64,000 nucleotides of DNA from Phytoactinopolyspora alkaliphila. GTDB lineage: Bacteria; Actinomycetota; Actinomycetes; Jiangellales; Jiangellaceae. The stretch lies in contig NZ_JAAGOB010000006.1 in the NCBI RefSeq assembly GCF_010550695.1, positions 1 to 64,000 on the forward strand, written 5' to 3'. Below are positions 1 through 64,000 of this stretch, one piece after another. The notes below the pieces were generated by a model. The model saw only the letters and a program-made list of their open reading frames with translations. It was not told where the DNA came from and did not search any database. The first letter of the stretch is position 1, and each line of letters starts with the position of its first letter. Both the position numbers and the translations under genes were made by a program.

Positions 1-2
1 GT

Positions 3-344
3 GATCTGGATGTCGACGAGGTGGTGACCATCACGTACTCGGTCACCGTCGGCGACACTCCGAATGCGGTGCTGCGCAACGTCGTCACCAGTGATGACGA
101 GCGGGCGGTGTGTGTGGATGCTGCCGACGGCAACGGCGACTGCACCACGACGCACAACACGCCGTCGGCGCCGCCTCCGCCGCCGGACAAGCCGGAGCTG
201 CCGGACACCGGTCAGGGCGTGCACACCTGGATCCTGCTGGTGGGCGCGGCGCTGCTGGTCGGCGGGTTCATGCTCTCCTCGGCGACCGGTCGCAGAAAGG
301 AGACAGCGGGCGAGCGGTCCGTGAACCTCGACGACCTGCTCTAA
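3..344 (+). CDS. LPXTG-anchored surface protein, C-terminal fragment (5' end outside window)
   Basis: The reading frame is open from the window edge, so only the last 113 residues are present. What remains is the end of a DUF11-type beta-sandwich (VTITYSVTVGD), a proline-rich spacer, a sorting motif LPDTG, a hydrophobic membrane segment and a basic tail ending NLDDLL. Such proteins are exported and then attached to peptidoglycan by a sortase. The last 50 or so residues, from KPELPDTG on, are nearly identical to the end of the next gene (672-7112), so the two are tandem paralogues. A strong hairpin follows 8 bp after the stop. The role of the protein cannot be judged from this fragment. Confidence 0.85.
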   Translation, partial: DLDVDEVVTITYSVTVGDTPNAVLRNVVTSDDERAVCVDAADGNGDCTTTHNTPSAPPPPPDKPELPDTGQGVHTWILLVGAALLVGGFMLSSATGRRKETAGERSVNLDDLL

Positions 345-352
345 CCCCTCGG

Positions 353-390
353 GCGTGGTGGCCCCGACCCCCTAGGCGGGGCCACCACGC
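353..390 (+). terminator. Rho-independent-type terminator after the first LPXTG gene
   Basis: A perfect 14-bp inverted repeat (353-366 with 377-390) encloses a 10-nt loop, 8 bp after the stop codon at 344. There is no long T run, which is common for actinobacterial terminators. Confidence 0.75.
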
Positions 391-431
391 ACATCCAGCA
401 CGAACCACAATTCCATAGCACGTGAAACTCT

Positions 432-479
432 GTGTCTCCCTGGCTGCTGGCCGTCCGTTCCGGCAAGCCAGGGAGGCAC
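432..479. repeat. Intergenic hairpin related to the one at 7150-7197
   Basis: The 14-nt arms (432-445 with 466-479) pair except for one G-T wobble. Arm and loop sequence, including the CGTTCCGG stretch and a trailing CACGTTT, match the hairpin after the next LPXTG gene at 7150-7197. The rest of the 345-671 gap shows no other recognisable element. The hairpin may be a second terminator, or a remnant of duplication of the LPXTG locus with its 3' flank. Confidence 0.6.
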
Positions 480-671
480 GTTTACGTGCGGGTAGCAATT
501 TCGCACGGACGCCGCGTGCGACCCGACCCCTCAGCGCCCTCATAGGAACTGAGGGTGTTTGCGACCACGGCTATCTGACATGCGCTCTGGCGGAATCGCG
601 GACGGACTCCGGGGGGCGGGTGCTGGACCTCTTCGGTCCAGGGTGTTGCCAAGGCTAGGGAGATCTGGAAC

Positions 672-3600
672 GTGACAACGTCGGCAAGGGGCAAGTTCAA
701 AGCGCCACGTGAGAAGCTTCGCCACGTCTGGAGACACGCGGCCGTCCAGCGGCCGGCGGGCGCTCGGCGCTTGCGGCGATCAGGGGCAGTCACGCTGGCG
801 CTCATCATGTCCGGTTCGCTGTTGGCCGGGACGCCCGCGCTGGGAGCGCAGGCCGTCGACACCGAGGGCAGCGTTCTCGCGACGAGCGACGAGCGCCCGG
901 AAGCCGCAGAATCTGAGACACCCGAGCCGCAGGTGGGAAGCTCTGAAGAGGACGCCTCCGAGGAGGATGTCTCTAAGGAGGACACGTCCGAGGAAGAGGT
1001 CTCCGAAGAAGAGACATCCGAGGAAAGCGCTCCGGATGAGACCCCTCTCAAGGAGGAGTCGAACGGCGAGCTGGCCAAGGACGAAGACACCGACGTCAAC
1101 GAGCCAGTCGACGAAGCCGACGAACCGTCGGCGGCCAGCGGCCTCGCGCCGATGTCTGTCGCCCCGGCGAACACCAGGATCGGCAGCATGACCTTCTATG
1201 CGTATGTCGGTCCGGGCGAGAGCCTCGATGTTCTCTTCGCGCGTGTCGGCGGCCCCGCGTCGGTGGGGACGGTGACTGTGGACGGGCCCGGTGCGGGACC
1301 GTTCGTCTGTACGATCCCGGGCACTGGAGTGCCACCGCCGTGTACGCGGCAGAACTTGACAGGCGATCCAGGAGTCTGGCGGATCCAGCTGGCGGCGGGC
1401 ACCGCTAACACCCAGTTCGACTGGCGGATCGACGTGCGGGACGGCGCGTCGACCCTCGACGGCAGGGTCTGGACCGAGAACTACAACATGCGCCAGGCTT
1501 CTGGCGACCCACTGGCGGAATTCAGCTTCTGGTACCAGACCGAGCACGGCTACCTCTACGAGGCGACATACGCGGGCTACAACGGTATCAACTCGATCTT
1601 CAGGGCCGACGGCACCGGCGTGCGATACAACGACACGTGCACGTCGGCGTACGCCAGCATCGTGTACGCCAATCAGCAGGGTGAGGTGCCAGACCCCGAT
1701 CGATCCGTCACCGGCCTCGGAGAATGCGGCGATCCGTACAAGATCTTCTTCGAGCATCCAGCAGCCGATCTGCCGGCTTCGTCGATACGCTGGGACGGCA
1801 CCACTGACTGGGTCGTCCCGCCGATCGTTGCCCCGACCATCACGGAGCTGACGTTCACGCCGGACAATCCCGCCACTCGCGCTGGAGTCATCAGCTACGA
1901 GGTGGAGAATTTCACCGGCCAGCTGGTCGTGGAGATCGACACCGACAATGATGGCACTTTCGATCTGGCCATACCCGGTTCCGCAGTCGACGGATCGGGA
2001 AACGTCTACTTCGACGGGCTTGCCGGAAACGGCAACGCCATCTCGATTTCCCAGGACATGCCCGTACGCGTGTCCATCACTCAAGTCGGTGAGATCCACT
2101 TCGCGAATACCGACGTCGAGGTTCGGTCGGGTGGGCTGGAAGTGATCCGCCTGAACGGGCCGGGCGCGGGTGACGCGACGCTGTACTGGAACGACACCGA
2201 CCTGTCGACGACCCACCCGTGTGGCACGTGGACCTCCACCCTCGACGGTAGGGGCGGGATCGGCAGTAGCGGCGGTGTCCATTGGTGGAACGTCAACGGT
2301 TGTCCCAACATCGTGGGAGGCTGGGGCGACGCCCGTATCATCGACGACTGGACCTACGTGCCCGTCGACATCTCGATGGAGATCGTCGTTCTCGCCGAGG
2401 TGCCGGAGCCGCCGGTCCAGTGCCCCGCGGGCTCGACGCTGGTTCCGGTGAGCATCATCCAGAACCCGAGCTACGAGGATCGCTCGGGCGACTTCCAGAA
2501 CAGCAGTTCCGCGAGCACGATCGGCTATGCGGAGCACTGGTACGACAGCCATCCCACGGGCGGCCAATACCACGTCTTCTCGCCGACGTTCGACTCCGGT
2601 CCGCCGGCGGCGACGATGCCGGTGCGGTCTGGCGCTCACGGCTACGGCTTCATGGGTGGCCACTCGACCGGTGGGGTCGGAGAGGGCGCCACGAACACGC
2701 TGGCCGAGCCGCTGGTTCCGGGCGCGATCTACGTCGGCTACTTCTCGATGGCAGCCGGCGGCTACAGCCGTCAAGGTAACGGTTACATGGAGTTCTTCGG
2801 GACCAGCGACCGCGAGATGGGGCATATACCCCATGCGGCCGTGAATCCGCCGACCGTGGCCAACACGGAGAGCCTGTACCAGACGCCTGTGGTGAACTAC
2901 CCGGGGGCTGGAGTGACGCCACCGTGGGAGCAGCACACGTTCACACTCGTTCCGACCGAGGCGTGGGACTTCTTGCGCGTCGAGGTGCGCAACGCCAACC
3001 CGGCCAACGACGGCACCGTCGCCGGACAGACGTGGATCAACTTCGACGACTTCCACATGTTCCTCTGCGCGGCGCCGGTGATCGAGAAGACCTCGGACGC
3101 CACCGAGGATTCCAGGCCGGGTGACACGGTCACCTACACGGTGACGGCGACCAACCCGACCAGTGTCGATCTACCCAGCGTCACAGTCGCCGACGACCTC
3201 TCGGGAGTGCTTGACGACGCGACGCTCGACGAGTCGTCGTTGTCGGCGAACCCGTCGACGGGAACGCTCGGCTTCACCGATCCGATGATTCGCTGGGAGG
3301 GTCCGCTGGGCTCCGGGGAATCGGTGACGATCACCTATGAGGTGACGTTGACCGGTGACGGGGACGGCCTGGTGCGCAATGTGGCGTTCGCGCCGCAATG
3401 TGACCCGCTCGACCCTGACTGCGAGGAGACGACACCCCAGTGCGACCCGCCGGATGAGAACGGCCGCGACCCGCAGACGGGAATTCCGTGTGCGGAGACC
3501 GAGTTCGAGCTTCCCCGGCTGGTGATCGAGAAGGTCGCGGACAAGACCGAGCTTCCTGCAGTCGGCGAGACAGTGACCTATACGGTCGTCGCGGAGAACG

Positions 3601-6600
3601 TCGGCCCAGGTGACTACACCGCGAACGCGCCTGCCGTGGTCACCGATGACCTGACGGACGTGCTGGACGACGCAACGCTGGACGAGTCGTCGTTGTCGTC
3701 GAACCCGGCGGGAACGCTGGAATACTCCGAACCGGTCATCACCTGGGAAGGTGTCCTGGCCTCTGGTGAGTCCGTGACGATCACCTACACCGTGACCTAC
3801 ACCGGTGAAGGTGACTTCGTGCTCCTCAACAATGCATGCGTGCCGGAGGAGCAGGTGGCCCCGAGTGCGGAGCCCTGTGACTCGGTGCGGATTCCGGCCG
3901 CGTTCATCGAGGACGCGAAGTCGGTCGAGGCATCGGATGATCCGGTGGTCGCCGGGACGGTTCTGACCTACACGCTGACGTTCGAGAACACGGGCGAGGC
4001 TGCGGGCACGGTGGATCGGGTCGACGACCTGACGCACGTGCTGGACGACGGTGACGTCACGTCTGGCCCGACGGTGTCGGATGCGGCATTGACGGCTACC
4101 GGGCCGAACGCGGGTAACCGGATCAGCATCACGGGGACGCTGCAGCCGGGTCAGGTGGTGACGGTCACGTACGAGGTGACGGTCAAGCCGGATGGCGAGC
4201 GCGGTGACAACGTCGCGGCGAACTTCCTGCTGGAGCCGGGCGCGGATCCGTTGTGCGACCCGGCGGACGAGGACTGTGATCCGCCGCCGTGTGAGCCCGT
4301 TGAGGGCGAGCTGCCGGACTGCACGGTCACTCCCATCGGCGAGATCCAGGATCAGAAGTCGGTCGAGGCCTCGGCCGACCCGGTGCTCGCCGGAACAGTG
4401 CTGACCTACACCCTCACCTTCGAGAACACGGGTGAGGCGCCGGCACCGGTGGACAAGGTCGACGACCTGACGCACGTGCTGGACGACGGTGATGTCACGT
4501 CTGGCCCGACGGTGTCGGACGCGGCGTTGACGGCGACAGGCCCCGATGCGGCCAACCGGATCAGTGTCACGGGTCTGCTGAACCCGGGCGACGTCGTCAC
4601 CGTCACCTATGAGGTGACGCTGCGTGCGGACGGGGAACGCGGTGACAACATCGCGGCCAACTTCTTGTTGGACCCGGACACGGACCCGTTGTGTGACCCG
4701 GCGGACGAGGACTGTGACCCACCGGTGTGTGAGCCTGCTGAGGGCGAGCTGCCGGACTGCACCTGGACGCCGATCGGTGAGATCGACTCGTCGAAGGCGG
4801 TCGAGTCCTCCGATGATCCAGCGAAGGCCGGGACGGTGCTGACCTACACCCTCACCTTCGAGAACATCGGTGAGGCACCGGCACCGGTCGATGATGTCGA
4901 CGACCTGACCCACGTGCTCGACGACGGCGACGTGACCGCTGGGCCCACGGTGTCGGATGCCGCACTGAGCGTCGCCGGTCCGGACGCGGACAACCGGTTC
5001 CACGTCACCGGCACGCTGAATCCGGGCGACGTCGTCACCGTCACCTACGAGGTGACGTTGCGCGCGGACGGCGAGCGAGGCGACAACCGGGCGCTCAACT
5101 TCCTGCTCGACCCGGACACCGACCCCTTGTGTGACCCTGCCGAGGAGGACTGCGAGCCGCCGGAGTGTGCGGACGGCGACGAGAGGTGCACCAACACGCC
5201 GATCGGCGAGCTGGAGGACTGGAAGCAGGTCGACCCGGCATCGAACACGCCGGTCACCGCCGGTCAGCAGCTCACCTACACGCTGACGTTCACCAATGTG
5301 GGTGAGGCCGATGTCGCGGTGGACAGGGTCGACGAGCTGAACCACATCCTCGACGACGCCGACCTGATCAGTGGGCCTGTGACGTCTGACCCGGCGCTGA
5401 CCGCGTCGGGTCCCGACGGAGGCAACCGGATCAGCATCACGGGGACATTGGCTCCGGGTCAGACCGTGACGGTCACCTACACCGTCGAAGTCAGAGAGAC
5501 CGATGAGCGCGGGGACGACCTCCTCGCGAACTTCCTCATCAACCCCGACCAGGAGATCTGCGAGCCGGCTGACCCGGACTGTGATCCGGCCGAGCTGTGC
5601 GAGCCGGCTGAGGGTGAGCTGGCCGACTGCACGGTCAACCCGATCGGTGACATTCGGCCGAGCAAGTCGGTGGATCCGGCATCGGGCACCACGGTGGTGG
5701 CCGGTGAGGAGCTGACCTACACCCTCACGTTCGAGAACACGGGCAAGGGTGCGGCGCGTATCGATTACATCGACCATATGGCCGGTGTGCTCGACGACGC
5801 CGAGCTCGTCGCCGGGCCGACGTCGTCGGACGCGGCCGTAACGACGACAGGTCCGGACGGCGACGGCCGGATCACCATCACCGGCACGGTGGGGGCGGGC
5901 GACACGGTGACGGTCACCTACACCGTCAAGGTCCGCCCCGATGGTGAGCGAGCCGACAACATCCTGGGCAACTTCGTTGTCGAGGAGGGCGTCGAGCCAC
6001 CGGAGGAATGCCTGGAGACCAATCCGCTGTGCACCGCGAACCCGGTGCCGGAGCTGGTGGACTGGAAGTCGGTGGACCCGGCCTCGGGGACACCGGTCAC
6101 CGGGGGCACGGAGCTCACCTACACGCTGACCTTCACCAACGTCGGTGAGGCACCCGGAGAGGTGGATCGGGTCGATGACCTGACCCACGTCGTGGACGAT
6201 GCTGAACTCATCGACGGACCGACAGTGTCCGACGACGCGCTGACGGCGACCGGACCGGACGGGGAGAACCGGATCAGGATCACGGGAACCCTGGCTGCCG
6301 GTGACACGGTGACGGTGACCTACACCGTGAAGGTGATGAGCGGCGATGAGCGCGGGGACGACGTCCTGGCGAACTTCCTGCTCGACCCGGAGGAGCCCAC
6401 CCCGGCTCCAGAGGACTGCGAGCCGGCCGACGACGAGCGGCCCGACTGCACCAGGAACCCGATCGGGAATATCGCCGCCGAGAAATCGGTGGATCCGGAG
6501 TCCGGCACCGAGGTGGGTCCTGGTGACGAGCTGACCTACACGCTGACGTTCACCAACACCGGTGAGGGAGCGGACGAGGTCGACTACGTCGACCATGCGG

Positions 6601-7112
6601 CCGGGATCACCGACGACGCGGTTCTGGTCGAGGGGCCGGCAGCGTCCGACGACGCGCTGAGCGTCTCAGGGCCGGACGGTGACCAGCGATTCCACATCAC
6701 CGGCGTTCTTGGCGCCGGTGAGACCGCGACGGTGACGTACACCGTGCGAGTCAAGGGATACGACAAGCAAGGCGACGGGGTGCTGGAGAACTTCCTGGCT
6801 CCGACCGGTGAAGAACCACCGGCGTCGTGCGTCGACACCAATCCACTGTGCACGGAGAACCCCATCGAGGAGCCACCTGGTGAGGAGCCGCCTGGAGAGG
6901 AGCCGCCTGGTGAGGAGCCGCCGGACGAAAAGCCTCCGAATGACGAGCCTCCGCGCAAGCCGGAGCTGCCGGACACCGGTTCTGGTATCCCGGCATGGGC
7001 GCTGCTGATCGGTCTGGCGCTGCTGGCCGGCGGGTTCATGCTCTCCTCGGCGACTGGTCGCAGGAAGGAGACGGCCGGCGAGCGGTCGGTGAATCTGGAC
7101 GATCTGCTCTAG
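672..7112 (+). CDS. Giant LPXTG-anchored surface protein with nine DUF11 repeats
   Basis: A 2146-residue secreted wall protein of unknown ligand. It starts with a long basic N-region and a signal peptide (hydrophobic core near residues 38-55), followed by a Glu/Ser-rich acidic stretch (about 75-150) and a large beta-rich region (about 160-790) with no family I can name. From about residue 800 to 2045 there are nine DUF11-like repeats, each with a TYTLTFxNTG-type core and most with a DDLTHVLDD-type strand. A PPGEEPPGEE spacer, LPDTG at residues 2099-2103, a membrane helix and a basic tail close the protein. The GTG start at 672 has AGGGAG about 10 nt upstream. Repeats with cysteine-containing linkers suggest a stiff rod projecting the N-terminal domain. 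No sortase gene lies in the window. Confidence 0.9.
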   Translation: MTTSARGKFKAPREKLRHVWRHAAVQRPAGARRLRRSGAVTLALIMSGSLLAGTPALGAQAVDTEGSVLATSDERPEAAESETPEPQVGSSEEDASEEDVSKEDTSEEEVSEEETSEESAPDETPLKEESNGELAKDEDTDVNEPVDEADEPSAASGLAPMSVAPANTRIGSMTFYAYVGPGESLDVLFARVGGPASVGTVTVDGPGAGPFVCTIPGTGVPPPCTRQNLTGDPGVWRIQLAAGTANTQFDWRIDVRDGASTLDGRVWTENYNMRQASGDPLAEFSFWYQTEHGYLYEATYAGYNGINSIFRADGTGVRYNDTCTSAYASIVYANQQGEVPDPDRSVTGLGECGDPYKIFFEHPAADLPASSIRWDGTTDWVVPPIVAPTITELTFTPDNPATRAGVISYEVENFTGQLVVEIDTDNDGTFDLAIPGSAVDGSGNVYFDGLAGNGNAISISQDMPVRVSITQVGEIHFANTDVEVRSGGLEVIRLNGPGAGDATLYWNDTDLSTTHPCGTWTSTLDGRGGIGSSGGVHWWNVNGCPNIVGGWGDARIIDDWTYVPVDISMEIVVLAEVPEPPVQCPAGSTLVPVSIIQNPSYEDRSGDFQNSSSASTIGYAEHWYDSHPTGGQYHVFSPTFDSGPPAATMPVRSGAHGYGFMGGHSTGGVGEGATNTLAEPLVPGAIYVGYFSMAAGGYSRQGNGYMEFFGTSDREMGHIPHAAVNPPTVANTESLYQTPVVNYPGAGVTPPWEQHTFTLVPTEAWDFLRVEVRNANPANDGTVAGQTWINFDDFHMFLCAAPVIEKTSDATEDSRPGDTVTYTVTATNPTSVDLPSVTVADDLSGVLDDATLDESSLSANPSTGTLGFTDPMIRWEGPLGSGESVTITYEVTLTGDGDGLVRNVAFAPQCDPLDPDCEETTPQCDPPDENGRDPQTGIPCAETEFELPRLVIEKVADKTELPAVGETVTYTVVAENVGPGDYTANAPAVVTDDLTDVLDDATLDESSLSSNPAGTLEYSEPVITWEGVLASGESVTITYTVTYTGEGDFVLLNNACVPEEQVAPSAEPCDSVRIPAAFIEDAKSVEASDDPVVAGTVLTYTLTFENTGEAAGTVDRVDDLTHVLDDGDVTSGPTVSDAALTATGPNAGNRISITGTLQPGQVVTVTYEVTVKPDGERGDNVAANFLLEPGADPLCDPADEDCDPPPCEPVEGELPDCTVTPIGEIQDQKSVEASADPVLAGTVLTYTLTFENTGEAPAPVDKVDDLTHVLDDGDVTSGPTVSDAALTATGPDAANRISVTGLLNPGDVVTVTYEVTLRADGERGDNIAANFLLDPDTDPLCDPADEDCDPPVCEPAEGELPDCTWTPIGEIDSSKAVESSDDPAKAGTVLTYTLTFENIGEAPAPVDDVDDLTHVLDDGDVTAGPTVSDAALSVAGPDADNRFHVTGTLNPGDVVTVTYEVTLRADGERGDNRALNFLLDPDTDPLCDPAEEDCEPPECADGDERCTNTPIGELEDWKQVDPASNTPVTAGQQLTYTLTFTNVGEADVAVDRVDELNHILDDADLISGPVTSDPALTASGPDGGNRISITGTLAPGQTVTVTYTVEVRETDERGDDLLANFLINPDQEICEPADPDCDPAELCEPAEGELADCTVNPIGDIRPSKSVDPASGTTVVAGEELTYTLTFENTGKGAARIDYIDHMAGVLDDAELVAGPTSSDAAVTTTGPDGDGRITITGTVGAGDTVTVTYTVKVRPDGERADNILGNFVVEEGVEPPEECLETNPLCTANPVPELVDWKSVDPASGTPVTGGTELTYTLTFTNVGEAPGEVDRVDDLTHVVDDAELIDGPTVSDDALTATGPDGENRIRITGTLAAGDTVTVTYTVKVMSGDERGDDVLANFLLDPEEPTPAPEDCEPADDERPDCTRNPIGNIAAEKSVDPESGTEVGPGDELTYTLTFTNTGEGADEVDYVDHAAGITDDAVLVEGPAASDDALSVSGPDGDQRFHITGVLGAGETATVTYTVRVKGYDKQGDGVLENFLAPTGEEPPASCVDTNPLCTENPIEEPPGEEPPGEEPPGEEPPDEKPPNDEPPRKPELPDTGSGIPAWALLIGLALLAGGFMLSSATGRRKETAGERSVNLDDLL
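3078..6830 (+). repeat. Nine tandem DUF11-type coding repeats
   Basis: Nine degenerate repeats of about 360-430 bp each code for DUF11-like modules joined by Cys-rich acidic linkers (CDPADEDCDPP type). The repeats centred near 4000, 4420 and 4850 are the most alike at DNA level, including long shared stretches around the LDDGDV motif, which suggests recent internal duplication or gene conversion. Confidence 0.8.
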
Positions 7113-7149
7113 CCCCTAGCGGAGGACGTGCCCTCCGGTGTTCGATCCC

Positions 7150-7197
7150 GTGTCGCCCTGGCTTCCGCCCGTTTCGTTCCGGAAGCCAGGGCGACAC
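7150..7197 (+). terminator. Terminator hairpin after the giant LPXTG gene
   Basis: A perfect 18-bp inverted repeat (7150-7167 with 7180-7197) with a 12-nt loop is followed by GTTTCGTTT, 38 bp after the stop at 7112. It is homologous to the hairpin at 432-479. Confidence 0.8.
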
Positions 7198-7211
7198 GTT
7201 TCGTTTCCCAG

Positions 7212-7283
7212 CCCTTGGCATGGGTTAAGGTCGTTGAGGCGCCCGAAATGTCCGATTCCAACGACCTTAACCCATGCCAAGGG
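7212..7283. repeat. Dispersed long palindromic (REP-like) element, copy 1
   Basis: A perfect 25-bp inverted repeat (7212-7236 with 7259-7283) surrounds a 22-nt loop containing GCGCCCGAAATGTCCGAT. A second copy, with the loop in the opposite orientation, lies at 18342-18413. The stem has no T tract and sits beyond the terminator at 7150-7197, so it looks like a mobile or repetitive palindromic unit rather than a terminator. The rest of the gap (7284-7528) shows nothing else recognisable. Confidence 0.75.
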
Positions 7284-7528
7284 TGGGGGACGGCCTGTTG
7301 GGTTTCGTGGCGTAAAAAAAGGGCTGGGGCGTGCGTGCTGATTCGCGGGCATGGTGACTCTTATAGGGCAAGGGTGGTGGCAGATTGTCGACGTGAGCCT
7401 CACCCGCGTCACGGGGGTACGACGCTTCGCTCCTCGCCCCCCAGCTACAGGGGAGCGGAGCGTCCACCGCCGGTCTGAGCGGTGGATGAAGAGAGTCCCG
7501 GACGAGGCGCCGAAACCCACCTTCTGAA

Positions 7529-7555
7529 TTAGCACTCGCAATCGCGGAGTGCTAA
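7529..7555 (+). promoter_or_regulatory. CIRCE operator (HrcA-binding site) upstream of hsp20 copy 1
   Basis: The sequence is TTAGCACTC, nine bases, GAGTGCTAA, an exact match to the CIRCE consensus. HrcA repressors bind CIRCE and release it on heat shock. It lies 115 bp before the hsp20 start at 7671. Confidence 0.93.
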
Positions 7556-7570
7556 TATGCGCACTGTAAT

Positions 7571-7650
7571 CGCCTGTCATCCTGGGTCTCTGGGATGCCC
7601 AGGGTAGACGGCGCATCCGATCCGTAGATGCTTCCGCACTGGGCGGAGCA
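7571..7650 (+). promoter_or_regulatory. Structured 5' leader of hsp20 copy 1 (two hairpins)
   Basis: Hairpin 1 pairs 7571-7586 with 7598-7613 (imperfect, CGCC-GTC-CCTGGG arms). Hairpin 2 (7629-7650, arms TGCT..CCGC and GCGG..AGCA) ends 6 nt before the AGGAGG at 7657-7662. The same two hairpins occur in the leader of the second hsp20 at 22080-22159. Their position just before the ribosome-binding site makes a post-transcriptional, possibly temperature-sensing, role conceivable; this is inference. Confidence 0.5.
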
Positions 7651-7670
7651 GATGTCAGGAGGTGATTGGT

Positions 7671-8120
7671 GTGCTGACTCGTTTCGACCCCTTCCGTGAG
7701 ATGGATCGTCTCGCCGAGCACCTGCTCGGAACCGCCCGCAACGCGGCGACCATGCCGATGGACCTCTACCGGGCCGACGACCACTACGTCATGCACGTGG
7801 ATCTGCCCGGCGTGGACCCCGGCTCTATCGACGTCAGCGTCCAGAACAACACGTTGACCATTCGAGCCGAGCGGACTGGACGATCCGAGGAGAACGTCCA
7901 GTGGCTGGCCAGGGAGCGTGCCGTTGGCACCTACGTCCGCCAGCTCACTCTCGGCGACGGCTTGTCGCGTGATCAGATCGACGCCACCTACGCCGACGGC
8001 GTCCTGACTCTCACCATCGCGATCGCCGAAGAGGCCAAGCCACGTCGCATCGAGGTGACACGTATGGACATCGGTCAGGCTGTCGACGCCCCTGCCTCTC
8101 AGCAGGAGATCCAAGCCTGA
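7671..8120 (+). CDS. hsp20: Small heat-shock protein, Hsp20/alpha-crystallin family (copy 1)
   Basis: An ATP-independent cytoplasmic holdase that binds unfolding proteins under stress. The 149-residue product has a short N-terminal arm (FDPFREMDRLAE), an alpha-crystallin domain from about residue 30 with HVDLPGVDPGSIDV, and the hallmark GVLTLTI near residue 121. It closely resembles Streptomyces Hsp18-type proteins. A longer frame begins at GTG 7662, but that codon overlaps the AGGAGG at 7657-7662. The GTG at 7671, 8 nt after the ribosome-binding site, is the likelier start, and copy 2 has the same arrangement. CIRCE at 7529-7555 predicts HrcA repression. Most residues are shared with the paralogue at 22183-22635. 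Confidence 0.93.
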   Translation: MLTRFDPFREMDRLAEHLLGTARNAATMPMDLYRADDHYVMHVDLPGVDPGSIDVSVQNNTLTIRAERTGRSEENVQWLARERAVGTYVRQLTLGDGLSRDQIDATYADGVLTLTIAIAEEAKPRRIEVTRMDIGQAVDAPASQQEIQA

Positions 8121-8134
8121 ACCGACGCCCTGTG

Positions 8135-8173
8135 GCGCCAGGGCGGAACAGTGGCGTTGACCCGCCCTGGCGC
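8135..8173 (+). terminator. Terminator after hsp20 copy 1
   Basis: A perfect 12-bp inverted repeat (8135-8146 with 8162-8173) with a 15-nt loop, starting 15 bp after the hsp20 stop. No T run follows. Confidence 0.65.
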
Positions 8174-8491
8174 TGCTGACCTGTGAAGATCCTTTGGTTG
8201 AGGCGACCGTGGCGGGGTAGTTAGAGGCCCAGTCCCTCTTTTGTTTAGAAGGCGGGATGCCGGCGGCTCTGGGCGACTCGGAAACGCCGAGGCCGAGAAG
8301 CGGAGGTGCAGTCGGATGGTTCGGTTACTCAAGCAATCGCGGCTCCGGCGTCGTCGTCGCCTGACGCGCCGGCTCGTATCCTATGGCCGGCATGAGTTCC
8401 ACCGGTTCTGTTCCGCGGTCGATCGCGCGCGTGCGCGCATCGTCCATCCGAGGGCTCGGTTGGCGCATGCCGTCAACCGACGGGTGGGGCG
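8174..8491. other. Intergenic stretch with no recognised feature
   Basis: These 318 bp lie between converging genes (hsp20 on plus, ECF sigma factor on minus). Open frames here have no ribosome-binding site and no recognisable homology. Confidence 0.5.
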
Positions 8492-9052
8492 CTAGCTCAG
8501 CTTCTCCGTCTGGGGCACCGAGGCATAAGCCGTGCGCAGTGCCCGCCGCGCCCGGGTGGCCAGGCTCGATACGGCGCTCGGTGTCATCGACATGCCAGCC
8601 GCCAGTTCCGCGGGCGTGAAGAGATCCACCTCGATGAGCCACAGGATGGTCCGCCATCGATGCGGCAGGCTCGCCCATGCTGTGGTGATGCGCTCACCGC
8701 CTGGCATGAGGGTCATGACGCTGCCTGAGGGCCGTTCCCACGTTGTGGCGTCCTCTATGGTGACGATGCGGCCTTGCCGTGCGCTGTACCGGTATGCAAG
8801 CCTGCGCACGGTTGAGGCGACGTAGCCGCTGAACGAATCTGTCGGGCCTTTACCTCGCCGAATGTTACGGAGGACGAGGTAGAACGCCTCTTGGACAAGG
8901 TCTTCGGCCGCGTGGGCGTCCTGGACGATTCCGTTGGCTATGCGGCGAGCCATGGGCGCATGCTCCTGGTACAGCGATGCGAAGGCGTCGTCGTCGGAAC
9001 CGGCTCGTTCGAGCAGCACGGTTGTCTCGTTATGGCCCACCCCAGTCCCCAC
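8492..9052 (-). CDS. ECF-type RNA polymerase sigma factor (copy 1)
   Basis: A 186-residue alternative sigma factor that directs RNA polymerase to a stress or envelope regulon. Region 2 contains AEDLVQEAFYLVLRN and a YVASTVRRLAYRY segment. Region 4 contains a helix-turn-helix (AAGMSMTPSAVSSLATRARRA). The frame is open much further upstream, to 9361. GTG 9052 is preferred because the protein then aligns end to end with the second ECF factor (28221-28826), with exactly 12 residues before the shared LLER, and because a shared upstream motif then lies at the same distance in both genes. No anti-sigma gene adjoins it. The gene follows the two lipoprotein genes on the same strand, 109 bp downstream of the second, but probably has its own promoter. 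Confidence 0.85.
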   Translation of the reverse strand: MGTGVGHNETTVLLERAGSDDDAFASLYQEHAPMARRIANGIVQDAHAAEDLVQEAFYLVLRNIRRGKGPTDSFSGYVASTVRRLAYRYSARQGRIVTIEDATTWERPSGSVMTLMPGGERITTAWASLPHRWRTILWLIEVDLFTPAELAAGMSMTPSAVSSLATRARRALRTAYASVPQTEKLS

Positions 9053-9085
9053 GATCGCGATGCTGCCCTGCCGCCACCTCGGCGT

Positions 9086-9122
9086 GCGTCGCGGGAAACC
9101 ACATCCAGCGCCCTGTACGTAC
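9086..9122 (-). promoter_or_regulatory. Upstream motif shared by both ECF sigma-factor genes (copy 1)
   Basis: Plus-strand block 9086-9104 (GCGTCGCGGGAAACCACAT) matches 28860-28878 upstream of the other ECF gene at 16 of 19 positions. Both begin 34 nt before the assigned start codon. The palindrome GTACGTAC follows at 9115-9122 and at 28895-28902. It may be a promoter recognised by these sigma factors (autoregulation); this is inference. Confidence 0.45.
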
Positions 9123-9161
9123 CGCTGAATGCTGATGAATCGGGGTGAATCACTGAAGAGG

Positions 9162-9992
9162 TCATTCCGCCTTGTCGAGAAAGGCATCGGCGAAGCTGAC
9201 GTCGGAGGCGTCGTCAAAGTCCACCACGGTCCATTCGGCACCGCCGCCGAGGCGGACCTCCATTCGCATGAGCAGGCCGTCGTCGTCGATCCAATACCGC
9301 AACGTGGCGTCGCTGCCGTCGGGAGCTGCCGTGGAGGTGGCGGGATCATGCGCCTCGTCATGCGTGGGACCGAGAATCACGTCGGCAGGCACGCCGTCCA
9401 CCTCGTCCGACCGTAGCCACCGGGCATCCGTCTGCCGCAACAGGAGCGGGTTGTCCGGGCGGTCGCTACCCGCGGCCAACACCACCGCAAGTGCCGCGTG
9501 CAGGCGCGACTCGGCCGGGCTGAGCGACGACGAGGTCCAAGCGTCCGTGCCGGTGGCGGTGTCCGGCGGCGGCAACGGAACGGCTTCGTCGTCGCCGACG
9601 GGATCGTGCGAGCTGATGGTGTCCTCCGACCACGCGACGAGGAGAGGGCCTTGACCGCCGTCCGCACGGTTGTCGTGGACACCCGCGTAACCGAGACCGG
9701 ATTCGAAATCCACCCATCCGTCCACGGCGTAGCGCGCGCCCGAGTCCGTCACTTCGAACCGAACAGCCCGCACGCCGGTGTTGAAATTGGTGAAGCGCAT
9801 GATCGCCAGGCGCTGAGCCTCGTCGGCGGTCAGGGGGCGAAGATCACCCTGAGAAGCCGCGGTAGCGCTGCCATCGGCCGCCGCGTTGTCGTCATCCGCG
9901 GAGCTGCCGCATCCGGTGACGGCCAGCGCGAAAGCCACTGTGCCGGCTAACAGTGCCGACAGACGTGTACTGCGGGGCGATGGCGTCTTCAC
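9162..9992 (-). CDS. Putative lipoprotein of unknown function
   Basis: A 276-residue exported protein. A signal sequence ends in a lipobox-like VTGC with the acceptor Cys at residue 28, then a disordered Asp/Ala/Ser stretch to about residue 50. The rest looks like one soluble beta-rich domain (RFTNFNTGVRAVRFEV; RYAVDGWVDFESGLGYAGV) that I cannot assign to a family. The fold may be LppX/LolA-like, but this is a guess. The ATG start overlaps the stop of the upstream beta-helix gene (ATGA), so the two are translationally coupled and probably act together outside the membrane. The gene lies before an ECF sigma factor, but it has no anti-sigma features and no membrane helix beyond the signal. Confidence 0.7.
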   Translation of the reverse strand: MKTPSPRSTRLSALLAGTVAFALAVTGCGSSADDDNAAADGSATAASQGDLRPLTADEAQRLAIMRFTNFNTGVRAVRFEVTDSGARYAVDGWVDFESGLGYAGVHDNRADGGQGPLLVAWSEDTISSHDPVGDDEAVPLPPPDTATGTDAWTSSSLSPAESRLHAALAVVLAAGSDRPDNPLLLRQTDARWLRSDEVDGVPADVILGPTHDEAHDPATSTAAPDGSDATLRYWIDDDGLLMRMEVRLGGGAEWTVVDFDDASDVSFADAFLDKAE

Positions 9993-11350
9993 GCTGTGCC
10001 CACGCGCTCAGCGAGCAGGGTCGTGTCTGGAACGCCGAACTCGGCTTCGGAGGGCATGTCGACCGAGTCCGGCAGCGGCGCTGGGACCGTCTCGACGTCG
10101 ATGCGGCTCGGCTGATCCGGTGGAACCGGAACCTTGAGAAAGCTGATTCCCGGCGGCGCCTCGACACGCGGGGAGTCGTCGGCGGAGGCCGGCTCGTCGG
10201 CGCTGTCGTCCGCGGGACACGACATATCGAGCAGGACGGACGGCGAGGCCGTCGTCGCTGTGTTCTCCTCGAAGCAGTTGGCGGCACTGGGCGCGCGGGC
10301 AGCGGACTGATCGACCACGTCGACTCCGTTGCCGCCAAGGACGTTCCCGATGAAACGGTTCTCAACGGCTGGGATGTCCTCCGCGTTGCTCAGGCTGATA
10401 CCTGAGTGGGGATTGCCCTCGATCCGGTTCGCCGACACCAGGTTGCGTTGTCCGCCGTTGACCGCCAGGCCCACGCCGAACCCCCCGAGGGCGTGAGCGG
10501 GCGAATCGTCGCTGGTGTTCTCGCTGATCAGATTCCCGACGACGACGTTCTCCCGCTGTGGCGTGAACGCTTCCTGATAGCTGGAGATCAGCGTCATGCC
10601 GATGCGATTGCCGGAGAATCGGTTGCCGGCGATCATCAGCGAGTCCGAGGCGTTGGCGTTCTCGAAGCCGATCGCGTTGCGTTCGGCGACGTTCGAGGTG
10701 ACCAGGATGTCGCACTGCTCGCACTGGCCCACGTAGAAACCGGAATCTGCTGACCCGGATGTGTAGGAGTCAGTGATCGAGCCATGCCGGGCGTTGAACG
10801 CGTAGATGCCGTACAGCCCGTTGTTGTAGGCCGTGACGTGGTCGATGGAGAACCGTTCCACCGGTGGAAACTCCGCCGGATCGAGTTCGGTGTAGCCGGG
10901 TCCGCCGTGGGCGAGGGGACCATTCTCATCGTGCATCCCGGTGACGAGGACGCCGTAGAACAGAGTCGAGTGCACGGTCAGGTTCTCTATACGCACGCCG
11001 TGCGCGGAGGCGAAGACGCCGAACGACCGTGTGCCTTCGCCGTCGATGACCACGGCGTTGCGGTCGGTGCCGCGCAGGGTGACGTCGGGCTTGTCGATCG
11101 TCACCTCTTCCGGATAGATGCCCGGACCCACGAGCACCATTCCTCCGCTGGTGACCTGTTCGAGGCCTTCGGCGATCGTGGCAGCGTCCTCCGGTACCCG
11201 GATCACGGCGCCGTCGCCTGCGGCGTCGTTCGAATCCGAGCCGCCCGGCTCGTCGTCGCCCCCCTGCCCGCACGCAGAGGCGAGAAGCCCGATGAACACG
11301 ATCACCGCTATACCCAGCCGGCGTCGGCCGGCCGCCCCGCACATACCCAT
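9989..11350 (-). CDS. Right-handed parallel beta-helix lipoprotein (NosD/pectate-lyase-like fold)
   Basis: A 453-residue exported protein with signal peptide and lipobox (LASAC, Cys at residue 27). The body has repeated short rungs rich in N, G and hydrophobic residues (NNGLYGIY, SADSGFYVGQ, NRFSGNRIGMTL, NRIEGNPHSGISL, NRFIGNVLGGNGV), typical of right-handed beta-helix proteins that bind or cleave carbohydrate. The opening segment (IRVPEDAATIAEGLEQV ... GPGIYPEEVTI) matches the start of the NosD/DUF1565-like helix. No lyase or hydrolase active site can be pointed to. An ATG at 11374 is in frame, but the one at 11350 places the signal peptide properly. It is coupled to the downstream lipoprotein by a 4-bp overlap. 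Confidence 0.8.
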   Translation of the reverse strand: MGMCGAAGRRRLGIAVIVFIGLLASACGQGGDDEPGGSDSNDAAGDGAVIRVPEDAATIAEGLEQVTSGGMVLVGPGIYPEEVTIDKPDVTLRGTDRNAVVIDGEGTRSFGVFASAHGVRIENLTVHSTLFYGVLVTGMHDENGPLAHGGPGYTELDPAEFPPVERFSIDHVTAYNNGLYGIYAFNARHGSITDSYTSGSADSGFYVGQCEQCDILVTSNVAERNAIGFENANASDSLMIAGNRFSGNRIGMTLISSYQEAFTPQRENVVVGNLISENTSDDSPAHALGGFGVGLAVNGGQRNLVSANRIEGNPHSGISLSNAEDIPAVENRFIGNVLGGNGVDVVDQSAARAPSAANCFEENTATTASPSVLLDMSCPADDSADEPASADDSPRVEAPPGISFLKVPVPPDQPSRIDVETVPAPLPDSVDMPSEAEFGVPDTTLLAERVGTA

Positions 11351-11417
11351 GGTGGTTGAGTGTAGGCACAACATCCGCGTCGAGTACGACGCCTGACGGC
11401 TGCTCCTGTCGCCGAAA

Positions 11418-11433
11418 CATGATCTAGGTCACA
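11418..11433. promoter_or_regulatory. Crp/GlxR-like half-conserved palindrome
   Basis: Read on the minus strand the site is TGTGACCTAGATCATG. It fits TGTGA-N6-TCACA in the first arm and in TCA of the second. It lies in the 214-bp region between the divergent beta-helix (start 11350) and surface-protein (start 11565) genes. Confidence 0.4.
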
Positions 11434-11564
11434 TCGCGTGCTGATCTTTGTCCGTGCGGACTCTCATACCCAGGACGCCCAGGTGTGTCGCGGTGACGAA
11501 TCGGATCGTACCGGGTCATCACGAGAGCGACGGCGGAGTATTCAGCTAGGGGAAGGGTGGCTCA

Positions 11565-14500
11565 GTGAGGCCAATTCGAGAACGACGCGTCGACCGGCGC
11601 CATGGGAGTATGACGAGGCAGGAGACCCGGCGCCTCGCGCGGAAAGGCGTGGCGGCGCTCGGTGCCGTGGCCATGCTGGGCTCGATGCTGACCGGTGTGC
11701 TGGCACCGCCCGCTGCGCAGGCCGCCGTCGGTGACGAGATCACCGGCACCATCTGGCAGGACTATGACTCGAACGGCATGCTCGACGCCTACGAGGACTC
11801 GGGGCTTCTGGAAGGCATCGAGGTCTACGGCTACGACGCGGAAGGCAACGTTGCCGGCCCAGCTCTCACCGGCGCCGACGGCACGTACACCCTGCCGGTG
11901 ACCAGCGACGCCGGCCCGTGGCGAGTCGAGGCGAACGTGCCGGACACGCCCGACTGGGCAGAGTGGCGGGATTCTGTCGTAGGACGTGCTGCTGGCGCGA
12001 GCAACGGCACCACGGTGCAGTTCGTCGATTCGGTGCCCGCCTCCGATGTGAACTTCTCCTTCCAGGTACCGGGCGCGTTCGTCGAGAACAACCCTCGCGT
12101 TTTCCTTCCGGCATACAGATACGGGACGAGTGATGGTCCCCAGGGTGGTGAGTTCGCGGGCGCGGCGCACTTGTACGACGCGGTAAGTGCGGACAGCCAG
12201 AGTGTCGTGCCAATCACTATGCAGGTACCGTTCCGGGAGGTGGGCGCCACCTACGGCACGGCGTGGCAACGCGCCGAGGAGCCGGGCGGGACTGGGGCCG
12301 TCTTCGCTTCGGCCTACATGCGCCGGCACTCCGGCCTGGGGCCGGCTGGCCTCGGCGCCATCTACCGCATCGTGCCCGATGGTGTCGATCTCACGTCGCC
12401 GACGGCCGGTGCGCAGCTCATGGTCGACCTGACGGCGCACGGCATCGACGTGGGCGACGAGTCCGACACCGGGGCCGCACCCGGCGACCCCCGTGGCCTC
12501 CGCCCGAGGATCATCGCGGATAACCCGCAGTACGAATGGCTGATCGACGCGCAGGCGTGGGACAAGGTGGGCCGGGTTGGCTTGGGTGGCATGGAGATCT
12601 CGAACGACCAGGAGTCGCTCTTCGTCGTCAACCTCCACAACCGATCCCTAGTCCAGGTCCGCATCAGCCGGGACGGCACCTCGGTACTGGACGTCGTCGA
12701 ACACGATCTCAGCAGCTACTTTCCAGTGGACGGTGACCTGCGGCCCTTCGGAGTTTCGTCGAACCCGCTGACCAATGAGATGTATTTGACCGTGACGGAT
12801 ACCGCTGAGTCGACTCAGAACAGCGCCGACTTGCACGGGTACGTGTACGCATTTGACCCGGCCGACCCGACGAACCTGCGTGAGGTCTTGGACTTCCCGT
12901 TGGGGTACAGCCGTCATGCTTCCAACAACATCTACGAAAACCAACCGTGGAGCACCGACAGCGCCGACTACACGGCCAAGTACAACGGCGACGTCATATA
13001 CACGGCGGTGCCATTCGTGTCGGAGGCACGCTATCTCCATGGTGATCTCGTGGTCGGCGTCCGGGACCTCGGTGGTGACCTGTTCGGTTCCTACACGCAT
13101 TTGGCACCGGATCACAGCGGTCTTGTCCGGATCAGATCGCTCGGTGGTGAGCTGCTGAAGGCGGGATCCGACGGCGACGGAACGTGGACGATCGAGCAGA
13201 ACGGCGTCGTCAACGGTGAGAAAGGCACTGGTGGGGCCGGTGCGGGATCGGTTCTGAACGGCCCGTTCGGTCCGGACAAGTTCTTCACGGACAACTGGCT
13301 GAACGGCGCCGAGCACCTTGGGGCCACGCTCGTCGTGCCGAGTCGCGAAGACGGCATCATGGAGACTGGAATCCACGTGGGCGGTGGAGCGTTCCAGGTC
13401 GGCACCCGCCGCTTCTACCAGGAATCGGGAGCTACCTTCCAGCCACGAGGCGCCCTCGTCATTACGGGGACGAACGAAGTCGGGGCTACGCTCAAGGGAA
13501 ACGGTCTCGGTGAGCTGACCGCGATGGCGTCGGCGGCGCCGATCGAGATCGGCAACTACGTCTGGTACGACATCGACAACGACGGTGTCCAGGATCCGGA
13601 CGAGCCGGTGGTCGAGGGCGCGACCGTCAACCTCTACGAGGTGGACGGCGACGGCAACCGCACTCTGGTGAACACCACGCTCACCGATGCGAAGGGCGAG
13701 TACTACTTCTCGTCCAACGACGATGCCTACCAGCTCCAGACACGCACGGACTACGTGGTGGGCGTCGACAACCCAGACGACTACGCCGAGGGCGGGCCTC
13801 TGCATCACTGGTATCCGACCGTGCCGAACACGGGCGACGACGCTTCGGTGGACGCGGATCGCAATGATTCCGACGGCATCGTGGAGCAGACCGACGAGGG
13901 ATCCTTCCCGTACGCGGAGATCACCACGGGCGGCCCGGGAGAGAACGACCACACGATCGACTTCGGGTACTCGAACATCGACTACGAGTTCGACAAGCGG
14001 CTGATCGACGGGCCGACGGAGAACCCGGATGACGACGGCACGTGGACCATTACCTACGAGCTGGTGGCCGAGAACACCGGAATGATCGACGGCTCGTATC
14101 TGCTCACCGATGACCTCACCGGCTACGGCCAGGGCATCGAGGTGGTCGGCACCGAGGTGGTCTCCGGACCGCCCGAGGCCGACGGGCTGCTGAACCCGGA
14201 CTGGGACGGCGTGGACGACCAGCGCGTGGTCACCGACTACGTGCCGATCGACGCGCAGTCCACAATCGACAATGGCACCGAGCACGTCTACACGATCCGC
14301 GTGGCGGTCCGGCTCAACACCGACCCGGAGACGGGTGAGGCGGACGTCGATCCCGAACAGCTGGAATGCGTTCCGGACGCCGTCGCCGGTGACGAGGACA
14401 CAACGGGGCTGTTTAACGTCGCGACCATGTCGCCGGACAACCACGAGGACCTCGTCGACCAGGAGTGCGGTGAGCTTCCGCTGGTCACGCTGGACAAGAC

Positions 14501-16988
14501 GGTGGAGGTCGAGCCCTATGTCGTGGACAGGCAGAACCTGCCGGGCGTCTGGGAGATCGTCTACGGCCTGACGGTCACGAACGAGACGGAGGTGGCGACC
14601 GACTACGACCTGGAGGACCGGCTGCGCTTCGGCAGCGGGATCGACATCGTCGAGGGGTCCGTCGTCGCTGAGAACACCGATCCCGGCGGCATCGCCATCC
14701 GGCCGGAGTTCGACGGCCTGACCGACACCCTGATCGTCGAGGACGAGCCGATCGACGGCTCCGAATCACACCACTACACGGTGACGGTCAGGTTCACGAT
14801 CGACCTGCCGGATCCGCCGTCGGACCCGGACCCGTCGGACTGCTCGCTCATTGAGGGCGAGGAGGACGGAACGGGGCTGTACAACGACGCGAACACGTCG
14901 TTCAACGGCTACCCGGACTACGACGACGAGTGCCGCGAGGTCGGGCAGCCGTCGCACGAGAAGACACTGATCTCAGCTGAGCCGATCGGTGATGGCCAGT
15001 GGGAGGTCGTGTACGGCATCGAGGTCATCAACAAGGGCGTCCAGGCGACGTTCTACGACCTCGACGATGAGCTGCGCTTCACCGACCAGGTGGACATCGT
15101 GTCCGCCGAGGTGACGTCGGCGCCGGACGGCGTGACCCTGTACGACCCCGCGTGGGACGGACAGGAGCAGTTGCGGATCGCCGAGGAGGTCACGATCCTG
15201 GGCACGGACGACGACGGGTACGCACCGCACGAGTACGTGCTCACCGTGATCGCCGACGCTCCGCTCTCGTTCGAGCTGGGCGACGACGGTTCCGACCCGA
15301 CGGCCTGCCCGGCCCCAGGGACGGACCCGACGGCGAACACCGCGTTCAACAACGGCTCCACACTGACCGACGAGTCGGGGCTGACCGAGGAAGACGACGC
15401 CTGCGCCGAACTGCCGGCGTTCGAGATCGACAAGACCATCAGCTCGGGTCCGGTCGGCAACGGCGACGGCACGTGGACCATCACCTACGATGTCGTGGCC
15501 AGGAACGAGGGCTCGGTCGAGCACGAGTACACGGTGACCGACCGGCTGCGCTACGGCGACGGCATCGTCGTTGAGTCCTCCGAGGTGATCACCACGCCGG
15601 ACGGTGTCGACGCGCTCGACACGTGGACCGGACTTGGCGAGCCGGGTGACGAAGCCAACGTGATCGCCACCGGCGTCCTCCTCGACGCGGGCGGAGAGCA
15701 CCTCTACCAGATTCAGGTGGTGTTCTCACTCGACGACGAGCTGCTCACGGAAGAGTCGATGAGCTGCCCGGAGCCGGGCTCAGGCGGGAACGGCGGCCTG
15801 GCCAACGGCGCCGACCTGGAGCACAACGACCTGACCGACGATGCCGAGGTCTGTGCGTCGCTCGGCGAGCCGGATCTGGACAAGACCCTGGTCTCGGCGG
15901 AGCCGATCGGGAACGGTCAGTGGGAGGTGCACTACGACATCACCGTGCGTAACCTCCTGCCCGGCGAGACGGTCTACGACCTCGAGGACGAGCTGCTCTA
16001 CGGCGAAGGCGTCAACGTCGAGTCGGCCGACGTGGTGGCGGCGCCGGACGGTGTCACCACCCGGGACGACTGGGACGGCGTGAGCCAGCTGGTCGTCGCC
16101 GAAAGCGTCACGCTGCCGGGGATGAACGACGACGGTTACGCACCGCACGTCTACACCGTGCGGGTGGTGGCCGACGTTCCGCCCACGTTCCAGGTGGACG
16201 ACGACGGCAACTCGCAGGCTCGATGCCAGGATGAGCCGGGCGAGAACTACGAGCGCGGCGGGCTCAACAACGTCGCCACGCTGCACACCGACGGTGGTGA
16301 CGAGCTCACCGACACCGACTGCGCGGACCTGCCGTCGATCGAGCTGGATAAGACGGTGGCCAGCGGACCGGATGCCACAAGCAACGGCCGCTACGTCGTC
16401 GCTTACGAGCTGGAGGTCGTCAACAACGGCGCAGCCGAGGGCACGTACGTGTTGCGGGACCAGTTCCGCTTCGGCGAGGGCATCGAGATTCTCGACATCC
16501 GCACGGCCAATCTGGAGCCGGGCGACATCGAGGTGCTGGAGTCCTTCACCGGCCAGGGAACGGAACCGGAGGCGGCGGAGAACGCCCTTACCGGGGACGT
16601 GACCATCACCGCCGGTGCTTCGCACACCTACGAGGTGAAGGTTCTCTTCACTCTCGACGGTGACACGGTGACGGCCGAGTCCGCTCGCTGTGTCGACGAG
16701 CCCGGTGACACGACACGGTCGGGCCTGCTCAACGTGGGCCTGCTCGATCACAACGGTCACCAGCTCGAGTCCGATGCGTGCGAGCCGGTCGATCCGCCGG
16801 ACGGCGACGAGCCTCCGGGTGAGGAGCCGCCAGGGGAGGAGCCGCCGGGTGAGGACCCGGAGATGCCGGACACGGGAACGGGGGTTCAGCTCTGGTTGCT
16901 GCTTGCCGGAGTGCTGCTCGTGCTCGGTGGCGCGGGAGTGGCGAGCGTGACGCGTCGTCGTACCGCGAAATCCGGCGCGGAAGGGTAA
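11565..16988 (+). CDS. Giant wall-anchored surface protein with SdrD-like B domains and six DUF11-like repeats (MPDTG motif)
   Basis: An 1807-residue exported protein. A signal peptide ends near residue 52. The first SdrD/Cna-type B domain (about 53-165) includes GTIWQDYDSNGMLD. A region of about 490 residues (165-650) has short beta strands and could be a propeller, but I cannot name it. A second SdrD-like domain follows (GNYVWYDIDNDGVQD, about 665-800). Then come six repeats, each opening with DK(T/R)-type strands and ending in a Cys-bearing linker. The C-terminus has PPGEEPPGEE, MPDTG at residues 1767-1771, a membrane helix and a basic tail. Met replaces the usual Leu of LPXTG. GTG 11565 has GGAAGGGTGG just upstream. 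It is likely an adhesive or structural wall protein. Confidence 0.88.
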   Translation: MRPIRERRVDRRHGSMTRQETRRLARKGVAALGAVAMLGSMLTGVLAPPAAQAAVGDEITGTIWQDYDSNGMLDAYEDSGLLEGIEVYGYDAEGNVAGPALTGADGTYTLPVTSDAGPWRVEANVPDTPDWAEWRDSVVGRAAGASNGTTVQFVDSVPASDVNFSFQVPGAFVENNPRVFLPAYRYGTSDGPQGGEFAGAAHLYDAVSADSQSVVPITMQVPFREVGATYGTAWQRAEEPGGTGAVFASAYMRRHSGLGPAGLGAIYRIVPDGVDLTSPTAGAQLMVDLTAHGIDVGDESDTGAAPGDPRGLRPRIIADNPQYEWLIDAQAWDKVGRVGLGGMEISNDQESLFVVNLHNRSLVQVRISRDGTSVLDVVEHDLSSYFPVDGDLRPFGVSSNPLTNEMYLTVTDTAESTQNSADLHGYVYAFDPADPTNLREVLDFPLGYSRHASNNIYENQPWSTDSADYTAKYNGDVIYTAVPFVSEARYLHGDLVVGVRDLGGDLFGSYTHLAPDHSGLVRIRSLGGELLKAGSDGDGTWTIEQNGVVNGEKGTGGAGAGSVLNGPFGPDKFFTDNWLNGAEHLGATLVVPSREDGIMETGIHVGGGAFQVGTRRFYQESGATFQPRGALVITGTNEVGATLKGNGLGELTAMASAAPIEIGNYVWYDIDNDGVQDPDEPVVEGATVNLYEVDGDGNRTLVNTTLTDAKGEYYFSSNDDAYQLQTRTDYVVGVDNPDDYAEGGPLHHWYPTVPNTGDDASVDADRNDSDGIVEQTDEGSFPYAEITTGGPGENDHTIDFGYSNIDYEFDKRLIDGPTENPDDDGTWTITYELVAENTGMIDGSYLLTDDLTGYGQGIEVVGTEVVSGPPEADGLLNPDWDGVDDQRVVTDYVPIDAQSTIDNGTEHVYTIRVAVRLNTDPETGEADVDPEQLECVPDAVAGDEDTTGLFNVATMSPDNHEDLVDQECGELPLVTLDKTVEVEPYVVDRQNLPGVWEIVYGLTVTNETEVATDYDLEDRLRFGSGIDIVEGSVVAENTDPGGIAIRPEFDGLTDTLIVEDEPIDGSESHHYTVTVRFTIDLPDPPSDPDPSDCSLIEGEEDGTGLYNDANTSFNGYPDYDDECREVGQPSHEKTLISAEPIGDGQWEVVYGIEVINKGVQATFYDLDDELRFTDQVDIVSAEVTSAPDGVTLYDPAWDGQEQLRIAEEVTILGTDDDGYAPHEYVLTVIADAPLSFELGDDGSDPTACPAPGTDPTANTAFNNGSTLTDESGLTEEDDACAELPAFEIDKTISSGPVGNGDGTWTITYDVVARNEGSVEHEYTVTDRLRYGDGIVVESSEVITTPDGVDALDTWTGLGEPGDEANVIATGVLLDAGGEHLYQIQVVFSLDDELLTEESMSCPEPGSGGNGGLANGADLEHNDLTDDAEVCASLGEPDLDKTLVSAEPIGNGQWEVHYDITVRNLLPGETVYDLEDELLYGEGVNVESADVVAAPDGVTTRDDWDGVSQLVVAESVTLPGMNDDGYAPHVYTVRVVADVPPTFQVDDDGNSQARCQDEPGENYERGGLNNVATLHTDGGDELTDTDCADLPSIELDKTVASGPDATSNGRYVVAYELEVVNNGAAEGTYVLRDQFRFGEGIEILDIRTANLEPGDIEVLESFTGQGTEPEAAENALTGDVTITAGASHTYEVKVLFTLDGDTVTAESARCVDEPGDTTRSGLLNVGLLDHNGHQLESDACEPVDPPDGDEPPGEEPPGEEPPGEDPEMPDTGTGVQLWLLLAGVLLVLGGAGVASVTRRRTAKSGAEG

Positions 16989-17020
16989 ACTCAGGCAGCT
17001 GAGCTGAGGGTTGTCATTCG

Positions 17021-17056
17021 GGGGTGTGTCCGGTTCGGATGAGCCGGACACACCCC
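17021..17056 (+). terminator. Terminator after the MPDTG surface protein
   Basis: A perfect 13-bp inverted repeat (17021-17033 with 17044-17056) followed by TTTC, 33 bp after the stop at 16988. Confidence 0.85.
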
Positions 17057-17078
17057 TTTCTATGGGGAGTCATCTGAC

Positions 17079-18221
17079 GTGGAATCGCGTCCCAGCCGGC
17101 GCAGCTTGCTCGGCGCGCTGGCAATCGGTGCCGGCGGTATCGGCGCCGGAACAGTCCTTGGCCGGGCCGCTGCGAGCGAACCGGAGCCACGTGAGGTGGA
17201 CTCCTCTGATGCGGCGCCGGCCGACGTCGCCGCGCCAATTCCTGCAGTGGGGGAGCATCAGGCGGGGATTGCCGTCCCGGCCAACCCCCAGCCCTTCTCG
17301 CTCACACTCGTAGCCGATCTCCCGAACGTCGCGGACGTCTCGTTCTTGCCGTCTGTGGGGGAGCGACTACTCGCCTTTCTCGGCGATGACGCACACGACA
17401 GCGGGGACCTGACGGTCACCGTGGGCGTCGGGCCCCGCGTGGTCGCTGCTGTCGACGCCGCGCTACCCGGTGCCGAACCGCTGCCCGCCTTCGACGGTGA
17501 TACCGAACTGCCGGGGGAGCGCGTCGGAGGCGATCTTCTGATGATCGCCAGCGCGAGCGATCCGACGGTGCTGCCTAGCGTGGTGGACGCTTTGCTGGAG
17601 ACGGTACCTGGCGGCGAGGAGCGCTGGCGCCAGTTCGGTTTCCGGGGCCCGGGTGCGGACGGGATCGTGCGCAACCCGTTAGGTTTCCACGACGGGATCA
17701 TCGTGCCGCGCGGCGAGGAGGAGCTGGCGGAGAACATCTGGTTGCGCGGCGATCTTCGTACTGCAGGCGGCACCATCGCGGTGATCAGACGGCTGCGCAC
17801 GGATGTCCGCGCATTCGGCCGGCTCAGCGTCGTGGAGCAGGAGGCCGCCGTCGGACGCCGGAAGTCAGATGGGGCCCCGCTGTCCGGCGGTGGCCAACGG
17901 GATGAGGTCAGTCTGAGCGCCAAGACCGCGGACGGCCAGTACGTCACGCCGGTCGGTTCGCATGCCCGAGCGGCACATCCGGGACCCACCGGCAGTGCGC
18001 TGATGCTGCGGCGAGGGTACTCATACGCCGAGGGTGCTGACATGGGGCTGGTGTTCACGTGCTTCCAGCGTGACCTGCGGACCTTCGTCGCCACCCAGCA
18101 GCGCATCGACGAGCAGGACGAGATGATGCGCTACGTGACCACCACAGCGAGCGCCAGCTTTCTGGTGCTACCCGGCTTCGACCAGGGCCGTCCCCTCGGC
18201 GCCACCCTGCTCACCGCCTGA
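17079..18221 (+). CDS. Dye-decolourising-type (DyP) haem peroxidase with Tat signal
   Basis: A haem peroxidase that oxidises phenolic or dye-like substrates with H2O2; natural substrates of the family are mostly unknown. The 380-residue product starts with a twin-arginine signal (RRSLLGALAIG, residues 7-17), so it is probably exported folded with its haem. The family GxxDG motif is at 202-206 (GFHDG) with catalytic Asp205. GGTIAVIRRLR (230-240) and SHARAAHP (294-301), which should carry the proximal His, match family signatures, as does RRGYSY (311-316). GTG 17079 has GGGGAG about 10 nt upstream. A terminator separates it from the previous gene. It is not next to an encapsulin or to efeU/efeO genes. 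Confidence 0.88.
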   Translation: MESRPSRRSLLGALAIGAGGIGAGTVLGRAAASEPEPREVDSSDAAPADVAAPIPAVGEHQAGIAVPANPQPFSLTLVADLPNVADVSFLPSVGERLLAFLGDDAHDSGDLTVTVGVGPRVVAAVDAALPGAEPLPAFDGDTELPGERVGGDLLMIASASDPTVLPSVVDALLETVPGGEERWRQFGFRGPGADGIVRNPLGFHDGIIVPRGEEELAENIWLRGDLRTAGGTIAVIRRLRTDVRAFGRLSVVEQEAAVGRRKSDGAPLSGGGQRDEVSLSAKTADGQYVTPVGSHARAAHPGPTGSALMLRRGYSYAEGADMGLVFTCFQRDLRTFVATQQRIDEQDEMMRYVTTTASASFLVLPGFDQGRPLGATLLTA

Positions 18222-18341
18222 ACGACCGCTATTTTCCTGCGGCAGCGCGGGATCCATGTCGCCGACCTGCCCGGTGCTGCTTGGTTCGGCACATCCGTTC
18301 CGCTAAGCGTGACGCCACCCTCATCTCTCGCTCCTTCCCAT

Positions 18342-18413
18342 CCCCTGGCATGGGTTGTGGTCGTAAAAGTCGGACATTTCGGGCGCTCCAGCGACCTTAA
18401 CCCATGCCAGGGG
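18342..18413. repeat. Dispersed long palindromic (REP-like) element, copy 2
   Basis: Arms 18342-18363 and 18392-18413 pair with two exceptions. Arms and loop match the element at 7212-7283, but the loop (GTCGGACATTTCGGGCGCT) runs in the reverse orientation. It lies in the gap after the DyP gene. The rest of that gap holds only the hairpin at 18489-18527. Confidence 0.75.
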
Positions 18414-18488
18414 TTGGGAAGGTTTCAAATATTGATGCGGGTTATTCCGTTGGTGCGCATCCGTTGCTCGCGGTGAGAAGGAGAATGA

Positions 18489-18527
18489 CCGTGCCCTCAC
18501 CACCACCCCCCGATGGTGAGAGCACGG
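18489..18527 (-). terminator. Terminator of the glycosyltransferase/LPDTG operon
   Basis: Arms 18489-18502 and 18514-18527 form a 14-bp stem with one mismatch, 20 bp beyond the stop of the small LPDTG gene on the minus strand. Confidence 0.6.
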
Positions 18528-18546
18528 CCACGTCTGTGGGCGCCGG

Positions 18547-18735
18547 TCAGACCGTCCGGCGCCGGCGCGCGGGCAGGAAGTTCCGCGAGGCCAGGAGCAG
18601 GTAGCCGATGGTGTTGAGGCCGACGGCAATGGCCACGAGAGACCAGAATGCCGGGACGCCGGTGTCGGGGAGTGCCGCGACACTCCCGATGCCGAGGACT
18701 GCTGCGGACGCGTTCAGCGGGTTGCCTTGATACAT
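18547..18735 (-). CDS. Small LPDTG-type sorting-signal protein (62 aa)
   Basis: The ATG at 18735 is preceded by a purine-rich AAGAGAAAGAAC. The product has about 20 small and hydrophobic residues, then LPDTG (residues 22-26), a membrane helix and a basic end (ARRRR). It is therefore almost nothing but a wall-sorting signal or membrane peptide. It lies 49 bp downstream of, and on the same strand as, the family 2 glycosyltransferase, so the two are probably cotranscribed. It might be a sortase substrate carrying a very short exposed N-terminus, or a membrane partner of the glycosyltransferase. The function is unknown. A longer frame upstream, to 18882, overlaps the glycosyltransferase and is unlikely. 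Confidence 0.65.
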   Translation of the reverse strand: MYQGNPLNASAAVLGIGSVAALPDTGVPAFWSLVAIAVGLNTIGYLLLASRNFLPARRRRTV

Positions 18736-18784
18736 GGTGTTCTTTCTCTTGTGTAGTGGTGGAGCGGATGGTGGAACTGAGTGG

Positions 18785-19867
18785 TCAGGCCGTGGCCGCC
18801 CCGACGTGGTGCCAGGTGGCGGGGCGCCGCAGGGCGACATCCAGGGCCGATCGCATGAGGACTCCTTGCAGGAACAGGTCATAGACCCATTCCACGATCA
18901 GCACGGCGGCCAGCAGCCGAGCTTTACGACCGCGGTGCCATACGGTCACGACGCGCTCGCCGACGAAGACGAGACCCAGCGTCGTCCAGATCGGGTGAAC
19001 CCCGAACTGCCCGGTGGCGATGATGTAACAGGTGTAGACGAGGTAGAGCCACATGGCGAACACGCCGAACGCCATTCCGGCTTGCTGCACGGCGTAAGGC
19101 CTGGTCACACGGGTTAAGCCGTAGGTGCGCAGATTCTCCAGCGCGCCTCGCTGCCAGCGCAGCCGCTGCTTCCAGAGATCGCTCCAGGTCGGCATCACCT
19201 CGGTGACCACGATGCACTCGCGAGGCGACACGCACCGCAGCCCCATGCTCTTGATCGCCAGCGTGATCTCGTTGTCCTCTGTCAGCGCCGACGTGTCGTA
19301 GACCTGACCTCGGCGCTCGAGTAGCCGATTCAGTACGTCGACCCGGTGCAGCGTGGCGGTGCCGGTCAGCACCAGCGCGTCGTCGCCGCGGCGGGCGATC
19401 TGCCGCTGGTAGCGCGCGTACTCGTTGCGCTGCAGTTCACCGAGCAGGCCCCCGCCTGGCTCCCCGAGAAAGATCCCGCCGACGGCACCGATCTGCGGAT
19501 CGCCGCCGAGCGTCTCGGTCGCCACCGCGAGGAAGCTGGGGACGATCGTGGAGTCCGCGTCCATCACCAGGACCAGATCGTGCCGACCCATCGACGGCAG
19601 GAGCCACTCCAGAGTCTGGTTGAGCGCTCCGGCCTTCTTGTCTGTGTTCCCGATGGTCTCCACCACGTCGGCGCCCCGCTGCCGGGCGATGCTCACCGTG
19701 TTATCGGTGCAGTTGTCCGCGATGACGACCACGCGATCGGCCGGCCGGCTCTGACGCTCCAAGGACTGCAGCGCCGCGCCCACTCGATCTTCCTCATTGT
19801 GCGCTGGTATCAGAACTGTGATGCGCGTGGCGTCCCGCCCCTCTGCGGTTTGCCGTGTGGTGCTCAT
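18785..19867 (-). CDS. Membrane glycosyltransferase, family 2 (PgaC/cellulose-synthase-like)
   Basis: A processive-type GT2 enzyme expected to polymerise or transfer a sugar from a nucleotide-sugar at the cytoplasmic face of the membrane. The 360-residue protein has the GT-A start (TVLIPAHNEE, residues 17-26), DAD at 103-105 for metal-nucleotide binding, TED at 196-198 (catalytic base) and QRLRW at 234-238 (the Q/RxxRW motif). C-terminal membrane helices follow (about 268-340). ATG 19867 has AGGGGGTGA 7 nt upstream; an in-frame start at 19936 lacks one. The family makes poly-N-acetylglucosamine, cellulose or hyaluronan; the polymer here is unknown. It is cotranscribed with a 62-residue LPDTG protein. 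A perfect Crp-like palindrome lies about 145 bp upstream of its start. Confidence 0.85.
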   Translation of the reverse strand: MSTTRQTAEGRDATRITVLIPAHNEEDRVGAALQSLERQSRPADRVVVIADNCTDNTVSIARQRGADVVETIGNTDKKAGALNQTLEWLLPSMGRHDLVLVMDADSTIVPSFLAVATETLGGDPQIGAVGGIFLGEPGGGLLGELQRNEYARYQRQIARRGDDALVLTGTATLHRVDVLNRLLERRGQVYDTSALTEDNEITLAIKSMGLRCVSPRECIVVTEVMPTWSDLWKQRLRWQRGALENLRTYGLTRVTRPYAVQQAGMAFGVFAMWLYLVYTCYIIATGQFGVHPIWTTLGLVFVGERVVTVWHRGRKARLLAAVLIVEWVYDLFLQGVLMRSALDVALRRPATWHHVGAATA

Positions 19868-20010
19868 GGCTAATTCACCCCCTGCTTTCTTCGTGCATTC
19901 CCTTGCCCTCACGTTGTGTGAGGCATCCTCACCCAAAAGTGATAATGAAGAAAAAGTCCCTCAATCACTAACCAAGACGCAAAGCGGGATAAGTGATGAC
20001 GGGTCAATAA

Positions 20011-20026
20011 TGTGATGTGGGTCACA
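20011..20026. promoter_or_regulatory. Crp/GlxR-type operator
   Basis: TGTGATGTGGGTCACA is an exact TGTGA-N6-TCACA palindrome, the consensus for cAMP-receptor-type regulators in actinobacteria (GlxR, Crp). It sits 144 bp upstream of the glycosyltransferase start at 19867. Confidence 0.65.
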
Positions 20027-20710
20027 TGGAAGGCCGCCTTTACTCAAGGTGATATTCCACTACTGAGCGTCACATTCTTCTTTCTGCCTACTGTTGATCT
20101 CTGCCGTTGTTGCGCGGTGATCGTGTCGGGTGATCGTGCGTGGCCCGGACCGTCGCCGAGCACCAACTATGCGGTACGAGGCTTCCCAATCCGGCCCAAA
20201 ACGGACCCTTTTGGCCAGGAAGGTGGAAACCACGTACAGGCAATGTGGAACAGCAGAAATAGAAAACCTTGCTCTTCGCGACCCACCGTGATAATCGGTC
20301 ACGGAAGGTCACCGGAAGGCGAAGTACACGATCTTTATGCGCCGAATTCGAGAGTCGAGTGTGCGTTTCTCGCGGTTCCAGGCGCGCCTTTGCATGTTTC
20401 CGTATTCTTCGCCAGTGATTCCCGCTCAGCCGCTCCGCGGCCGCCTGATCGCACCGTCCTCGGGTGCGAGATCGGGGCGCAGTAGTTCAACGCGGCGTCT
20501 TCTCCGCCGAGTGGAAATGATTGGACAAGGGGATAACTGGCGTGTCGAAATTCGCCGACGTTGATCGTTTGTCGTAGCTATGGCCGCGAATACGTTTCCG
20601 CCGCGGCCCACGGCGCGGCCGGGAACGGTAGTTCGCGCTACCGCGTGCGTCTGGCGTGCTCCGCGTGCTCTATCAGAGTGGGGGGCATCTCGTTCGCGAG
20701 CTGCCGAGGT
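20027..20710. other. Long intergenic region with lower GC and no gene
   Basis: About 680 bp without a supported gene, noticeably less GC-rich than its surroundings. Open frames here lack ribosome-binding sites and recognisable motifs. The region separates the leftward glycosyltransferase operon from the rightward DUF11/epimerase-like genes and probably contains both promoters. I see no tRNA or riboswitch in it. Confidence 0.4.
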
Positions 20711-20727
20711 AGGGGGAGTTGGAGAGC

Positions 20728-21309
20728 ATGGGCGTGCGGCGTCGCCTGTCTGTCGTGCTGGCAGGCTTGGCAATCGGGATGGCTGCGTTCGTGGCCGTGA
20801 TGGGGCTGGGCCACCTCGTCGGCCCGGCGTACTCAGTGGTGAAGGCCACCATCCCGGAGGCAGGCTCGACCGTGCTGCCGGGTGACGTCATTACCTCCGT
20901 GGTCACCGTCACTCACCGGGGAGGTGACGGTGTGTCCGACGCCCTGTTCATCGACGATCTGTCCACGGTGCGCGAGGTGACATGGAGCGGCGACCTTGAG
21001 GTTTCCGATGGCGTCGCGGCGATCAATGACGGGGTGCTGGTGTGGGGCGGTGACGTGGGTGCGGGTGAGCAGATCACGGTGAGGTACGCGCTGATTGTCG
21101 GCGGAGAGTCGGGCGTGACCGTGCTCGACGAGCAGCCACTGGTGCCGGATGCAGACCCACCTCGTGCCGTCCGGGCGTTGCTCGCCGCGCTGGCTCTGCT
21201 CGGCGTGGCGTGGTGGCTCTATCGGGCAGCGCGTCGCGCAGACAACGTTGCCGGCTCGCGTGCTGTTTCAGGTGGCTGGCGCCTCAATCACCATGCGGTT
21301 CACGGGTAG
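20728..21309 (+). CDS. Membrane-anchored exported protein with a single DUF11-like domain
   Basis: A 193-residue protein with an N-terminal hydrophobic segment (residues 8-33, possibly an uncleaved signal), one DUF11-like beta domain (about 38-130: TVLPGDVITSVVTVTHRGGD, then a GEQITVRYAL strand) and a second hydrophobic helix (about 152-168) with a short basic tail. The domain resembles a single module of the giant LPXTG proteins at 672 and 11565, but there is no sorting motif. ATG 20728 has AGGGGGAG at 20711-20718; an upstream TTG at 20719 is in frame but overlaps that site. The truncated epimerase follows 20 bp later, so the two are likely cotranscribed. The function is unknown. Confidence 0.75.
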   Translation: MGVRRRLSVVLAGLAIGMAAFVAVMGLGHLVGPAYSVVKATIPEAGSTVLPGDVITSVVTVTHRGGDGVSDALFIDDLSTVREVTWSGDLEVSDGVAAINDGVLVWGGDVGAGEQITVRYALIVGGESGVTVLDEQPLVPDADPPRAVRALLAALALLGVAWWLYRAARRADNVAGSRAVSGGWRLNHHAVHG

Positions 21310-21329
21310 CGGCGGGTCAGGAGGTTCGG

Positions 21330-22019
21330 GTGGTACGTACGGAGAATCGGGTGCTGATCGCATACGGCACCTGCTTGGAGGCGGTGCGGCTGGCGCCTCT
21401 GGTGATGGAGCTGCGGCGCACGAAGGGGCTGCGCCCGATGGTGGCCGTACCGGGCCTGCACAGCCCGGTGCTGGACGAGCTGCACGCGATGCTGCGCATC
21501 GAGCCAGACATCGACCTCGACGCGATGGGCTGCGGGAAGCCGCTGGCGGAGACGACTCTGCTTGCCCTGGGCGGGAGGTCGGCGTCGTTCGAACGCAGCT
21601 CGATGTACCTGCACGGCCTCAACGTCGACGTCGTCGTGGTGGGTGGCGAGACAACCACTGCCTTCGCCGTCGCCTTGGCCGGCTTCTATGCCAGGTTGCC
21701 GATCGTGCACGTGGGCGGAGGCCGGCGCGCGGAACTCGGGGATGCGTCGTTCGCCGAGAACCAGCTCGGCCGGTCGATCGCGCAGACCGCGTCGCTTCAC
21801 CTGGTGCCGACGTGCGCGGAGCGGGCGAATCTCGTCGATGAGGGTATCGATCCCGCCGATGTGGTGGTGACAGGCCCGCTCGACATCGACGACGAGGTGG
21901 GGGAGCCGGCGTCGGAGGCCCGCTACGTTCGCGCCGTCGCCCGCTCACGCGCGGCGCTGGAGGAGCTGCTCGGCATCGGGCGGAGACTGCCCGACTTCAG
22001 CCCCACTCAAGCCGCGTGA
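21330..22019 (+). CDS. Truncated, probably inactive UDP-GlcNAc 2-epimerase-like protein
   Basis: A 229-residue relative of non-hydrolysing UDP-N-acetylglucosamine 2-epimerases (WecB/MnaA, about 370-390 residues). Only the N-terminal Rossmann domain is kept. The sequence then jumps at residue 182 to the family's short C-terminal tail (AALEELLGIGRRLPDF), so the second domain is deleted internally. Compared with the full-length paralogue (29058-30242), key residues have changed: RPE becomes CLE (15-17), the QGD Asp is Glu107, the VEAGLR Glu is Gly129. The frame remains intact and has AGGAGG 5 nt before GTG 21330, which argues against a simple pseudogene. It may bind a nucleotide-sugar or regulate its paralogue; this is inference. 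It follows the single-DUF11 gene by 20 bp. Confidence 0.8.
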   Translation: MVRTENRVLIAYGTCLEAVRLAPLVMELRRTKGLRPMVAVPGLHSPVLDELHAMLRIEPDIDLDAMGCGKPLAETTLLALGGRSASFERSSMYLHGLNVDVVVVGGETTTAFAVALAGFYARLPIVHVGGGRRAELGDASFAENQLGRSIAQTASLHLVPTCAERANLVDEGIDPADVVVTGPLDIDDEVGEPASEARYVRAVARSRAALEELLGIGRRLPDFSPTQAA

Positions 22020-22037
22020 GAATCCAGGCCGCAGAAG

Positions 22038-22064
22038 TTGGCACTCTATAGTCGAGAGTGCTAA
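22038..22064 (+). promoter_or_regulatory. CIRCE operator upstream of hsp20 copy 2
   Basis: TTGGCACTC, nine bases, GAGTGCTAA: a CIRCE element with one mismatch to consensus, 118 bp before the hsp20 start at 22183. It predicts HrcA control. Confidence 0.9.
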
Positions 22065-22079
22065 TTTATCTCCTGTAAG

Positions 22080-22159
22080 CGCCTGTCATCCTGGGTCACC
22101 TGGGATGCCCGGGACAGACGGCGGCAGATGTGAACGATGCCTCCGCACTGGGCGGAGCA
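22080..22159 (+). promoter_or_regulatory. Structured 5' leader of hsp20 copy 2 (two hairpins)
   Basis: Hairpin 1 spans 22080-22123 and hairpin 2 spans 22138-22159 (arms CTCCGC and GCGGAG). Both correspond in order, spacing (15 nt after CIRCE) and sequence to 7571-7650. Hairpin 2 lies 9 nt before AGGAGG at 22169-22174. Confidence 0.5.
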
Positions 22160-22182
22160 TGTGATGTCAGGAGGTGGTTGGT

Positions 22183-22635
22183 GTGGTGACACGTTTCGAT
22201 CCGTTCCGCGACATGGACCGTCTCGCCGAGCAGGTGTTCGGTACCGCTCGCAACGCGGCCACGATGCCGCTGGACCTCTATCGCACAGCGGATCACTATG
22301 TCATGCACTTCGATCTTCCAGGCGTGGATCCGGGTTCCATCGACGTCAGCGTCGAAGGCCGGACGCTGACCATCCAGGCCCGCCGCTCGGGTCGTGACGA
22401 AGAGAACGCGCAATGGCTCGCTCGGGAGCGGCCGGTGGGCACCTACGCCCGGCAGCTGACTATCGGCGACGGCGTATCGCTGGACAACATCGAGGCCAGC
22501 TACGCCGACGGGGTACTGACACTCACCGTTCCGGTGGCAGAACAGGCTAAGCCGCGGCGTATCCAGGTCGCCCGAGCGGAGTCCGGCCACGCGGTCGAGA
22601 CCAACAAGGCCGACCGCCAGGAGCTCCAGGCCTGA
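22183..22635 (+). CDS. hsp20: Small heat-shock protein, Hsp20/alpha-crystallin family (copy 2)
   Basis: A 150-residue paralogue of the protein at 7671-8120 with the same layout: FDPFRDMDRLAEQ arm, crystallin domain beginning near residue 30 with HFDLPGVDPGSIDV, and GVLTLTV near residue 121. The in-frame GTG at 22174 overlaps the AGGAGG, so GTG 22183 (8-nt spacing) is chosen, as in copy 1. The CIRCE element and leader hairpins are also duplicated. It stands alone between the truncated epimerase gene, which ends 163 bp upstream, and a convergent LuxR gene. The two copies differ most in the N-terminal arm and C-terminal tail, regions that set oligomerisation in this family, so they may form distinct or mixed assemblies. 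Confidence 0.93.
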   Translation: MVTRFDPFRDMDRLAEQVFGTARNAATMPLDLYRTADHYVMHFDLPGVDPGSIDVSVEGRTLTIQARRSGRDEENAQWLARERPVGTYARQLTIGDGVSLDNIEASYADGVLTLTVPVAEQAKPRRIQVARAESGHAVETNKADRQELQA

Positions 22636-22643
22636 ACGCAGCC

Positions 22644-22673
22644 GACGGGCGGGTGAGACACGGCCCGCCCGTC
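22644..22673. terminator. Bidirectional terminator between hsp20 copy 2 and the LuxR gene
   Basis: A perfect 10-bp inverted repeat (22644-22653 with 22664-22673) with a 10-nt loop, between two converging genes. Confidence 0.65.
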
Positions 22674-22682
22674 GTCATCGGA

Positions 22683-25238
22683 TCATGCGGAAGATGCCCT
22701 GACGTGTCGCCGGCTACCTGCTGCCGCCGTGGGCTCGTCGAGCAGCCCCAGTGCCCGCGCGATGGTGACGGCCTCGTGCCTGTCGGCGGCGTGCAGCTTG
22801 CGATAGGCGGCACGAGTCACCGTCTTCATCGTGTTGGTGGAGACGTACATGCTCTTGGCGGCGGCAGCGAGCGTGGTCTCACCGGCCAGCGCCACCATGA
22901 CCTCGTGCTCCCGGTCCGTCAGTGTGGGCGGGCCGTCCCGGCCGGCACGGTCGAGCGCACGGAGTTCCAGGCCCAATGACGACATTCCACGGTGGCTCGT
23001 TGCCGCGAGCTTGCCGGTCAAGACGGCCGCGCGCAGGTGCGGGAGGGCGAGGATCGGGCGCCGCGCTCCCGTTCGCTCCAGCAGTGCCAGCAGCCGCCGG
23101 AACGACGGCTGCGGGTCGTGACCGAGAAGCAATGCGCATTCAGTTTGCACGGCCAGCCACTCGGTGCGTGCCGCCAAGGTCAGGGACGCGGCGTCCAGGC
23201 CGGACGAGGCGAGTTCCCGCGCCGCGGCAACCGGATCGCCGGATGCCATAAGGCCCTGTGCCTTCGCGATCATCGCGAGTGAAGTGAGCTGCGCCGGTGC
23301 GTCCGCCGCATCGAAACCTCCCAGCTCGTCCAGAGCTGCCTTCGGGTCCCCGTGAACCACGTGCGCTCGCGCACGGGCGATGGAGACCAGCAGGCGGTGT
23401 AGCGGAAGTCTGTGCGTGGCGTGCTCCGGCCCGGACAGCAGCAGCGCCTGTTCGGCGGCTGCCGGGTCCCCGGAGAGCAGCCCGAGGGTGGACCATGCAT
23501 AGGCGTGCCAGGCTGTGGGCGGCTCCGCGTCGCGATCGAGCATCCCACGAGCCGCGTCCAGCAGATCCGGAGCGTTCCAGATGCGCCCATGCTCCAGCTC
23601 GAGCAGGCCGAGGACCAGGTTCGCGTGCTCGATGAGCAACTCGTCGGCGTGCTGCCGTGCATAACCAGAGGCGGACTCGATCGCACGCCGGGCGGAGGCC
23701 AGATCTCCCCGCAGGAGCGATGTGTAGGCGAGCGACCGCTCGCTGATCGCCATGTACCAGTCCGCGCGATTGTTCCGCGCCAGCGTCTTGGCCGACCGGA
23801 AGGCGGTCTCGGCCTGCTCTACGTTCCCTTCAGCCAGCCGTGAGACCCCGGTCTGGTAGGTGAAGTACACGATCCGGTTGACGTGTTCGTGACGCTGTCC
23901 GTCGGTGGCCGACTCGAGATACGCCTGCCCCGCGCGTTCGACGGCATTCGCCTCATCGACGTCTCCCCGGGCACGAGCGAGCATCATGCTCAGCGAGTGG
24001 AAGGACAGCAACGGCCCGTTCAGTGCCGTCCGTTCGATGACGGCGTCCGCTTGCGCCAGCCGCAGTGCGAACGTGTCCAGGTCGGGCGGGGCGCGCAGTG
24101 CGGAGATCGCTGAGATCAGCAGGAGGCTGGGGTCGTTCGCCAGCGCTTTGTCGCTCAGCGATCGGATAGCCGGACCGGCGCTCAGGAAATCGCCCTGCGG
24201 CGATATCTGGTCAGCCCACGTGTCCCGCAGCACGCCCGCGACGACTTTGTCGAGCGACGCCTCGACCAGATACGGCAATGCATCCGTGGTGCGCCCCGCG
24301 GCGACGAGCGTCTGGACCGCTGTGGTGACCAACCGGGCCCGCCGCCCGGGACTCCTGACCTCCAGGTCGGCGAGAAGGTGCTGTCGGATTGGTTCCGGGA
24401 TGCGCCACTGACCGGCCGTCGGGGCATGTACGAGTAGGCCCGACGCCGCCCAGCGGTCGATCAGCCGGCGCGGGTTCAGATCGGATCCGGGTTGGCCGGG
24501 AAGTTGCGAGGTCAGCAGGGTGGCTAGCATCGCGGCGTCGATCTGGGGCACTGCGGCGGCGTCGGTGAACGCCGCGAGCTCGTCCGCCGGCACGGAGGCG
24601 ACCAGCTCGTCGGCGACGAACCGGGCGATCAGCTCCCGCACGGGCCGGGCGATGACCGGCGTGTCCGGCTGATGCATCCGCAGGGCCGCTGCCACCATGG
24701 CCGGCCAGCCGTCGGTGGCCTGATGGAGGGCAGCGACCTCGTCCGGGGTGAGGGTTGCCTTGTACCGCGCCGCGAGCGCCGCGACGTCGTCCTCTGTAAA
24801 GAGCAGGTCCTCGATGCCGATCACGGATACAGTGCCGTCCAGGAGCATTCCCGGAGTCACCGCCGCGAGCGGCGCGCTGCTGGCCACCACCGCGCGCGTG
24901 CCGTGAATTCGGTTGTGTTCGATCAAGGCCATCAGTGCGGGGTTGTGGGCGCTGGCGTCGTCGAGCACGATCATCCGCGCTGGAGGTGATCCCGCGGCGA
25001 TGTTCCGGAGGTGCGTGGCCAGCTCGTCGTCGGAGCCGATCCTGGTGTGCCCGGTGGGACCGGCCTGCCGGGCAATCTCGTCGAGAAGACTCGACTTGCC
25101 GAGTCCGGCCGGGCCTTGGCACACGATCAATGCGGCTGTCCGATCGCCGATGACGGAGTGCACGAGCTTGTTCCTGCTCAGTGTCGGGTTCGGCCCCCGC
25201 CCGTTCGAAGGCGTACGCCGCGTTGCGTGATTCGACAT
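22683..25238 (-). CDS. Large ATP-binding LuxR-family regulator (LAL/MalT-like), leftward
   Basis: An 851-residue transcription regulator. A P-loop lies at residues 42-50 (GPAGLGKSS), with a candidate Walker B MIVLDDAS near residue 94. A STAND-type ATPase and helical, TPR-like middle follow. A C-terminal LuxR helix-turn-helix begins near residue 775 (TLTDREHEVMVALAGE) and continues with MYVSTNTMKTVTRAAYRKL. MalT-type proteins activate transcription after binding ATP and a ligand. ATG 25238 is preceded by GAGAGGTGGG; a GTG 9 nt upstream overlaps that site. It is transcribed divergently from the next LAL regulator across a 214-bp gap. Targets are unknown; nearby hsp20, epimerase and sigma-factor genes are candidates by position only. 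Confidence 0.85.
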   Translation of the reverse strand: MSNHATRRTPSNGRGPNPTLSRNKLVHSVIGDRTAALIVCQGPAGLGKSSLLDEIARQAGPTGHTRIGSDDELATHLRNIAAGSPPARMIVLDDASAHNPALMALIEHNRIHGTRAVVASSAPLAAVTPGMLLDGTVSVIGIEDLLFTEDDVAALAARYKATLTPDEVAALHQATDGWPAMVAAALRMHQPDTPVIARPVRELIARFVADELVASVPADELAAFTDAAAVPQIDAAMLATLLTSQLPGQPGSDLNPRRLIDRWAASGLLVHAPTAGQWRIPEPIRQHLLADLEVRSPGRRARLVTTAVQTLVAAGRTTDALPYLVEASLDKVVAGVLRDTWADQISPQGDFLSAGPAIRSLSDKALANDPSLLLISAISALRAPPDLDTFALRLAQADAVIERTALNGPLLSFHSLSMMLARARGDVDEANAVERAGQAYLESATDGQRHEHVNRIVYFTYQTGVSRLAEGNVEQAETAFRSAKTLARNNRADWYMAISERSLAYTSLLRGDLASARRAIESASGYARQHADELLIEHANLVLGLLELEHGRIWNAPDLLDAARGMLDRDAEPPTAWHAYAWSTLGLLSGDPAAAEQALLLSGPEHATHRLPLHRLLVSIARARAHVVHGDPKAALDELGGFDAADAPAQLTSLAMIAKAQGLMASGDPVAAARELASSGLDAASLTLAARTEWLAVQTECALLLGHDPQPSFRRLLALLERTGARRPILALPHLRAAVLTGKLAATSHRGMSSLGLELRALDRAGRDGPPTLTDREHEVMVALAGETTLAAAAKSMYVSTNTMKTVTRAAYRKLHAADRHEAVTIARALGLLDEPTAAAGSRRHVRASSA

Positions 25239-25452
25239 GTTGCCCACCTCTCACCTCCGCGCGGTGGTCTCCCCTCCATCACGCTCGGCGGATCCATTCT
25301 GGCACGTCGCTCACCCGCCGTATCACCCCATGCCTCACCCCTGCCTCGGCGTAAGAGATGTCTCCGGTCCGTGTCCTGGTGGGTGACGGTCGAACCGCGG
25401 CAGCCCCGCGGTTCGACGTGTCCGGGTGTGACCACATGGCGAGGGGAGTGCA

Positions 25453-28215
25453 ATGCGGGAGGTGGCGTGGGGTGAGCTGCCCGGGCGACACAGCGAGCTG
25501 GCCGACGTGTGGGGCACGGTGGCGAGGTTGTCAGCCGGTACAGGCAGGGCGGTAGTCGTATCCGGTCCTCCGGGTATCGGCAAGAGCGCACTGCTTCGTG
25601 CCGTGGCCGCGAGAGCCGGGTCCGGGGATGGGACGGACCTCGGCGACCTCGCGGTGGCGCACGTAGTCGGGTCGGAATCCGAGCGGGACTGGCCGTACTC
25701 CGGACTTCACCTGGTGCTCTCGGCGCTCGCCGGCACACTCGGGCGGTTCTGTGAGATCGACGTGGCCGCCCGTGTGCAGCGCTTTCTCGGTGGCGTGCGG
25801 GAGGAGGTGTCACCCTACGAGGTGGCCACCCGGTTGCAGCCGCTGATCGAGAGCGTAAGTGTTCCCGTCCTGATGCTGGTGGACGACGCCCATCTGCTCG
25901 ATCCGTTCTCGCAGGAGGTCCTGGGCTTCGTCTCCCGCCGTCTGACCTCGGTGCCGGTCGCGGTCGTCTTGGCCAGCGACGATGCGGGCTGTCCCGCCCC
26001 GTTCCTGGCACTCGCCACGGTGCGGCTCGATGAACTGCCGGCGACGGCAGCGGCACAGCTCGTCCAAGACGCGAGCCAAGGCTCCGCACCGCTGCGCATC
26101 GCTCGGGAGATCGTCGCACGCGCCGGCGGGAACCCCGGTGTGCTGCTCGACGCAATGAGCCGGTTGTCCGCAGCGCAGCTGGCGGGCCGCTCTGAGCTGG
26201 GCCGCTACCTCCCCCGATCGCCCGTGATGCAGACGCTCGTGCTGCCGGAGCTGGAGGCTCTCGGCGATCAGCGGCGACTGGCTCTCCTTACCGCATCCGT
26301 GAGCGACGACGGGCGGATGGCGCCCCTTCTGCATGCGCTCCGCCGGTACGGCGAGGAGACCGTGACCTGGCTGCTCGACGAGCGAATCGTCCAGTCCGAC
26401 GGCTTGTTCGCGCTGCGTACGTCGGCTGTGGCCTCCGTCGTGTGGCACAGTGCGTCCCATGCCGAGCGCCGCGCCGCGCATGCAGCGTTCGCGGATGCCT
26501 ACGCCGGCAAGGATGCCGACCGGCAGTTGTGGCATCTTGCTCGGGCCTCCTACGAGGAGGACGGCGAACTCGCGCGTGAGCTGTACCGCGTCTCCCGGCA
26601 GGCGTTGTCCGCGGGGGAGCTCGAGCGTGCGAGACGCTACGCCAAGGAGTCGGCCCGGTTGACCGCAGACCTGAGGGAGCGTGTCGACCGGTTGGTGGCA
26701 GCTGGCCAGCTGGCGCTACTGAGTGGTCACGTCGATGACGCGGTACAGCTGTCGCGCGAGCGGTTCCGGCTCGACACGAGCGCCGAGCAGCGTGCTGACC
26801 TGGCCATGCTCGAAGCCAGGGCGCGCAACGTCCTCGACGGTGACGTGGCAGCCGGGCTGATCAGCCGGCACGTCGAAGAGGTCGTGAACGCCTACCCGAA
26901 CCGCGCGGCCAGGCTCAATCTGGTCGCCGCGATGGGGTTCATTGCACGCATGGAGACGGCTGAGGCAGCGCGCTTCCTGGCACTCTCCGACCGGGGCGCC
27001 GAGCTCACCGACGACGCCACCCTGGCCGCCCGCACACGCATGGCGGCCTGGCTGGCGTCGATCCAAGGGGACCATACGAGTACCGCCGTCCCGCTGGACA
27101 GCTGGCCGGAGTGTGACGACGTCCTGCTGGAGATCGACGGGCACGTCTGTCATGCGATGGCGCTCGTCCATGGCGAACGCTACGACGAGGCGCGCCGCCT
27201 GGTCCGGACCGCCATGCTGGACGGCCGGCTCGGTGAGTCCCCCATGGTGCGTAGCGTGGCGTGGGCGATCACGGCTGTGCTCGAATCGCGGACCGGGCGG
27301 CTGACCGCGGCCAAGGCTGCTGCGCTCGCGTGGGAGGAGACCGGAATCGGCGGGTTCTGGCGAGCCATCATCCCGGCACACATGATCCGGGTGTACGGCT
27401 TGCTCGGTGAGCAGCAGTCCGCTGCCGATTGCCGCGACCGGTCGGCGGAGCGTTCCCGGCGGCACAGCGACTGGTGGGCCACTGCCTTGGCGCAGTCGGA
27501 GACCGGTGCACTGCTGTTGCTCCAGGGCCAGTTCGACGCCGCCCTCTCGGTTCTGGAACATGCCCGGCGCTACGCGCTGGAGCACGCGGACCCCGCCCTG
27601 CTCGGGGTCGAGCCGCACTACGTCGAGGCGTGCGTGCGGGTCGGGCAGCAGGCTCACGCCGAGGCCGCGGTCGCGGAGTTCGAACAGCGCACGCTCAAGG
27701 TGCCGTCGGCCTGGGCGCGGCACACGGTGCTTCGGTGCCGCGCGATGGTCAGCGACGGCGACGACTCCGTCGCCCTCTTCGACGAGGCACTCCGGCAAGA
27801 GAACGACCGGGTGTCACCGGTGGAGCTGGCGAGGACAATGCTCTGCTTCGGTGAGCGGCTGCGCAGGCTGGGGCGGCGGATCGATGCGTCGGTATGGCTC
27901 AACCGTGCTGCGCTGCTGGCCGGGGAGTGCGGCGCGGCGGTCCTCGTCGCGCGTGCCGAGGAGGAGCTCCGCGCGTCCGGGCGCCGCACGGTTCTGGACG
28001 CGAGCGTCGGCGTGCTGACCGATGCCGAGCAGCGGATCGCCGCACTCGTCGCGGCGGGAAAGCGCAACCGGGAGATCGCCGCTGAGTTGTTCGTGTCAGT
28101 GCGGACCGTCGAGACCCACCTGAGCCGGATCTTCCGCAAGGTCGGTGTGCGCTCCCGCACGGAGCTGGCCAGCGTGTTCGCCACGAGCGACGAGCCGCCC
28201 ACGGATGCCGGGTGA
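25453..28215 (+). CDS. Large ATP-binding LuxR-family regulator (LAL), rightward
   Basis: A 920-residue regulator. P-loop GPPGIGKSA is at residues 38-46 and Walker B-like LMLVDDAHLLD near 137-147. A long helical, TPR-rich middle follows. The C-terminal LuxR domain (about 850-910) contains LTDAEQRIAALVAAGKRNREIAAEL with a recognition helix SVRTVETHLSRIFRKVGV. The N-terminal opening (LPGRHSELADV) is typical of actinobacterial LALs. ATG 25453 has GGGGAG about 8 nt upstream. Only 5 bp separate its stop from the stop of the convergent ECF sigma factor. It shares family but little close sequence with the divergent regulator at 22683-25238, so the pair is not a recent duplication. Confidence 0.87.
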   Translation: MREVAWGELPGRHSELADVWGTVARLSAGTGRAVVVSGPPGIGKSALLRAVAARAGSGDGTDLGDLAVAHVVGSESERDWPYSGLHLVLSALAGTLGRFCEIDVAARVQRFLGGVREEVSPYEVATRLQPLIESVSVPVLMLVDDAHLLDPFSQEVLGFVSRRLTSVPVAVVLASDDAGCPAPFLALATVRLDELPATAAAQLVQDASQGSAPLRIAREIVARAGGNPGVLLDAMSRLSAAQLAGRSELGRYLPRSPVMQTLVLPELEALGDQRRLALLTASVSDDGRMAPLLHALRRYGEETVTWLLDERIVQSDGLFALRTSAVASVVWHSASHAERRAAHAAFADAYAGKDADRQLWHLARASYEEDGELARELYRVSRQALSAGELERARRYAKESARLTADLRERVDRLVAAGQLALLSGHVDDAVQLSRERFRLDTSAEQRADLAMLEARARNVLDGDVAAGLISRHVEEVVNAYPNRAARLNLVAAMGFIARMETAEAARFLALSDRGAELTDDATLAARTRMAAWLASIQGDHTSTAVPLDSWPECDDVLLEIDGHVCHAMALVHGERYDEARRLVRTAMLDGRLGESPMVRSVAWAITAVLESRTGRLTAAKAAALAWEETGIGGFWRAIIPAHMIRVYGLLGEQQSAADCRDRSAERSRRHSDWWATALAQSETGALLLLQGQFDAALSVLEHARRYALEHADPALLGVEPHYVEACVRVGQQAHAEAAVAEFEQRTLKVPSAWARHTVLRCRAMVSDGDDSVALFDEALRQENDRVSPVELARTMLCFGERLRRLGRRIDASVWLNRAALLAGECGAAVLVARAEEELRASGRRTVLDASVGVLTDAEQRIAALVAAGKRNREIAAELFVSVRTVETHLSRIFRKVGVRSRTELASVFATSDEPPTDAG

Positions 28216-28220
28216 ACGGC

Positions 28221-28826
28221 TCAGGCAGCTTGCCGCTGGACGGCTCCGATGGTGGCCTCTTGCTGGGCAACACCGGTGACGGCTTGCTGCTGAGCGACGT
28301 AGGCGGTGCGCAGCGCTCGCCGGGCCCGGGTGGCCAGGCTGGAGACAGCGTTCGGCGTCATCGACATGGACGGTGCCAGTTCCGCCGGAGAGTACTGGTC
28401 CACCTCGATGAGCCACAGGACACGCCTCCAGCGTGCGGGCAGGCTCGCCCACGCGGCGGTCACCAGGTCGTCGTCGTGGTGGGCGTTGGTCGTGGTCGCA
28501 GAACTCTCCCACGTCGCGAAGTCGTCGACGCTCACCGTGCGGGCCTGCAGCTCCGTGTACCGATACGCCAGTCGCCTGACCGTCGAGACGACGTATCCGC
28601 CGAACGAGTCGGTTGGGCCATGCCCGGACCGCAGCGCGCGCAGCGTCAAGTAGAAGCTCTCCTGCACGAGATCCTCCGCGACATGGATGTCACGCACGAT
28701 CCGCTGCGCCGCACGCCGGGCCACCGGAGCCGCGCGGTAATAGAGCACGGCGAACGCCGACTCGTCGCCATTTCTCACCCGTTCGAGCAATTCCGAAGAA
28801 TCGTCGATCTCCACCCCATTGATCAC
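28221..28826 (-). CDS. ECF-type RNA polymerase sigma factor (copy 2)
   Basis: A 201-residue paralogue of the factor at 8492-9052. Region 2 has AEDLVQESFYLTLRAL and YVVSTVRRLAYRYTEL. Region 4 has the helix-turn-helix APSMSMTPNAVSSLATRARRA. Its C-terminus adds about 20 Gln/Ala-rich residues absent from copy 1. GTG 28826 is supported by collinearity with copy 1 and by the shared upstream motif 34 nt before both starts. There is no adjacent anti-sigma factor. The divergent neighbour is the full-length epimerase homologue (29058), which shares the 231-bp promoter region, so coordinated control of a surface-sugar gene is plausible but unproven. Confidence 0.88.
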   Translation of the reverse strand: MINGVEIDDSSELLERVRNGDESAFAVLYYRAAPVARRAAQRIVRDIHVAEDLVQESFYLTLRALRSGHGPTDSFGGYVVSTVRRLAYRYTELQARTVSVDDFATWESSATTTNAHHDDDLVTAAWASLPARWRRVLWLIEVDQYSPAELAPSMSMTPNAVSSLATRARRALRTAYVAQQQAVTGVAQQEATIGAVQRQAA

Positions 28827-28859
28827 CGTTCCGAGGATGCCGGTGCGGGTGCCTGGAGC

Positions 28860-28902
28860 GCGTCGCGGATATCCACATTTCCGGTGGTCGTGAGGTACGT
28901 AC
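28860..28902 (-). promoter_or_regulatory. Upstream motif shared by both ECF sigma-factor genes (copy 2)
   Basis: The block 28860-28878 and the palindrome GTACGTAC at 28895-28902 correspond to 9086-9104 and 9115-9122. The gap between the two parts is 16 nt here and 10 nt in copy 1. Confidence 0.45.
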
Positions 28903-29057
28903 GTGATCCGTAGGTAGCTGGTCTACGGGAAAGTGGCGAGCAATCCAAGGTCAGTTCATTCGCCGATGCCCGTGCTAGTAGGGGTGTCGGCAGCCTCTAC
29001 CTCTACGGGTGGGGGCACGAAGCGTCGCGGTCGGCGATCGGGTCAGCGGAGGGGGAA

Positions 29058-30242
29058 GTGGTGTTCCAGGGAAAGCGCACGGTGCTCGTCGCCTATGGTT
29101 CACGTCCGGAGGCGATCAAGCTGGCGCCGGTGGTGGCCGAGATCCACCGGAGCGCGTGGCTGCATCCGGTGGTCGCGGTCTCGGGGCAGAGCCGGGACGC
29201 TCTGCGCCCGGTGCATCAGTTGTTCGGAATAGTCCCGGATGCGGATCTGGATCTCGAGTTGGGAGGTTCGCCCGCTCGGGTGGGCAGCCAAGCCCTTGAG
29301 GCGTATTCGACGTTTCTCGCCTCGGCTGACTTCGACGCCGTGGTGGTGCAGGGGGACACACCCACCGCCTTTGCGGCAGCGTTGGCCGGCTTCTACGCGA
29401 GGGTGCCGGTAGTTCACGTCGAAGCGGGCCTGCGCACCGGCTATTTCTACTCGCCGTTCCCGGAGGAGGTCCACCGGCGCCTGATCGCCCAGGTGGCGTC
29501 GCTGCACCTGGCGCCGACTGCGATGAGCAGGGAGAACCTCCTGGAAGAAGGCATCTATCCCGGTGACGTGTGCGTCACCGGGAACACGGTGATCGACTCA
29601 CTTCTGCAGGCGACCGGTATGCGTAAGCCCACCGGCGATCCTGAGGTGGACGAGGCGATCACCTCGGGACGGCCCATATTGCTGGTCACGGCTGAACGAC
29701 GGGGGTGGCGGACCACCGACGTCGCCGCTATCGGGCGGGCCGTGAGTGCGATCGCCCGGCTGAGGCCGGATCTCCTGGTCGTCGTCGTGGCTGAGGAGGA
29801 GACCGTCGCCGGTGAGATGCTGGAAGCCCACCGAGGCGCGCACGGGAGCATCCGGGTGCTCGAGCCACTGCCCTATGGGCCGTTTTCGCGGCTGCTCAGC
29901 CGGTCGGTGGCGGTGCTGACCGACTCCGGCGGCATCCAGGAGGAAGCGCCGACATTCGGCGTGCCGGTCTTCGTCACTCGCGAGGCGACAGAACGGCCGG
30001 AGGCCCTGGAAGCGGGCACGGCTCGGCTGGTCGGCACGCAGCTCGGAGCGATCGTCAATGCCGTCCTCCGGGTCCTCGACTCGTCGGGCTCCCGGGTCGC
30101 CGCGGAGACCGGCAATCCGTTCGGCGATGGCCGCGCGTCTCGTCGAGTGCGCGCCGCCATCGAGGAACTCCTCGGGGTGGGCCGCAGACTGCCCGAGTTC
30201 GGTGCGCCTGCGCGCCGCGTCGACTCAGCCAAGGCCTCGTAA
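29058..30242 (+). CDS. Non-hydrolysing UDP-N-acetylglucosamine 2-epimerase family protein
   Basis: The family interconverts UDP-GlcNAc and UDP-ManNAc to supply ManNAc for wall polysaccharides. The 394-residue protein has both Rossmann domains. The substrate-loop motif GSRPEAIK (14-21), QGD (Asp100), HVEAGLR (Glu122), FPEE (134-137) and DSGGIQEEAP near 300 all fit. One change stands out: the family motif TAHRREN is TAERRGW here (from residue 211), so the conserved His is Glu213. Activity is therefore uncertain. The start is GTG 29058 or the next codon 29061, after GGAGGGGG. The truncated paralogue is at 21330-22019. It is divergent from ECF sigma factor copy 2. Confidence 0.85.
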   Translation: MVFQGKRTVLVAYGSRPEAIKLAPVVAEIHRSAWLHPVVAVSGQSRDALRPVHQLFGIVPDADLDLELGGSPARVGSQALEAYSTFLASADFDAVVVQGDTPTAFAAALAGFYARVPVVHVEAGLRTGYFYSPFPEEVHRRLIAQVASLHLAPTAMSRENLLEEGIYPGDVCVTGNTVIDSLLQATGMRKPTGDPEVDEAITSGRPILLVTAERRGWRTTDVAAIGRAVSAIARLRPDLLVVVVAEEETVAGEMLEAHRGAHGSIRVLEPLPYGPFSRLLSRSVAVLTDSGGIQEEAPTFGVPVFVTREATERPEALEAGTARLVGTQLGAIVNAVLRVLDSSGSRVAAETGNPFGDGRASRRVRAAIEELLGVGRRLPEFGAPARRVDSAKAS

Positions 30243-30508
30243 TGCCCGAAATGCGGGTTTTCCACATGATGTGTCCGTGACATCCACACGATCCGCGCGA
30301 TGCCCCGATGTGAGCATGAACTCACCCGCGGTTTCCAGGACAGTGGTACGCGCTGGGGCCGCTGGCTGGCCGTGCCAGATGCTCACGGTGTGCTTCCCGT
30401 CGCCTGAGCTCAGGTGCGGTCTGAGGGGTGAGCCGGCGGCTCCAGCCGTTCTCGTTCGTCGCCCGCTCTGGTCCGCCACCCCGTCCCAGCTCGTCGCCCA
30501 CTCACGGG

Positions 30509-31054
30509 TCATACGGCTGGCGGAAAGCCGAGATGCGCGAGCGCCTGGCGAAGAACGAGACCGTGGCCGCCGCGGGTCTCGTCCTGGAGCGCTTCGTCCG
30601 CGGCGTCGGCCGGCGAGAGCCAGGCGAGATCCAGGGCGTCGTGCTGGGGAGCGCAGTCTCCTGCCACCGGCACGATGAACGCCAACGCGACCGCGTGCTG
30701 GCGCGGATCGTGGTAGGCGGTGACGCCCGGTGTAGGAAAATACTCGGCAACCGTGAACGGAGTCGGAGACGCGGGAATCCTAGGCAGGCACATCGGCCCG
30801 AGGTCCTTCTCGAAATGCCGGATCAGCGCGTCCCGGATGCGTTCGTGGTGAAGCACACGCCCGGCGACGAGCTCGCGGTGGATCGTCCCGGCCGGCGTGG
30901 AACGGAGCAGCAACCCGACGGACGTCACGACACCCGCGTCGTCCACCCGGACCGGAACCGCGTTGATGTACAGGATCGGCAGCCGCCTGCGGGCGAGCGC
31001 GAGGTCGTCGGGATCCAGCCAGTTCTCGTGAGTGTCCACCGCGGTCTGGTTCAT
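30509..31054 (-). CDS. Nudix-like family protein (DUF4916 type)
   Basis: A 181-residue cytoplasmic protein resembling the actinobacterial DUF4916/Nudix-like group. It begins WLDPDDLALARRRLPILY, followed by NAVPVRVDD, GRVLHHERIRDALIRHFEKDLG and YHDPRQHAVALAFIVPV, all typical of that group. A classical Nudix box (GX5EX7REUXEEXGU) is not present intact, so hydrolase activity cannot be asserted. The ATG at 31054 follows GGGGG almost directly. It is monocistronic. The preceding 266-bp gap (30243-30508) has only a weak hairpin near 30244-30257. Confidence 0.75.
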   Translation of the reverse strand: MNQTAVDTHENWLDPDDLALARRRLPILYINAVPVRVDDAGVVTSVGLLLRSTPAGTIHRELVAGRVLHHERIRDALIRHFEKDLGPMCLPRIPASPTPFTVAEYFPTPGVTAYHDPRQHAVALAFIVPVAGDCAPQHDALDLAWLSPADAADEALQDETRGGHGLVLRQALAHLGFPPAV

Positions 31055-31292
31055 TCCCCCGTTCTACCCGACTCTCCCGCGCCTGCGCGTGCCGCACCAC
31101 CCGATGTGTGCCGTGTCACCGTGCCGGACGGCTCGCTCAGGGTGTCCCAGGCCTCATCGAGCGGTATCGGGGAGGTAGCGAGGCTGGTGTTGTCCGGGAG
31201 GTCGATTTCGGGTCTGCGGAAGGTGCTCGGTCGGTGAATCAGGGATCGCACTGACGGCGGCTGCCGTGGCTCATCCGTGGACTATCCACTGC

Positions 31293-31778
31293 CTATTCGC
31301 GGAGGTTCAGCCGGCGCCAGACGACCGCTGCATTCGGATCGCCAGAGCTGGCTGGCTCGGTGGTGACCACTGTGAACCCTTCGCGCTCGTAGAACGTTGC
31401 CGCCTGCGTGTTACCGGCGAAGTGCTCGACAAGGACGTGGTCGGTCTCGGCGGGGAGCGCGGCTATGGCGCGACGGAGCAACTCGACGCCGAGCGAACGG
31501 CCCCGGAAGTCCGGCGCGAGATAGAGCTTCCAAATCACCTGCTCGCCGGCGAATTCGCTCGTTTCACACACACCCACGATGGTGTCGTCGGTCTCCGCCA
31601 CATGAACCCTTCCCGCCATGACAGCGGATGACATACGTTCGGGCGTCCACCAGGTCACCTGTTCCCGTGCGGCGTCGGCGCCCAGAATCGGCGCATAGTG
31701 CGGTGGGACTACGGCTGTGCCGAAAGCGACGATCGCATCCACGTCGCCCGGTTCGGCTATACGCATCTGCACACCCAT
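31293..31778 (-). CDS. GNAT-family N-acetyltransferase
   Basis: A 161-residue acetyl-CoA-dependent acetyltransferase with unknown acceptor. It opens MRIAEPGDVDAIVAFG, has a central WKLYLAPDFRGRSLGVELLRRA segment (the R/QxxGxG/A pyrophosphate-binding loop is RGRSLG) and ends with the NTQAATFYEREGF motif typical of the family. The ATG at 31778 places the protein at normal GNAT length; the frame extends upstream to 31934 without homology, so the longer version is unlikely. No operon partner is visible. Confidence 0.8.
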   Translation of the reverse strand: MGVQMRIAEPGDVDAIVAFGTAVVPPHYAPILGADAAREQVTWWTPERMSSAVMAGRVHVAETDDTIVGVCETSEFAGEQVIWKLYLAPDFRGRSLGVELLRRAIAALPAETDHVLVEHFAGNTQAATFYEREGFTVVTTEPASSGDPNAAVVWRRLNLRE

Positions 31779-32460
31779 GGCGCCCCACCGTATGCGAACG
31801 ACCCAGCGAGCAGGTATGACCTGTCTCGAGACATCGCTGACGCCTGAGACGTCGTGGACAGTTGGTTTCATGACGCGAAGCGTGAGCAGGCGCAGTTCCA
31901 CGCCGCATCTATCGGCAAGCGGTGTCCTCGGCAAGCGGCGCCCTCGGCGCTGCCCTGTCGGCGGGCGGCCTCTCGCGCGGTCAGCCGCTGAACCGATCGC
32001 TATGCACGCGCCGAAGCGCTTGAGTGCCGGGTGCGTTGTGCGACGGTGATCGACCTTCAGGTCCTGTACACCGACTCGGCAGTGCGCTTGCCGAGATGCG
32101 CTGTGAGGCAGGTTAAAACAGCGGGGACCATCCGACCCGCACGACGTAGGTCAGAGCTATTTGACGACCTGACCCGCACCGCCGGGTCGACGAGGGCTTG
32201 GTGACCAGCAAATCGGCGGGGGAGCGCGCGTCGCTGGCGGAGTCATGGCGTTGCATTGCGGGATTTGCCCCTGATCGCTGCTCCCGGTATTGGCGTCTAC
32301 AGGCACGCCCGTGTTCGTCGCTTCACTGGGTGATGGCGTTGCGTCGAGGGTGCTTGTGGGCTGTTCCTGATGGCGCGTGGTCTTGGCGGATCTCTTTCGG
32401 GTGGGGCGCTTGTGTCTAGGTTGGGGTTGCCGGAAAAAAGCACGAACATGCTGGGTGTAA
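31779..32460. other. Intergenic region, no gene recognised
   Basis: About 680 bp between the leftward acetyltransferase and the rightward HNH gene. Short open frames here show neither ribosome-binding sites nor recognisable domains. Confidence 0.4.
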
Positions 32461-32463
32461 GGG

Positions 32464-32492
32464 TTGAATCGAACACAGGTACCTATTATGAT
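32464..32492 (+). promoter_or_regulatory. Sigma-70-type promoter of the HNH gene
   Basis: TTGAAT (32464-32469), 17 bp, then TATGAT (32487-32492). A start near 32499 would leave a leader of about 50 nt before GTG 32548. Confidence 0.6.
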
Positions 32493-32547
32493 CATCAGTA
32501 GTTAACTGGTAGTTGTTCACACCCCACCACCCGAGGAGGTGCCGGCC

Positions 32548-35500
32548 GTGTTCGATCCCGAACCTGGTAGCGGTGAACACCTGCCAGAGGTGTCCCCCGG
32601 GGGTGGTCCAGACGCCGCGGACCCGGCGCACGCCCGAGGCCCGGACGCCGTGGGCGCTGGCCCGCTGCCAGCCGAGACTGGTGCCGATACCGGTGCCGGT
32701 GCCGGTGGGGGGTTTGTGCGGGTGCCGGAGGGGTTGGCGGTGATGCGGCCGGGGCCGGAGTTGGCTGCGGTGCTGGCGGAGTTGCCGGTGGCTCGGGTGC
32801 GTGGTGGTGATGTGGTCGCGGTGATGCGGGCGGCGTATCGCCAGGCCGGGTATGAGCGGGCGGTGTTTCTGGCGGCGGTGTTGGAGTCCGGGCTGCGGCG
32901 GGTGGGTTCTAAGGATGCGGTGTCGCGGGTGCAGTGTCCGGGGGAGTTCGCTGCCGAGGAGGCGCGGGCGGCGTTGGTGTGGTCGCGGCGGCGGGCGGAT
33001 ACCTCGTTCGGGTTGGCCTGGGATGTGCATCGGCGGTTGCCGATGCTGGGTGAGGCGATGTATGCCGGTGATCTTGATGAGGACCGGGCGCGGGCGTTCA
33101 CGCAGTGGACCAGTGGGCTCACCGACGCTCAGGCGGGGCAGATCATTGCGGTGTTGTTGCCGCAGGCGGCGGGGTTGCTGGTGGGTGAGCTGATCGATCG
33201 GATCAAGCGGATGGCGATCGCGATCGATCCGGACTGGGCGGAGCGGCGCTACCGCACCGCGGTGAAGGGTCGCCGGGTGCAGGGTTCACGTAACGACGAC
33301 GGCACAGCGAATCTCGCGGGGCTGGATTTGCCGGTGGATCGGGTCGCGGCGGCGTGTGACCGGGTGGACGCGCTGGCCCGGGCGTGTAAACGGGCCGGGG
33401 ACCGGCGCCGTATCGATCACGTCCGGGTGGACGTGTACCTGGGGATGCTCGACGCCACTTTCGAGGGCATGAGCGACGAGCAGATCATCGCGCACGTGCT
33501 CGCTCACCCCTTCACCGACCCCACCGAAGCACCCACTACCAGTAGCCACAACGATCACCCCGGCGACGACAACCCAGGTGGCCATGGCGGCCCCGGCCAG
33601 CACGACGGTCCCGGCGGAGGGCCAAGTGACCACGGCGGTCTTGGCGACGGCGGCGGCTCCAGCGACGACCCAAGCGATGGCGGCCCCGGCGGCCCGGGCG
33701 ACGGTAACCGCCCCGGTAGCCCTGAAGGTGACGGCAGCGCCCCCGGTGACAGCGGCAGTGACCGCCCGGGTGGCGCTCCTGCGGGCAGCCACGGCCCGAA
33801 CGACGACGATGACCCAGGCGAGCACGGAGAGCACGACGGCCCGAGCGACGGCGACAGCTCAGGCGAGCACGACGGTCCCGGCGGCAGCGGTAGTGATGAC
33901 GGCTCCGGCAACAACAGCCCAAGCGAGCATGATCGTCTCGGTGACGGCGATGGCCCAGGTAGCGGTGGCGGCCCCGGCGACGGTGGCCGCGAGTCAGCGG
34001 GTGTCCACAGTCAGGGAAACGATGGTGCACGCGAGCGTGGCCACGATGGCGCTGATGGTTGTGCCGTGGGTTGGTCGGTGCGGGAGTTGCGGGTGGAGTT
34101 GTTGACGTTGCTGGGGTTGAACGAGCATCCGGCTGAGATCGCGGGGTGGGATTTCGTGCCGGCGTCGCTGGCTCGCCGGCTTGTGCCCGCGATGGTGGCG
34201 GGGGAATGGCGGTGGGTGGTGTGCGGCGCTGACGGGCGGATGCTGGACTGCGGGATCACCGACCGGCGCCCCACACCCACCCTCACGTCCACGTCCATGG
34301 CTTCGTGGAGTGATGTCTCGCACGTGGACCGGGAGCCAGGCTCGGGCCAGCGCCGCGGCCGGGAGCAGGAACGGGGCAGGGAGCGGCAGCAGGGCGGCGG
34401 GCCACAGGGTCAGCGCCGCGATCGGCACCGGGACTGGCGGCGGGAGCGGCGGCGGGCGGGCATCGTGGAGCTGCAGGTGAAGATCGCCGACCTGGATCGG
34501 CTTGTCCACCGTCTCGGCAGTCACGGCCGCTGGGACGCGGTGATCGCCGACATCGCCCACCAGCACGGCCTCACCGTCCCCGGCACCAATGTGTCCGCGC
34601 CCGGCACGAGTGGGTCCGGCACCGGCGTGCCTGGCACCCCTGCCTCCACGCCCGGCACCAGCGTGCCCGGCACCAGTGGGTCCGGGACCGGGGTGTCCGG
34701 GATGGGTGGGGTGGGTGAGGATGCCGAGCGGCGTAGCGCCGGGGCGAGGTTGCGGCGGGCGATCCAGATCCGGGACCGGCGCTGCACCCATCCGGCCTGC
34801 CGGGCGCGGGCGATCCACACCGATCAGGACCACGCGATCGATCACGCTGATGGCGGGCTCACCACGGCGGCGAACCTGAGCTGCTGCTGCCGCCACGATC
34901 ACCGCCTGAAACACGACGGCGGCTGGCTGGTCGACAAACCCCACCCCGAGATCACTGTGTGGACCAGCCCGCTCGGGCACACCTACGTCAACACCACCAC
35001 CCCGGTCATTCCGCCACTACCGCAACCACAACCCCTAGCCGATGTCCTCGACACCACCGTGATCACGAGCCACACACACCCCGGCCAGGCCGGCCACGGA
35101 CACACCCCACCCGGGCAGGCCGGCCACGGACACACCCCACCCGGGCAGGCCGGCCACGGACACACCCCACCCGGGCAGGCCGGACACGGACACACCCCAC
35201 CCGGGCAGGCCGGACACGGACACACCCCACCCGGGCAGGCAGGACCCGGGCAGGCCGGCCGCGCGGACACGGCGCAGCGGCAGACAGAGCAGGAACAGTC
35301 AGGCCCAGGGCCAGGAAAGCGGGGACCCGAGCTCGACACAGCCGAGGCCTACGCCCGCGAAGGCGAGAAATGGCACCCGCACACGACACCCCTGCCCGTC
35401 TCGCGTGTCAAACAGTCCGCAAGAGTGCTGGCCTGCGGCTGCCACACCCACTGCCGATGCCACCCCATCCTGCCCCCGGCCCCCGCCCACAGACCTGCGC

Positions 35501-35604
35501 AACGTGCCGGCACCCAAACCACCACCAGCAGAAGCAAAGCAGAACGCTACGCCCACCCCACCACCTCGGACTACGACCCAAACACGGAACCCGTGCCCTA
35601 CTAA
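32548..35604 (+). CDS. DUF222/13E12-repeat family HNH endonuclease-like protein
   Basis: A 1018-residue member of the multicopy 13E12 family, which combines an N-terminal DUF222 helical domain (about residues 60-300) with a C-terminal HNH nuclease motif (RRCTHPACRARAIHTDQDHA ... DHADGGLTT ... CCRHDHRLKH, about 750-790). Between them is a very long Gly/Asp/Ser/Pro-rich linker (about 330-490), and the C-terminus carries a 10-residue tandem repeat (GHGHTPPGQA). Typical members are 400-600 residues, so this one is enlarged by low-complexity insertions. The frame opens at GTG 32539, but that codon overlaps AGGAGG (32534-32539); GTG 32548 is 8 nt after it. Cellular role unknown; such genes are scattered in actinobacteria and are sometimes called mobile. 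Confidence 0.85.
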   Translation: MFDPEPGSGEHLPEVSPGGGPDAADPAHARGPDAVGAGPLPAETGADTGAGAGGGFVRVPEGLAVMRPGPELAAVLAELPVARVRGGDVVAVMRAAYRQAGYERAVFLAAVLESGLRRVGSKDAVSRVQCPGEFAAEEARAALVWSRRRADTSFGLAWDVHRRLPMLGEAMYAGDLDEDRARAFTQWTSGLTDAQAGQIIAVLLPQAAGLLVGELIDRIKRMAIAIDPDWAERRYRTAVKGRRVQGSRNDDGTANLAGLDLPVDRVAAACDRVDALARACKRAGDRRRIDHVRVDVYLGMLDATFEGMSDEQIIAHVLAHPFTDPTEAPTTSSHNDHPGDDNPGGHGGPGQHDGPGGGPSDHGGLGDGGGSSDDPSDGGPGGPGDGNRPGSPEGDGSAPGDSGSDRPGGAPAGSHGPNDDDDPGEHGEHDGPSDGDSSGEHDGPGGSGSDDGSGNNSPSEHDRLGDGDGPGSGGGPGDGGRESAGVHSQGNDGARERGHDGADGCAVGWSVRELRVELLTLLGLNEHPAEIAGWDFVPASLARRLVPAMVAGEWRWVVCGADGRMLDCGITDRRPTPTLTSTSMASWSDVSHVDREPGSGQRRGREQERGRERQQGGGPQGQRRDRHRDWRRERRRAGIVELQVKIADLDRLVHRLGSHGRWDAVIADIAHQHGLTVPGTNVSAPGTSGSGTGVPGTPASTPGTSVPGTSGSGTGVSGMGGVGEDAERRSAGARLRRAIQIRDRRCTHPACRARAIHTDQDHAIDHADGGLTTAANLSCCCRHDHRLKHDGGWLVDKPHPEITVWTSPLGHTYVNTTTPVIPPLPQPQPLADVLDTTVITSHTHPGQAGHGHTPPGQAGHGHTPPGQAGHGHTPPGQAGHGHTPPGQAGHGHTPPGQAGPGQAGRADTAQRQTEQEQSGPGPGKRGPELDTAEAYAREGEKWHPHTTPLPVSRVKQSARVLACGCHTHCRCHPILPPAPAHRPAQRAGTQTTTSRSKAERYAHPTTSDYDPNTEPVPY
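35101..35250 (+). repeat. 30-bp direct tandem repeat inside the HNH gene
   Basis: Five head-to-tail 30-bp units begin at 35101, 35131, 35161, 35191 and 35221; the last diverges at its end. Units 1 and 2 are identical, and units 3 and 4 differ from them by one base. Each codes for a His/Pro/Gly-rich decapeptide. The near-identity implies recent slippage, so copy number may vary between strains. Confidence 0.9.
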
Positions 35605-35713
35605 TGGTGTCCAAACGGGACGTTTCGGATCCACCGGCGTTCCTCGTCGAGCCCGAGTGGTTAGGATCAAGCTCGGTTGCCGATTCGCCGGGCCGGTGCA
35701 CACGCCAGACCCC

Positions 35714-36178
35714 TCAATCGAGAGGGACGACCGCGGTGGAACGTGCGGTGACAGTGAACGACCCCAAGCCAGCCGTGACGTCTCCGGCCGCCAGTAGTGG
35801 CACAGACGCGGAGAACTCGACCGTCACGCGACCGCTTCCGGGCTCAACCGAGACTCTGACCACCTGGAACCCGTCGAACTGGCCAGCCAGCCCGTTCCGG
35901 CCGACATACTCGGAGACGGCTTGCCGTGCTGCCGCCTCGGACAGGGGCAGGGTCGAAACTCGGGACCCGCCGTACAGATCTGCGTGCGAGACCTGCTGCG
36001 CCGCGACGGTCACGGCACCGTCTGTCCAGGAGACGAGGGAGCGCCGCTGCATGAAGACGTTCGAGGCGTTGGCCACCACGGCGACGGCAAGCGCCACGAT
36101 CACGGCGAATCCGATGACCAGCAGCGTGATCTGTCCCGACTCCCGATCCGGCCGGCGTCGACGTTGAACAGCGCTCAT
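35714..36178 (-). CDS. TadG/TadE-like Flp-pilus assembly protein (last gene of tad operon)
   Basis: A 154-residue membrane protein. A basic N-terminus with DRESGQITLL precedes one transmembrane helix (about residues 18-40), then an external domain with NVFMQRRSLVSWTDGAVTVAAQQ. This matches the Rv3654c-like TadE/G-type proteins that end actinobacterial tad operons. It may act as a minor pilin or assembly factor. ATG 36178 overlaps the upstream TadE stop by 4 bp (ATGA). The frame runs on to 36343, but that part overlaps the neighbour. Confidence 0.8.
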   Translation of the reverse strand: MSAVQRRRRPDRESGQITLLVIGFAVIVALAVAVVANASNVFMQRRSLVSWTDGAVTVAAQQVSHADLYGGSRVSTLPLSEAAARQAVSEYVGRNGLAGQFDGFQVVRVSVEPGSGRVTVEFSASVPLLAAGDVTAGLGSFTVTARSTAVVPLD

Positions 36179-36597
36179 CCCAGCTCCCGGTAGTGGTCGA
36201 CGACGGCGACGTGCGTGGCGTGTACGGGGATCCGGGCGTTGGCGGTGCCGACCAGAACGTCCGGAACGAGCGGCAGATCGACGTTCCCACTCACCGTGAT
36301 GGTGATCTCGGCCCCGGCTTGGTAGCAGGGATAGGCGGAACACGACAAGGTGATAGCGACCGAGCCGGGGTCGACCCCTTGATCCATCAGTGCAACGCCC
36401 GCGGCCGCGCGTGCCGCCGACTCGTCGCCGGTGGCGACGTACATACGGCCGGCCTCCCGGGCCGCCTGCGTGACGCCGTAGGCGGAACGCTGGACGTCGA
36501 GCACCGTCAGGAGCACGTACACCATCGGCACAAGCAGCAGGAGGCCGAGGAAATGGAACTCAACGATGGCGCTGCCGCGCTCGTGGCGCCGGCTCAC
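36175..36597 (-). CDS. TadE-family pseudopilin
   Basis: A 140-residue protein with the TadE start ERGSAIVEFHFLGLLLLVP (processing site and hydrophobic helix in the first 35 residues) and a 100-residue external domain with a Cys pair (SCSAYPC). TadE proteins are pseudopilins or assembly factors of Tad (type IVc) pili. GTG 36597 overlaps the preceding stop (GTGA). It is the middle of three consecutive membrane genes at the distal end of the tad operon. Confidence 0.85.
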   Translation of the reverse strand: MSRRHERGSAIVEFHFLGLLLLVPMVYVLLTVLDVQRSAYGVTQAAREAGRMYVATGDESAARAAAGVALMDQGVDPGSVAITLSCSAYPCYQAGAEITITVSGNVDLPLVPDVLVGTANARIPVHATHVAVVDHYRELG

Positions 36598-37013
36598 AGT
36601 CCAGGTTCCGCGACCGCGTGCCCAGATACGGTCAACCCCCGCGCCGGACCCAGGAGGCCGACGACCGGCAGGGTGGTGGTCACCGTGACCTCGACCGTGG
36701 CCGCACCGCCGATATTCACCATCCGCGTGCTGACGTCACCGGCGAACCGCAGGGAGAGCGCCTCTGCGATCAGGGACCTGGTGCGCGCCCTGCCGTCGTC
36801 CAGGCTGCGGTTGGCATTGGCGGCATGCCGGGCACCCTCGGCTGCGCTGGCGACCAGAGTGTTGCGCACGTGGATGACGAAGCCGATCTGTAGCACCGCC
36901 AGGAACAGTGTGACCAGGAGCACCGAGACCAAGGTGAACTCGACGACGGCCACGCCGCGTTCGGGCGAGCGTGGCCGGACGCACTCGGCCGTGCGGACAC
37001 GGCGGAGGGTCAC
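36594..37013 (-). CDS. TadE-family pseudopilin
   Basis: A 139-residue protein with ERGVAVVEFTLVSVLLVTL near residue 20, followed by a hydrophobic helix and an external domain (VRNTLVASAAEGARHAA), typical of TadE. The start is taken as GTG 37013, which overlaps the stop of the Flp-like gene (GTGA); the open frame to 37076 lies inside that gene. Confidence 0.85.
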   Translation of the reverse strand: MTLRRVRTAECVRPRSPERGVAVVEFTLVSVLLVTLFLAVLQIGFVIHVRNTLVASAAEGARHAANANRSLDDGRARTRSLIAEALSLRFAGDVSTRMVNIGGAATVEVTVTTTLPVVGLLGPARGLTVSGHAVAEPGL

Positions 37014-37189
37014 GGACTGACCAGGTTCAACGCGCCCTGAAGCATCTGCTGGAGCAGGTCTTGGGCCAGGGGCCACAGAATCGCCACCAAACCGGCAGTC
37101 ATGATCGTCACCATGACCCAGCCGGGTACGTCGCCGCGCTCGCGGCGCAGCCAGGCGGAGGCTCGGCGACGAATGTCTGTCTTGACCAT
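37010..37189 (-). CDS. Putative Flp-type pilin (59 aa)
   Basis: A small gene, easily missed. ATG 37189 has GAAGGGA 8 nt upstream. The product has a basic N-terminus (VKTDIRRRASAWLRR), the segment ERGDVPGWVMVTIMTAGL, which resembles Flp-like major pilins of actinobacteria, and a short C-terminus. Helices like this pack into the pilus core after cleavage by a prepilin peptidase. It lies between tadC and tadE, where the pilin gene often sits, and overlaps the next start by 4 bp. No prepilin peptidase gene is present in the window. Confidence 0.75.
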   Translation of the reverse strand: MVKTDIRRRASAWLRRERGDVPGWVMVTIMTAGLVAILWPLAQDLLQQMLQGALNLVSP

Positions 37190-37215
37190 GGAGAATATCC
37201 CTTCGTGAAGGCCGG

Positions 37216-38163
37216 CTACGGAACTACCGCGCCGATCTGGATCAGGCCTGGATAGAGGGCGAACAGGACGGTGACGGGCAGGGGACCGAAGACGACCGGC
37301 ACCAGCATGGCGATTTCCTTGCGGCCACCGATTTCCATCAACGTTCGTTTGCGCAGGTCGCGTACATCCGCAGCTTGCGCGCGAAGTACGTCGGCCAGCG
37401 GCGTACCACGCTCGACCGCGACCGCGATGCCGTCGACGAAACGCGCCAGGGGTGTCAGGCTCGTCCGATCCGCGGCGCGGTCCAATGCCTGGACAAGGCC
37501 GGCCCCGGCGCGCGCGTCGGCCAGCGCGCGTTGCAGCTCGCGGGAGAGCTCACCGGAGCTGGAGCGCGCGACGCGTTCCAGTGCGCCAACAGCGCCCTCT
37601 CCGGCGGCCACCGACAACGCCAGAAGGTCCGCGATGGTGGGGAACTCGGCCAGCATCCGTCGCTCGCGTTCGCGGACTGCTGCGGTGAGGCGCTGGTCGC
37701 AGGCGACGATGCCGCCCACAGCGGCGGCGGCCGAGAAGAAGACCAGCAGCAGCGGTGAGCCACCGTAACCACGCGCGAGCATGAGCAGGCTGACGGCGAT
37801 CCCGCCGATTCCACCTGTAGCGGCCCACAACAGCTGCCTGGTCCGGAACTCGTGCAGCTCCTCAGCGCGGCCCGCCTGATCGAGCCGCTTGCGAACGGAG
37901 CCTCCGCCGCCGACGACGCGCTCGAGATAGCGGGCTCCCCGTGCCAGGTACGGCCCGGCCAGCCGCTCCAGGGTGGGGAACGGCGTGATGTCGCGCTCGG
38001 CCAGCGCGCGCTCGATCCGGGCATCGGAATGCGTGCCCAGGTAGGGTGCGAGCCGGTCGTCGAGTGTGGGTCGGTTGCGGAACGGCAGACGAGACCACAC
38101 GAGCCAGAGCCCGCAGCCGACGCCTCCGCCGATCAGCGCGCCCGTGGCCAGCCCTGGGCTCAT
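37216..38163 (-). CDS. tadC: Tad pilus inner-membrane platform protein TadC
   Basis: A 315-residue type II secretion F-like membrane protein that, with TadB, forms the platform on which the TadA ATPase drives pilus assembly. It has an N-terminal membrane helix, a cytoplasmic region (RKRLDQAGRAEELHEFRTRQLLW), paired helices around residues 110-160, the GSPF-like EFPTIADLLALSVAAGEG segment near 200, and a C-terminal helix (VFGPLPVTVLFALYPGL). ATG 38163 overlaps the tadB stop. A 26-bp gap precedes the pilin gene. Confidence 0.9.
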   Translation of the reverse strand: MSPGLATGALIGGGVGCGLWLVWSRLPFRNRPTLDDRLAPYLGTHSDARIERALAERDITPFPTLERLAGPYLARGARYLERVVGGGGSVRKRLDQAGRAEELHEFRTRQLLWAATGGIGGIAVSLLMLARGYGGSPLLLVFFSAAAAVGGIVACDQRLTAAVRERERRMLAEFPTIADLLALSVAAGEGAVGALERVARSSSGELSRELQRALADARAGAGLVQALDRAADRTSLTPLARFVDGIAVAVERGTPLADVLRAQAADVRDLRKRTLMEIGGRKEIAMLVPVVFGPLPVTVLFALYPGLIQIGAVVP

Positions 38164-39020
38164 CGCAGTACCCGCTCTTCACGAGGAAGCCGGCCGATGC
38201 GCATCATCAGGCGGTATGCCAGCACGCACACCCCCGCACCGGCCGCGAGGACCAGCCAACCCGACGGCGCGTTGTACGCCTGCACCGAGCTCGAGCGCAG
38301 GGACAGGAGCGCAAGCAGGACCCAGGGCGCCATGACGGCGAGCCGGGCGGCGTTCACCACCCAGGACTGCCGGGTCTCCAGTTCGGATCTGGTGCGGGCG
38401 TCCTCGCGCAAGAAGGTCGAGAGGGTCCGTAGCAGCCGCCCGAGGTCGGTGCCACCCACGTCCCGTGCGATGCGAAGCGACTCGACGATGCGGTCACCGG
38501 TGGGGTCGGCGAGCCGCTGCTTCAGCGCATCCAGGGAGCTGCCGAACGCCCCGCTGGCGCGGTAGTCCTCCCCGAATCGCTGGAAAGGGCGGCGCAGCGG
38601 CTCCGGGCCCCGGCTGCCCAGCTGTGACAGGGCGTCGGGAAGAGCCAGGCCCGCCCGCACGGCGGAGGCCAGGTTGTCGACAGCGTCCGGCCACAGGTCG
38701 CGCAGCTCCCGGCGACGGGCGCGAGCCCGGATCCGCACTAGGGACACGGGCACCTGTGCCCCGAAGAAGGCGAAGACCAGGGCGATGGGCCACGTGCGTG
38801 AGACGGCCAGGAAGACGATGCCAGTGACGGTGCCGAGGCCGAGACTGGACATGAGGACTTGCCGTGCCGACACCGCTTCCAGGCCCGCTTCGGCGATCAG
38901 GTCGTTGAGCCGGTGGATCAGGCCGGGTCCAGGCTGGTGCGCCGGCCGGTGCGGTCGCCGCCAGCCGTGCCATGCCATGAGGACGCCGACTCCGAACGTC
39001 AGACCGAGGATCGCGCCCAT
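38160..39020 (-). CDS. tadB: Tad pilus inner-membrane platform protein TadB
   Basis: A 286-residue type II secretion F-like protein. It has an N-terminal helix (GAILGLTFGVGVLMAW), a cytoplasmic part (RLNDLIAEAGLEAVSARQV), paired helices, the core ELRDLWPDAVDNLASAVRAG followed by ALPDALSQL, and two C-terminal helices. ATG 39020 overlaps the tadA stop (TGATG), so the frame opening further upstream is not used. Partner of TadC. Confidence 0.9.
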   Translation of the reverse strand: MGAILGLTFGVGVLMAWHGWRRPHRPAHQPGPGLIHRLNDLIAEAGLEAVSARQVLMSSLGLGTVTGIVFLAVSRTWPIALVFAFFGAQVPVSLVRIRARARRRELRDLWPDAVDNLASAVRAGLALPDALSQLGSRGPEPLRRPFQRFGEDYRASGAFGSSLDALKQRLADPTGDRIVESLRIARDVGGTDLGRLLRTLSTFLREDARTRSELETRQSWVVNAARLAVMAPWVLLALLSLRSSSVQAYNAPSGWLVLAAGAGVCVLAYRLMMRIGRLPREERVLR

Positions 39021-40258
39021 CAGCTCACACCGTGGAGTTCGCCATCCAGTACGGAAGGGAGGTGGATACCGGCGCGTTCGAATTTCGCCGGGTGTGGTGG
39101 GTATCCGTCCGCCCGCGCCAGCTCGTCGTCGTGGCGGGTGAAGATCGGCTCCAGCTCGATGACGTCGCCTTCGTACCGTCCGGGAACGGCGACGATCTCC
39201 GTGACCCGCCGCCGTCCGTCGTTCCCGATGTCGGCGTGCACAACCACGTCGACGCAGCTCGCCACCGTAGGCACCACGAACCCGCTGCTGATGTTCCCGC
39301 TGGCCAGCAGCGGAAGCAGGCACAGCTTGCGGATTGCCTCTCGCGCGCTGCTGGCGTGCAGCGTGCACATGCCCGGCTTCCCGGAACTCAAGACCAGGAG
39401 CAGGTCGAAGGCCTCCTCCTGACGCACCTCACCGACGACAACGCGGTCCGGCCGCTTACGCAGTGTCTCTTTGACCAGCCGCCGCAGGGTGATCTCGCCG
39501 GTGCCCTCCAGGCTGGGTTGCCTGGTCTGCATGGCCAGGACATCGGGCAGAGGAGGCTTGAGCTCGAAGACCTCTTCACAGGTCAGCACCCGTTGCTGTG
39601 CGGGAACGGCGGCCAGCAGGCAGTTCAAAAGTGTGGTCTTGCCGGCCTGAGTGCCGCCGCTGACGAGGATGTTGAGCCCTGCCACCACGCAAGCATCGAG
39701 GAAGGTCGCCGCCTGCCGGTTCAGCGTACCGAGGGAGACCAGATCGTCGAGGCTGGCGGCGCGGACGACGAACTTGCGGATGTTCACCGCCCAGTATCGG
39801 GCGGTGATGTCGGGAATGACGACGTGCAGACGGCTGCCGTCCGGCAGTAAGGCGTCGACGAAGGGGTTGGAGAGGTCTACCCGGCGACCGGAGCTCTTGA
39901 GCATCCGTTCGACGAGCGCCTCGACCTCCTCCTGGGTGAGGATGGTGGTGGTGAGCTCACTGATGCCACGCCGGGCGACGAAGACCCGGCTCGGCTCGTT
40001 GATCCAGATCTCCTCCACCTCGGGATCGTCGAAATACCGCTGGAGGGGCCCGTAGCCGGCGATGTTGTCGACCAGCGTCCGGGTAATCTCGGCCTGATCT
40101 CCCAGCGCCGGCAGCGAGCGGACCAGCGCCTGCTCCCCGTAGGAGGTGATCACATCGGCGACGATCTTCTGGACGACGTCGCGCTGCGCCACCGGGTCGA
40201 TGCCTTCGCGGCGAATGATGCCCCTGACTTCGGCGTCGATGATGTCGACTGCCGCCAT
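39020..40258 (-). CDS. tadA: Tad pilus assembly ATPase TadA (CpaF family)
   Basis: A 412-residue secretion ATPase that powers Flp pilus extrusion. The N-terminal domain contains YGPLQRYFDDPEVEEIWINE. Walker A is GGTQAGKTT near residue 210. The Asp-box/Walker B region (RPDRVVVGEVRQEEAFDLL) and His box (GMCTLHASSAREAI) follow. ATG 40258 has GAGGGGTGGG just upstream; an in-frame GTG 18 nt before it overlaps that site. It is the first gene of the operon. A TadZ/CpaE partner and outer components are not here, as expected for a Gram-positive locus of minimal type. Confidence 0.92.
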   Translation of the reverse strand: MAAVDIIDAEVRGIIRREGIDPVAQRDVVQKIVADVITSYGEQALVRSLPALGDQAEITRTLVDNIAGYGPLQRYFDDPEVEEIWINEPSRVFVARRGISELTTTILTQEEVEALVERMLKSSGRRVDLSNPFVDALLPDGSRLHVVIPDITARYWAVNIRKFVVRAASLDDLVSLGTLNRQAATFLDACVVAGLNILVSGGTQAGKTTLLNCLLAAVPAQQRVLTCEEVFELKPPLPDVLAMQTRQPSLEGTGEITLRRLVKETLRKRPDRVVVGEVRQEEAFDLLLVLSSGKPGMCTLHASSAREAIRKLCLLPLLASGNISSGFVVPTVASCVDVVVHADIGNDGRRRVTEIVAVPGRYEGDVIELEPIFTRHDDELARADGYPPHPAKFERAGIHLPSVLDGELHGVS

Positions 40259-40367
40259 GACTTGCCCACCCCTCACAAACCTTGCGCCGGCGGATTAGGT
40301 GGATGATCATGCCGGTGCCGGTCACGGTGCGCAAGGGGCCAATTCGGTTATCCACAGGCTGGCGTTG

Positions 40368-41564
40368 TCAGCCCATGGCGTTCGCCACTCGGCCACGAAT
40401 GATGCTCAACCTGCTGTACAGGCGGTCGCCCGGGCATGCGGTGGCGCCGGCGTCGCGGTGACCCGCGATGGCGGGCTGCGGGGTGAGGCTTGAGGGATAG
40501 GAGACGCGTGTCGGATCGACGCCGTGGACCGTGAACTTCCACGCGATCACCCGGGCGATGGCCGTGAGAGCGGCATCGGACGGATTGGTGCTGCCGTAGC
40601 TGCCGAGCAGGCTCGTCCCGAAGGCATAGCTGTTGTAGCCGGAGGTGTGCGCGCCGATCACCGCGCGGGTGACGCCGCCGTGCCGGCCCTCCCAGATCCG
40701 GCCGAACCGATCGACGAGGAAGTTGTACCCGATGTCTTTCCAGCCGCGCCCGTTGACGTGATAGGCGTAGATCGAGCGGATGATTCCCGGCACATCGGAC
40801 TGGCTGTAGCCGTTGCTACCGGCCGTGTGATGGACGAACGCACCGCGGACCTGGCCGTAGGTAGCGCTACCGCGGATCGATTCGTCGGCGCCCCAGTTCG
40901 CTCTCGATCGGATCGTGGGGCGAGACGCGGCGGCCGACATGTCGCCGTTGTACGGCGCTGCCACCGCGGCGTCGCCCGGTGAGTGCCCGGCATCGACCAA
41001 CTCGATGCCCAGGTCGTGAGGTATCTCGCCGTCCGGCGTCTCGATCCGGAGCTCGACGGCATCGGAATCGCCGGTGATGACGAAGTCGGTGCCACGGCGG
41101 GCCCGAAGCGCCTCAGGGAAGTCCGGGTCCGGACCGTGCTCGTCGTCGTGCAGAGCCCTCCACGCAGACCATCCGCCGCCTCGGCTACGCGTGCGCAACA
41201 GGAGCGTGGCCTCCGACGGCGCGTCCCCCGACCACGTCAGCGCGGCGCCGGAGAACGAGTCGGTGCGGATCTGCTTGGTCGCGAGGATGCCCACGGCGGT
41301 GGAACGGCGCGCTGCGCTGTCCGCGCCCGCGACCTCCCGCAGGTGGGCTGCTCGGCCCACCGTGCGCAACGTGCCGCGACCGATGGAGACTCGCTCGATT
41401 CGCGGCACGGCCGGACGAGCCTGCGCGTTGGCAGGCAACGCGGAAAGCACGGGCACGGCGGCGGCCAGCCCAGCCGCGAGCGGTGCGCCGAGTGCGAACT
41501 GCAGGACAGACCTCCGGGTGGGGTCGTGGTGTAACGGGCCGGTAGAGGCGCGCTCGGTGGTCAT
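40368..41564 (-). CDS. Exported N-acetylmuramoyl-L-alanine amidase (PGRP/amidase_2)
   Basis: Cleaves the bond between muramic acid and L-Ala of peptidoglycan, outside the cell. The 398-residue protein has a twin-arginine-like signal (TRRSVLQFALGAPLAAG, residues 16-32), an accessory beta domain (about 60-200), then a PGRP domain: RANWGADESIRG, the zinc ligand in FVHHTAG, YHVNGRGWKDIGYNFLVD and the second zinc His in GHRDAGATACPG. ATG 41564 has GGGGGAG 8 nt upstream. It is separated from the upstream catabolic operon by a hairpin (41585-41603) and is probably transcribed alone, for wall turnover. Confidence 0.9.
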   Translation of the reverse strand: MTTERASTGPLHHDPTRRSVLQFALGAPLAAGLAAAVPVLSALPANAQARPAVPRIERVSIGRGTLRTVGRAAHLREVAGADSAARRSTAVGILATKQIRTDSFSGAALTWSGDAPSEATLLLRTRSRGGGWSAWRALHDDEHGPDPDFPEALRARRGTDFVITGDSDAVELRIETPDGEIPHDLGIELVDAGHSPGDAAVAAPYNGDMSAAASRPTIRSRANWGADESIRGSATYGQVRGAFVHHTAGSNGYSQSDVPGIIRSIYAYHVNGRGWKDIGYNFLVDRFGRIWEGRHGGVTRAVIGAHTSGYNSYAFGTSLLGSYGSTNPSDAALTAIARVIAWKFTVHGVDPTRVSYPSSLTPQPAIAGHRDAGATACPGDRLYSRLSIIRGRVANAMG

Positions 41565-41584
41565 AGTTATCTCCCCCGCAACTT

Positions 41585-41603
41585 CCGTGACTCTCTGTCA
41601 CGG
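41585..41603 (-). terminator. Hairpin at the end of the ten-gene catabolic operon
   Basis: A perfect 7-bp inverted repeat (41585-41591 with 41597-41603) with a 5-nt loop, 19 bp beyond the dehydrogenase stop at 41623. There is no T tract in the minus-strand direction, so it may be weak. Confidence 0.45.
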
Positions 41604-41622
41604 TTGGTTTTGAGGTTAGTGG

Positions 41623-42711
41623 TCATGTTTGTGACTCGTCGAGCGATTCGAGGAGATTTCCGGCTGCGGCGTCCCGGCCGCGCGGGGCGATGAAGATCTT
41701 GTCCACAGCACCGATCTTCTGCTCATCCAGCGCCGCGGAGAACTCGTCGAGGCCGAAGAAGGCCGTGGTGAGCCGGTCGAGTCCCAGGCGAGGGAGGAGG
41801 GCGACGGCGCGCTGGTGGGTGTACGGGTTGATGACCGATCCGAGCAGCGTGAGCTCGCGGCTGAACAGCTCGTGCGGGCTGATCACGGCGGTGTCACCTG
41901 GCGCCGCGACGCCGAAGACGAGCACCCGTCCGCCCCGGGCCGCCATCGCCACGGAGGTCTCGAGAACGGCGGCCGAGCCGACGGCGTCGATCACAGCGGG
42001 AAACCCCAACCCGCCCGTCGACGCCAGCGCGGCGTCGGCGCATCCGTCCTGGTGCGGATCGAGAGCGAGATCCGCCCCCATCCGCTGGGCCAGCTCACGC
42101 CGGCTGAGCTGAGGGTCCATCACCACAATGGGCGAGGCTCCGAGCAGCCGGCCGAGCGCGACGAGGATCGCCCCGGCGGGTCCGCAGCCATGGATCAGCA
42201 GCGGCTCGCCGGAGGTGACGCCGAGCCGATCCAGGCCATGTATGCAACACGCGACTGGTTCGCACAGTGCGCCGATCCATGGTGGTGTCTCAGCGGGCAG
42301 GCGGTAGGCGATCCGCGCGGGCGCCACCATGCTCTCGGTCATGCCGCCGTCCAGCCGCACGCCATAGCCGCGCTTGGCCCCGCAGAGGTGCTCCCGACCG
42401 GCGCGGCAGTAAGAACAGGCCGTGCAGTACCGGTGCGGCTCGACGGTGACCAGGTCCCCGACCTGGACTCCAGTGGCGTCGGATCCGAGCTCCACCACCC
42501 GGCCGCATATCTCGTGCCCGAGTACGACGCCGTCCTCGGCGGTGAACTGGCCCGCGACGATGTGCGCATCAGTTCCGCAGACACCCACGGCGAGCGGAGC
42601 GATGCGGACGCTGGCCGGGGCCAGGGCGGGCGGGGGCTCAGAGACGGTCTCGTATCCGCCCGGCGCACGGAACCGCAGTGACGTCACGTGGGCGACGGAC
42701 GGGTCAGCCAT
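41623..42711 (-). CDS. Zinc-dependent alcohol/polyol dehydrogenase (MDR family), operon gene 10
   Basis: A 362-residue NAD(P)-dependent medium-chain dehydrogenase. Catalytic zinc motif CGTDAHI is near residue 48 and GHEICGRVVELG near 70. The structural zinc Cys cluster (CTACSYCRAGREHLC) is near 98-112. The nucleotide-binding loop is GCGPAG near 175. It is closest in type to sorbitol, threonine or idonate dehydrogenases, so a hydroxyl of a sugar or sugar acid is the probable target. ATG 42711 overlaps the GntR gene end by 8 bp. It is the last gene of the operon and likely acts in the same pathway as the aldolases and kinase upstream. Confidence 0.85.
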   Translation of the reverse strand: MADPSVAHVTSLRFRAPGGYETVSEPPPALAPASVRIAPLAVGVCGTDAHIVAGQFTAEDGVVLGHEICGRVVELGSDATGVQVGDLVTVEPHRYCTACSYCRAGREHLCGAKRGYGVRLDGGMTESMVAPARIAYRLPAETPPWIGALCEPVACCIHGLDRLGVTSGEPLLIHGCGPAGAILVALGRLLGASPIVVMDPQLSRRELAQRMGADLALDPHQDGCADAALASTGGLGFPAVIDAVGSAAVLETSVAMAARGGRVLVFGVAAPGDTAVISPHELFSRELTLLGSVINPYTHQRAVALLPRLGLDRLTTAFFGLDEFSAALDEQKIGAVDKIFIAPRGRDAAAGNLLESLDESQT

Positions 42712-43366
42712 CGGAGCGCAGGATCTCGGTGAGCCGGGCGATGTGCCGCCGCGCTGCCGCCTCGCTGGCGTCGGGATCTCCCGCCGCGACGGCCTCGAAG
42801 ATCTCGCGATGGTCATGCAGGGCGCGGTCCATTCCACCACTGACACTGGTGGAGCGCATTGCGATCATGATCTGGCCTTGGATCTGGTCGAGCATCCGGG
42901 CGATAACCGGACTGTTGGCGGACTGCCGGATCTCGCGGTGGAAAGCGGCGTCCACGTCGATGTGCCGGTCGAAGTCGCCGCTCGCCACCACCTCGTCGTG
43001 CTCGGCCAGATTGTCCAGGAGGCGGCGCCGGAGGTCATGCGTGAAGTGTGGAGCCGCCAGCCGTGCCGCCATGCCCTCGAGCGCTTCCCGCGCCTCGTAC
43101 AGGCTGACCAGCTCGGCGCGGCCGATGCTGGAGATCACCGCTCCGCGGTTGAGGGTCTCCTGGGCCAGTCCTTCACGGACCAGCTGGAGCACCGCGTCGC
43201 GTACCGGGCTGCGGCTCACGCCGAGCTCGCGGGCGATGGCCGGCACGGACAGACGCTCGCCCGGTTCGAGTCCGCCGGTGAGGATGCGATGCCGCAGGGT
43301 TCGATAGACCCGCTCGCCGACCCGGACACCTGGCCGAAGGAGAGGCCCACTCGCCACGTCTGTCAC
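42704..43366 (-). CDS. GntR-family transcriptional regulator (FadR/FCD subfamily)
   Basis: A 220-residue regulator. The N-terminal winged helix has GERLSVPAIARELGVSRSPVRDAVLQL and the C-terminal FCD domain has the metal-binding His pattern (DAAFHREI; DRALHDHREIF; ARRHI). FCD regulators usually sense small organic or sugar acids. It lies inside the operon, 17 bp after the DUF2090 aldolase, so it may autoregulate part of the operon or respond to a pathway acid. No clear palindrome was seen in the short gap before it. Confidence 0.88.
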   Translation of the reverse strand: MTDVASGPLLRPGVRVGERVYRTLRHRILTGGLEPGERLSVPAIARELGVSRSPVRDAVLQLVREGLAQETLNRGAVISSIGRAELVSLYEAREALEGMAARLAAPHFTHDLRRRLLDNLAEHDEVVASGDFDRHIDVDAAFHREIRQSANSPVIARMLDQIQGQIMIAMRSTSVSGGMDRALHDHREIFEAVAAGDPDASEAAARRHIARLTEILRSDG

Positions 43367-43383
43367 TTGTCTGCCTCCAGCCT

Positions 43384-44316
43384 TCAGGACCCGGATCCGG
43401 CGACCGCCACGTCTTCGACCGGTGCCGCCTGGCGCTGGAAGGTCGAGACGAACCGGGCGTACTGTTCGGCGACCCGGTTCACGGCAGTCCCATGATCCAC
43501 GGTCCCGGCCAGGAGGTCACGCATCGCTTCCCACCAGATGCTGCGCCCGATGGCGAATCCGGTGAATCCGGAGCGCGCGGCGTCTGCGAGCCAGCCGTCC
43601 ACGACCGGGCCGGGGGCGCCGGCGCCGAGGAGGATGCACTCGCCTCCGCCGGCGGCCGCGAGCTGCACCGCGGCGGCGTAGGACGCTTCAGCTCCGGATT
43701 CCGCGCCCAGGTGTTCCAGCTTCCAGACGTCGACGGGTACCTTCGCGGAGATCTCTTCCATGCCGCGCAGGATCAGGCCGGGCCGGATCTTCTCGTCGAA
43801 CACGGCGTGATCGCCCGCGGCGGCCTCCTGCGCGGGTGTCGGCGGTACCAGCAACTCGAACAGGAACCGCGATCCGGCGTCGTGAGCGAGCCGGGCCGTC
43901 TGCTTGAGGCGACGCAGCTGGAGCTCGTTCGCCTCCCGGTCACCCTCCGGGTTGTATCGCACCAGGACTTTGGCCAGGTCGGGTTGGTGATACGCGAGAT
44001 GCGAACCGACGTCGTCCGGTTCGTCCTCGTAGATCTCCCGCCCGGCGCGCTCGAGCGGCATGCTGACGGTGACGCCGAGCGCGCGAGCCCGCTCGGCCAC
44101 ACCGGGTCCGAGCGTGGCGTCGACGAGTATGGCGGCCGACGCACGGTCAACCGTGCCTGACTCGACAGCCGCCAGAAGGCCGTCGAGCACCATGTGCTTG
44201 CCGCGGCAGATCGCGGCGCGCTGGTCCGCCGTGGCCGGACTGGTGTGGGAGTACAGCGCCTGGGTCAGCCAGGGCCGCTGGTCGACGGCGAGAACGAGAA
44301 GGTGGGGGTGGTTCAC
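43384..44316 (-). CDS. DUF2090-family aldolase (2-deoxy-5-keto-gluconate-6-phosphate aldolase-like)
   Basis: A 310-residue TIM-barrel protein like the C-terminal aldolase half of bifunctional IolC proteins. There that domain cleaves 2-deoxy-5-keto-D-gluconate 6-phosphate to dihydroxyacetone phosphate and malonic semialdehyde. Visible signatures are LLVLAVDQRPW at the start, LVDATLGPG, a central KVLVRYNPEGD strand, VWKLEHLG, and the family ending GFAIGRSIWWEAMRDLLAG. GTG 44316 overlaps the upstream dehydrogenase stop (GTGA). With the kinase (48398) and aldehyde dehydrogenase (49558) it could complete a kinase-aldolase-oxidation sequence. The inositol genes iolB, iolD and iolE are absent, so myo-inositol is not the obvious substrate. 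Confidence 0.78.
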   Translation of the reverse strand: MNHPHLLVLAVDQRPWLTQALYSHTSPATADQRAAICRGKHMVLDGLLAAVESGTVDRASAAILVDATLGPGVAERARALGVTVSMPLERAGREIYEDEPDDVGSHLAYHQPDLAKVLVRYNPEGDREANELQLRRLKQTARLAHDAGSRFLFELLVPPTPAQEAAAGDHAVFDEKIRPGLILRGMEEISAKVPVDVWKLEHLGAESGAEASYAAAVQLAAAGGGECILLGAGAPGPVVDGWLADAARSGFTGFAIGRSIWWEAMRDLLAGTVDHGTAVNRVAEQYARFVSTFQRQAAPVEDVAVAGSGS

Positions 44317-45311
44317 GAGGCTGCTCCGGTGACGATGAATGGTTTGAGGTGGACACCCGCGACGAACGTGTCGAAGGCTTCCGGTAGTTCGGCCAGGGTC
44401 AGTGGGTGCGCGAGCTTGTCCCGCAGGAACGCGCCGCACCTGCGGAGCACCTCCCAGTTGCCGTCCACCTCGTCGAGGGGAAAGTAGAACGACCGCACGG
44501 TGAAGCAGTCGGTGCGCCGCCACCGGGGCGTCGCCGGCATCGTGTACGGGTCGTTCGACTCACCCAGCGCGAGGACAGCGCCTCCGGGAACGATGACCCG
44601 CTGGGCGAGCGCCCGCGCCTGCCCGGCGCCGCTGACCTCCACGGCGATGTCGTACTGGTTGTGACTCTCCAGATCGGACGCCTCCTTGGCGCCGAGTTCC
44701 AGCGCGAGTGCCAGCCTGCCGGCGTTCGGGTCGTAGGCGTGGATCTCGGGTATCCCGAGGGCCTGGGCGACGGCAATCACGCCGAGGCCCAGCGGGCCGC
44801 AACCGACCACGATCGCCGATTGCGGCGGCTCGGACTGCGTGCGCAACGCGAGCCGGAGCCCGTGTGCCGCCGTGCCTACGGTGTCGAGGCCCAGAACCGC
44901 GACGTCCAGTGGGACGTCGTCAGGCACGGGGATGACGCACTGTGCCGGGACGTCAACGTAGGTGGCGAAGCCGCCGTCCCGCTGCCATCCGATGAGCTCA
45001 CCGAGGTCAAGGCAGCGGTTTGTCTGCCCGCGGCGGCATTGGCCGCACTGCCCGCAGTACACCGGGATGTAGACGATGGCACGCGTCCCGGCGGCTGTGC
45101 CGGTGCTGTCGGCCGCGTCGACGACGACACCGGCGATCTCATGGCCCGGAACCACCGGTGAGCCGCTGGCCAGCAGCCGCTTGTCCGAGCCGCACAGCGC
45201 GCATACCTCCACCCGGAGACGCACCTCACCGGCTCGTACCGGTCCCATCGCCACGTCCTGGAACGTGATCACTCCGTCCCCGGAGAACCTGGCCGTGGTG
45301 TTCGTCGTCAT
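44313..45311 (-). CDS. Zinc-dependent dehydrogenase (MDR family), operon gene 7
   Basis: A 332-residue medium-chain dehydrogenase. The catalytic zinc site has CALCGSDKRL near residue 37 and PGHEIAGVV near 55. The structural Cys cluster (CGQCGQCRRGQTNRC) is near 85-99. The coenzyme loop is GCGPLGLGV near 168. It differs clearly from the other dehydrogenase of the operon (41623-42711), so two different oxidation steps are likely. ATG 45311 overlaps the permease stop by 4 bp. Confidence 0.85.
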   Translation of the reverse strand: MTTNTTARFSGDGVITFQDVAMGPVRAGEVRLRVEVCALCGSDKRLLASGSPVVPGHEIAGVVVDAADSTGTAAGTRAIVYIPVYCGQCGQCRRGQTNRCLDLGELIGWQRDGGFATYVDVPAQCVIPVPDDVPLDVAVLGLDTVGTAAHGLRLALRTQSEPPQSAIVVGCGPLGLGVIAVAQALGIPEIHAYDPNAGRLALALELGAKEASDLESHNQYDIAVEVSGAGQARALAQRVIVPGGAVLALGESNDPYTMPATPRWRRTDCFTVRSFYFPLDEVDGNWEVLRRCGAFLRDKLAHPLTLAELPEAFDTFVAGVHLKPFIVTGAAS

Positions 45312-46147
45312 TTCACCGCACCTCCGGTGAGTCCGCGGACCAGCCAGCGCTGCGCGAAGATCGTCAGCAGGAAGGCCGGCAGCGAGATCAGGGCGCTCGC
45401 TGCCATGAGGCCGCCGTAGTCGCTGGCGCCCTGGCCGATGAAGTTGAACGCGATGACCGGTAGCGGCAGCGTGTCGTTGTTCGCCAGCGCCAGTGCGAAC
45501 AGGAAGAAGTTCCACGAGAAGATGAAACTCAAGGTCACCGCGACCGACAGCCCAGGAAGCGCGAGCGGCAGCACGACGTTCCTGAACCGCTGAATGACGC
45601 TGCAGCCGTCCAGCATCGCCGCCTCCTCGAGACTGATCGGGATGTCCTCGAAGAAGGGGATGAGCAGCCAGATGCACAGCGGCAGGGTGATGATCAGGTG
45701 CGCGGCGATCAGCAGCAAGAAGTTCAGCCCGGTGTTCGACGGTGCGCCGATGTTCACCGACAGCACGAACAGCGGCAGGACGAACATGACTCCCGGCGCC
45801 ATCCGCGCGAGCAACGTGAGGAAACCGACGCTGGCAAGCCGGCGCCGGACGATCACGTAGGCGGCCGGCACTCCCAGGATGAGACCGAGCAGGGTCGAAC
45901 CGCCCGCGATGACGAAGCTGTTGCGGATGTAATACACGAACGCGAAGCGCTCGAACAGGTTGGTGAAATTGCCCAGGGTCAGCGGCGTGGTGATGTCGAA
46001 GATGGAACCGGTGATGTCGACGTTGCGGCGGAACGCCGACCACAGCATGAACACCACGGGCCCGAAGAAGACCAGCGCCGCGACAAGGTAGCCGGCGTAG
46101 ACCGGAACGATCCGGCGGCCACGGGCCTGGGCGGTGTCAGTACTCAA
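45308..46147 (-). CDS. Carbohydrate ABC transporter permease (MalG/UgpE-like)
   Basis: A 279-residue inner-membrane permease with about six helices. The cytoplasmic EAA loop that contacts the ATPase is EEAAMLDGCSVIQRFRNVVLP near residue 182. It ends with a typical QRWLVRGLTGGAVK. It pairs with the permease at 46137-47093, with which it overlaps by 11 bp. No cognate ATPase gene exists in the operon; a shared MsiK-type ATPase encoded elsewhere is likely, as in many actinobacterial sugar importers. Confidence 0.9.
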   Translation of the reverse strand: MSTDTAQARGRRIVPVYAGYLVAALVFFGPVVFMLWSAFRRNVDITGSIFDITTPLTLGNFTNLFERFAFVYYIRNSFVIAGGSTLLGLILGVPAAYVIVRRRLASVGFLTLLARMAPGVMFVLPLFVLSVNIGAPSNTGLNFLLLIAAHLIITLPLCIWLLIPFFEDIPISLEEAAMLDGCSVIQRFRNVVLPLALPGLSVAVTLSFIFSWNFFLFALALANNDTLPLPVIAFNFIGQGASDYGGLMAASALISLPAFLLTIFAQRWLVRGLTGGAVK

Positions 46148-47093
46148 TGGTCTGCCTCCTTCGCCACCAGGTGAACAGGCCCGCGATCGCGACCACCAGC
46201 ACCAGCAGGCTGAGCTGCAGAGCGGCGGCGTAGCTGGCCTGCTGGTCGATGAACGCGGTCCGGTATCCGTACACGTTGAGCGTGTTGGTCGAGTTGACGG
46301 GACCGCCCTGAGTCATCACGTAAACCGTGTCGAAGAACCGGACCAGGTCCACGGTGCGCAGCAGCACGGCGACCGAGATCACCGGCATCAGCAACGGAAG
46401 CCCGACGTGCCGGGCCTTGCGCCAGTTCGATGCTCCGTCGATCGAGGCGGCCTCGAACGGATCGCTCGGCAATGAGCGGATTCCGGCCGCGATGATCAGG
46501 GCCATGAACGGCGTCCATTGCCAGATGTCGACAATGGCGATCGACCAGGGCGCGATGTTGGGGTCGCCGAGCCACACCACGGGGTCGATACCGACCGCGT
46601 CCAGAATCTGATTGGCGGCGCCGAGCGAGGGATCGTAGATCAGCAGCCACACCAGGGCGACCGCCACAGACGCGGTGATCGCGGGGATCAGCATCAGGCC
46701 CTGGAAGATCCGCCGGCCCGGAACGTCGATGCTGAGCAGGTAGCCGAGGGCCAGCCCGAGAAGCGTCTCGACCACGAGGCACACCACGAACAGGAACAGG
46801 GTGACCCGCACCGAGTTCCAGAACAGCGGATCGTCGAGCATCCGGGAGAAGTTCGCCCAGCCGACGAAACCGCTGTTCGAGCCGTCCGGCCGCCGGTCGG
46901 AGACCGACAGCCAGACGGTGTACAGCACCGGCAGGATGACCAGGAAACCCGTGACGATCACGGCCGGCAGCATCAGCGGCCAGACCCCCCGGGCCACCGG
47001 AGCCGGACCGGCTCGCCGGCGTGTGGGCCGGTGGTCCTTGCCGTGCTCGCCTCGGCGAGCGGTCTTCGTCGACGTTGTCATGGTGGCCGTCAT
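46137..47093 (-). CDS. Carbohydrate ABC transporter permease (MalF/UgpA-like)
   Basis: A 318-residue permease. A basic, disordered N-terminus (about 36 residues) precedes six helices. The EAA loop is FEAASIDGASNWRKARHVGLP near residue 217, and the family segment FDTVYVMTQGGPVNSTNTL is near 257. It starts 3 bp after the binding-protein stop. Confidence 0.9.
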   Translation of the reverse strand: MTATMTTSTKTARRGEHGKDHRPTRRRAGPAPVARGVWPLMLPAVIVTGFLVILPVLYTVWLSVSDRRPDGSNSGFVGWANFSRMLDDPLFWNSVRVTLFLFVVCLVVETLLGLALGYLLSIDVPGRRIFQGLMLIPAITASVAVALVWLLIYDPSLGAANQILDAVGIDPVVWLGDPNIAPWSIAIVDIWQWTPFMALIIAAGIRSLPSDPFEAASIDGASNWRKARHVGLPLLMPVISVAVLLRTVDLVRFFDTVYVMTQGGPVNSTNTLNVYGYRTAFIDQQASYAAALQLSLLVLVVAIAGLFTWWRRRQTIEY

Positions 47094-47096
47094 TCG

Positions 47097-48401
47097 TTAT
47101 CCGTCTGCAAGCAGCGGTTCGAGGCCGGACTGGATCTCGGCTGCCGCATCCTCCGGAGTCGCCTCACCGAGGATCACCTTGCCGACGGCGTCGCCGATGA
47201 CCTGGCGCATAGCCGGTGCATTGGAACCGACCGGACCCACCTCGACGTTGCCGTTCTCCTGAAGGTCGGCGACGGCTTCCCGCCAGGCCTGCTGCGTCGG
47301 CGTGTCCAGGGTGTCGGTGTAGGCCGGGTCCTCGGCGACGGACGCGCGCGGCGGGGCGATGTCCGCCTCGGTGAGGGCCAGCTGAGTCTCGGGGCTCGTC
47401 GCCCACTCCAGGAACTGCCAGGCGGCCTCCTTGTTCTCCGAGTGCGGCGACATGGCCAGGCCCCAGGAGAGCACGGTGGGCGCGGGGCCGGCGGAGCCGG
47501 CCGGCACCGGGACGATGCCGATGTGCTCGGTCACGGTCGAGCTTCCGGGGTCGGCGACGCTGTTCAGCTCGTTGCTGGACTCGAGCATCATCGCGGCCTT
47601 GCCCTGGGCGAACAGGGTCGAAGACTCGGTGAACGAGTAGTTGATCACCCCGGGTGGCCCGGACTCCCGGGCGAGGGTCGCGTACTGGTCGATGGCCTCG
47701 ACGGCGCCCGGCTCGTCGAAGTTGGGAGCGCCCTGATCATCGGTGAACTCAACGCCGTTGCCGTGGACGAACGTGCCGAACGTGAACGGGAGGGCCGCTG
47801 CCGCGCCGCGCAATGTGATGGGGGTGATGCCAGGATCGCGATCGGCGATCTCCGCCGCCGTGTCCAGAAGCTCGGTGAGCGTCTCCGGCGGGGTCAGGCC
47901 CCACTCGTCGAACAGGTCTGTCCGGTAGTAGAGCACCGGACCTTCGACGTTCACCGGCACGGCGTACGTGGTCCCGTCGACTTTCATGCCGTCGATGGCG
48001 CCGCGGCTGAAGTCGTCGGCGTCATATTCCGACGGGGCGCCGCTGATGTAGTCGTCCAGCGGCTCGTAGTATCCCGACGTCGCGAAGAGCGGCCCCTCGC
48101 GGGACGGGAGCGTCATGAAGACGTCCATGGCCGAACTCTTCGACTGGAGGTTGAGCTGGATCTTGTCCCGCGCCTGTTGCTCGGCGAAGGTCTGGACGTC
48201 CACCTGAATGCCCGTCTCCTCTTCGAACTCGGGGATCAGCGGCTCGATGCCTCGCTGGAAGGGGTGGTTCGACATCACCAGCGTGACCGAGCCCTCTCCG
48301 CCCTCCCCCTCGGACATGGCGTCGGACGGACTGCCGCAGGCCGGCAGGACGAGTGCTCCGGCCACGACGGCGCAGGAGATGACTGTTTTCCGAGTACTCA
48401 T
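47097..48401 (-). CDS. ABC transporter sugar-binding lipoprotein
   Basis: A 434-residue extracellular solute-binding protein (family 1, MalE/UgpB type), tethered by a lipid on Cys22 (lipobox LPAC, residues 19-22). It shows the usual EEETGIQVDVQTF start, YAVPVNVEGPVLYYRTDLFDEWGL in the hinge region, and EAAWQFLEWATSPETQ near the end. It captures the substrate for the two permeases downstream. The ligand is not predictable from motifs; the operon context points to a sugar or sugar-like acid. ATG 48401 overlaps the kinase stop (ATGA). Confidence 0.9.
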   Translation of the reverse strand: MSTRKTVISCAVVAGALVLPACGSPSDAMSEGEGGEGSVTLVMSNHPFQRGIEPLIPEFEEETGIQVDVQTFAEQQARDKIQLNLQSKSSAMDVFMTLPSREGPLFATSGYYEPLDDYISGAPSEYDADDFSRGAIDGMKVDGTTYAVPVNVEGPVLYYRTDLFDEWGLTPPETLTELLDTAAEIADRDPGITPITLRGAAAALPFTFGTFVHGNGVEFTDDQGAPNFDEPGAVEAIDQYATLARESGPPGVINYSFTESSTLFAQGKAAMMLESSNELNSVADPGSSTVTEHIGIVPVPAGSAGPAPTVLSWGLAMSPHSENKEAAWQFLEWATSPETQLALTEADIAPPRASVAEDPAYTDTLDTPTQQAWREAVADLQENGNVEVGPVGSNAPAMRQVIGDAVGKVILGEATPEDAAAEIQSGLEPLLADG

Positions 48402-49558
48402 GATTCCTCCGTTGGAGTGGTGAGTGTGGAAGCCGTTGATGCGCTGGGCCGCACGACGAGCGGTGCGAGCCAGGAGTGGAACGAGCGAAGATCACGTGGA
48501 TCGGACGTTCGCCAGCGGTCAGGGAGTGTCCGGGTGCGCCCGGCCGCGTCGTGCAGTGGGATCAGCGGATAGGTCACCGCGTAGTCGTCGCCGGGGCATC
48601 GGTCGATGCCCACCATCACCGCCGTGCCGGACGATGGGCCCGTGAGCACCCGCGCCGCCTCGACGCCGGCACGCCTGGCCTCGACGGCGTCGACCTCGCT
48701 GGTCAGCGCGGAAACACAGCGTTGAGCGACCCCCAGCACTTCGCCGCGGGCGGGCAGGCCGAGCTCGGTGGTGACCAGCTCGGCCAGGTTCCTCGCCACG
48801 CCACCCGTGATGAGGGTGGTGTGGTTCGTGGCGTGCACCGGCGCGGCAGTGAGCTCGGGCGCGAAGCCCTCGCTGACGACCACCAGTGCTCGGCCGTGCT
48901 GGCCGACCAGTCGCCGCACATCGGCCAGGAACGCGTCACGGTGGAACGGCAGCTCGGGCGGATACACGCGATGGACCGGGTGCTGCACGTCGACCGGCAG
49001 CGTGGCGGCGAGCGCGAGCCAGCCGGTCGCACGGCCCATCGTCTCGACGATCCGCACCGGCTCCACCGAGGTCATGGCGCGGTGGTCGCGGGCGATGTCA
49101 GGCAGGACCGTGGTGAGGTAGCGGGCTGCCGAGGCGAACCCCGGCGCGTGATCGACGCCGAACAGATCGTTGTCGATGGTCTTAGGAATGCCCGCCGCCC
49201 GCAGCGGCACCTCCCGGTCTCGCGCCCGGTCCGCCACCGCCGCGAGGAGCGCCATGGTGCCGTTCCCGCCGATCAGCGAGATGCCGTCGACGGAGTGCTC
49301 GACGACAGCGTTGACGATGGCGTCGACGTCAGCCTGGCTGGTGGCCCGGCGTCCTCCGCCGAGCCACGATCCGCCGGCGTTCTCGGCACCGGCAGGCACC
49401 TCGACGTCGGCCAGCCGATGGAAGTCGCCGGCCACCAGGGCATCCGGTCCTCCACGCGCCACCAGCACCTCATGCCGGCCCGCGCCGCGAAGGAACCCCG
49501 CCACGCTGCGGTTCACGACGGCCGTCGGCGCCCCGGTCTGGCCGAGCAGAAGGCGCAT
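48398..49558 (-). CDS. Phosphofructokinase-family kinase (PfkA fold) with atypical donor-site residues
   Basis: A 386-residue PfkA-type phosphotransferase. GQTGAPTAVVN is at the N-terminus, GGNGT at residues 97-101 and PKTIDND at 125-131, with the catalytic Asp in TIDND. METMGR-like ETMGR is at 172-176. In classical ATP-PFKs the first motif is GGDGS and the second PGTIDND; PPi-dependent forms have GGDD and PKTIDND. Here Gly is kept at the first position, Lys occurs at the second, and Asp of GGDG is Asn. Donor and acceptor are therefore uncertain. In context it could phosphorylate a ketose or keto-sugar acid before aldol cleavage. ATG 49558 overlaps the aldehyde dehydrogenase stop (TGATG). Confidence 0.85.
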   Translation of the reverse strand: MRLLLGQTGAPTAVVNRSVAGFLRGAGRHEVLVARGGPDALVAGDFHRLADVEVPAGAENAGGSWLGGGRRATSQADVDAIVNAVVEHSVDGISLIGGNGTMALLAAVADRARDREVPLRAAGIPKTIDNDLFGVDHAPGFASAARYLTTVLPDIARDHRAMTSVEPVRIVETMGRATGWLALAATLPVDVQHPVHRVYPPELPFHRDAFLADVRRLVGQHGRALVVVSEGFAPELTAAPVHATNHTTLITGGVARNLAELVTTELGLPARGEVLGVAQRCVSALTSEVDAVEARRAGVEAARVLTGPSSGTAVMVGIDRCPGDDYAVTYPLIPLHDAAGRTRTLPDRWRTSDPRDLRSFHSWLAPLVVRPSASTASTLTTPTEES

Positions 49559-51033
49559 CACGCACCCCCGACGGCCGTGGTGCGGTAGTGCCGGAACTCG
49601 TCGAGACCCCAGCGGCCGCCCTCGTATCCGATACCGGACATCCCGGTACCGCCGAACGGCGCGCCGGGATAGTTGGGGGTGCCGGTGTTGATCCCGACGA
49701 TGCCCGCCCTTAGCCGGCGCGCCACCGCGCCCGCGGCGTCGAGGTCCGTCCCGCACACGTAGCCGGCCAAGCCGTAGCCGGTGTCGCGGTGCTCGGCGAC
49801 GGCCGAATCCACGTCGGCGAAGGTCCTGATCGCCGCGATCGGCCCGAAGATCTCCTCGGTGACGACAGCGGCGGATGCCGGGACGTCCACGAGAACGGTA
49901 GGCGCCACGTAGTGACCGCGTACCGGCAGCGGCACGGCGTCCGAGACGATCCGCGCGCCGCCGGCGACGGCCTCGTCCACCAGGCCGCTCAGCCGGGCGG
50001 GGTCACCCGCCGGCGCCATCGGCCCGAGACCCGTGCCGTCGTCGAGCGGGTTCCCGACGGAGACGGTGGCCGTGGCGGCCACGAACGCGTCGACGAAATC
50101 GGCGGCGACCTCCTGAGCGACGAAGATCTGATTCGCGGCGATACATGACTGCCCGTTGTTCCGGTACTTGGCCACCATCAGCGTCTGCGCCGCCTGTTCC
50201 GGATCCGCGTCGGCGAGAACGATGAACGGCGCGCACCCGCCCAGTTCCATGACCGTGCGGAGGAATCGGGGTGCCGCTGCGGCCGCGACGATTCTGCCGA
50301 CGCGGGTGGACCCGGTGAAGGACACCGCGCCCAGCCGGGAGTCGGCCAGCCACGGCTCCACCACATCGGACGGATCGCCGAGGACGGTGTTGACGACGCC
50401 GGCCGGTAGGTGACGGTCGATGAGCGCGCTGAGGACCAGAGACGACACGGGAGCCAGCTCGGACGGCTTGACGACGGCGGTGCATCCTGCGGCCAGCGCC
50501 GCGGCGAGCTTGCGTGCGGGGATGGACACGGGGAAATTCCACGGTGTCAGGACGGCGACGACACCGGCCGGTTCGGCCTCGACGATGTGCGCATGCCCGG
50601 CCACCGCGTCGAACCGCTCGGAGTCCTGCTTCTCGACGAGATCGGCGAAGACCCTGAAGTAGACGGCGGACAGCCCGAGCTCCGCCGCTGATTCGGCGAC
50701 TCTCTTGCCGGTCTCGCGGCTGATCAGCTCCGGCCACGATGTCGTCGTAGTGGCGGCGTCGAGGTCGTCGGCGATCCGCCGGAGACCGTCGGCGCGTGCG
50801 GAGGGAGGGGTGGCCGCCCACGTCCGGCCGGCATGTGCCGCCGCTGTCATTGCGGCCGCCGCCTCGGCTTCGCCGCCCACGGCAGTGTCGGACCACACCT
50901 CACCGTCGATCGGGCTGCGCAAGCTCATCCGCCGGAGCCCGTCCGCCCGGGCCTCGCCGGCGATCCGCACCGACGTCGACGCGGCGAGCACGTCGGCGAC
51001 GAGCTGGTCGATGACACTGGTTCGGGGGTTCAC
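49558..51033 (-). CDS. NAD(P)-dependent aldehyde dehydrogenase (GabD-like)
   Basis: A 491-residue aldehyde dehydrogenase. Visible motifs are TPWNFPVSIPARKLAAAL and KPSELAP (coenzyme site), FTGSTRVG, catalytic Glu in MELGGCAPF and nucleophile Cys in NNGQSCIAANQ. It resembles succinate-semialdehyde dehydrogenases. In sulfoglycolysis, GabD-like enzymes oxidise sulfolactaldehyde to sulfolactate. In other pathways they oxidise semialdehydes made by aldolases. GTG 51033 has GGAGG upstream and overlaps the preceding stop (GTGA). Confidence 0.88.
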   Translation of the reverse strand: MNPRTSVIDQLVADVLAASTSVRIAGEARADGLRRMSLRSPIDGEVWSDTAVGGEAEAAAAMTAAAHAGRTWAATPPSARADGLRRIADDLDAATTTTSWPELISRETGKRVAESAAELGLSAVYFRVFADLVEKQDSERFDAVAGHAHIVEAEPAGVVAVLTPWNFPVSIPARKLAAALAAGCTAVVKPSELAPVSSLVLSALIDRHLPAGVVNTVLGDPSDVVEPWLADSRLGAVSFTGSTRVGRIVAAAAAPRFLRTVMELGGCAPFIVLADADPEQAAQTLMVAKYRNNGQSCIAANQIFVAQEVAADFVDAFVAATATVSVGNPLDDGTGLGPMAPAGDPARLSGLVDEAVAGGARIVSDAVPLPVRGHYVAPTVLVDVPASAAVVTEEIFGPIAAIRTFADVDSAVAEHRDTGYGLAGYVCGTDLDAAGAVARRLRAGIVGINTGTPNYPGAPFGGTGMSGIGYEGGRWGLDEFRHYRTTAVGGA

Positions 51034-52229
51034 ACAGCCTCCTCGGTTTCGGCCAGAGCGTCGAGATCGATGTCGAGGCCCAATCCAGGACCGTCCGGCA
51101 CCCGAACGGTCCCGTGGCCGGTCAGCAACGTGTCGGTGCCGGCTCGCATCGGGTTGGCCCGGATGTCCCACTCCACCAGGCCGGTGCCTGGAACGGCGGC
51201 CGCCACTTGGATGGTGGCCGCGGTCGCCACCGCGCCGTTGTAGAGGTGGGGGTTGACGATCACGCCGGCCCGGTGGGCGAGCTCGTGCACCCGCAGGTAT
51301 TCGGTGGGGCCGCCGACCTTGGAGAGGTCCGGCTGGACGATGTCGGCGGCCCGTCGCTCGATGTACGGCGCGAACGCCGCCGCGCCGTAGAGGTTCTCGC
51401 CCGTGGCGACCGGTACTCCGCCCGCCTCGCGCAGCCTCGCGAGATCGTGCGGATCGTCCCCGCTGATGGGCTCCTCGATCCAGGCGACGCCTACGTCGCG
51501 CAGCAAGGGCGCCATCTCCAAGGCCTCGGTCAACGACCAGGCCTGGTTGGCGTCACCGAAGATCTCGACGCCCTGACCTAGGATCGCCCGGGCGAGCCGC
51601 AGGTTCGACTCGTCGCGTTCCGCGCCGAAACCGAGCTTGACCTTGACCGCCGTCAGCCCGAGCTCGAGGCAGCGTTGCGCCGAGGTCTCCACGCCGGCCG
51701 GGCCCAGACTCGACCCGTAGACGGGGAGTTCAGAGGCGAGGGATCCACCGAGTGCGTCGGCGAGCGAGACGCCGGCGTGCCGGGCCGCGATGTCCCACAA
51801 GGCGGTGTCGACAGCGCTGATGGCCTGGTGAATCGGCCCGAGCGCGCCCCATTGCCGGCCGATCGGAGACAGGATCGAGACCAGGTGTTCATGGGCGGCC
51901 ACGGGGTCCGTGAACTCGCGCCCGACTACCAGAGGAGCCACTCCCTCATCGATGGTCGCCACCCGCTCCCGCCAGGCCCAGGCGGGGTAATTGACCCACG
52001 ACTCGCCCATGCCGCGGCTGCCGTCGGCGAGTTCGATGACCACGACGGCCATCACCCGGTGGCCGAGGGGTCCGAAAGACATCGCCACCCCATCCGTCAC
52101 CGGCGTCCGGAAGACCCGGCAGGTGACGGCAGCGACCGAGCTGGCCGGCAGTGGCGGCGGCGGTGCCGTGAGCCGGTCGTCCGCGGACAGCTCGGAGGCC
52201 ACGGAGCGCGACTGTTCGTTTATAAACAT
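51030..52229 (-). CDS. Mandelate racemase/muconate-lactonising (enolase-superfamily) enzyme
   Basis: A 399-residue member of the enolase superfamily, which abstracts a proton next to a carboxylate; many members dehydrate sugar acids. KVK at 196-198 supplies the general bases. Metal ligands are Asp226 (GDANQAW), Glu252 (EEP) and Glu278 (GEN), with His328 in NPHLYNG. It is the first gene of the ten-gene operon. The ATG at 52229 lacks a clear ribosome-binding site and lies in a DeoR-like operator region; the first 30 residues are not conserved-looking. The mRNA may be leaderless, or the true start may lie further in. Confidence 0.85.
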   Translation of the reverse strand: MFINEQSRSVASELSADDRLTAPPPPLPASSVAAVTCRVFRTPVTDGVAMSFGPLGHRVMAVVVIELADGSRGMGESWVNYPAWAWRERVATIDEGVAPLVVGREFTDPVAAHEHLVSILSPIGRQWGALGPIHQAISAVDTALWDIAARHAGVSLADALGGSLASELPVYGSSLGPAGVETSAQRCLELGLTAVKVKLGFGAERDESNLRLARAILGQGVEIFGDANQAWSLTEALEMAPLLRDVGVAWIEEPISGDDPHDLARLREAGGVPVATGENLYGAAAFAPYIERRAADIVQPDLSKVGGPTEYLRVHELAHRAGVIVNPHLYNGAVATAATIQVAAAVPGTGLVEWDIRANPMRAGTDTLLTGHGTVRVPDGPGLGLDIDLDALAETEEAV

Positions 52230-52244
52230 TGCATGCAGTGTTCG
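52213..52244. promoter_or_regulatory. Candidate DeoR-family operator at the operon start
   Basis: Two direct TGTTCG half-sites (52213-52218 and 52239-52244) lie 26 bp apart. Between them are the palindromes GTTTATAAAC (52219-52228) and TGCATGCA. DeoR-family regulators such as GlpR recognise TGTTCG-type half-sites. The DeoR gene is directly upstream. Confidence 0.45.
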
Positions 52245-52298
52245 TGACGACAGCCGCAGATGTCAAGAGGGACCCGGAAAGTCGTGCCGGCGCCGCGC

Positions 52299-53111
52299 TC
52301 AGGCGACGACGATGCGAGCGCCGTGTTCCCGCAGGCGCGAGGTAAGCCGATCGCTGAACTGAGCGTCGGTGACCACCGTGTCGATCTGCTCGATGTCGCA
52401 GACCCGGACGGTGCCGGGGGCGCTTTCCTTCGACGCGTCGCAGACGAGCACGACATGGTCCGCGACATCGAGCAGCGCCTGCTTGACGCCCAGCTCGAGC
52501 TCCGAGCGGACGTACACGCCGCGGCCGTCGATCGACGCCACGCCAAGCATCATGACGTTCAGCCGCAGATTGCCGACGAACTGTGCGGCGCTCTGGCCAA
52601 TGAGGGCCTGGTTCTCCTGGGACAGCTCGCCGCCGATGGCGATCACCCGCACGTCGGGACGGGAAAGCATCGTGGCCAGCACGGGAACGGAATGCGTGAC
52701 AATGCAGCCGGCGAACTGATCCGGCAGGGCGCTGGCGACCTCCAGCGCGGTGGTGCCCGCGTCGATGCCCACGGTGTCGCCGGGCGAGATCATCTGCGCT
52801 GCGGCGCGTCCGATCCGGTGCTTGGCTTCGCCGTTGATGGAAGCGCGGGTGAGGAACGCGGGGTTCGCGCGCGCCTCGGGGGGAAGGCTGGCGCCCCCGT
52901 GCACCAGTACGGCCTCCCCGCTGGCTGCCAGGCGCCGCAGGTCGCGACGGACCGTCATCTCCGACACGTGCAGCTGGCGGCTGATGTCGGAGACCGCTAC
53001 GTGGCCTGAGCGGCGCAGTTGATTGACGATCGCGGCTCGTCGCTGCGGCGCGGCGTCGTAGCGGAGGCCGGCGTCGCCGTCGGTCTCTCCGGGGCTGTCC
53101 AACACATGCAC
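52299..53111 (-). CDS. DeoR-family transcriptional regulator
   Basis: A regulator of about 270 residues. The N-terminal helix-turn-helix has AAIVNQLRRSGHVAVSDISRQLHVSEMTVRRDLRRL. The sugar-phosphate-sensing C-terminal domain has GDTVGIDAGTT and the ISxGG-like AIGGELSQENQALIG. DeoR regulators are usually repressors released by a phosphosugar intermediate. It lies 69 bp upstream of the ten-gene operon on the same strand, and divergent from the YihT-like aldolase gene, so it may control both. The start is uncertain: GTG 53111 or GTG 53105. In E. coli the sulfoquinovose regulator CsqR (YihW) belongs to the same family. Confidence 0.85.
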   Translation of the reverse strand: MHVLDSPGETDGDAGLRYDAAPQRRAAIVNQLRRSGHVAVSDISRQLHVSEMTVRRDLRRLAASGEAVLVHGGASLPPEARANPAFLTRASINGEAKHRIGRAAAQMISPGDTVGIDAGTTALEVASALPDQFAGCIVTHSVPVLATMLSRPDVRVIAIGGELSQENQALIGQSAAQFVGNLRLNVMMLGVASIDGRGVYVRSELELGVKQALLDVADHVVLVCDASKESAPGTVRVCDIEQIDTVVTDAQFSDRLTSRLREHGARIVVA

Positions 53112-53213
53112 AGCGTACCGGGGATGTGAATGTCCATCCAATAATGGTAGTTTTCGAACATCTTCTGCGCGGTGCCGTTGTTCCGCGCCGCTGTCAATGA
53201 GAGGAATCGCGAC
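53112..53213. promoter_or_regulatory. Divergent promoter region of deoR-type and aldolase genes
   Basis: A 102-bp gap. It contains CGAACA at 53155-53160, the reverse complement of the TGTTCG half-site found at 52213 and 52239, inside TTTTCGAACA. No full palindrome is evident. Confidence 0.4.
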
Positions 53214-54080
53214 GTGAACGATCCGATTGACCGACTGCGCCGACCATCCGGTGGTTTCGCGATGCTGGCCATCGATCAGCGCGAGGCGTTGCGCGCCATG
53301 ATCGGCGACCTGCGTGGGCGGGATGTCTCCGACGGTGAGGTCACCCATTTCAAGGTGGCCGCGGCTCGCGCGTTGACGCCGCACGCATCCGCGGTCCTCG
53401 TCGACCACCAGTTCGGCTGGGACGCCGTCCTTGACGAGAAGGCCATCGACCCTGGATGTGCACTCATCACGGCTGCTGACCGGTTCATCCCGGGGCCGGG
53501 GGAGTTCGTCGCCGACGCGGTCATCGACGAGGACGTCGACCCGGCAGTGGTGCGGGAACAAGGTGCCGTGGCGATGAAACTGCTGGTCATCTGGCGGCCG
53601 GACGGTGACCCCGCCGCCAGGAAGGCCATGGTCGAGTCGTTTGTCGCCCGATGCCGTGACCACGGCCTGGCCAGCATCATCGAGCCGGTGTCCCGCGCGC
53701 CCCGAGCCGGTGGACCGTATGACGTCGACGCCGGCATCATCGCGGCGGCGCGTGAACTCGGCGCCCTGGGCGCGGACATCTACAAGACGGAAGTGCCGAC
53801 ACACGGCTCCGGACCCGACGACGAGATCCTCACCCGGTCCCGGGAGCTCGACGACGCGGTGGACGGCCACTGGGTCGTCCTCTCCTCCGGCGTGCGGGCG
53901 GAGCGGTTCCCGCACGCCGTGGAGCTCGCCTGCCGTGCCGGCGCATCCGGATTCCTCGCCGGGCGGGCCGTCTGGGCCTCGGTGGTCGGAAGCGACGACC
54001 TCGACGCCGACCTTCACCGTGTCGCCGTTCCGGCGTTGCGGCGGCTGACTCGTGTGGTGGACGAGGCCGTGTCTCGCTGA
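53214..54080 (+). CDS. YihT/LacD-like class I aldolase, probably sulfofructose-phosphate aldolase type
   Basis: A 288-residue TIM-barrel aldolase that closely resembles E. coli YihT (292 residues), which cleaves 6-deoxy-6-sulfofructose 1-phosphate to dihydroxyacetone phosphate and sulfolactaldehyde. Matching blocks are SGGFAMLAIDQREALRAM (12-29), AADRFIPGPG, MKLLVIWRPDGD, GLASIIEPVSRAPR, GADIYKTEVP with Schiff-base Lys191 (Lys193 in YihT), and ASGFLAGRAVWASVVG with Arg251 (Arg253 in YihT, a sulfonate contact). Tagatose-bisphosphate aldolases (LacD) share some of these, so the substrate is not proven. GTG 53214 has GAGAGGAA 7 nt upstream. A TauE/SafE exporter gene follows 19 bp later. Confidence 0.82.
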   Translation: MNDPIDRLRRPSGGFAMLAIDQREALRAMIGDLRGRDVSDGEVTHFKVAAARALTPHASAVLVDHQFGWDAVLDEKAIDPGCALITAADRFIPGPGEFVADAVIDEDVDPAVVREQGAVAMKLLVIWRPDGDPAARKAMVESFVARCRDHGLASIIEPVSRAPRAGGPYDVDAGIIAAARELGALGADIYKTEVPTHGSGPDDEILTRSRELDDAVDGHWVVLSSGVRAERFPHAVELACRAGASGFLAGRAVWASVVGSDDLDADLHRVAVPALRRLTRVVDEAVSR

Positions 54081-54099
54081 CCGCGAGACCATCCTTGTC

Positions 54100-54816
54100 A
54101 TGCAGCCGGCTCTCGTGGTGATCGCCGTGGTGACCGGAGCGACGCTCCAGCGCAGCACCGGGCTGGGGTTCGCTCTCGTCTCCGGGCCGTTCCTCGTTCT
54201 CGTCCTCTCGCCCTACGACGGCGTCGCCCTGGCCAACGTGCTGTCACTGATCACCTGCGTGATCGTGCTCGCGTCCACCTACCGGGATCTCGATTTCGGG
54301 CTGGCCGCCAGACTCTCTCTCGGCGTCATGGTCGCTGTGCCCGTCGGCGCACTCGTGGCGCGGTCGCTGCCCTCTCCGGCCCTGATGGTTCTGGTGGGGG
54401 CATTGGCAACCGTAGCGGTGGCCGTGGTGGCCATGGGCAGGCCGCTGGCCTTGCTCGCGCACCGCTCGGGGTCGCTGACGGCCGGATTCGTCTCCGGTTT
54501 CAGTAACGTCACCGCCGGTGTCGGAGGGCCCGCCCTGGCTGTCTACGGAGCGAGCACCCGCTGGTCGCGTGTCAGTTTCGTGCCGACGGTCCAGCTCGTG
54601 GGGATCGTCGCCAATGTGCTGTCCCTGATCGCGAAGCGTGACGCCCACCTTCCGGTCCAGCTCGTGCTGGGGTGCAGCGCCGCGGTGATCATCGGAACCA
54701 TCGCCGGCCGGTACCTCTCCGGAGTCATGGGTGAGCGGACCGGCCGGGCGATCGTTCTCTCCCTGGCGGCTATCGGCGGCCTGATGTCCATCGTCAAGGG
54801 GCTGGTGTCATGGTGA
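54100..54816 (+). CDS. TauE/SafE-family membrane exporter
   Basis: A 238-residue integral membrane protein with about seven or eight hydrophobic segments. It has the family-type duplicated arrangement ([20 protein letters not shown] early; [21 protein letters not shown] in the second half). The family exports sulfite, sulfoacetate or other organosulfonates, though other anions are possible. The frame opens at 54052 inside the aldolase gene; ATG 54100 avoids this overlap. Its position 19 bp after the YihT-like aldolase suggests it removes the sulfonated or acidic end product. Confidence 0.82.
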
Positions 54817-54898
54817 GCGCGCACGGTGCCCTGGACGGATGGCGGCGATGCGCGGCACTGACACAGGGGCGACGGCAGAGCGCGTACTCTTGGGAGAC

Positions 54899-56017
54899 GT
54901 GGCAGAACGTGATATCGACGCTGAGATCGCCGACCTCTCCCAGATGCTCACCGGCATCGAGCGGGTGCTCGAGCCGGACAAGCTGCGTGAGCAGGTCGCC
55001 GAGCTGGAGGACCAGGCGGTCTCGCCGGACCTGTGGGACGACGTCGACCACGCTCAGAAGGTGACCAGCCGGCTGTCCTACGCGCAGGCGGAGCTGCGCA
55101 AGGTCACTGAGCTGCGCCAGCGAGTCGACGATCTGCCGGTGATGCTCGAGCTGGGCCGGGACGAGAGCGACGCCGACGCGATGGCGGAGGTGGTCCGTGA
55201 GCTGGACGAGCTGCGGACTCTCATCGCGGACCTGGAGATCCGCACGCTGCTTTCCGGAGAGTTCGACGAGAGGGAAGCGGTCGTCACCATCCGCTCCGGT
55301 GCCGGAGGGGTCGACGCGGCCGACTTCGCTGAGATGCTGCTGCGCATGTATCTGCGCTGGGCCGAGCGGCACGGCTTCAAGGCCGAGGTCCTGGACACCT
55401 CCTATGCCGAGGAGGCCGGGCTGAAGTCGGCGACGTTCGAGGTCAAGGCTCCATTCGCCTATGGGAAGCTGTCGGTGGAAGCCGGCACGCACCGGTTGGT
55501 CCGCATCTCGCCGTTCGACAATCAAGGTCGTCGCCAGACGTCGTTCGCCGCTGTCGAGGTGGTGCCGCTCATCGAGCAGACCGACCACGTCGACGTTCCG
55601 GAGAACGACATCCGCATCGACGTCTTCCGCTCATCGGGTCCCGGTGGGCAAAGCGTCAACACCACCGACTCCGCGGTGCGCATCACGCACCTTCCCACCG
55701 GGCTGGTGGTGTCGATGCAGAACGAGAAGTCCCAGATCCAGAACCGCGCCGCCGCTATGCGTGTGCTTCAGTCGCGGTTGCTGGTGCTTCGCAGGCAGGA
55801 GGAAGAGGCGCAGAAGAAGGAGCTGGCGGGCGACGTCAAAGCGTCCTGGGGTGACCAGATGCGCTCCTATGTGCTGCACCCGTATCAGATGGTCAAAGAC
55901 CTGCGCACCGAGGAAGAGGTCGGCAATCCGCAAGCCGTGCTCGATGGCGAGCTCGACCGCTTCATCGAGGCCGGCATCCGGTGGCGCAAGCAGCAGGAGA
56001 GCGTGTCCGCCTCGTAG
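54899..56017 (+). CDS. prfB: Peptide chain release factor 2
   Basis: Recognises UGA and UAA stop codons and triggers peptide release. The 372-residue product has the SPF anticodon-like tripeptide (RISPFDNQ) and the catalytic GGQ loop ([16 protein letters not shown]). The GTG at 54899 aligns with starts of mycobacterial and streptomycete RF2. GGGAG ends only 2 nt before it, too close for normal use. TACTCT at 54885-54890 could be a -10 box for a leaderless mRNA. In-frame ATGs at 54839 and 54848 are alternatives. There is no internal UGA or CUUUGA frameshift site, so the autoregulatory +1 frameshift of many RF2 genes is absent. Confidence 0.93.
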
Positions 56018-56212
56018 GCGTTCCGGATCAGAACTCGGATAGAAGCGACATTCGTCACGATTGGTGCTGTCGGCATATTTCGTGATGTGTCGGATCTGGC
56101 GTACGAGCGAGATCTTCGGTAGTCTCCGGTCCGGCTGCCAAAGAGCGCAGCTCAGGCCTTCGGGGGGCCTGTAAGAGTTCTTGCAGTATGTGAGAGGCCA
56201 GGTTGCTTTAGC

Positions 56213-57289
56213 ATGCCTATTTTCGCGCGCGCTACGCGCATTCATGTTCGAACTGTTGTCTCGGCGGGGCTTGCCAGCACGCTGGCTGGGGGAGCCTTGA
56301 TCGCCGCCGGCCTGGTGTCGACCGCCTCGGCCGACGACCATTTCGCGGACTTCTATGAGGGTAAGCACCCGAAGACCTGTACGGAGGCCGGCCTCAACGG
56401 CGACCTGCTCGTCAAGGTGGAGTCCGAGAACGGCGAGGGCAAGTCGGAGAACGGAGTCACGGGGATCATCTCCGGAGACGACAACCAGTACCTCAACCTG
56501 GTGGTGGAAGGCGACCTGATCATCACAGGCACGATGATCAAGGGTGGTCCCGCCTACCGGATCTACTACGGTGGCCCGTACGAGAACATGCACGCGCCGT
56601 ACCTTCACAACAGCGGCGAACTGATCGAGTTTGTCGACCCGACTGGCAAGAAAAAGAAGAAGAAGCCGGCGATCAGCAACTGGTTCGTCTGCGGTGAAGA
56701 GCCGGGCGGCGGCGATGAGAACGGCGCTGACGAGAACGGTGACGTGGACGGTGCCGATGAGAACGGCGATGTGGACGGTGCCGATGAGAACGGTGACGTG
56801 GACGGTGCCGATGAGAACGGTGACGTGGACGGCGCTGACGAGAACGGTGATGTGGACGGCGCTGACGAGAACGGCGATGTGGACGGCGCCGATGAGAACG
56901 GCGATGTGGACGGCGCTGACGAGAACGGCGATGTGGACGGTGCCGATGAGAACGGTGATGTGGACGGCGCTGACGAGAACGGTGATGTGGACGGCGCTGA
57001 CGAGAACGGCGATGTGGACGGCGCTGACGAGAATGGTGCTGACGAGGGCAACGTGGACGGCACCGAGATGGGCGGCGACAACGGCGACGTGGACGGCACC
57101 GAGATCGGTGGCGACAACGGCGACGTGAACGGTGACGACGACGGTACCGAAGAGGGCGACGAAGGCGGCGAGGAGCTGCCGGACACCGGTTCGGCCACGG
57201 CTCTCTGGCTCGTCGGTGGGGCAGCGCTGCTGGCACTCGGTGGGGCGCTGCTGGTGTTCGGCCGGCGTACCTTCCGGGCTACCGTCTAG
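56213..57289 (+). CDS. LPXTG-anchored protein with acidic Asp/Asn/Gly repeats
   Basis: A 358-residue exported protein. A signal peptide ends near TASADD (about residue 40). A small folded domain of about 115 residues (FYEGKHPKTCTEAGLNGDL ... NWFVCGEE, with two Cys that may pair) precedes eleven DENGDVDGA nonapeptides and a related acidic tail. LPDTG is at 322-326, then a membrane helix and a basic end. The DxNGDxDG pattern resembles calcium-binding loops of EF-hand or thrombospondin type 3 repeats, so calcium-stiffened stalk is a reasonable guess. ATG 56213 lacks a strong ribosome-binding site. It is monocistronic between prfB and ftsE, with a terminator downstream. The small domain is unassigned. 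Confidence 0.82.
   Translation: MPIFARATRIHVRTVVSAGLASTLAGGALIAAGLVSTASADDHFADFYEGKHPKTCTEAGLNGDLLVKVESENGEGKSENGVTGIISGDDNQYLNLVVEGDLIITGTMIKGGPAYRIYYGGPYENMHAPYLHNSGELIEFVDPTGKKKKKKPAISNWFVCGEEPGGGDENGADENGDVDGADENGDVDGADENGDVDGADENGDVDGADENGDVDGADENGDVDGADENGDVDGADENGDVDGADENGDVDGADENGDVDGADENGDVDGADENGADEGNVDGTEMGGDNGDVDGTEIGGDNGDVNGDDDGTEEGDEGGEELPDTGSATALWLVGGAALLALGGALLVFGRRTFRATV
56729..57025 (+). repeat. Eleven 27-bp tandem repeats encoding DENGDVDGA
   Basis: Eleven head-to-tail units of exactly 27 bp, varying only at third codon positions (GGT/GGC, GAT/GAC, GCC/GCT). The encoded nonapeptide is invariant. Synonymous drift with a constant peptide points to selection on the protein. 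Confidence 0.92.
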
Positions 57290-57343
57290 CCAGTAGTTCC
57301 ACAGGCAGGACGAGAGTCGGGTCTGCGGCTCGGCAACGTCAAG

Positions 57344-57386
57344 GGTCCGGCATCCAGGTCGTCATCAACGACCCGGATGCCGGACC
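57344..57386 (+). terminator. Terminator after the acidic-repeat LPXTG gene
   Basis: Arms 57344-57362 and 57368-57386 form a 19-bp stem with one mismatch and a 5-nt loop, followed by TTT, 54 bp after the stop. Confidence 0.8.
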
Positions 57387-57529
57387 TTTGCTGTGAGCTG
57401 GTACGCACGACAGCGGCGTGGTCCTCGTGTCACGGTGCCGATACCTGGCGGACCACGTACACTCGACTGCGGCGCCCTGTGAACGGCCGGTTTCCGGGGC
57501 AAGGAACCTAACTTCGTCGGCGAGGCATT

Positions 57530-58219
57530 GTGATCCGATTCGACAACGTGACCAAGGTCTACCCCACACAGTCCGGGCCGGCTTTGGAGAGCTTGACCAT
57601 GGAGGTTGAGCGAGGGGAGTTCCTTTTCCTCGTCGGTCCCTCCGGGTCGGGTAAGTCGACCTTCCTCCGTCTGGTGCTCAAGGAGGAGCGGCCCACCTCC
57701 GGCCGGATCCGGGTCGCGGGCAAGGACTTGCACCGGTTGTCCAACTGGAAGGTGCCGCACCTGCGCCGCCGAATCGGCACGGTGTTCCAGGACTTCCGGC
57801 TGCTGCCGAACAAGACGGTTTTCGAGAACGTGGCGTTCGCGCTGCAGGTGATCGGCAAGCCGCGCCGCCAGATCGCCCGGGACGTCCCGGCGGTGCTCGA
57901 CCTGGTCGGGCTGGACGGAAAGCAGGATCGCATGCCGGATCAGTTGTCCGGTGGTGAGCAGCAGCGAGTCGCGGTGGCGCGGGCGTTCGTGAACAGGCCC
58001 TTGATCCTGCTGGCCGATGAGCCGACGGGGAACCTTGACCCGGCCACGAGCGTCGGCATTATGAAGCTGCTCGACCGGATCAACCGGACCGGCACCACGG
58101 TCGTGATGGCCACACACGACCAATCGATCGTGGACCAGATGCGTAAGCGGGTCATCCAGCTTGAGGACGGCCGCCTGGTGCGTGACCAGTCGCGTGGCGT
58201 CTATGGCTACACTCGCTGA
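57530..58219 (+). CDS. ftsE: Cell-division ABC ATPase FtsE
   Basis: The 229-residue cytoplasmic ATPase of the FtsEX complex, which couples ATP hydrolysis to activation of peptidoglycan hydrolases at the septum. Walker A is GPSGSGKST near residues 36-44, the signature LSGGEQQR near 140 and Walker B LILLADEP near 160. The FDNVTKVYP start and the [11 protein letters not shown] segment are typical. GTG 57530 is the start. ftsX follows after 34 bp, and the M23 hydrolase behind it is the likely partner. Confidence 0.95.
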
Positions 58220-58253
58220 CCGCTGTCCCGCTGACCCTTCCTGAAAGAGTCCG

Positions 58254-59156
58254 ATGCGCTTCCAGTATGTCTTCTCCGAGATCGCGAACGGTCTCCGTCG
58301 TAATCTCACGATGACCGTCGCGGTCGTCATCACCGTCTCCATCTCGATCGCGTTGTTCGGTACGGGCCTGCTGATCCGTGCCCAGTCCGAGGCGACCAAG
58401 GGCTACTGGTACGACAAGGTCGAGATCTCGGTATTCATGTGCAACGCCTACTCCGTGGGCGCCAACTGTGCCGGCGGCGAGGTGACCGACGTCGAGCGGG
58501 ATACTGTCCGAGAGACTCTGGAGGCGCATCCGGAGGTCTCCGAGGTCTTCCACGAGACCCAGGAAGAGGCATACGAGCGGTTCACCGAGCCGCTGGACGA
58601 CCCGGTGGCCGAGGTGATCACGCCGGATCAGCTCCAGGAGGCCTTCCGGGTCGCCCTGGTGGATCCGGACGAGTACGACGGTGTGGTCTCGGCGGTGGCG
58701 GGGCTTCCCGGGGTGCAGAATGTCCATGACCAGCGCGAAGTGCTCGGACCGCTGTTCAGGTTGCTCAGTGGGTTTCAGGTTGGCGCCATCGTGGTGGCGG
58801 TCATCCAAGTGATTGCGGCTGCGCTGCTCATCGCCAACACCATCCGCCTCGCGGCATTCAACCGCAGACGCGAAACCGGAATCATGCGACTCGTGGGCGC
58901 ATCGAACTTCTATATCCAGCTTCCCTTCATTCTGGAAGCGGCGATTGCCGGGTTGATCGGTTCGATCCTGGGCTGTGTCGCGGTATTCGCGCTCCACGAG
59001 GTCGCGGTGAGCCGGCTTCTCGCGCCCAATTTCACCTTTACCGCATGGGTTGATCGAGGTGACGTGTGGATGATGGTGCCGTGGTTGCTTCTCACCGGCG
59101 TGATCATTTCCGCTTTCGCCTCATTCATCACTCTCCGCCGCTATCTGCGCGTCTAG
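58254..59156 (+). CDS. ftsX: Cell-division permease-like protein FtsX
   Basis: The 300-residue membrane partner of FtsE. It has helix 1 (about 22-43), a large external loop (about 55-165) that in this family binds the hydrolase adaptor or enzyme, then three helices in the FtsX/MacB-type C-terminal region (RRRETGIMRLVGASNFYIQLPF is the cytoplasmic coupling segment). The external loop carries a Cys pair (CNAYSVGANC). ATG 58254. Confidence 0.95.
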   Translation: MRFQYVFSEIANGLRRNLTMTVAVVITVSISIALFGTGLLIRAQSEATKGYWYDKVEISVFMCNAYSVGANCAGGEVTDVERDTVRETLEAHPEVSEVFHETQEEAYERFTEPLDDPVAEVITPDQLQEAFRVALVDPDEYDGVVSAVAGLPGVQNVHDQREVLGPLFRLLSGFQVGAIVVAVIQVIAAALLIANTIRLAAFNRRRETGIMRLVGASNFYIQLPFILEAAIAGLIGSILGCVAVFALHEVAVSRLLAPNFTFTAWVDRGDVWMMVPWLLLTGVIISAFASFITLRRYLRV

Positions 59157-59380
59157 TCGCATTCATCCCATTCTGTCCGCATCGCTCGCCTGAGCTGCGG
59201 CGATCTCACCCTCGGCGCCAGCCCCGGATTCATGTGGCATAGCCGCGTGCTCTTGTGCCGCTTTGTCTCCTCTATCATCACATCGGACAGCTGTCGCCCC
59301 CCGGCGGTTTTGCCTCACCTTCTTCCGTACTGCTGTGAATGATGTTACGGTCGTGAACGTCTGGTACGGAGGAGTCAAGT

Positions 59381-60886
59381 GTGAGTGATGTGACTAACGG
59401 GGCCTCGTGGTACCGCAGAGGTATCGCATTGCTGGCGGCATGTGGTATCGCCGCGACAATGCTCGTTCCTGCATGGGCGGGAAATCTCGAAGATCAAATT
59501 CGGGAGAACGAGGAACAGCTCCAGGAGACCGAGAAAGATCTCGAGGACATCCAGGAGGACCTCGCGCACTCCACCAAGGAACTCGGCGACGCGACGAAGG
59601 CCTACGAGAACGCGGTGGCCCAGCTCGCCGGGGCGGAGGAGCGTCTCGCCTCGGCCGAGGCCGAACTCGACGATGCGAACCAGGCGCTGGACGTGGCGCG
59701 AGGAGAACTGGCCGCGGCTCGGGCGGCCGACGCGAAGGCCGCGGACAAGCTGGCACAGGCGGAACGACGCGTCGCGGATCAGCTGGGCAAGATCGACGAG
59801 GTCAACGAGCGTATCGACGGCAAGCGCGCCTCGATCAGCCAGGTGGCGACGCAGGCGTACCAGCGTGGTTCCGGCGGCGAGCTCGCCGCTGTCGCGGCCG
59901 CGCTCAAAGCGGCGGACCTGCATGAGCTGGTCACCAACATCGAAGCCACGAAAGCTGTGGTGAACGCCGAGACAATCATGCTGACCGACCTTCGCGACGA
60001 TCGAGCCGACCTGGCGAACGAGCGGGTAGTCCTGGAGGACCTTCAGGCGGAGGCGCAGGCCCTTCGCGACCAGGCTGCCGAGCAGCTGAAGGAGACCGAA
60101 CGCCTGGAGGAGCGTGCGCGCCAGGTTCAGGCCGAGGCCGAGCAGGCCTCCAGCGACGCCGCCGACGCCAAAGCAGAGGTCGAAGCCCTGGTCAGCGATC
60201 GGGAGGCGGCGAAGGCCGCGGCCGAGAACGCGAAGGCGGAGAACGAGCGTCAGACACGCAAGCTGGAGAACGAACGAGACAGCATCCAGGGCGATATCGA
60301 CCGCCTCCAGCGTGAGCACCGGGAACGGGAGCGCGAACGGGAACGCGAGCGGGAACGGGAACGCGAGCGGGAACGCGAGCGCGAGCGAGAGCGGGAACGC
60401 GACAGGAACGACGACCCACCGCCGGACAACGACAACAACGACCGCGACAACAACCGCGACGACAACGACCGCGACGATGACGGCAATGACGGCAACTCGT
60501 CGAGCGGGCTGCGCTTCCCCGTGGCCAATCCCTATGTGACCTCGCCTTACGGCATGCGGACGCACCCCATCACCGGCGTGCGCAAGCTGCACGACGGCAC
60601 CGACTTCCGCGCCTACTGCGGCACGCCGATCCGCGCGTCGGCGTCCGGCCGGGTGGAGTGGGCGACGTACCGCGGCGCGTACGGCAACCAGGTCGCGATC
60701 GACCACGGCGGCAAGGTCACCACCTACAGCCACCTGTCCAGGTTCGCGGTAGGCGCCGGTTCGCGGGTGTCACAAGGTCAGGTCATCGGGTATTCGGGGA
60801 CCACGGGCCTGTCGACGGCGTGCCACCTGCACTACATGCTCTACGTCAACGGCTCTTTGCAGAACCCGATGAACTACCTGCGATGA
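59381..60886 (+). CDS. Exported coiled-coil M23 metallopeptidase (FtsEX-associated type)
   Basis: A 501-residue peptidoglycan endopeptidase candidate. A signal peptide ends near residue 33 (PAWAG). A long coiled coil (about 35-320) of EnvC/PcsB/RipC type follows, then an (RE)n helix and an Asp/Asn-rich linker. A C-terminal LytM/M23 domain has zinc ligands His404, Asp408 and His484, with catalytic His482 (HLH). GTG 59381 has GGAGGAG upstream. Its position after ftsE and ftsX matches hydrolases whose coiled coil docks on FtsX. The coiled-coil end is extended by charged low-complexity sequence not usual in the family. Confidence 0.88.
   Translation: MSDVTNGASWYRRGIALLAACGIAATMLVPAWAGNLEDQIRENEEQLQETEKDLEDIQEDLAHSTKELGDATKAYENAVAQLAGAEERLASAEAELDDANQALDVARGELAAARAADAKAADKLAQAERRVADQLGKIDEVNERIDGKRASISQVATQAYQRGSGGELAAVAAALKAADLHELVTNIEATKAVVNAETIMLTDLRDDRADLANERVVLEDLQAEAQALRDQAAEQLKETERLEERARQVQAEAEQASSDAADAKAEVEALVSDREAAKAAAENAKAENERQTRKLENERDSIQGDIDRLQREHRERERERERERERERERERERERERERDRNDDPPPDNDNNDRDNNRDDNDRDDDGNDGNSSSGLRFPVANPYVTSPYGMRTHPITGVRKLHDGTDFRAYCGTPIRASASGRVEWATYRGAYGNQVAIDHGGKVTTYSHLSRFAVGAGSRVSQGQVIGYSGTTGLSTACHLHYMLYVNGSLQNPMNYLR
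60320..60397 (+). repeat. Thirteen Arg-Glu dipeptide repeats in the M23 gene
   Basis: A 78-bp stretch of alternating CGN and GAR codons encodes (RE)13. The codons vary, so it is not a pure hexanucleotide expansion. It may form a rigid charged helix linking the coiled coil to the peptidase. Confidence 0.85.
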
Positions 60887-60965
60887 GCGACGACGGGGCC
60901 GTCCGCGCCACCTGCGGCATCTAATCGACTCGTGTTCCGGGCGTCCAGGATGAGATCCTGTACTC

Positions 60966-61436
60966 ATGGCACGTGAACGAGGGCGCACGGTGGTCGCGCA
61001 GAACCGGAAGGCTCGGCACGATTATCACATCGACGCCACGTACGAGGCAGGCATCGTCCTGACCGGAACCGAGGTCAAGGCTTTGCGCGCTGGTAAGGCG
61101 TCGCTGGTGGACGGCTACGCCGATGTCCGCGACGGCGAGGTCTGGCTGCGCAACGTCCACATCCCCGAATACGACCTCGGCACCTGGAACAACCACGCGC
61201 CCCGCCGCTCACGCAAACTGTTGCTGCGTAAGGACGAGATCGCCAGGCTGATCGGGAAGACCAAGGAGACGGGCCACACGCTGGTGCCGCTGTCGCTGTA
61301 CTTCAAAGACGGTTACGCCAAGGTGGAGATCGCCCTGGCCCGCGGTAAGAAGGCCTACGACAAACGGCAGGCCCTGGCCGAGAAGGAAGCCAAGCGCGAG
61401 GCCGAGCGTGCCATGGCGAGGGCCCGGCGCAGGTAG
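60966..61436 (+). CDS. smpB: SsrA-binding protein SmpB
   Basis: Binds tmRNA and delivers it to stalled ribosomes for trans-translation. The 156-residue protein has [15 protein letters not shown] at the start, [22 protein letters not shown] and the C-terminal basic tail with [21 protein letters not shown], all diagnostic. ATG 60966. It follows the M23 gene by 79 bp, the normal actinobacterial order. The tmRNA gene itself was not recognised nearby. Confidence 0.95.
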
Positions 61437-61445
61437 GATCACGCT

Positions 61446-62234
61446 GTGCGGCAAGGCAGTGGTTCGCGGCCCGCTGGGCGGCCGACGGGACTGATCCAGT
61501 CGGCGGACCGCGCCCTGCGCGTCCTGGAGGCCGTGGGGTCCGCGCCTGACGGAGTCTCCGCCCGCGACGTCGCCCAGCGTCTGGATCTGGCGCTCGCCAC
61601 CACGTATCACCTGTTGTCGACGCTGACCCACGCCGGTTACGTCGTTCATCTCCCGGAACAGCGGCGCTACGTCCTCGGCTACAAGATCCACGCGCTCGAC
61701 GCCGGCCTTCGCCGCCAGCTCAAGGTGACGGCGGCGACCCGGCGGGTGCTGGCTGACGTGCACCGCCTCGTGGACGCGCCCGTGTACCTGGCACTTTTCC
61801 GGGATCGCGAGGTAGTCATCGCGGACGTGGCCGATTCGGCTCGCCGCCCGCGGGTCCGCCAGCTCGACGTCGGTCTGTCCGAGGCGCCGCATGTCACCGC
61901 CTTCGGCAAGGTCATGCTGGCATCCATGGACCCGGGCGCGCGCAGGGAGCTGATCGAGCAGCGGGGCCTTCCGGCCCTCACGAGCCGGTCCGCCACCCGC
62001 CTCGACACGCTTGACGCCCAGCTGGAGCAGGTGCGCCAGACGCGGCTGGCCGTGGAGATCGACGAGTTCATCCCGAAGCTCTCCTGCATGGCGGCACCGG
62101 TCTCGGACGCTGCCGGCCGGGTGCGTGGTGCGGTCTCCGTCTCGGTTTCCACCACCGAATTCGGGCCCAGGCGCCGGGCCATCGAGGCGGCCGTCAGGCT
62201 CGGTGCCGGACAACTCGGCTCCACGTTCGCCTGA
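61446..62234 (+). CDS. IclR-family transcriptional regulator
   Basis: A 262-residue regulator. The N-terminal winged helix has SADRALRVLEAVGSAPDGVSARDVAQRLDLALATTYHLLSTL. The IclR effector domain follows (VYLALFRDREVVIADVADS; APHVTAFGKVMLASM; CMAAPVSDAAGRVRGAVSVSVS). Such regulators sense aromatic or short organic acids. GTG 61446 is 9 bp after smpB, so it may be cotranscribed. Its target is not indicated by the neighbours. Confidence 0.88.
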   Translation: MRQGSGSRPAGRPTGLIQSADRALRVLEAVGSAPDGVSARDVAQRLDLALATTYHLLSTLTHAGYVVHLPEQRRYVLGYKIHALDAGLRRQLKVTAATRRVLADVHRLVDAPVYLALFRDREVVIADVADSARRPRVRQLDVGLSEAPHVTAFGKVMLASMDPGARRELIEQRGLPALTSRSATRLDTLDAQLEQVRQTRLAVEIDEFIPKLSCMAAPVSDAAGRVRGAVSVSVSTTEFGPRRRAIEAAVRLGAGQLGSTFA

Positions 62235-62334
62235 TCGAGGCGCGAGCGTTCAAATAGCGACAACGACAGTTGCCGGAAACCCGGGCGTCACAGCACCGTA
62301 GTGCCACACACGTCGTCGTACGCGGAGGTCCGGC

Positions 62335-62898
62335 ATGCCCAAGGTACTGATCATCACTGGTGACGCGGCCGAGGATCTGGAGGTGTTCTACCCCTACCAG
62401 CGACTGCTCGAAGAGGGCTATGAGGTGGACATCGCCGCACCGACCGTCAAGAAGCTCCAGTTCGTGGTACACGACTTCGTCGACGGCTTCGACACCTACA
62501 CCGAGAAGCCGGGCCACTCCTGGCCGGCCGACGTCGCTTTCGCCGACGTGGATCCGCCGGCCTACGCAGCACTGGTGATCCCTGGTGGCAGGGCGCCCGA
62601 GTATCTGCGCAATGACCCGGAGGTGCAGCGCATCGTGCGGCACTTCTTCGACACCGGAGCGCCGGTGGCGGCGCTGTGCCACGGCCCCCTGATCCTGGGC
62701 GGCGCCGGGGTTCTACAGGGGAGAACCTCGTCGGCGTACCCGGCACTGGCCGTGGACGTGACGGCAGCTGGTGGGACGTTCGTCGATGCTCCGGACGTCG
62801 TCGACGGCAACCTGGTCACCGGCAGGGCATGGCCGGATCACCCGCAGTGGTTCCGACCGTTCATCGAACAGCTGCGCAAGGTCGCGCCGGTCGGGTGA
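62335..62898 (+). CDS. DJ-1/PfpI-family protein
   Basis: A 187-residue class I glutamine-amidotransferase-like protein. The nucleophile elbow ALCHGP carries the conserved Cys near residue 115. The acidic partner is in DAAEDLEVFYPYQRL. LVIPGGRAPEYLRNDPEVQ is typical of the PfpI subgroup. Members act as glyoxalases, deglycases, chaperones or proteases; which applies here cannot be told. ATG 62335 has CGGAGG about 7 nt upstream. Confidence 0.88.
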   Translation: MPKVLIITGDAAEDLEVFYPYQRLLEEGYEVDIAAPTVKKLQFVVHDFVDGFDTYTEKPGHSWPADVAFADVDPPAYAALVIPGGRAPEYLRNDPEVQRIVRHFFDTGAPVAALCHGPLILGGAGVLQGRTSSAYPALAVDVTAAGGTFVDAPDVVDGNLVTGRAWPDHPQWFRPFIEQLRKVAPVG

Positions 62899-62920
62899 TC
62901 CGCGTGCGGCCGCTGCGGCC

Positions 62921-64000
62921 CTAGCGGGTGGACGGCAGCATGCGGCGGGCCAGGTTCTCCTTCGGTGCGCCGTCCGGCTCGGCGATCCACGGCCCGGTGC
63001 CTTCGCTGGCGTCGATGACGTCCGCCTCGAGCCAGCCGTAGCTGCCGTCGAGCACAGCGCGGGCCAGCGACTCGTCGGCGGAATCGGAGTTGTGCCACAG
63101 AGCGTCGAAGTGATTCTCCACCCGGAGGCGGGCTTGCTGGGCGAAGACGTCCGCGAGTTCCGCGGCGGACTGCGCCTCGTCGGGGGAGGAAGAGCGGAGC
63201 CTCTGCGCCCGGACACACGCGGCCGTGATCGCGAAGAGCTCCGCGCCGATGTCGACGACGCGGCCGAGGAAGCCCTGCTTCTTCTCCAGCTTGCCTTGCC
63301 AGCGCGCCATGCCGTAGAAGGTCTGCCGGGCGAGCTTGCGGGACGCACGCTCGACGTAGCGCAGGTGCGAGGCCAGCTCCCCGAACTCGCCGTAAGCTCC
63401 GGGGCGCTGGCCGGCGCCGGCGACGAGCTGGGGGAGCCATTTCGCGTAGAACCCGGTGGCCCGGGCGGCCGCCTTCGCCTTTCCGGGCAGCGCCACGTCC
63501 GGGTCGATGACGTCACCGGCCGCCTGGAGGTGGGCGTCGACGGCTTCACGGGCGATCAGCAAATGCATGATCTCGGTGGAGCCTTCGAAGATCCGGTTGA
63601 TGCGCAAGTCGCGCAGGATCTGCTCGGCCGGCACGGCTCGTTCGCCCCGGGCTCGCAGCGATTCGGCGGTCTCGTAGCCGCGTCCGCCCCTGATCTGGAC
63701 CAGCTCGTCGGCGGCGAGCCAGGCCATCTCACTGCACCACAGCTTCGCTAGCGCCGCCTCGATGCGGATGTCGCGGTCACCCTGGTCCGCGAGCTGCCCG
63801 GCGAGCTCGATGACGGCTTCCTCCGCAAAAGCCGTGGCGGCGATGAAGGAGAGCTTGTACGCCACCGCGGCATGGCGGCCGATCGGCTTGCCCCATTGGA
63901 CTCGGTGCGCGGACCACTCGCGGGCGATCTTCAAGCACCATTTCGTTCCACCGGTGCACAGCGCCGGGATGGAGAGCCGGCCGGCGTTGAGCGTGGTCAG
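62921..64000 (-). CDS. Acyl-CoA dehydrogenase family protein (5' end outside window)
   Basis: The frame is open to the window edge, so the N-terminus is missing; 359 residues are visible. It shows the C-terminal acyl-CoA dehydrogenase domain: LNAGRLSIPA at the edge, WGKPIGRHAAVAYKLS, the QIRGGRGYETAESL flavin-contact loop and RINRIFEGSTEIMHLLIARE. An additional C-terminal part of about 170 residues follows, as in large FadE5-like dehydrogenases of actinobacteria. A substrate cannot be named. It converges with the DJ-1/PfpI gene, 22 bp apart. Confidence 0.9.
   Translation of the reverse strand: MTTLNAGRLSIPALCTGGTKWCLKIAREWSAHRVQWGKPIGRHAAVAYKLSFIAATAFAEEAVIELAGQLADQGDRDIRIEAALAKLWCSEMAWLAADELVQIRGGRGYETAESLRARGERAVPAEQILRDLRINRIFEGSTEIMHLLIAREAVDAHLQAAGDVIDPDVALPGKAKAAARATGFYAKWLPQLVAGAGQRPGAYGEFGELASHLRYVERASRKLARQTFYGMARWQGKLEKKQGFLGRVVDIGAELFAITAACVRAQRLRSSSPDEAQSAAELADVFAQQARLRVENHFDALWHNSDSADESLARAVLDGSYGWLEADVIDASEGTGPWIAEPDGAPKENLARRMLPSTR

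Follow-up and report, generated by a model that had tools for sequence, protein, structure and literature searches.

A gene cluster in Phytoactinopolyspora alkaliphila that may encode sulfo-EMP-derived catabolism of a sulfonated sugar other than sulfoquinovose

Introduction

The sulfo-EMP clusters of Arthrobacter and other Actinobacteria comprise YihS, YihV, YihT, GabD, and TauE; those of sulfo-EMP2 comprise SqvD, SqiK, and SqiA. In Paracoccus wurundjeri, a sulfofucolytic ED pathway is encoded by SfcH, SfcD, SfcF, and SfcE, and a “threonine dehydrogenase,” a PF00294 kinase, and a PF01791 aldolase are found amid the sulfofucose and sulfolactate genes (PMC12421959). Isomerase-free clusters with an alcohol dehydrogenase, a YihV-like kinase, and a class I aldolase, variably accompanied by SSADH, an enzyme of the mandelate racemase (MR)/enolase superfamily, and TSUP, occur in Shinella, Sinorhizobium, Rhizobium, Neorhizobium, and Variovorax. 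An analogous isomerase-free cluster in Cereibacter has a tartrate dehydrogenase in place of the exporter.

Here, we analyze a cluster at positions 41623..54816 of a 64,000-nucleotide stretch (the window) of the Phytoactinopolyspora alkaliphila genome. It shares with actinobacterial sulfo-EMP a YihT-type aldolase, a GabD-family aldehyde dehydrogenase, TauE, DeoR, and ABC import. However, its kinase is of the PfkA type (PF00365) and YihV, the PfkB-family sulfofructose kinase, is absent from the cluster; a Zn-dependent dehydrogenase stands where an isomerase would be expected; the importer is of another type; at the cut-off used, the aldehyde dehydrogenase lies outside the group of true SLA dehydrogenases; and the cluster’s gene content includes no sulfoquinovosidase. 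The likeness to sulfo-EMP2 consists of a PF00365 kinase, compared at family level, whereas both cluster aldolases belong to class I families, unlike the class II SqiA, and no gene resembles SqvD. Like the P. wurundjeri cluster, ours encodes an enolase-superfamily enzyme, a kinase, and a PF01791 aldolase, with Zn-dehydrogenases to match the Zn-dehydrogenase-like gene there, but the window lacks the SDR, lactonase, and PF03328 aldolase. The uncharacterized Rhizobiaceae/Variovorax module (e.g., Shinella HZN7 pShin-03) has in common with it a polyol-type ABC importer, a homolog of its first dehydrogenase, a kinase, a class I aldolase, an SSADH-type aldehyde dehydrogenase, MR, and TSUP, but differs in its YihV-type kinase, LacD-type (8tnf-like) aldolase, LacI regulator, own ATPase, and extra SDR. 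We put at roughly 0.55 the probability that the P. alkaliphila cluster serves sulfo-EMP-derived catabolism of a sulfonated sugar other than sulfoquinovose, the likeliest candidate being a sulfonated sugar alcohol or else one of the rarer sulfohexoses.

Results

All 13 genes reported by a first-pass annotation of the window are present, in the families and at the positions it gave. Ten form a minus-strand operon whose tight spacing is likewise borne out by the coordinates, with mostly 4-bp overlaps and a widest gap of 17 bp. From its head, the operon encodes MR, a GabD-like aldehyde dehydrogenase (ALDH), a PfkA-superfamily sugar kinase (PFK), the solute-binding protein (SBP) and two permeases of an ABC importer, a Zn-dependent dehydrogenase (ADH1), a DUF2090 class I aldolase (ALD2), a GntR/FCD regulator, and a second Zn-dependent dehydrogenase (ADH2). 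It holds no ATPase gene for the importer, a point that the annotation had missed. The operon is flanked by a DeoR-family gene and then by a divergent pair encoding a YihT-type aldolase (ALD1) and TauE.

Four further genomes from the same small family carry the gene set, partly or entirely, and its arrangement is therefore not due to chance. DeoR, ALD1, SBP, both permeases, ADH1, and PFK form a core present in all five genomes; MR, ALDH, ALD2, GntR, and ADH2 make up an accessory module. One relative (G021) has ALD1, the ABC genes, ADH1, and PFK together in one short cluster, which ties ALD1 to the rest. An apparent frameshift or pseudogene of ALD1 in relative G017 was rejected, the break being a run of N (an assembly gap). 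When genome contigs were scanned with the window kinase, only distant planctomycete enzymes matched.

ALD1 (53172..54080, plus strand; DeoC/LacD family, PF01791) probably starts at 53214, with a GTG after AGAGGAA. Its initial description as YihT-like is upheld by its best solved relatives, the YihT structures 7ag1, 7ag7, and 1to3 (E down to 7e-85; LacD structures, 4e-16 at best), and by its phylogeny, where it nests within the sulfo-EMP aldolase clade (support 88/91). It retains 87 of the 90 columns invariant among sulfofructose-phosphate (SFP) aldolases, a likeness judged from these columns rather than from the YihT sulfonate ligands residue by residue. As a point against sulfo-EMP-derived catabolism, uncharacterized aldolases of Cereibacter and S. 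meliloti also fall inside the SFP clade. A pathway based on LacD, the tagatose-bisphosphate aldolase, was rejected: phylogeny and structure matches place ALD1 outside LacD, so the placement among LacD-type enzymes that the first-pass annotation had named as counter-evidence to its sulfoglycolysis proposal was not found. If the cluster indeed serves another sugar, a YihT-type aldolase would by itself be insufficient to call sulfoquinovose degradation.

The TauE/SafE (TSUP) exporter (54052..54816, plus strand; PF01925; probable start 54100 or 54115) joins five sulfo-EMP TauE proteins in one clade (99/99), while 12 control paralogs fall apart from them. This placement marks it as a TauE of the kind that accompanies sulfo-EMP genes in Actinobacteria, and the DeoR regulator (52299..53105, minus strand; PF08220/PF00455) is likewise of sulfo-EMP kind, lying inside the actinobacterial sulfo-EMP DeoR clade (96/94). 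However, TauE adjoins the aldolase in the window only, not in the other four clusters, and ALDH occurs in two of the five; thus, neither the formation of sulfolactate nor its export is conserved in the route, which corrects the initial proposal, where both take part.

Between the divergent genes lies a putative DeoR operator, TGGTAGTTTTCGAACATCTTCTG (53145..53167, no strand). In a comparison by eye, unscored, similar sites are seen in relatives G018, G017, and G001, and its half-site resembles those of sulfo-EMP clusters. A palindrome around ACATTGCATGCAGTGTT (52225..52242, no strand), which covers the annotated MR start codon, is probably the GntR operator. One such site is found at the operon head in each of the four genomes with the cluster GntR gene, and 0.01 would be expected in the window.

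PFK (48398..49558; PF00365), the proposed sulfoketose 1-kinase, has the ATP-type Gly after GGN and the PPi-type Lys in PKTIDND. Among the 6-phosphate ligands, R243 is retained, while R162 and H249 are replaced by P and V, respectively. A kinase of this type is indeed present, but it is less odd than first held because PF00365 also includes SqiK, which phosphorylates sulfofructose in sulfo-EMP2 (PMC10599462), a likeness at the level of family assignment.

This family membership, together with the hybrid sulfo-EMP clusters known in Actinobacteria (PMC10599462), would fit an ordinary, hybrid EMP1/EMP2 route for sulfoquinovose, with isomerase and sulfoquinovosidase encoded elsewhere in the genome. 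We consider this very improbable. An isomerase, either the YihS noted as missing from the cluster or the SqvD of hybrids, was not found anywhere in the P. alkaliphila genome, whose sole GlcNAc-2-epimerase-family (PF07221) protein gave no YihS match; neither this genome nor G017 or G018 has an SqvD-like isomerase or a true SLA dehydrogenase; and the ABC type differs. Furthermore, in G001 and G021 this cluster coexists with a second, separate one of the sulfoquinovose type, which makes sulfoquinovose an unlikely substrate. Given this coexistence and the lack of an isomerase, the canonical sulfoquinovose route was rejected.

The structures nearest to the SBP (47097..48401) are 4rya, whose title names sorbitol, and 5iai, with SmoF ranking behind. 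Permease 1 (46137..47093) shares about 43% identity, and permease 2 (45308..46147) 42-45%, with permeases of the Cereibacter and Shinella modules. The importer resembles polyol importers. ADH1 (44313..45311), the proposed ketose-former, is 41% identical to the dehydrogenase of the Shinella module and carries Zn ligands and an NAD-type Asp (AYD). ADH2 (41623..42711 or 42687; PF08240/PF00107) is 42% identical to the sole dehydrogenase of the Cereibacter module. The dehydrogenases had been left unexplained; ADH1 now emerges as a core component that plausibly stands in for the missing isomerase.

An SBP closest to polyol-binding structures, a core ADH1, and a kinase without two of its three 6-phosphate ligands would also suit a neutral polyol route, whereby a hexitol or pentitol is converted to a ketose, then to a ketose-1-phosphate, and cleaved to DHAP and glyceraldehyde or glycolaldehyde. 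We find this quite unlikely, as ALD1 retains the SFP-aldolase signature and ALDH its two anion-binding arginines, and the sulfo-EMP-type TauE would be left unexplained.

These arginines of ALDH (49558..51033; PF00171) are equivalent to Arg171 and Arg289 of RlGabD, a pair proposed to bind sulfonate or carboxylate (PMC10599462). ALDH is, however, only 41-44% identical to the true SLA dehydrogenases and falls outside their group at the cut-off used. In MR (51030..52229; PF02746/PF13378), the KxK motif, metal ligands, and His/Asp residues are readable. Its nearest structures are 3ddm, 3ozm, and 3h12, and it is at most about 30% (28-30%) identical to dgoD-type dehydratases from the ED-like sulfo clusters of Actinobacteria. 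By this comparison, it does not appear to be an SGal dehydratase of the SfcF type. A role as a sulfolactate racemase or sulfo-lyase, which the adjacency of MR and TSUP genes in Rhizobiaceae might suggest, was considered but not adopted. The accessory module also includes the GntR/FCD regulator (42704..43366; PF00392/PF07729) and ALD2 (43384..44316; PF09863), whose candidate catalytic Lys residues are retained in distant relatives.

By family matches, DUF2090 includes the inositol-pathway aldolase domain, which acts on a carboxylated ketose phosphate. A carboxylated substrate would accord with this: an aldonate-like compound would yield a keto-aldonate, be phosphorylated at its terminal CH2OH, and be cleaved to DHAP and an acid semialdehyde, which ALDH would oxidize. 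The ALDH arginine pair binds carboxylates too, as in SSADH (PMC10599462), MR is of the acid-sugar type, and a tartrate dehydrogenase adjoins ALDH and aldolase in Cereibacter and other relatives. However, the window operon has no tartrate dehydrogenase, and ALD1, TauE, and DeoR all group with sulfo-EMP proteins. We therefore regard a carboxylated substrate as rather unlikely.

Discussion

From gene content, the conserved core, the phylogenetic placement of ALD1, TauE, and DeoR, and key residues, we infer a substrate and each step of a pathway for a sulfonated sugar alcohol or related sulfosugar. The substrate would be taken up by the polyol-type ABC importer and converted by the NAD-dependent ADH1 to a 6-sulfo-ketohexose, which PFK would phosphorylate at C1. 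ALD1 would cleave the sulfoketose phosphate to DHAP, for use by the cell, and sulfolactaldehyde; ALDH may oxidize the latter to sulfolactate, to be exported by TauE. MR, ALD2, and ADH2, with GntR, might form an accessory Entner-Doudoroff-like branch. Against this reading, the literature searched yielded no natural sulfohexitol. The sulfoglycolysis that the first-pass annotation had envisaged is partly supported, by the aldolase, TauE, DeoR, and the ALDH arginine pair, while sulfoquinovose is an unlikely substrate.

More tentatively, the cluster could belong to an undescribed sulfosugar branch whose entry step is the dehydrogenation of a sulfonated sugar alcohol in place of an isomerization. 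Such a branch might have been assembled in parallel in Actinobacteria, from a PfkA-type kinase and a YihT-type aldolase, and in Rhizobiaceae/Variovorax, from a YihV-type kinase and a LacD-type aldolase. If so, sulfonated polyols would be real environmental substrates, and the organic sulfur cycle would gain an unmapped class of sulfonated sugar, probably a polyol. The combination of polyol-type ABC importer, Zn-dependent dehydrogenase, kinase, YihT/LacD aldolase, GabD, and TSUP would then provide a genomic signature for finding such pathways.

Results

The gene cluster claimed by the first-pass annotation is present and laid out as it had described, judging from sequence and family calls. Its main operon comprises ten genes on the reverse strand (52229 to 41623), mostly with 4-bp overlaps and with a widest gap of 17 bp. 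The DeoR gene lies upstream on the same strand, and the genes for a YihT-type class I aldolase (ALD1) and a TSUP-family exporter (TauE) diverge from both, with probable starts at 53214 and at 54100 or 54115, respectively. No ABC ATPase gene is encoded within the cluster. A palindromic operator unique to the cluster (52225–52242) overlaps the annotated ATG of the enolase-superfamily gene (MR); the start of this gene is therefore uncertain, and the true one may lie downstream. The cluster includes the GntR gene in four genomes, and it is in just these that the palindrome ACAYTGCATGCARTGT stands at the head of the main operon; they contain no further exact site, and the palindrome is likely the GntR operator. 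Separately, the gene at 56213–57289 probably codes for a surface protein anchored by sortase: its product contains roughly a dozen repeats of the DGADENGDV type and ends in an LPDTG-like C terminus.

The source genome (G000) is 5.5 Mb in size, and the window lies on one of its contigs. Among 22 genomes of the order, all from one family, the cluster occurs in four further genomes. G001 has all genes but TauE, while G017 is without the aldehyde dehydrogenase (ALDH), TauE, and ADH2, one of two zinc-dependent dehydrogenases. G018 has only DeoR, ALD1, a PfkA-superfamily kinase (PFK), the ABC importer, ADH1, GntR, and ADH2. The most diverged (39–55% identity), G021, has a single short cluster of only DeoR, ALD1, ABC, ADH1, and PFK. 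These five genes or systems thus form the core; MR, ALDH, the DUF2090 aldolase, GntR, ADH2, and TauE are accessory. PFK is rare; of the 394 genomes surveyed in the class, 5 have it (E ≤ 1e-40).

The solved structures nearest to ALD1 are YihT (7e-85), with LacD well behind (4e-16). In a maximum-likelihood tree, ALD1 groups (88/91) with Enterobacter YihT and actinobacterial aldolases of the sulfoquinovose pathway sulfo-EMP, separate from YihT-like groups adjoining glycosidases, transketolase, or tartrate dehydrogenase. The neighborhoods of these sulfo-EMP aldolases encode a PfkB kinase, a GH31-like protein, TauE, a sulfolactaldehyde (SLA) dehydrogenase (about 60% to that of Arthrobacter), and a non-YihS isomerase-like protein, labeled SqvD-like by resemblance. 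ALD1 keeps 87 of the 90 invariant alignment columns of the sulfofructose-phosphate aldolase set, including four that set it apart from other YihT-like groups. Because the clade also takes in uncharacterized enzymes of Cereibacter and Sinorhizobium meliloti, membership is a safer guide to an anionic ketose-1-phosphate than to sulfofructose-1-phosphate itself. The main rival to a sulfonated substrate is a carboxylated analogue.

Two arginines have been proposed as sulfonate binders in the aldehyde dehydrogenase RlGabD (PMC10599462). The window ALDH retains both equivalents, as do the ALDHs of the Shinella and Cereibacter modules described below, and both are missing in those of tartrate-dehydrogenase clusters and two related actinobacterial loci. 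The window ALDH lies outside the true SLA-dehydrogenase group, which has no member in G000, G017, or G018.

The window TauE clusters with five sulfo-EMP TauE proteins (99/99), away from 12 control TSUP paralogues drawn from related genomes, and the DeoR protein lies inside the sulfo-EMP DeoR clade (96/94). The divergent promoter contains a half-site similar, by eye, to that of sulfo-EMP promoters. Thus, the aldolase-TauE pair and the regulator point to a sulfo-EMP ancestor.

The window's genome also encodes a second YihT-like aldolase (46%; G000:C29:298500-318400) in a different clade; its neighbors include genes resembling those for transketolase and glycosidases, as well as an ABC importer.

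In E. coli PfkA, R162, R243, and H249 are ligands of the 6-phosphate. PFK, also of the PfkA family, has lost two of these (R162 to P, H249 to V) and keeps R243, which fits a ketose without a 6-phosphate; aligned with the E. coli enzyme, it shares a Gly with ATP-dependent enzymes and a Lys with PPi-dependent ones. SqiK, the kinase of the sulfo-EMP2 pathway, is likewise PF00365 (PMC10599462), a likeness at family level.

Only genomes that carry a sulfoquinovose-type cluster encode the SqvD-like isomerase; G000, G017, and G018 lack it, and the sole PF07221 protein of the window's genome gives no YihS match. Because G001 and G021 each have the two cluster types at different loci, the window type probably has a substrate other than that of the sulfoquinovose type.

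Discussion

Plasmid relatives of ADH1 (about 40% identity) are located in Rhizobiaceae and Variovorax clusters. Like the window, these modules have the same ABC importer type and an ADH1 homologue, but their kinase is YihV-like (48% in Shinella) and their aldolase is LacD-type, close to 8tnf; they variously add an SSADH-type ALDH, an enolase-superfamily enzyme, and a TSUP transporter. A Cereibacter module combines an ABC importer, a zinc dehydrogenase (42% to ADH2), SSADH, tartrate dehydrogenase, a YihT-type aldolase, and a YihV-like kinase. In the modules examined, a dehydrogenase occupies the place expected for the isomerase. The solute-binding proteins, that of the window included, have polyol-type structures, among them 5iai, as their nearest solved relatives. 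Where the ADH-kinase-aldolase-MR-TSUP module occurs on plasmids of Rhizobium CC-CFT758 and Neorhizobium NCHU2750, its immediate neighbors are sulfatases and a formylglycine-generating enzyme.

The P. wurundjeri sulfofucose/sulfolactate cluster includes a "threonine dehydrogenase" that is sulfofucose-induced yet inactive on sulfolactaldehyde, and a PF00294 kinase and PF01791 aldolase that show no induction (PMC12421959). Two actinobacterial clusters (G021:C39:305000-324900 and G008:C32:24000-43900) encode a true SLA dehydrogenase, an SDR, a dgoD-type dehydratase, a DHDPS-family aldolase, an SMP-30 lactonase, and a SuyB-like (altronate-dehydratase-family) protein, the former with an additional Ldh_2-family dehydrogenase. 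They look like the sulfofucolytic-sulfolactate lyase pathway reported for Proteobacteria (PMC12421959). On Arthrobacter sp. YA7-1 plasmid pYA7-1a (80950–101804), a single cluster combines genes of the ED type (SDR, dgoD, DHDPS, SMP-30) with others of the EMP type (PfkB, YihT-like aldolase); the two sets share an ABC importer, SSADH, and TauE. In a sulfoquinovose-type cluster (G020:C1:796000-815900), a SuyB-like gene adjoins the SLA dehydrogenase, which suggests complete breakdown to sulfite within one organism.

The anatomy of the window cluster works like that of sulfo-EMP, but the cluster falls outside that pathway in having neither an isomerase nor a YihV-type kinase. Nor does it belong to sulfo-EMP2, having no SqvD-like gene and no class II aldolase. 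We infer both the substrate and every enzymatic step; the best-supported reading is that the cluster is an isomerase-free sulfo-EMP variant whose starting compound would be a sulfonated polyol or else one of the rarer sulfohexoses.
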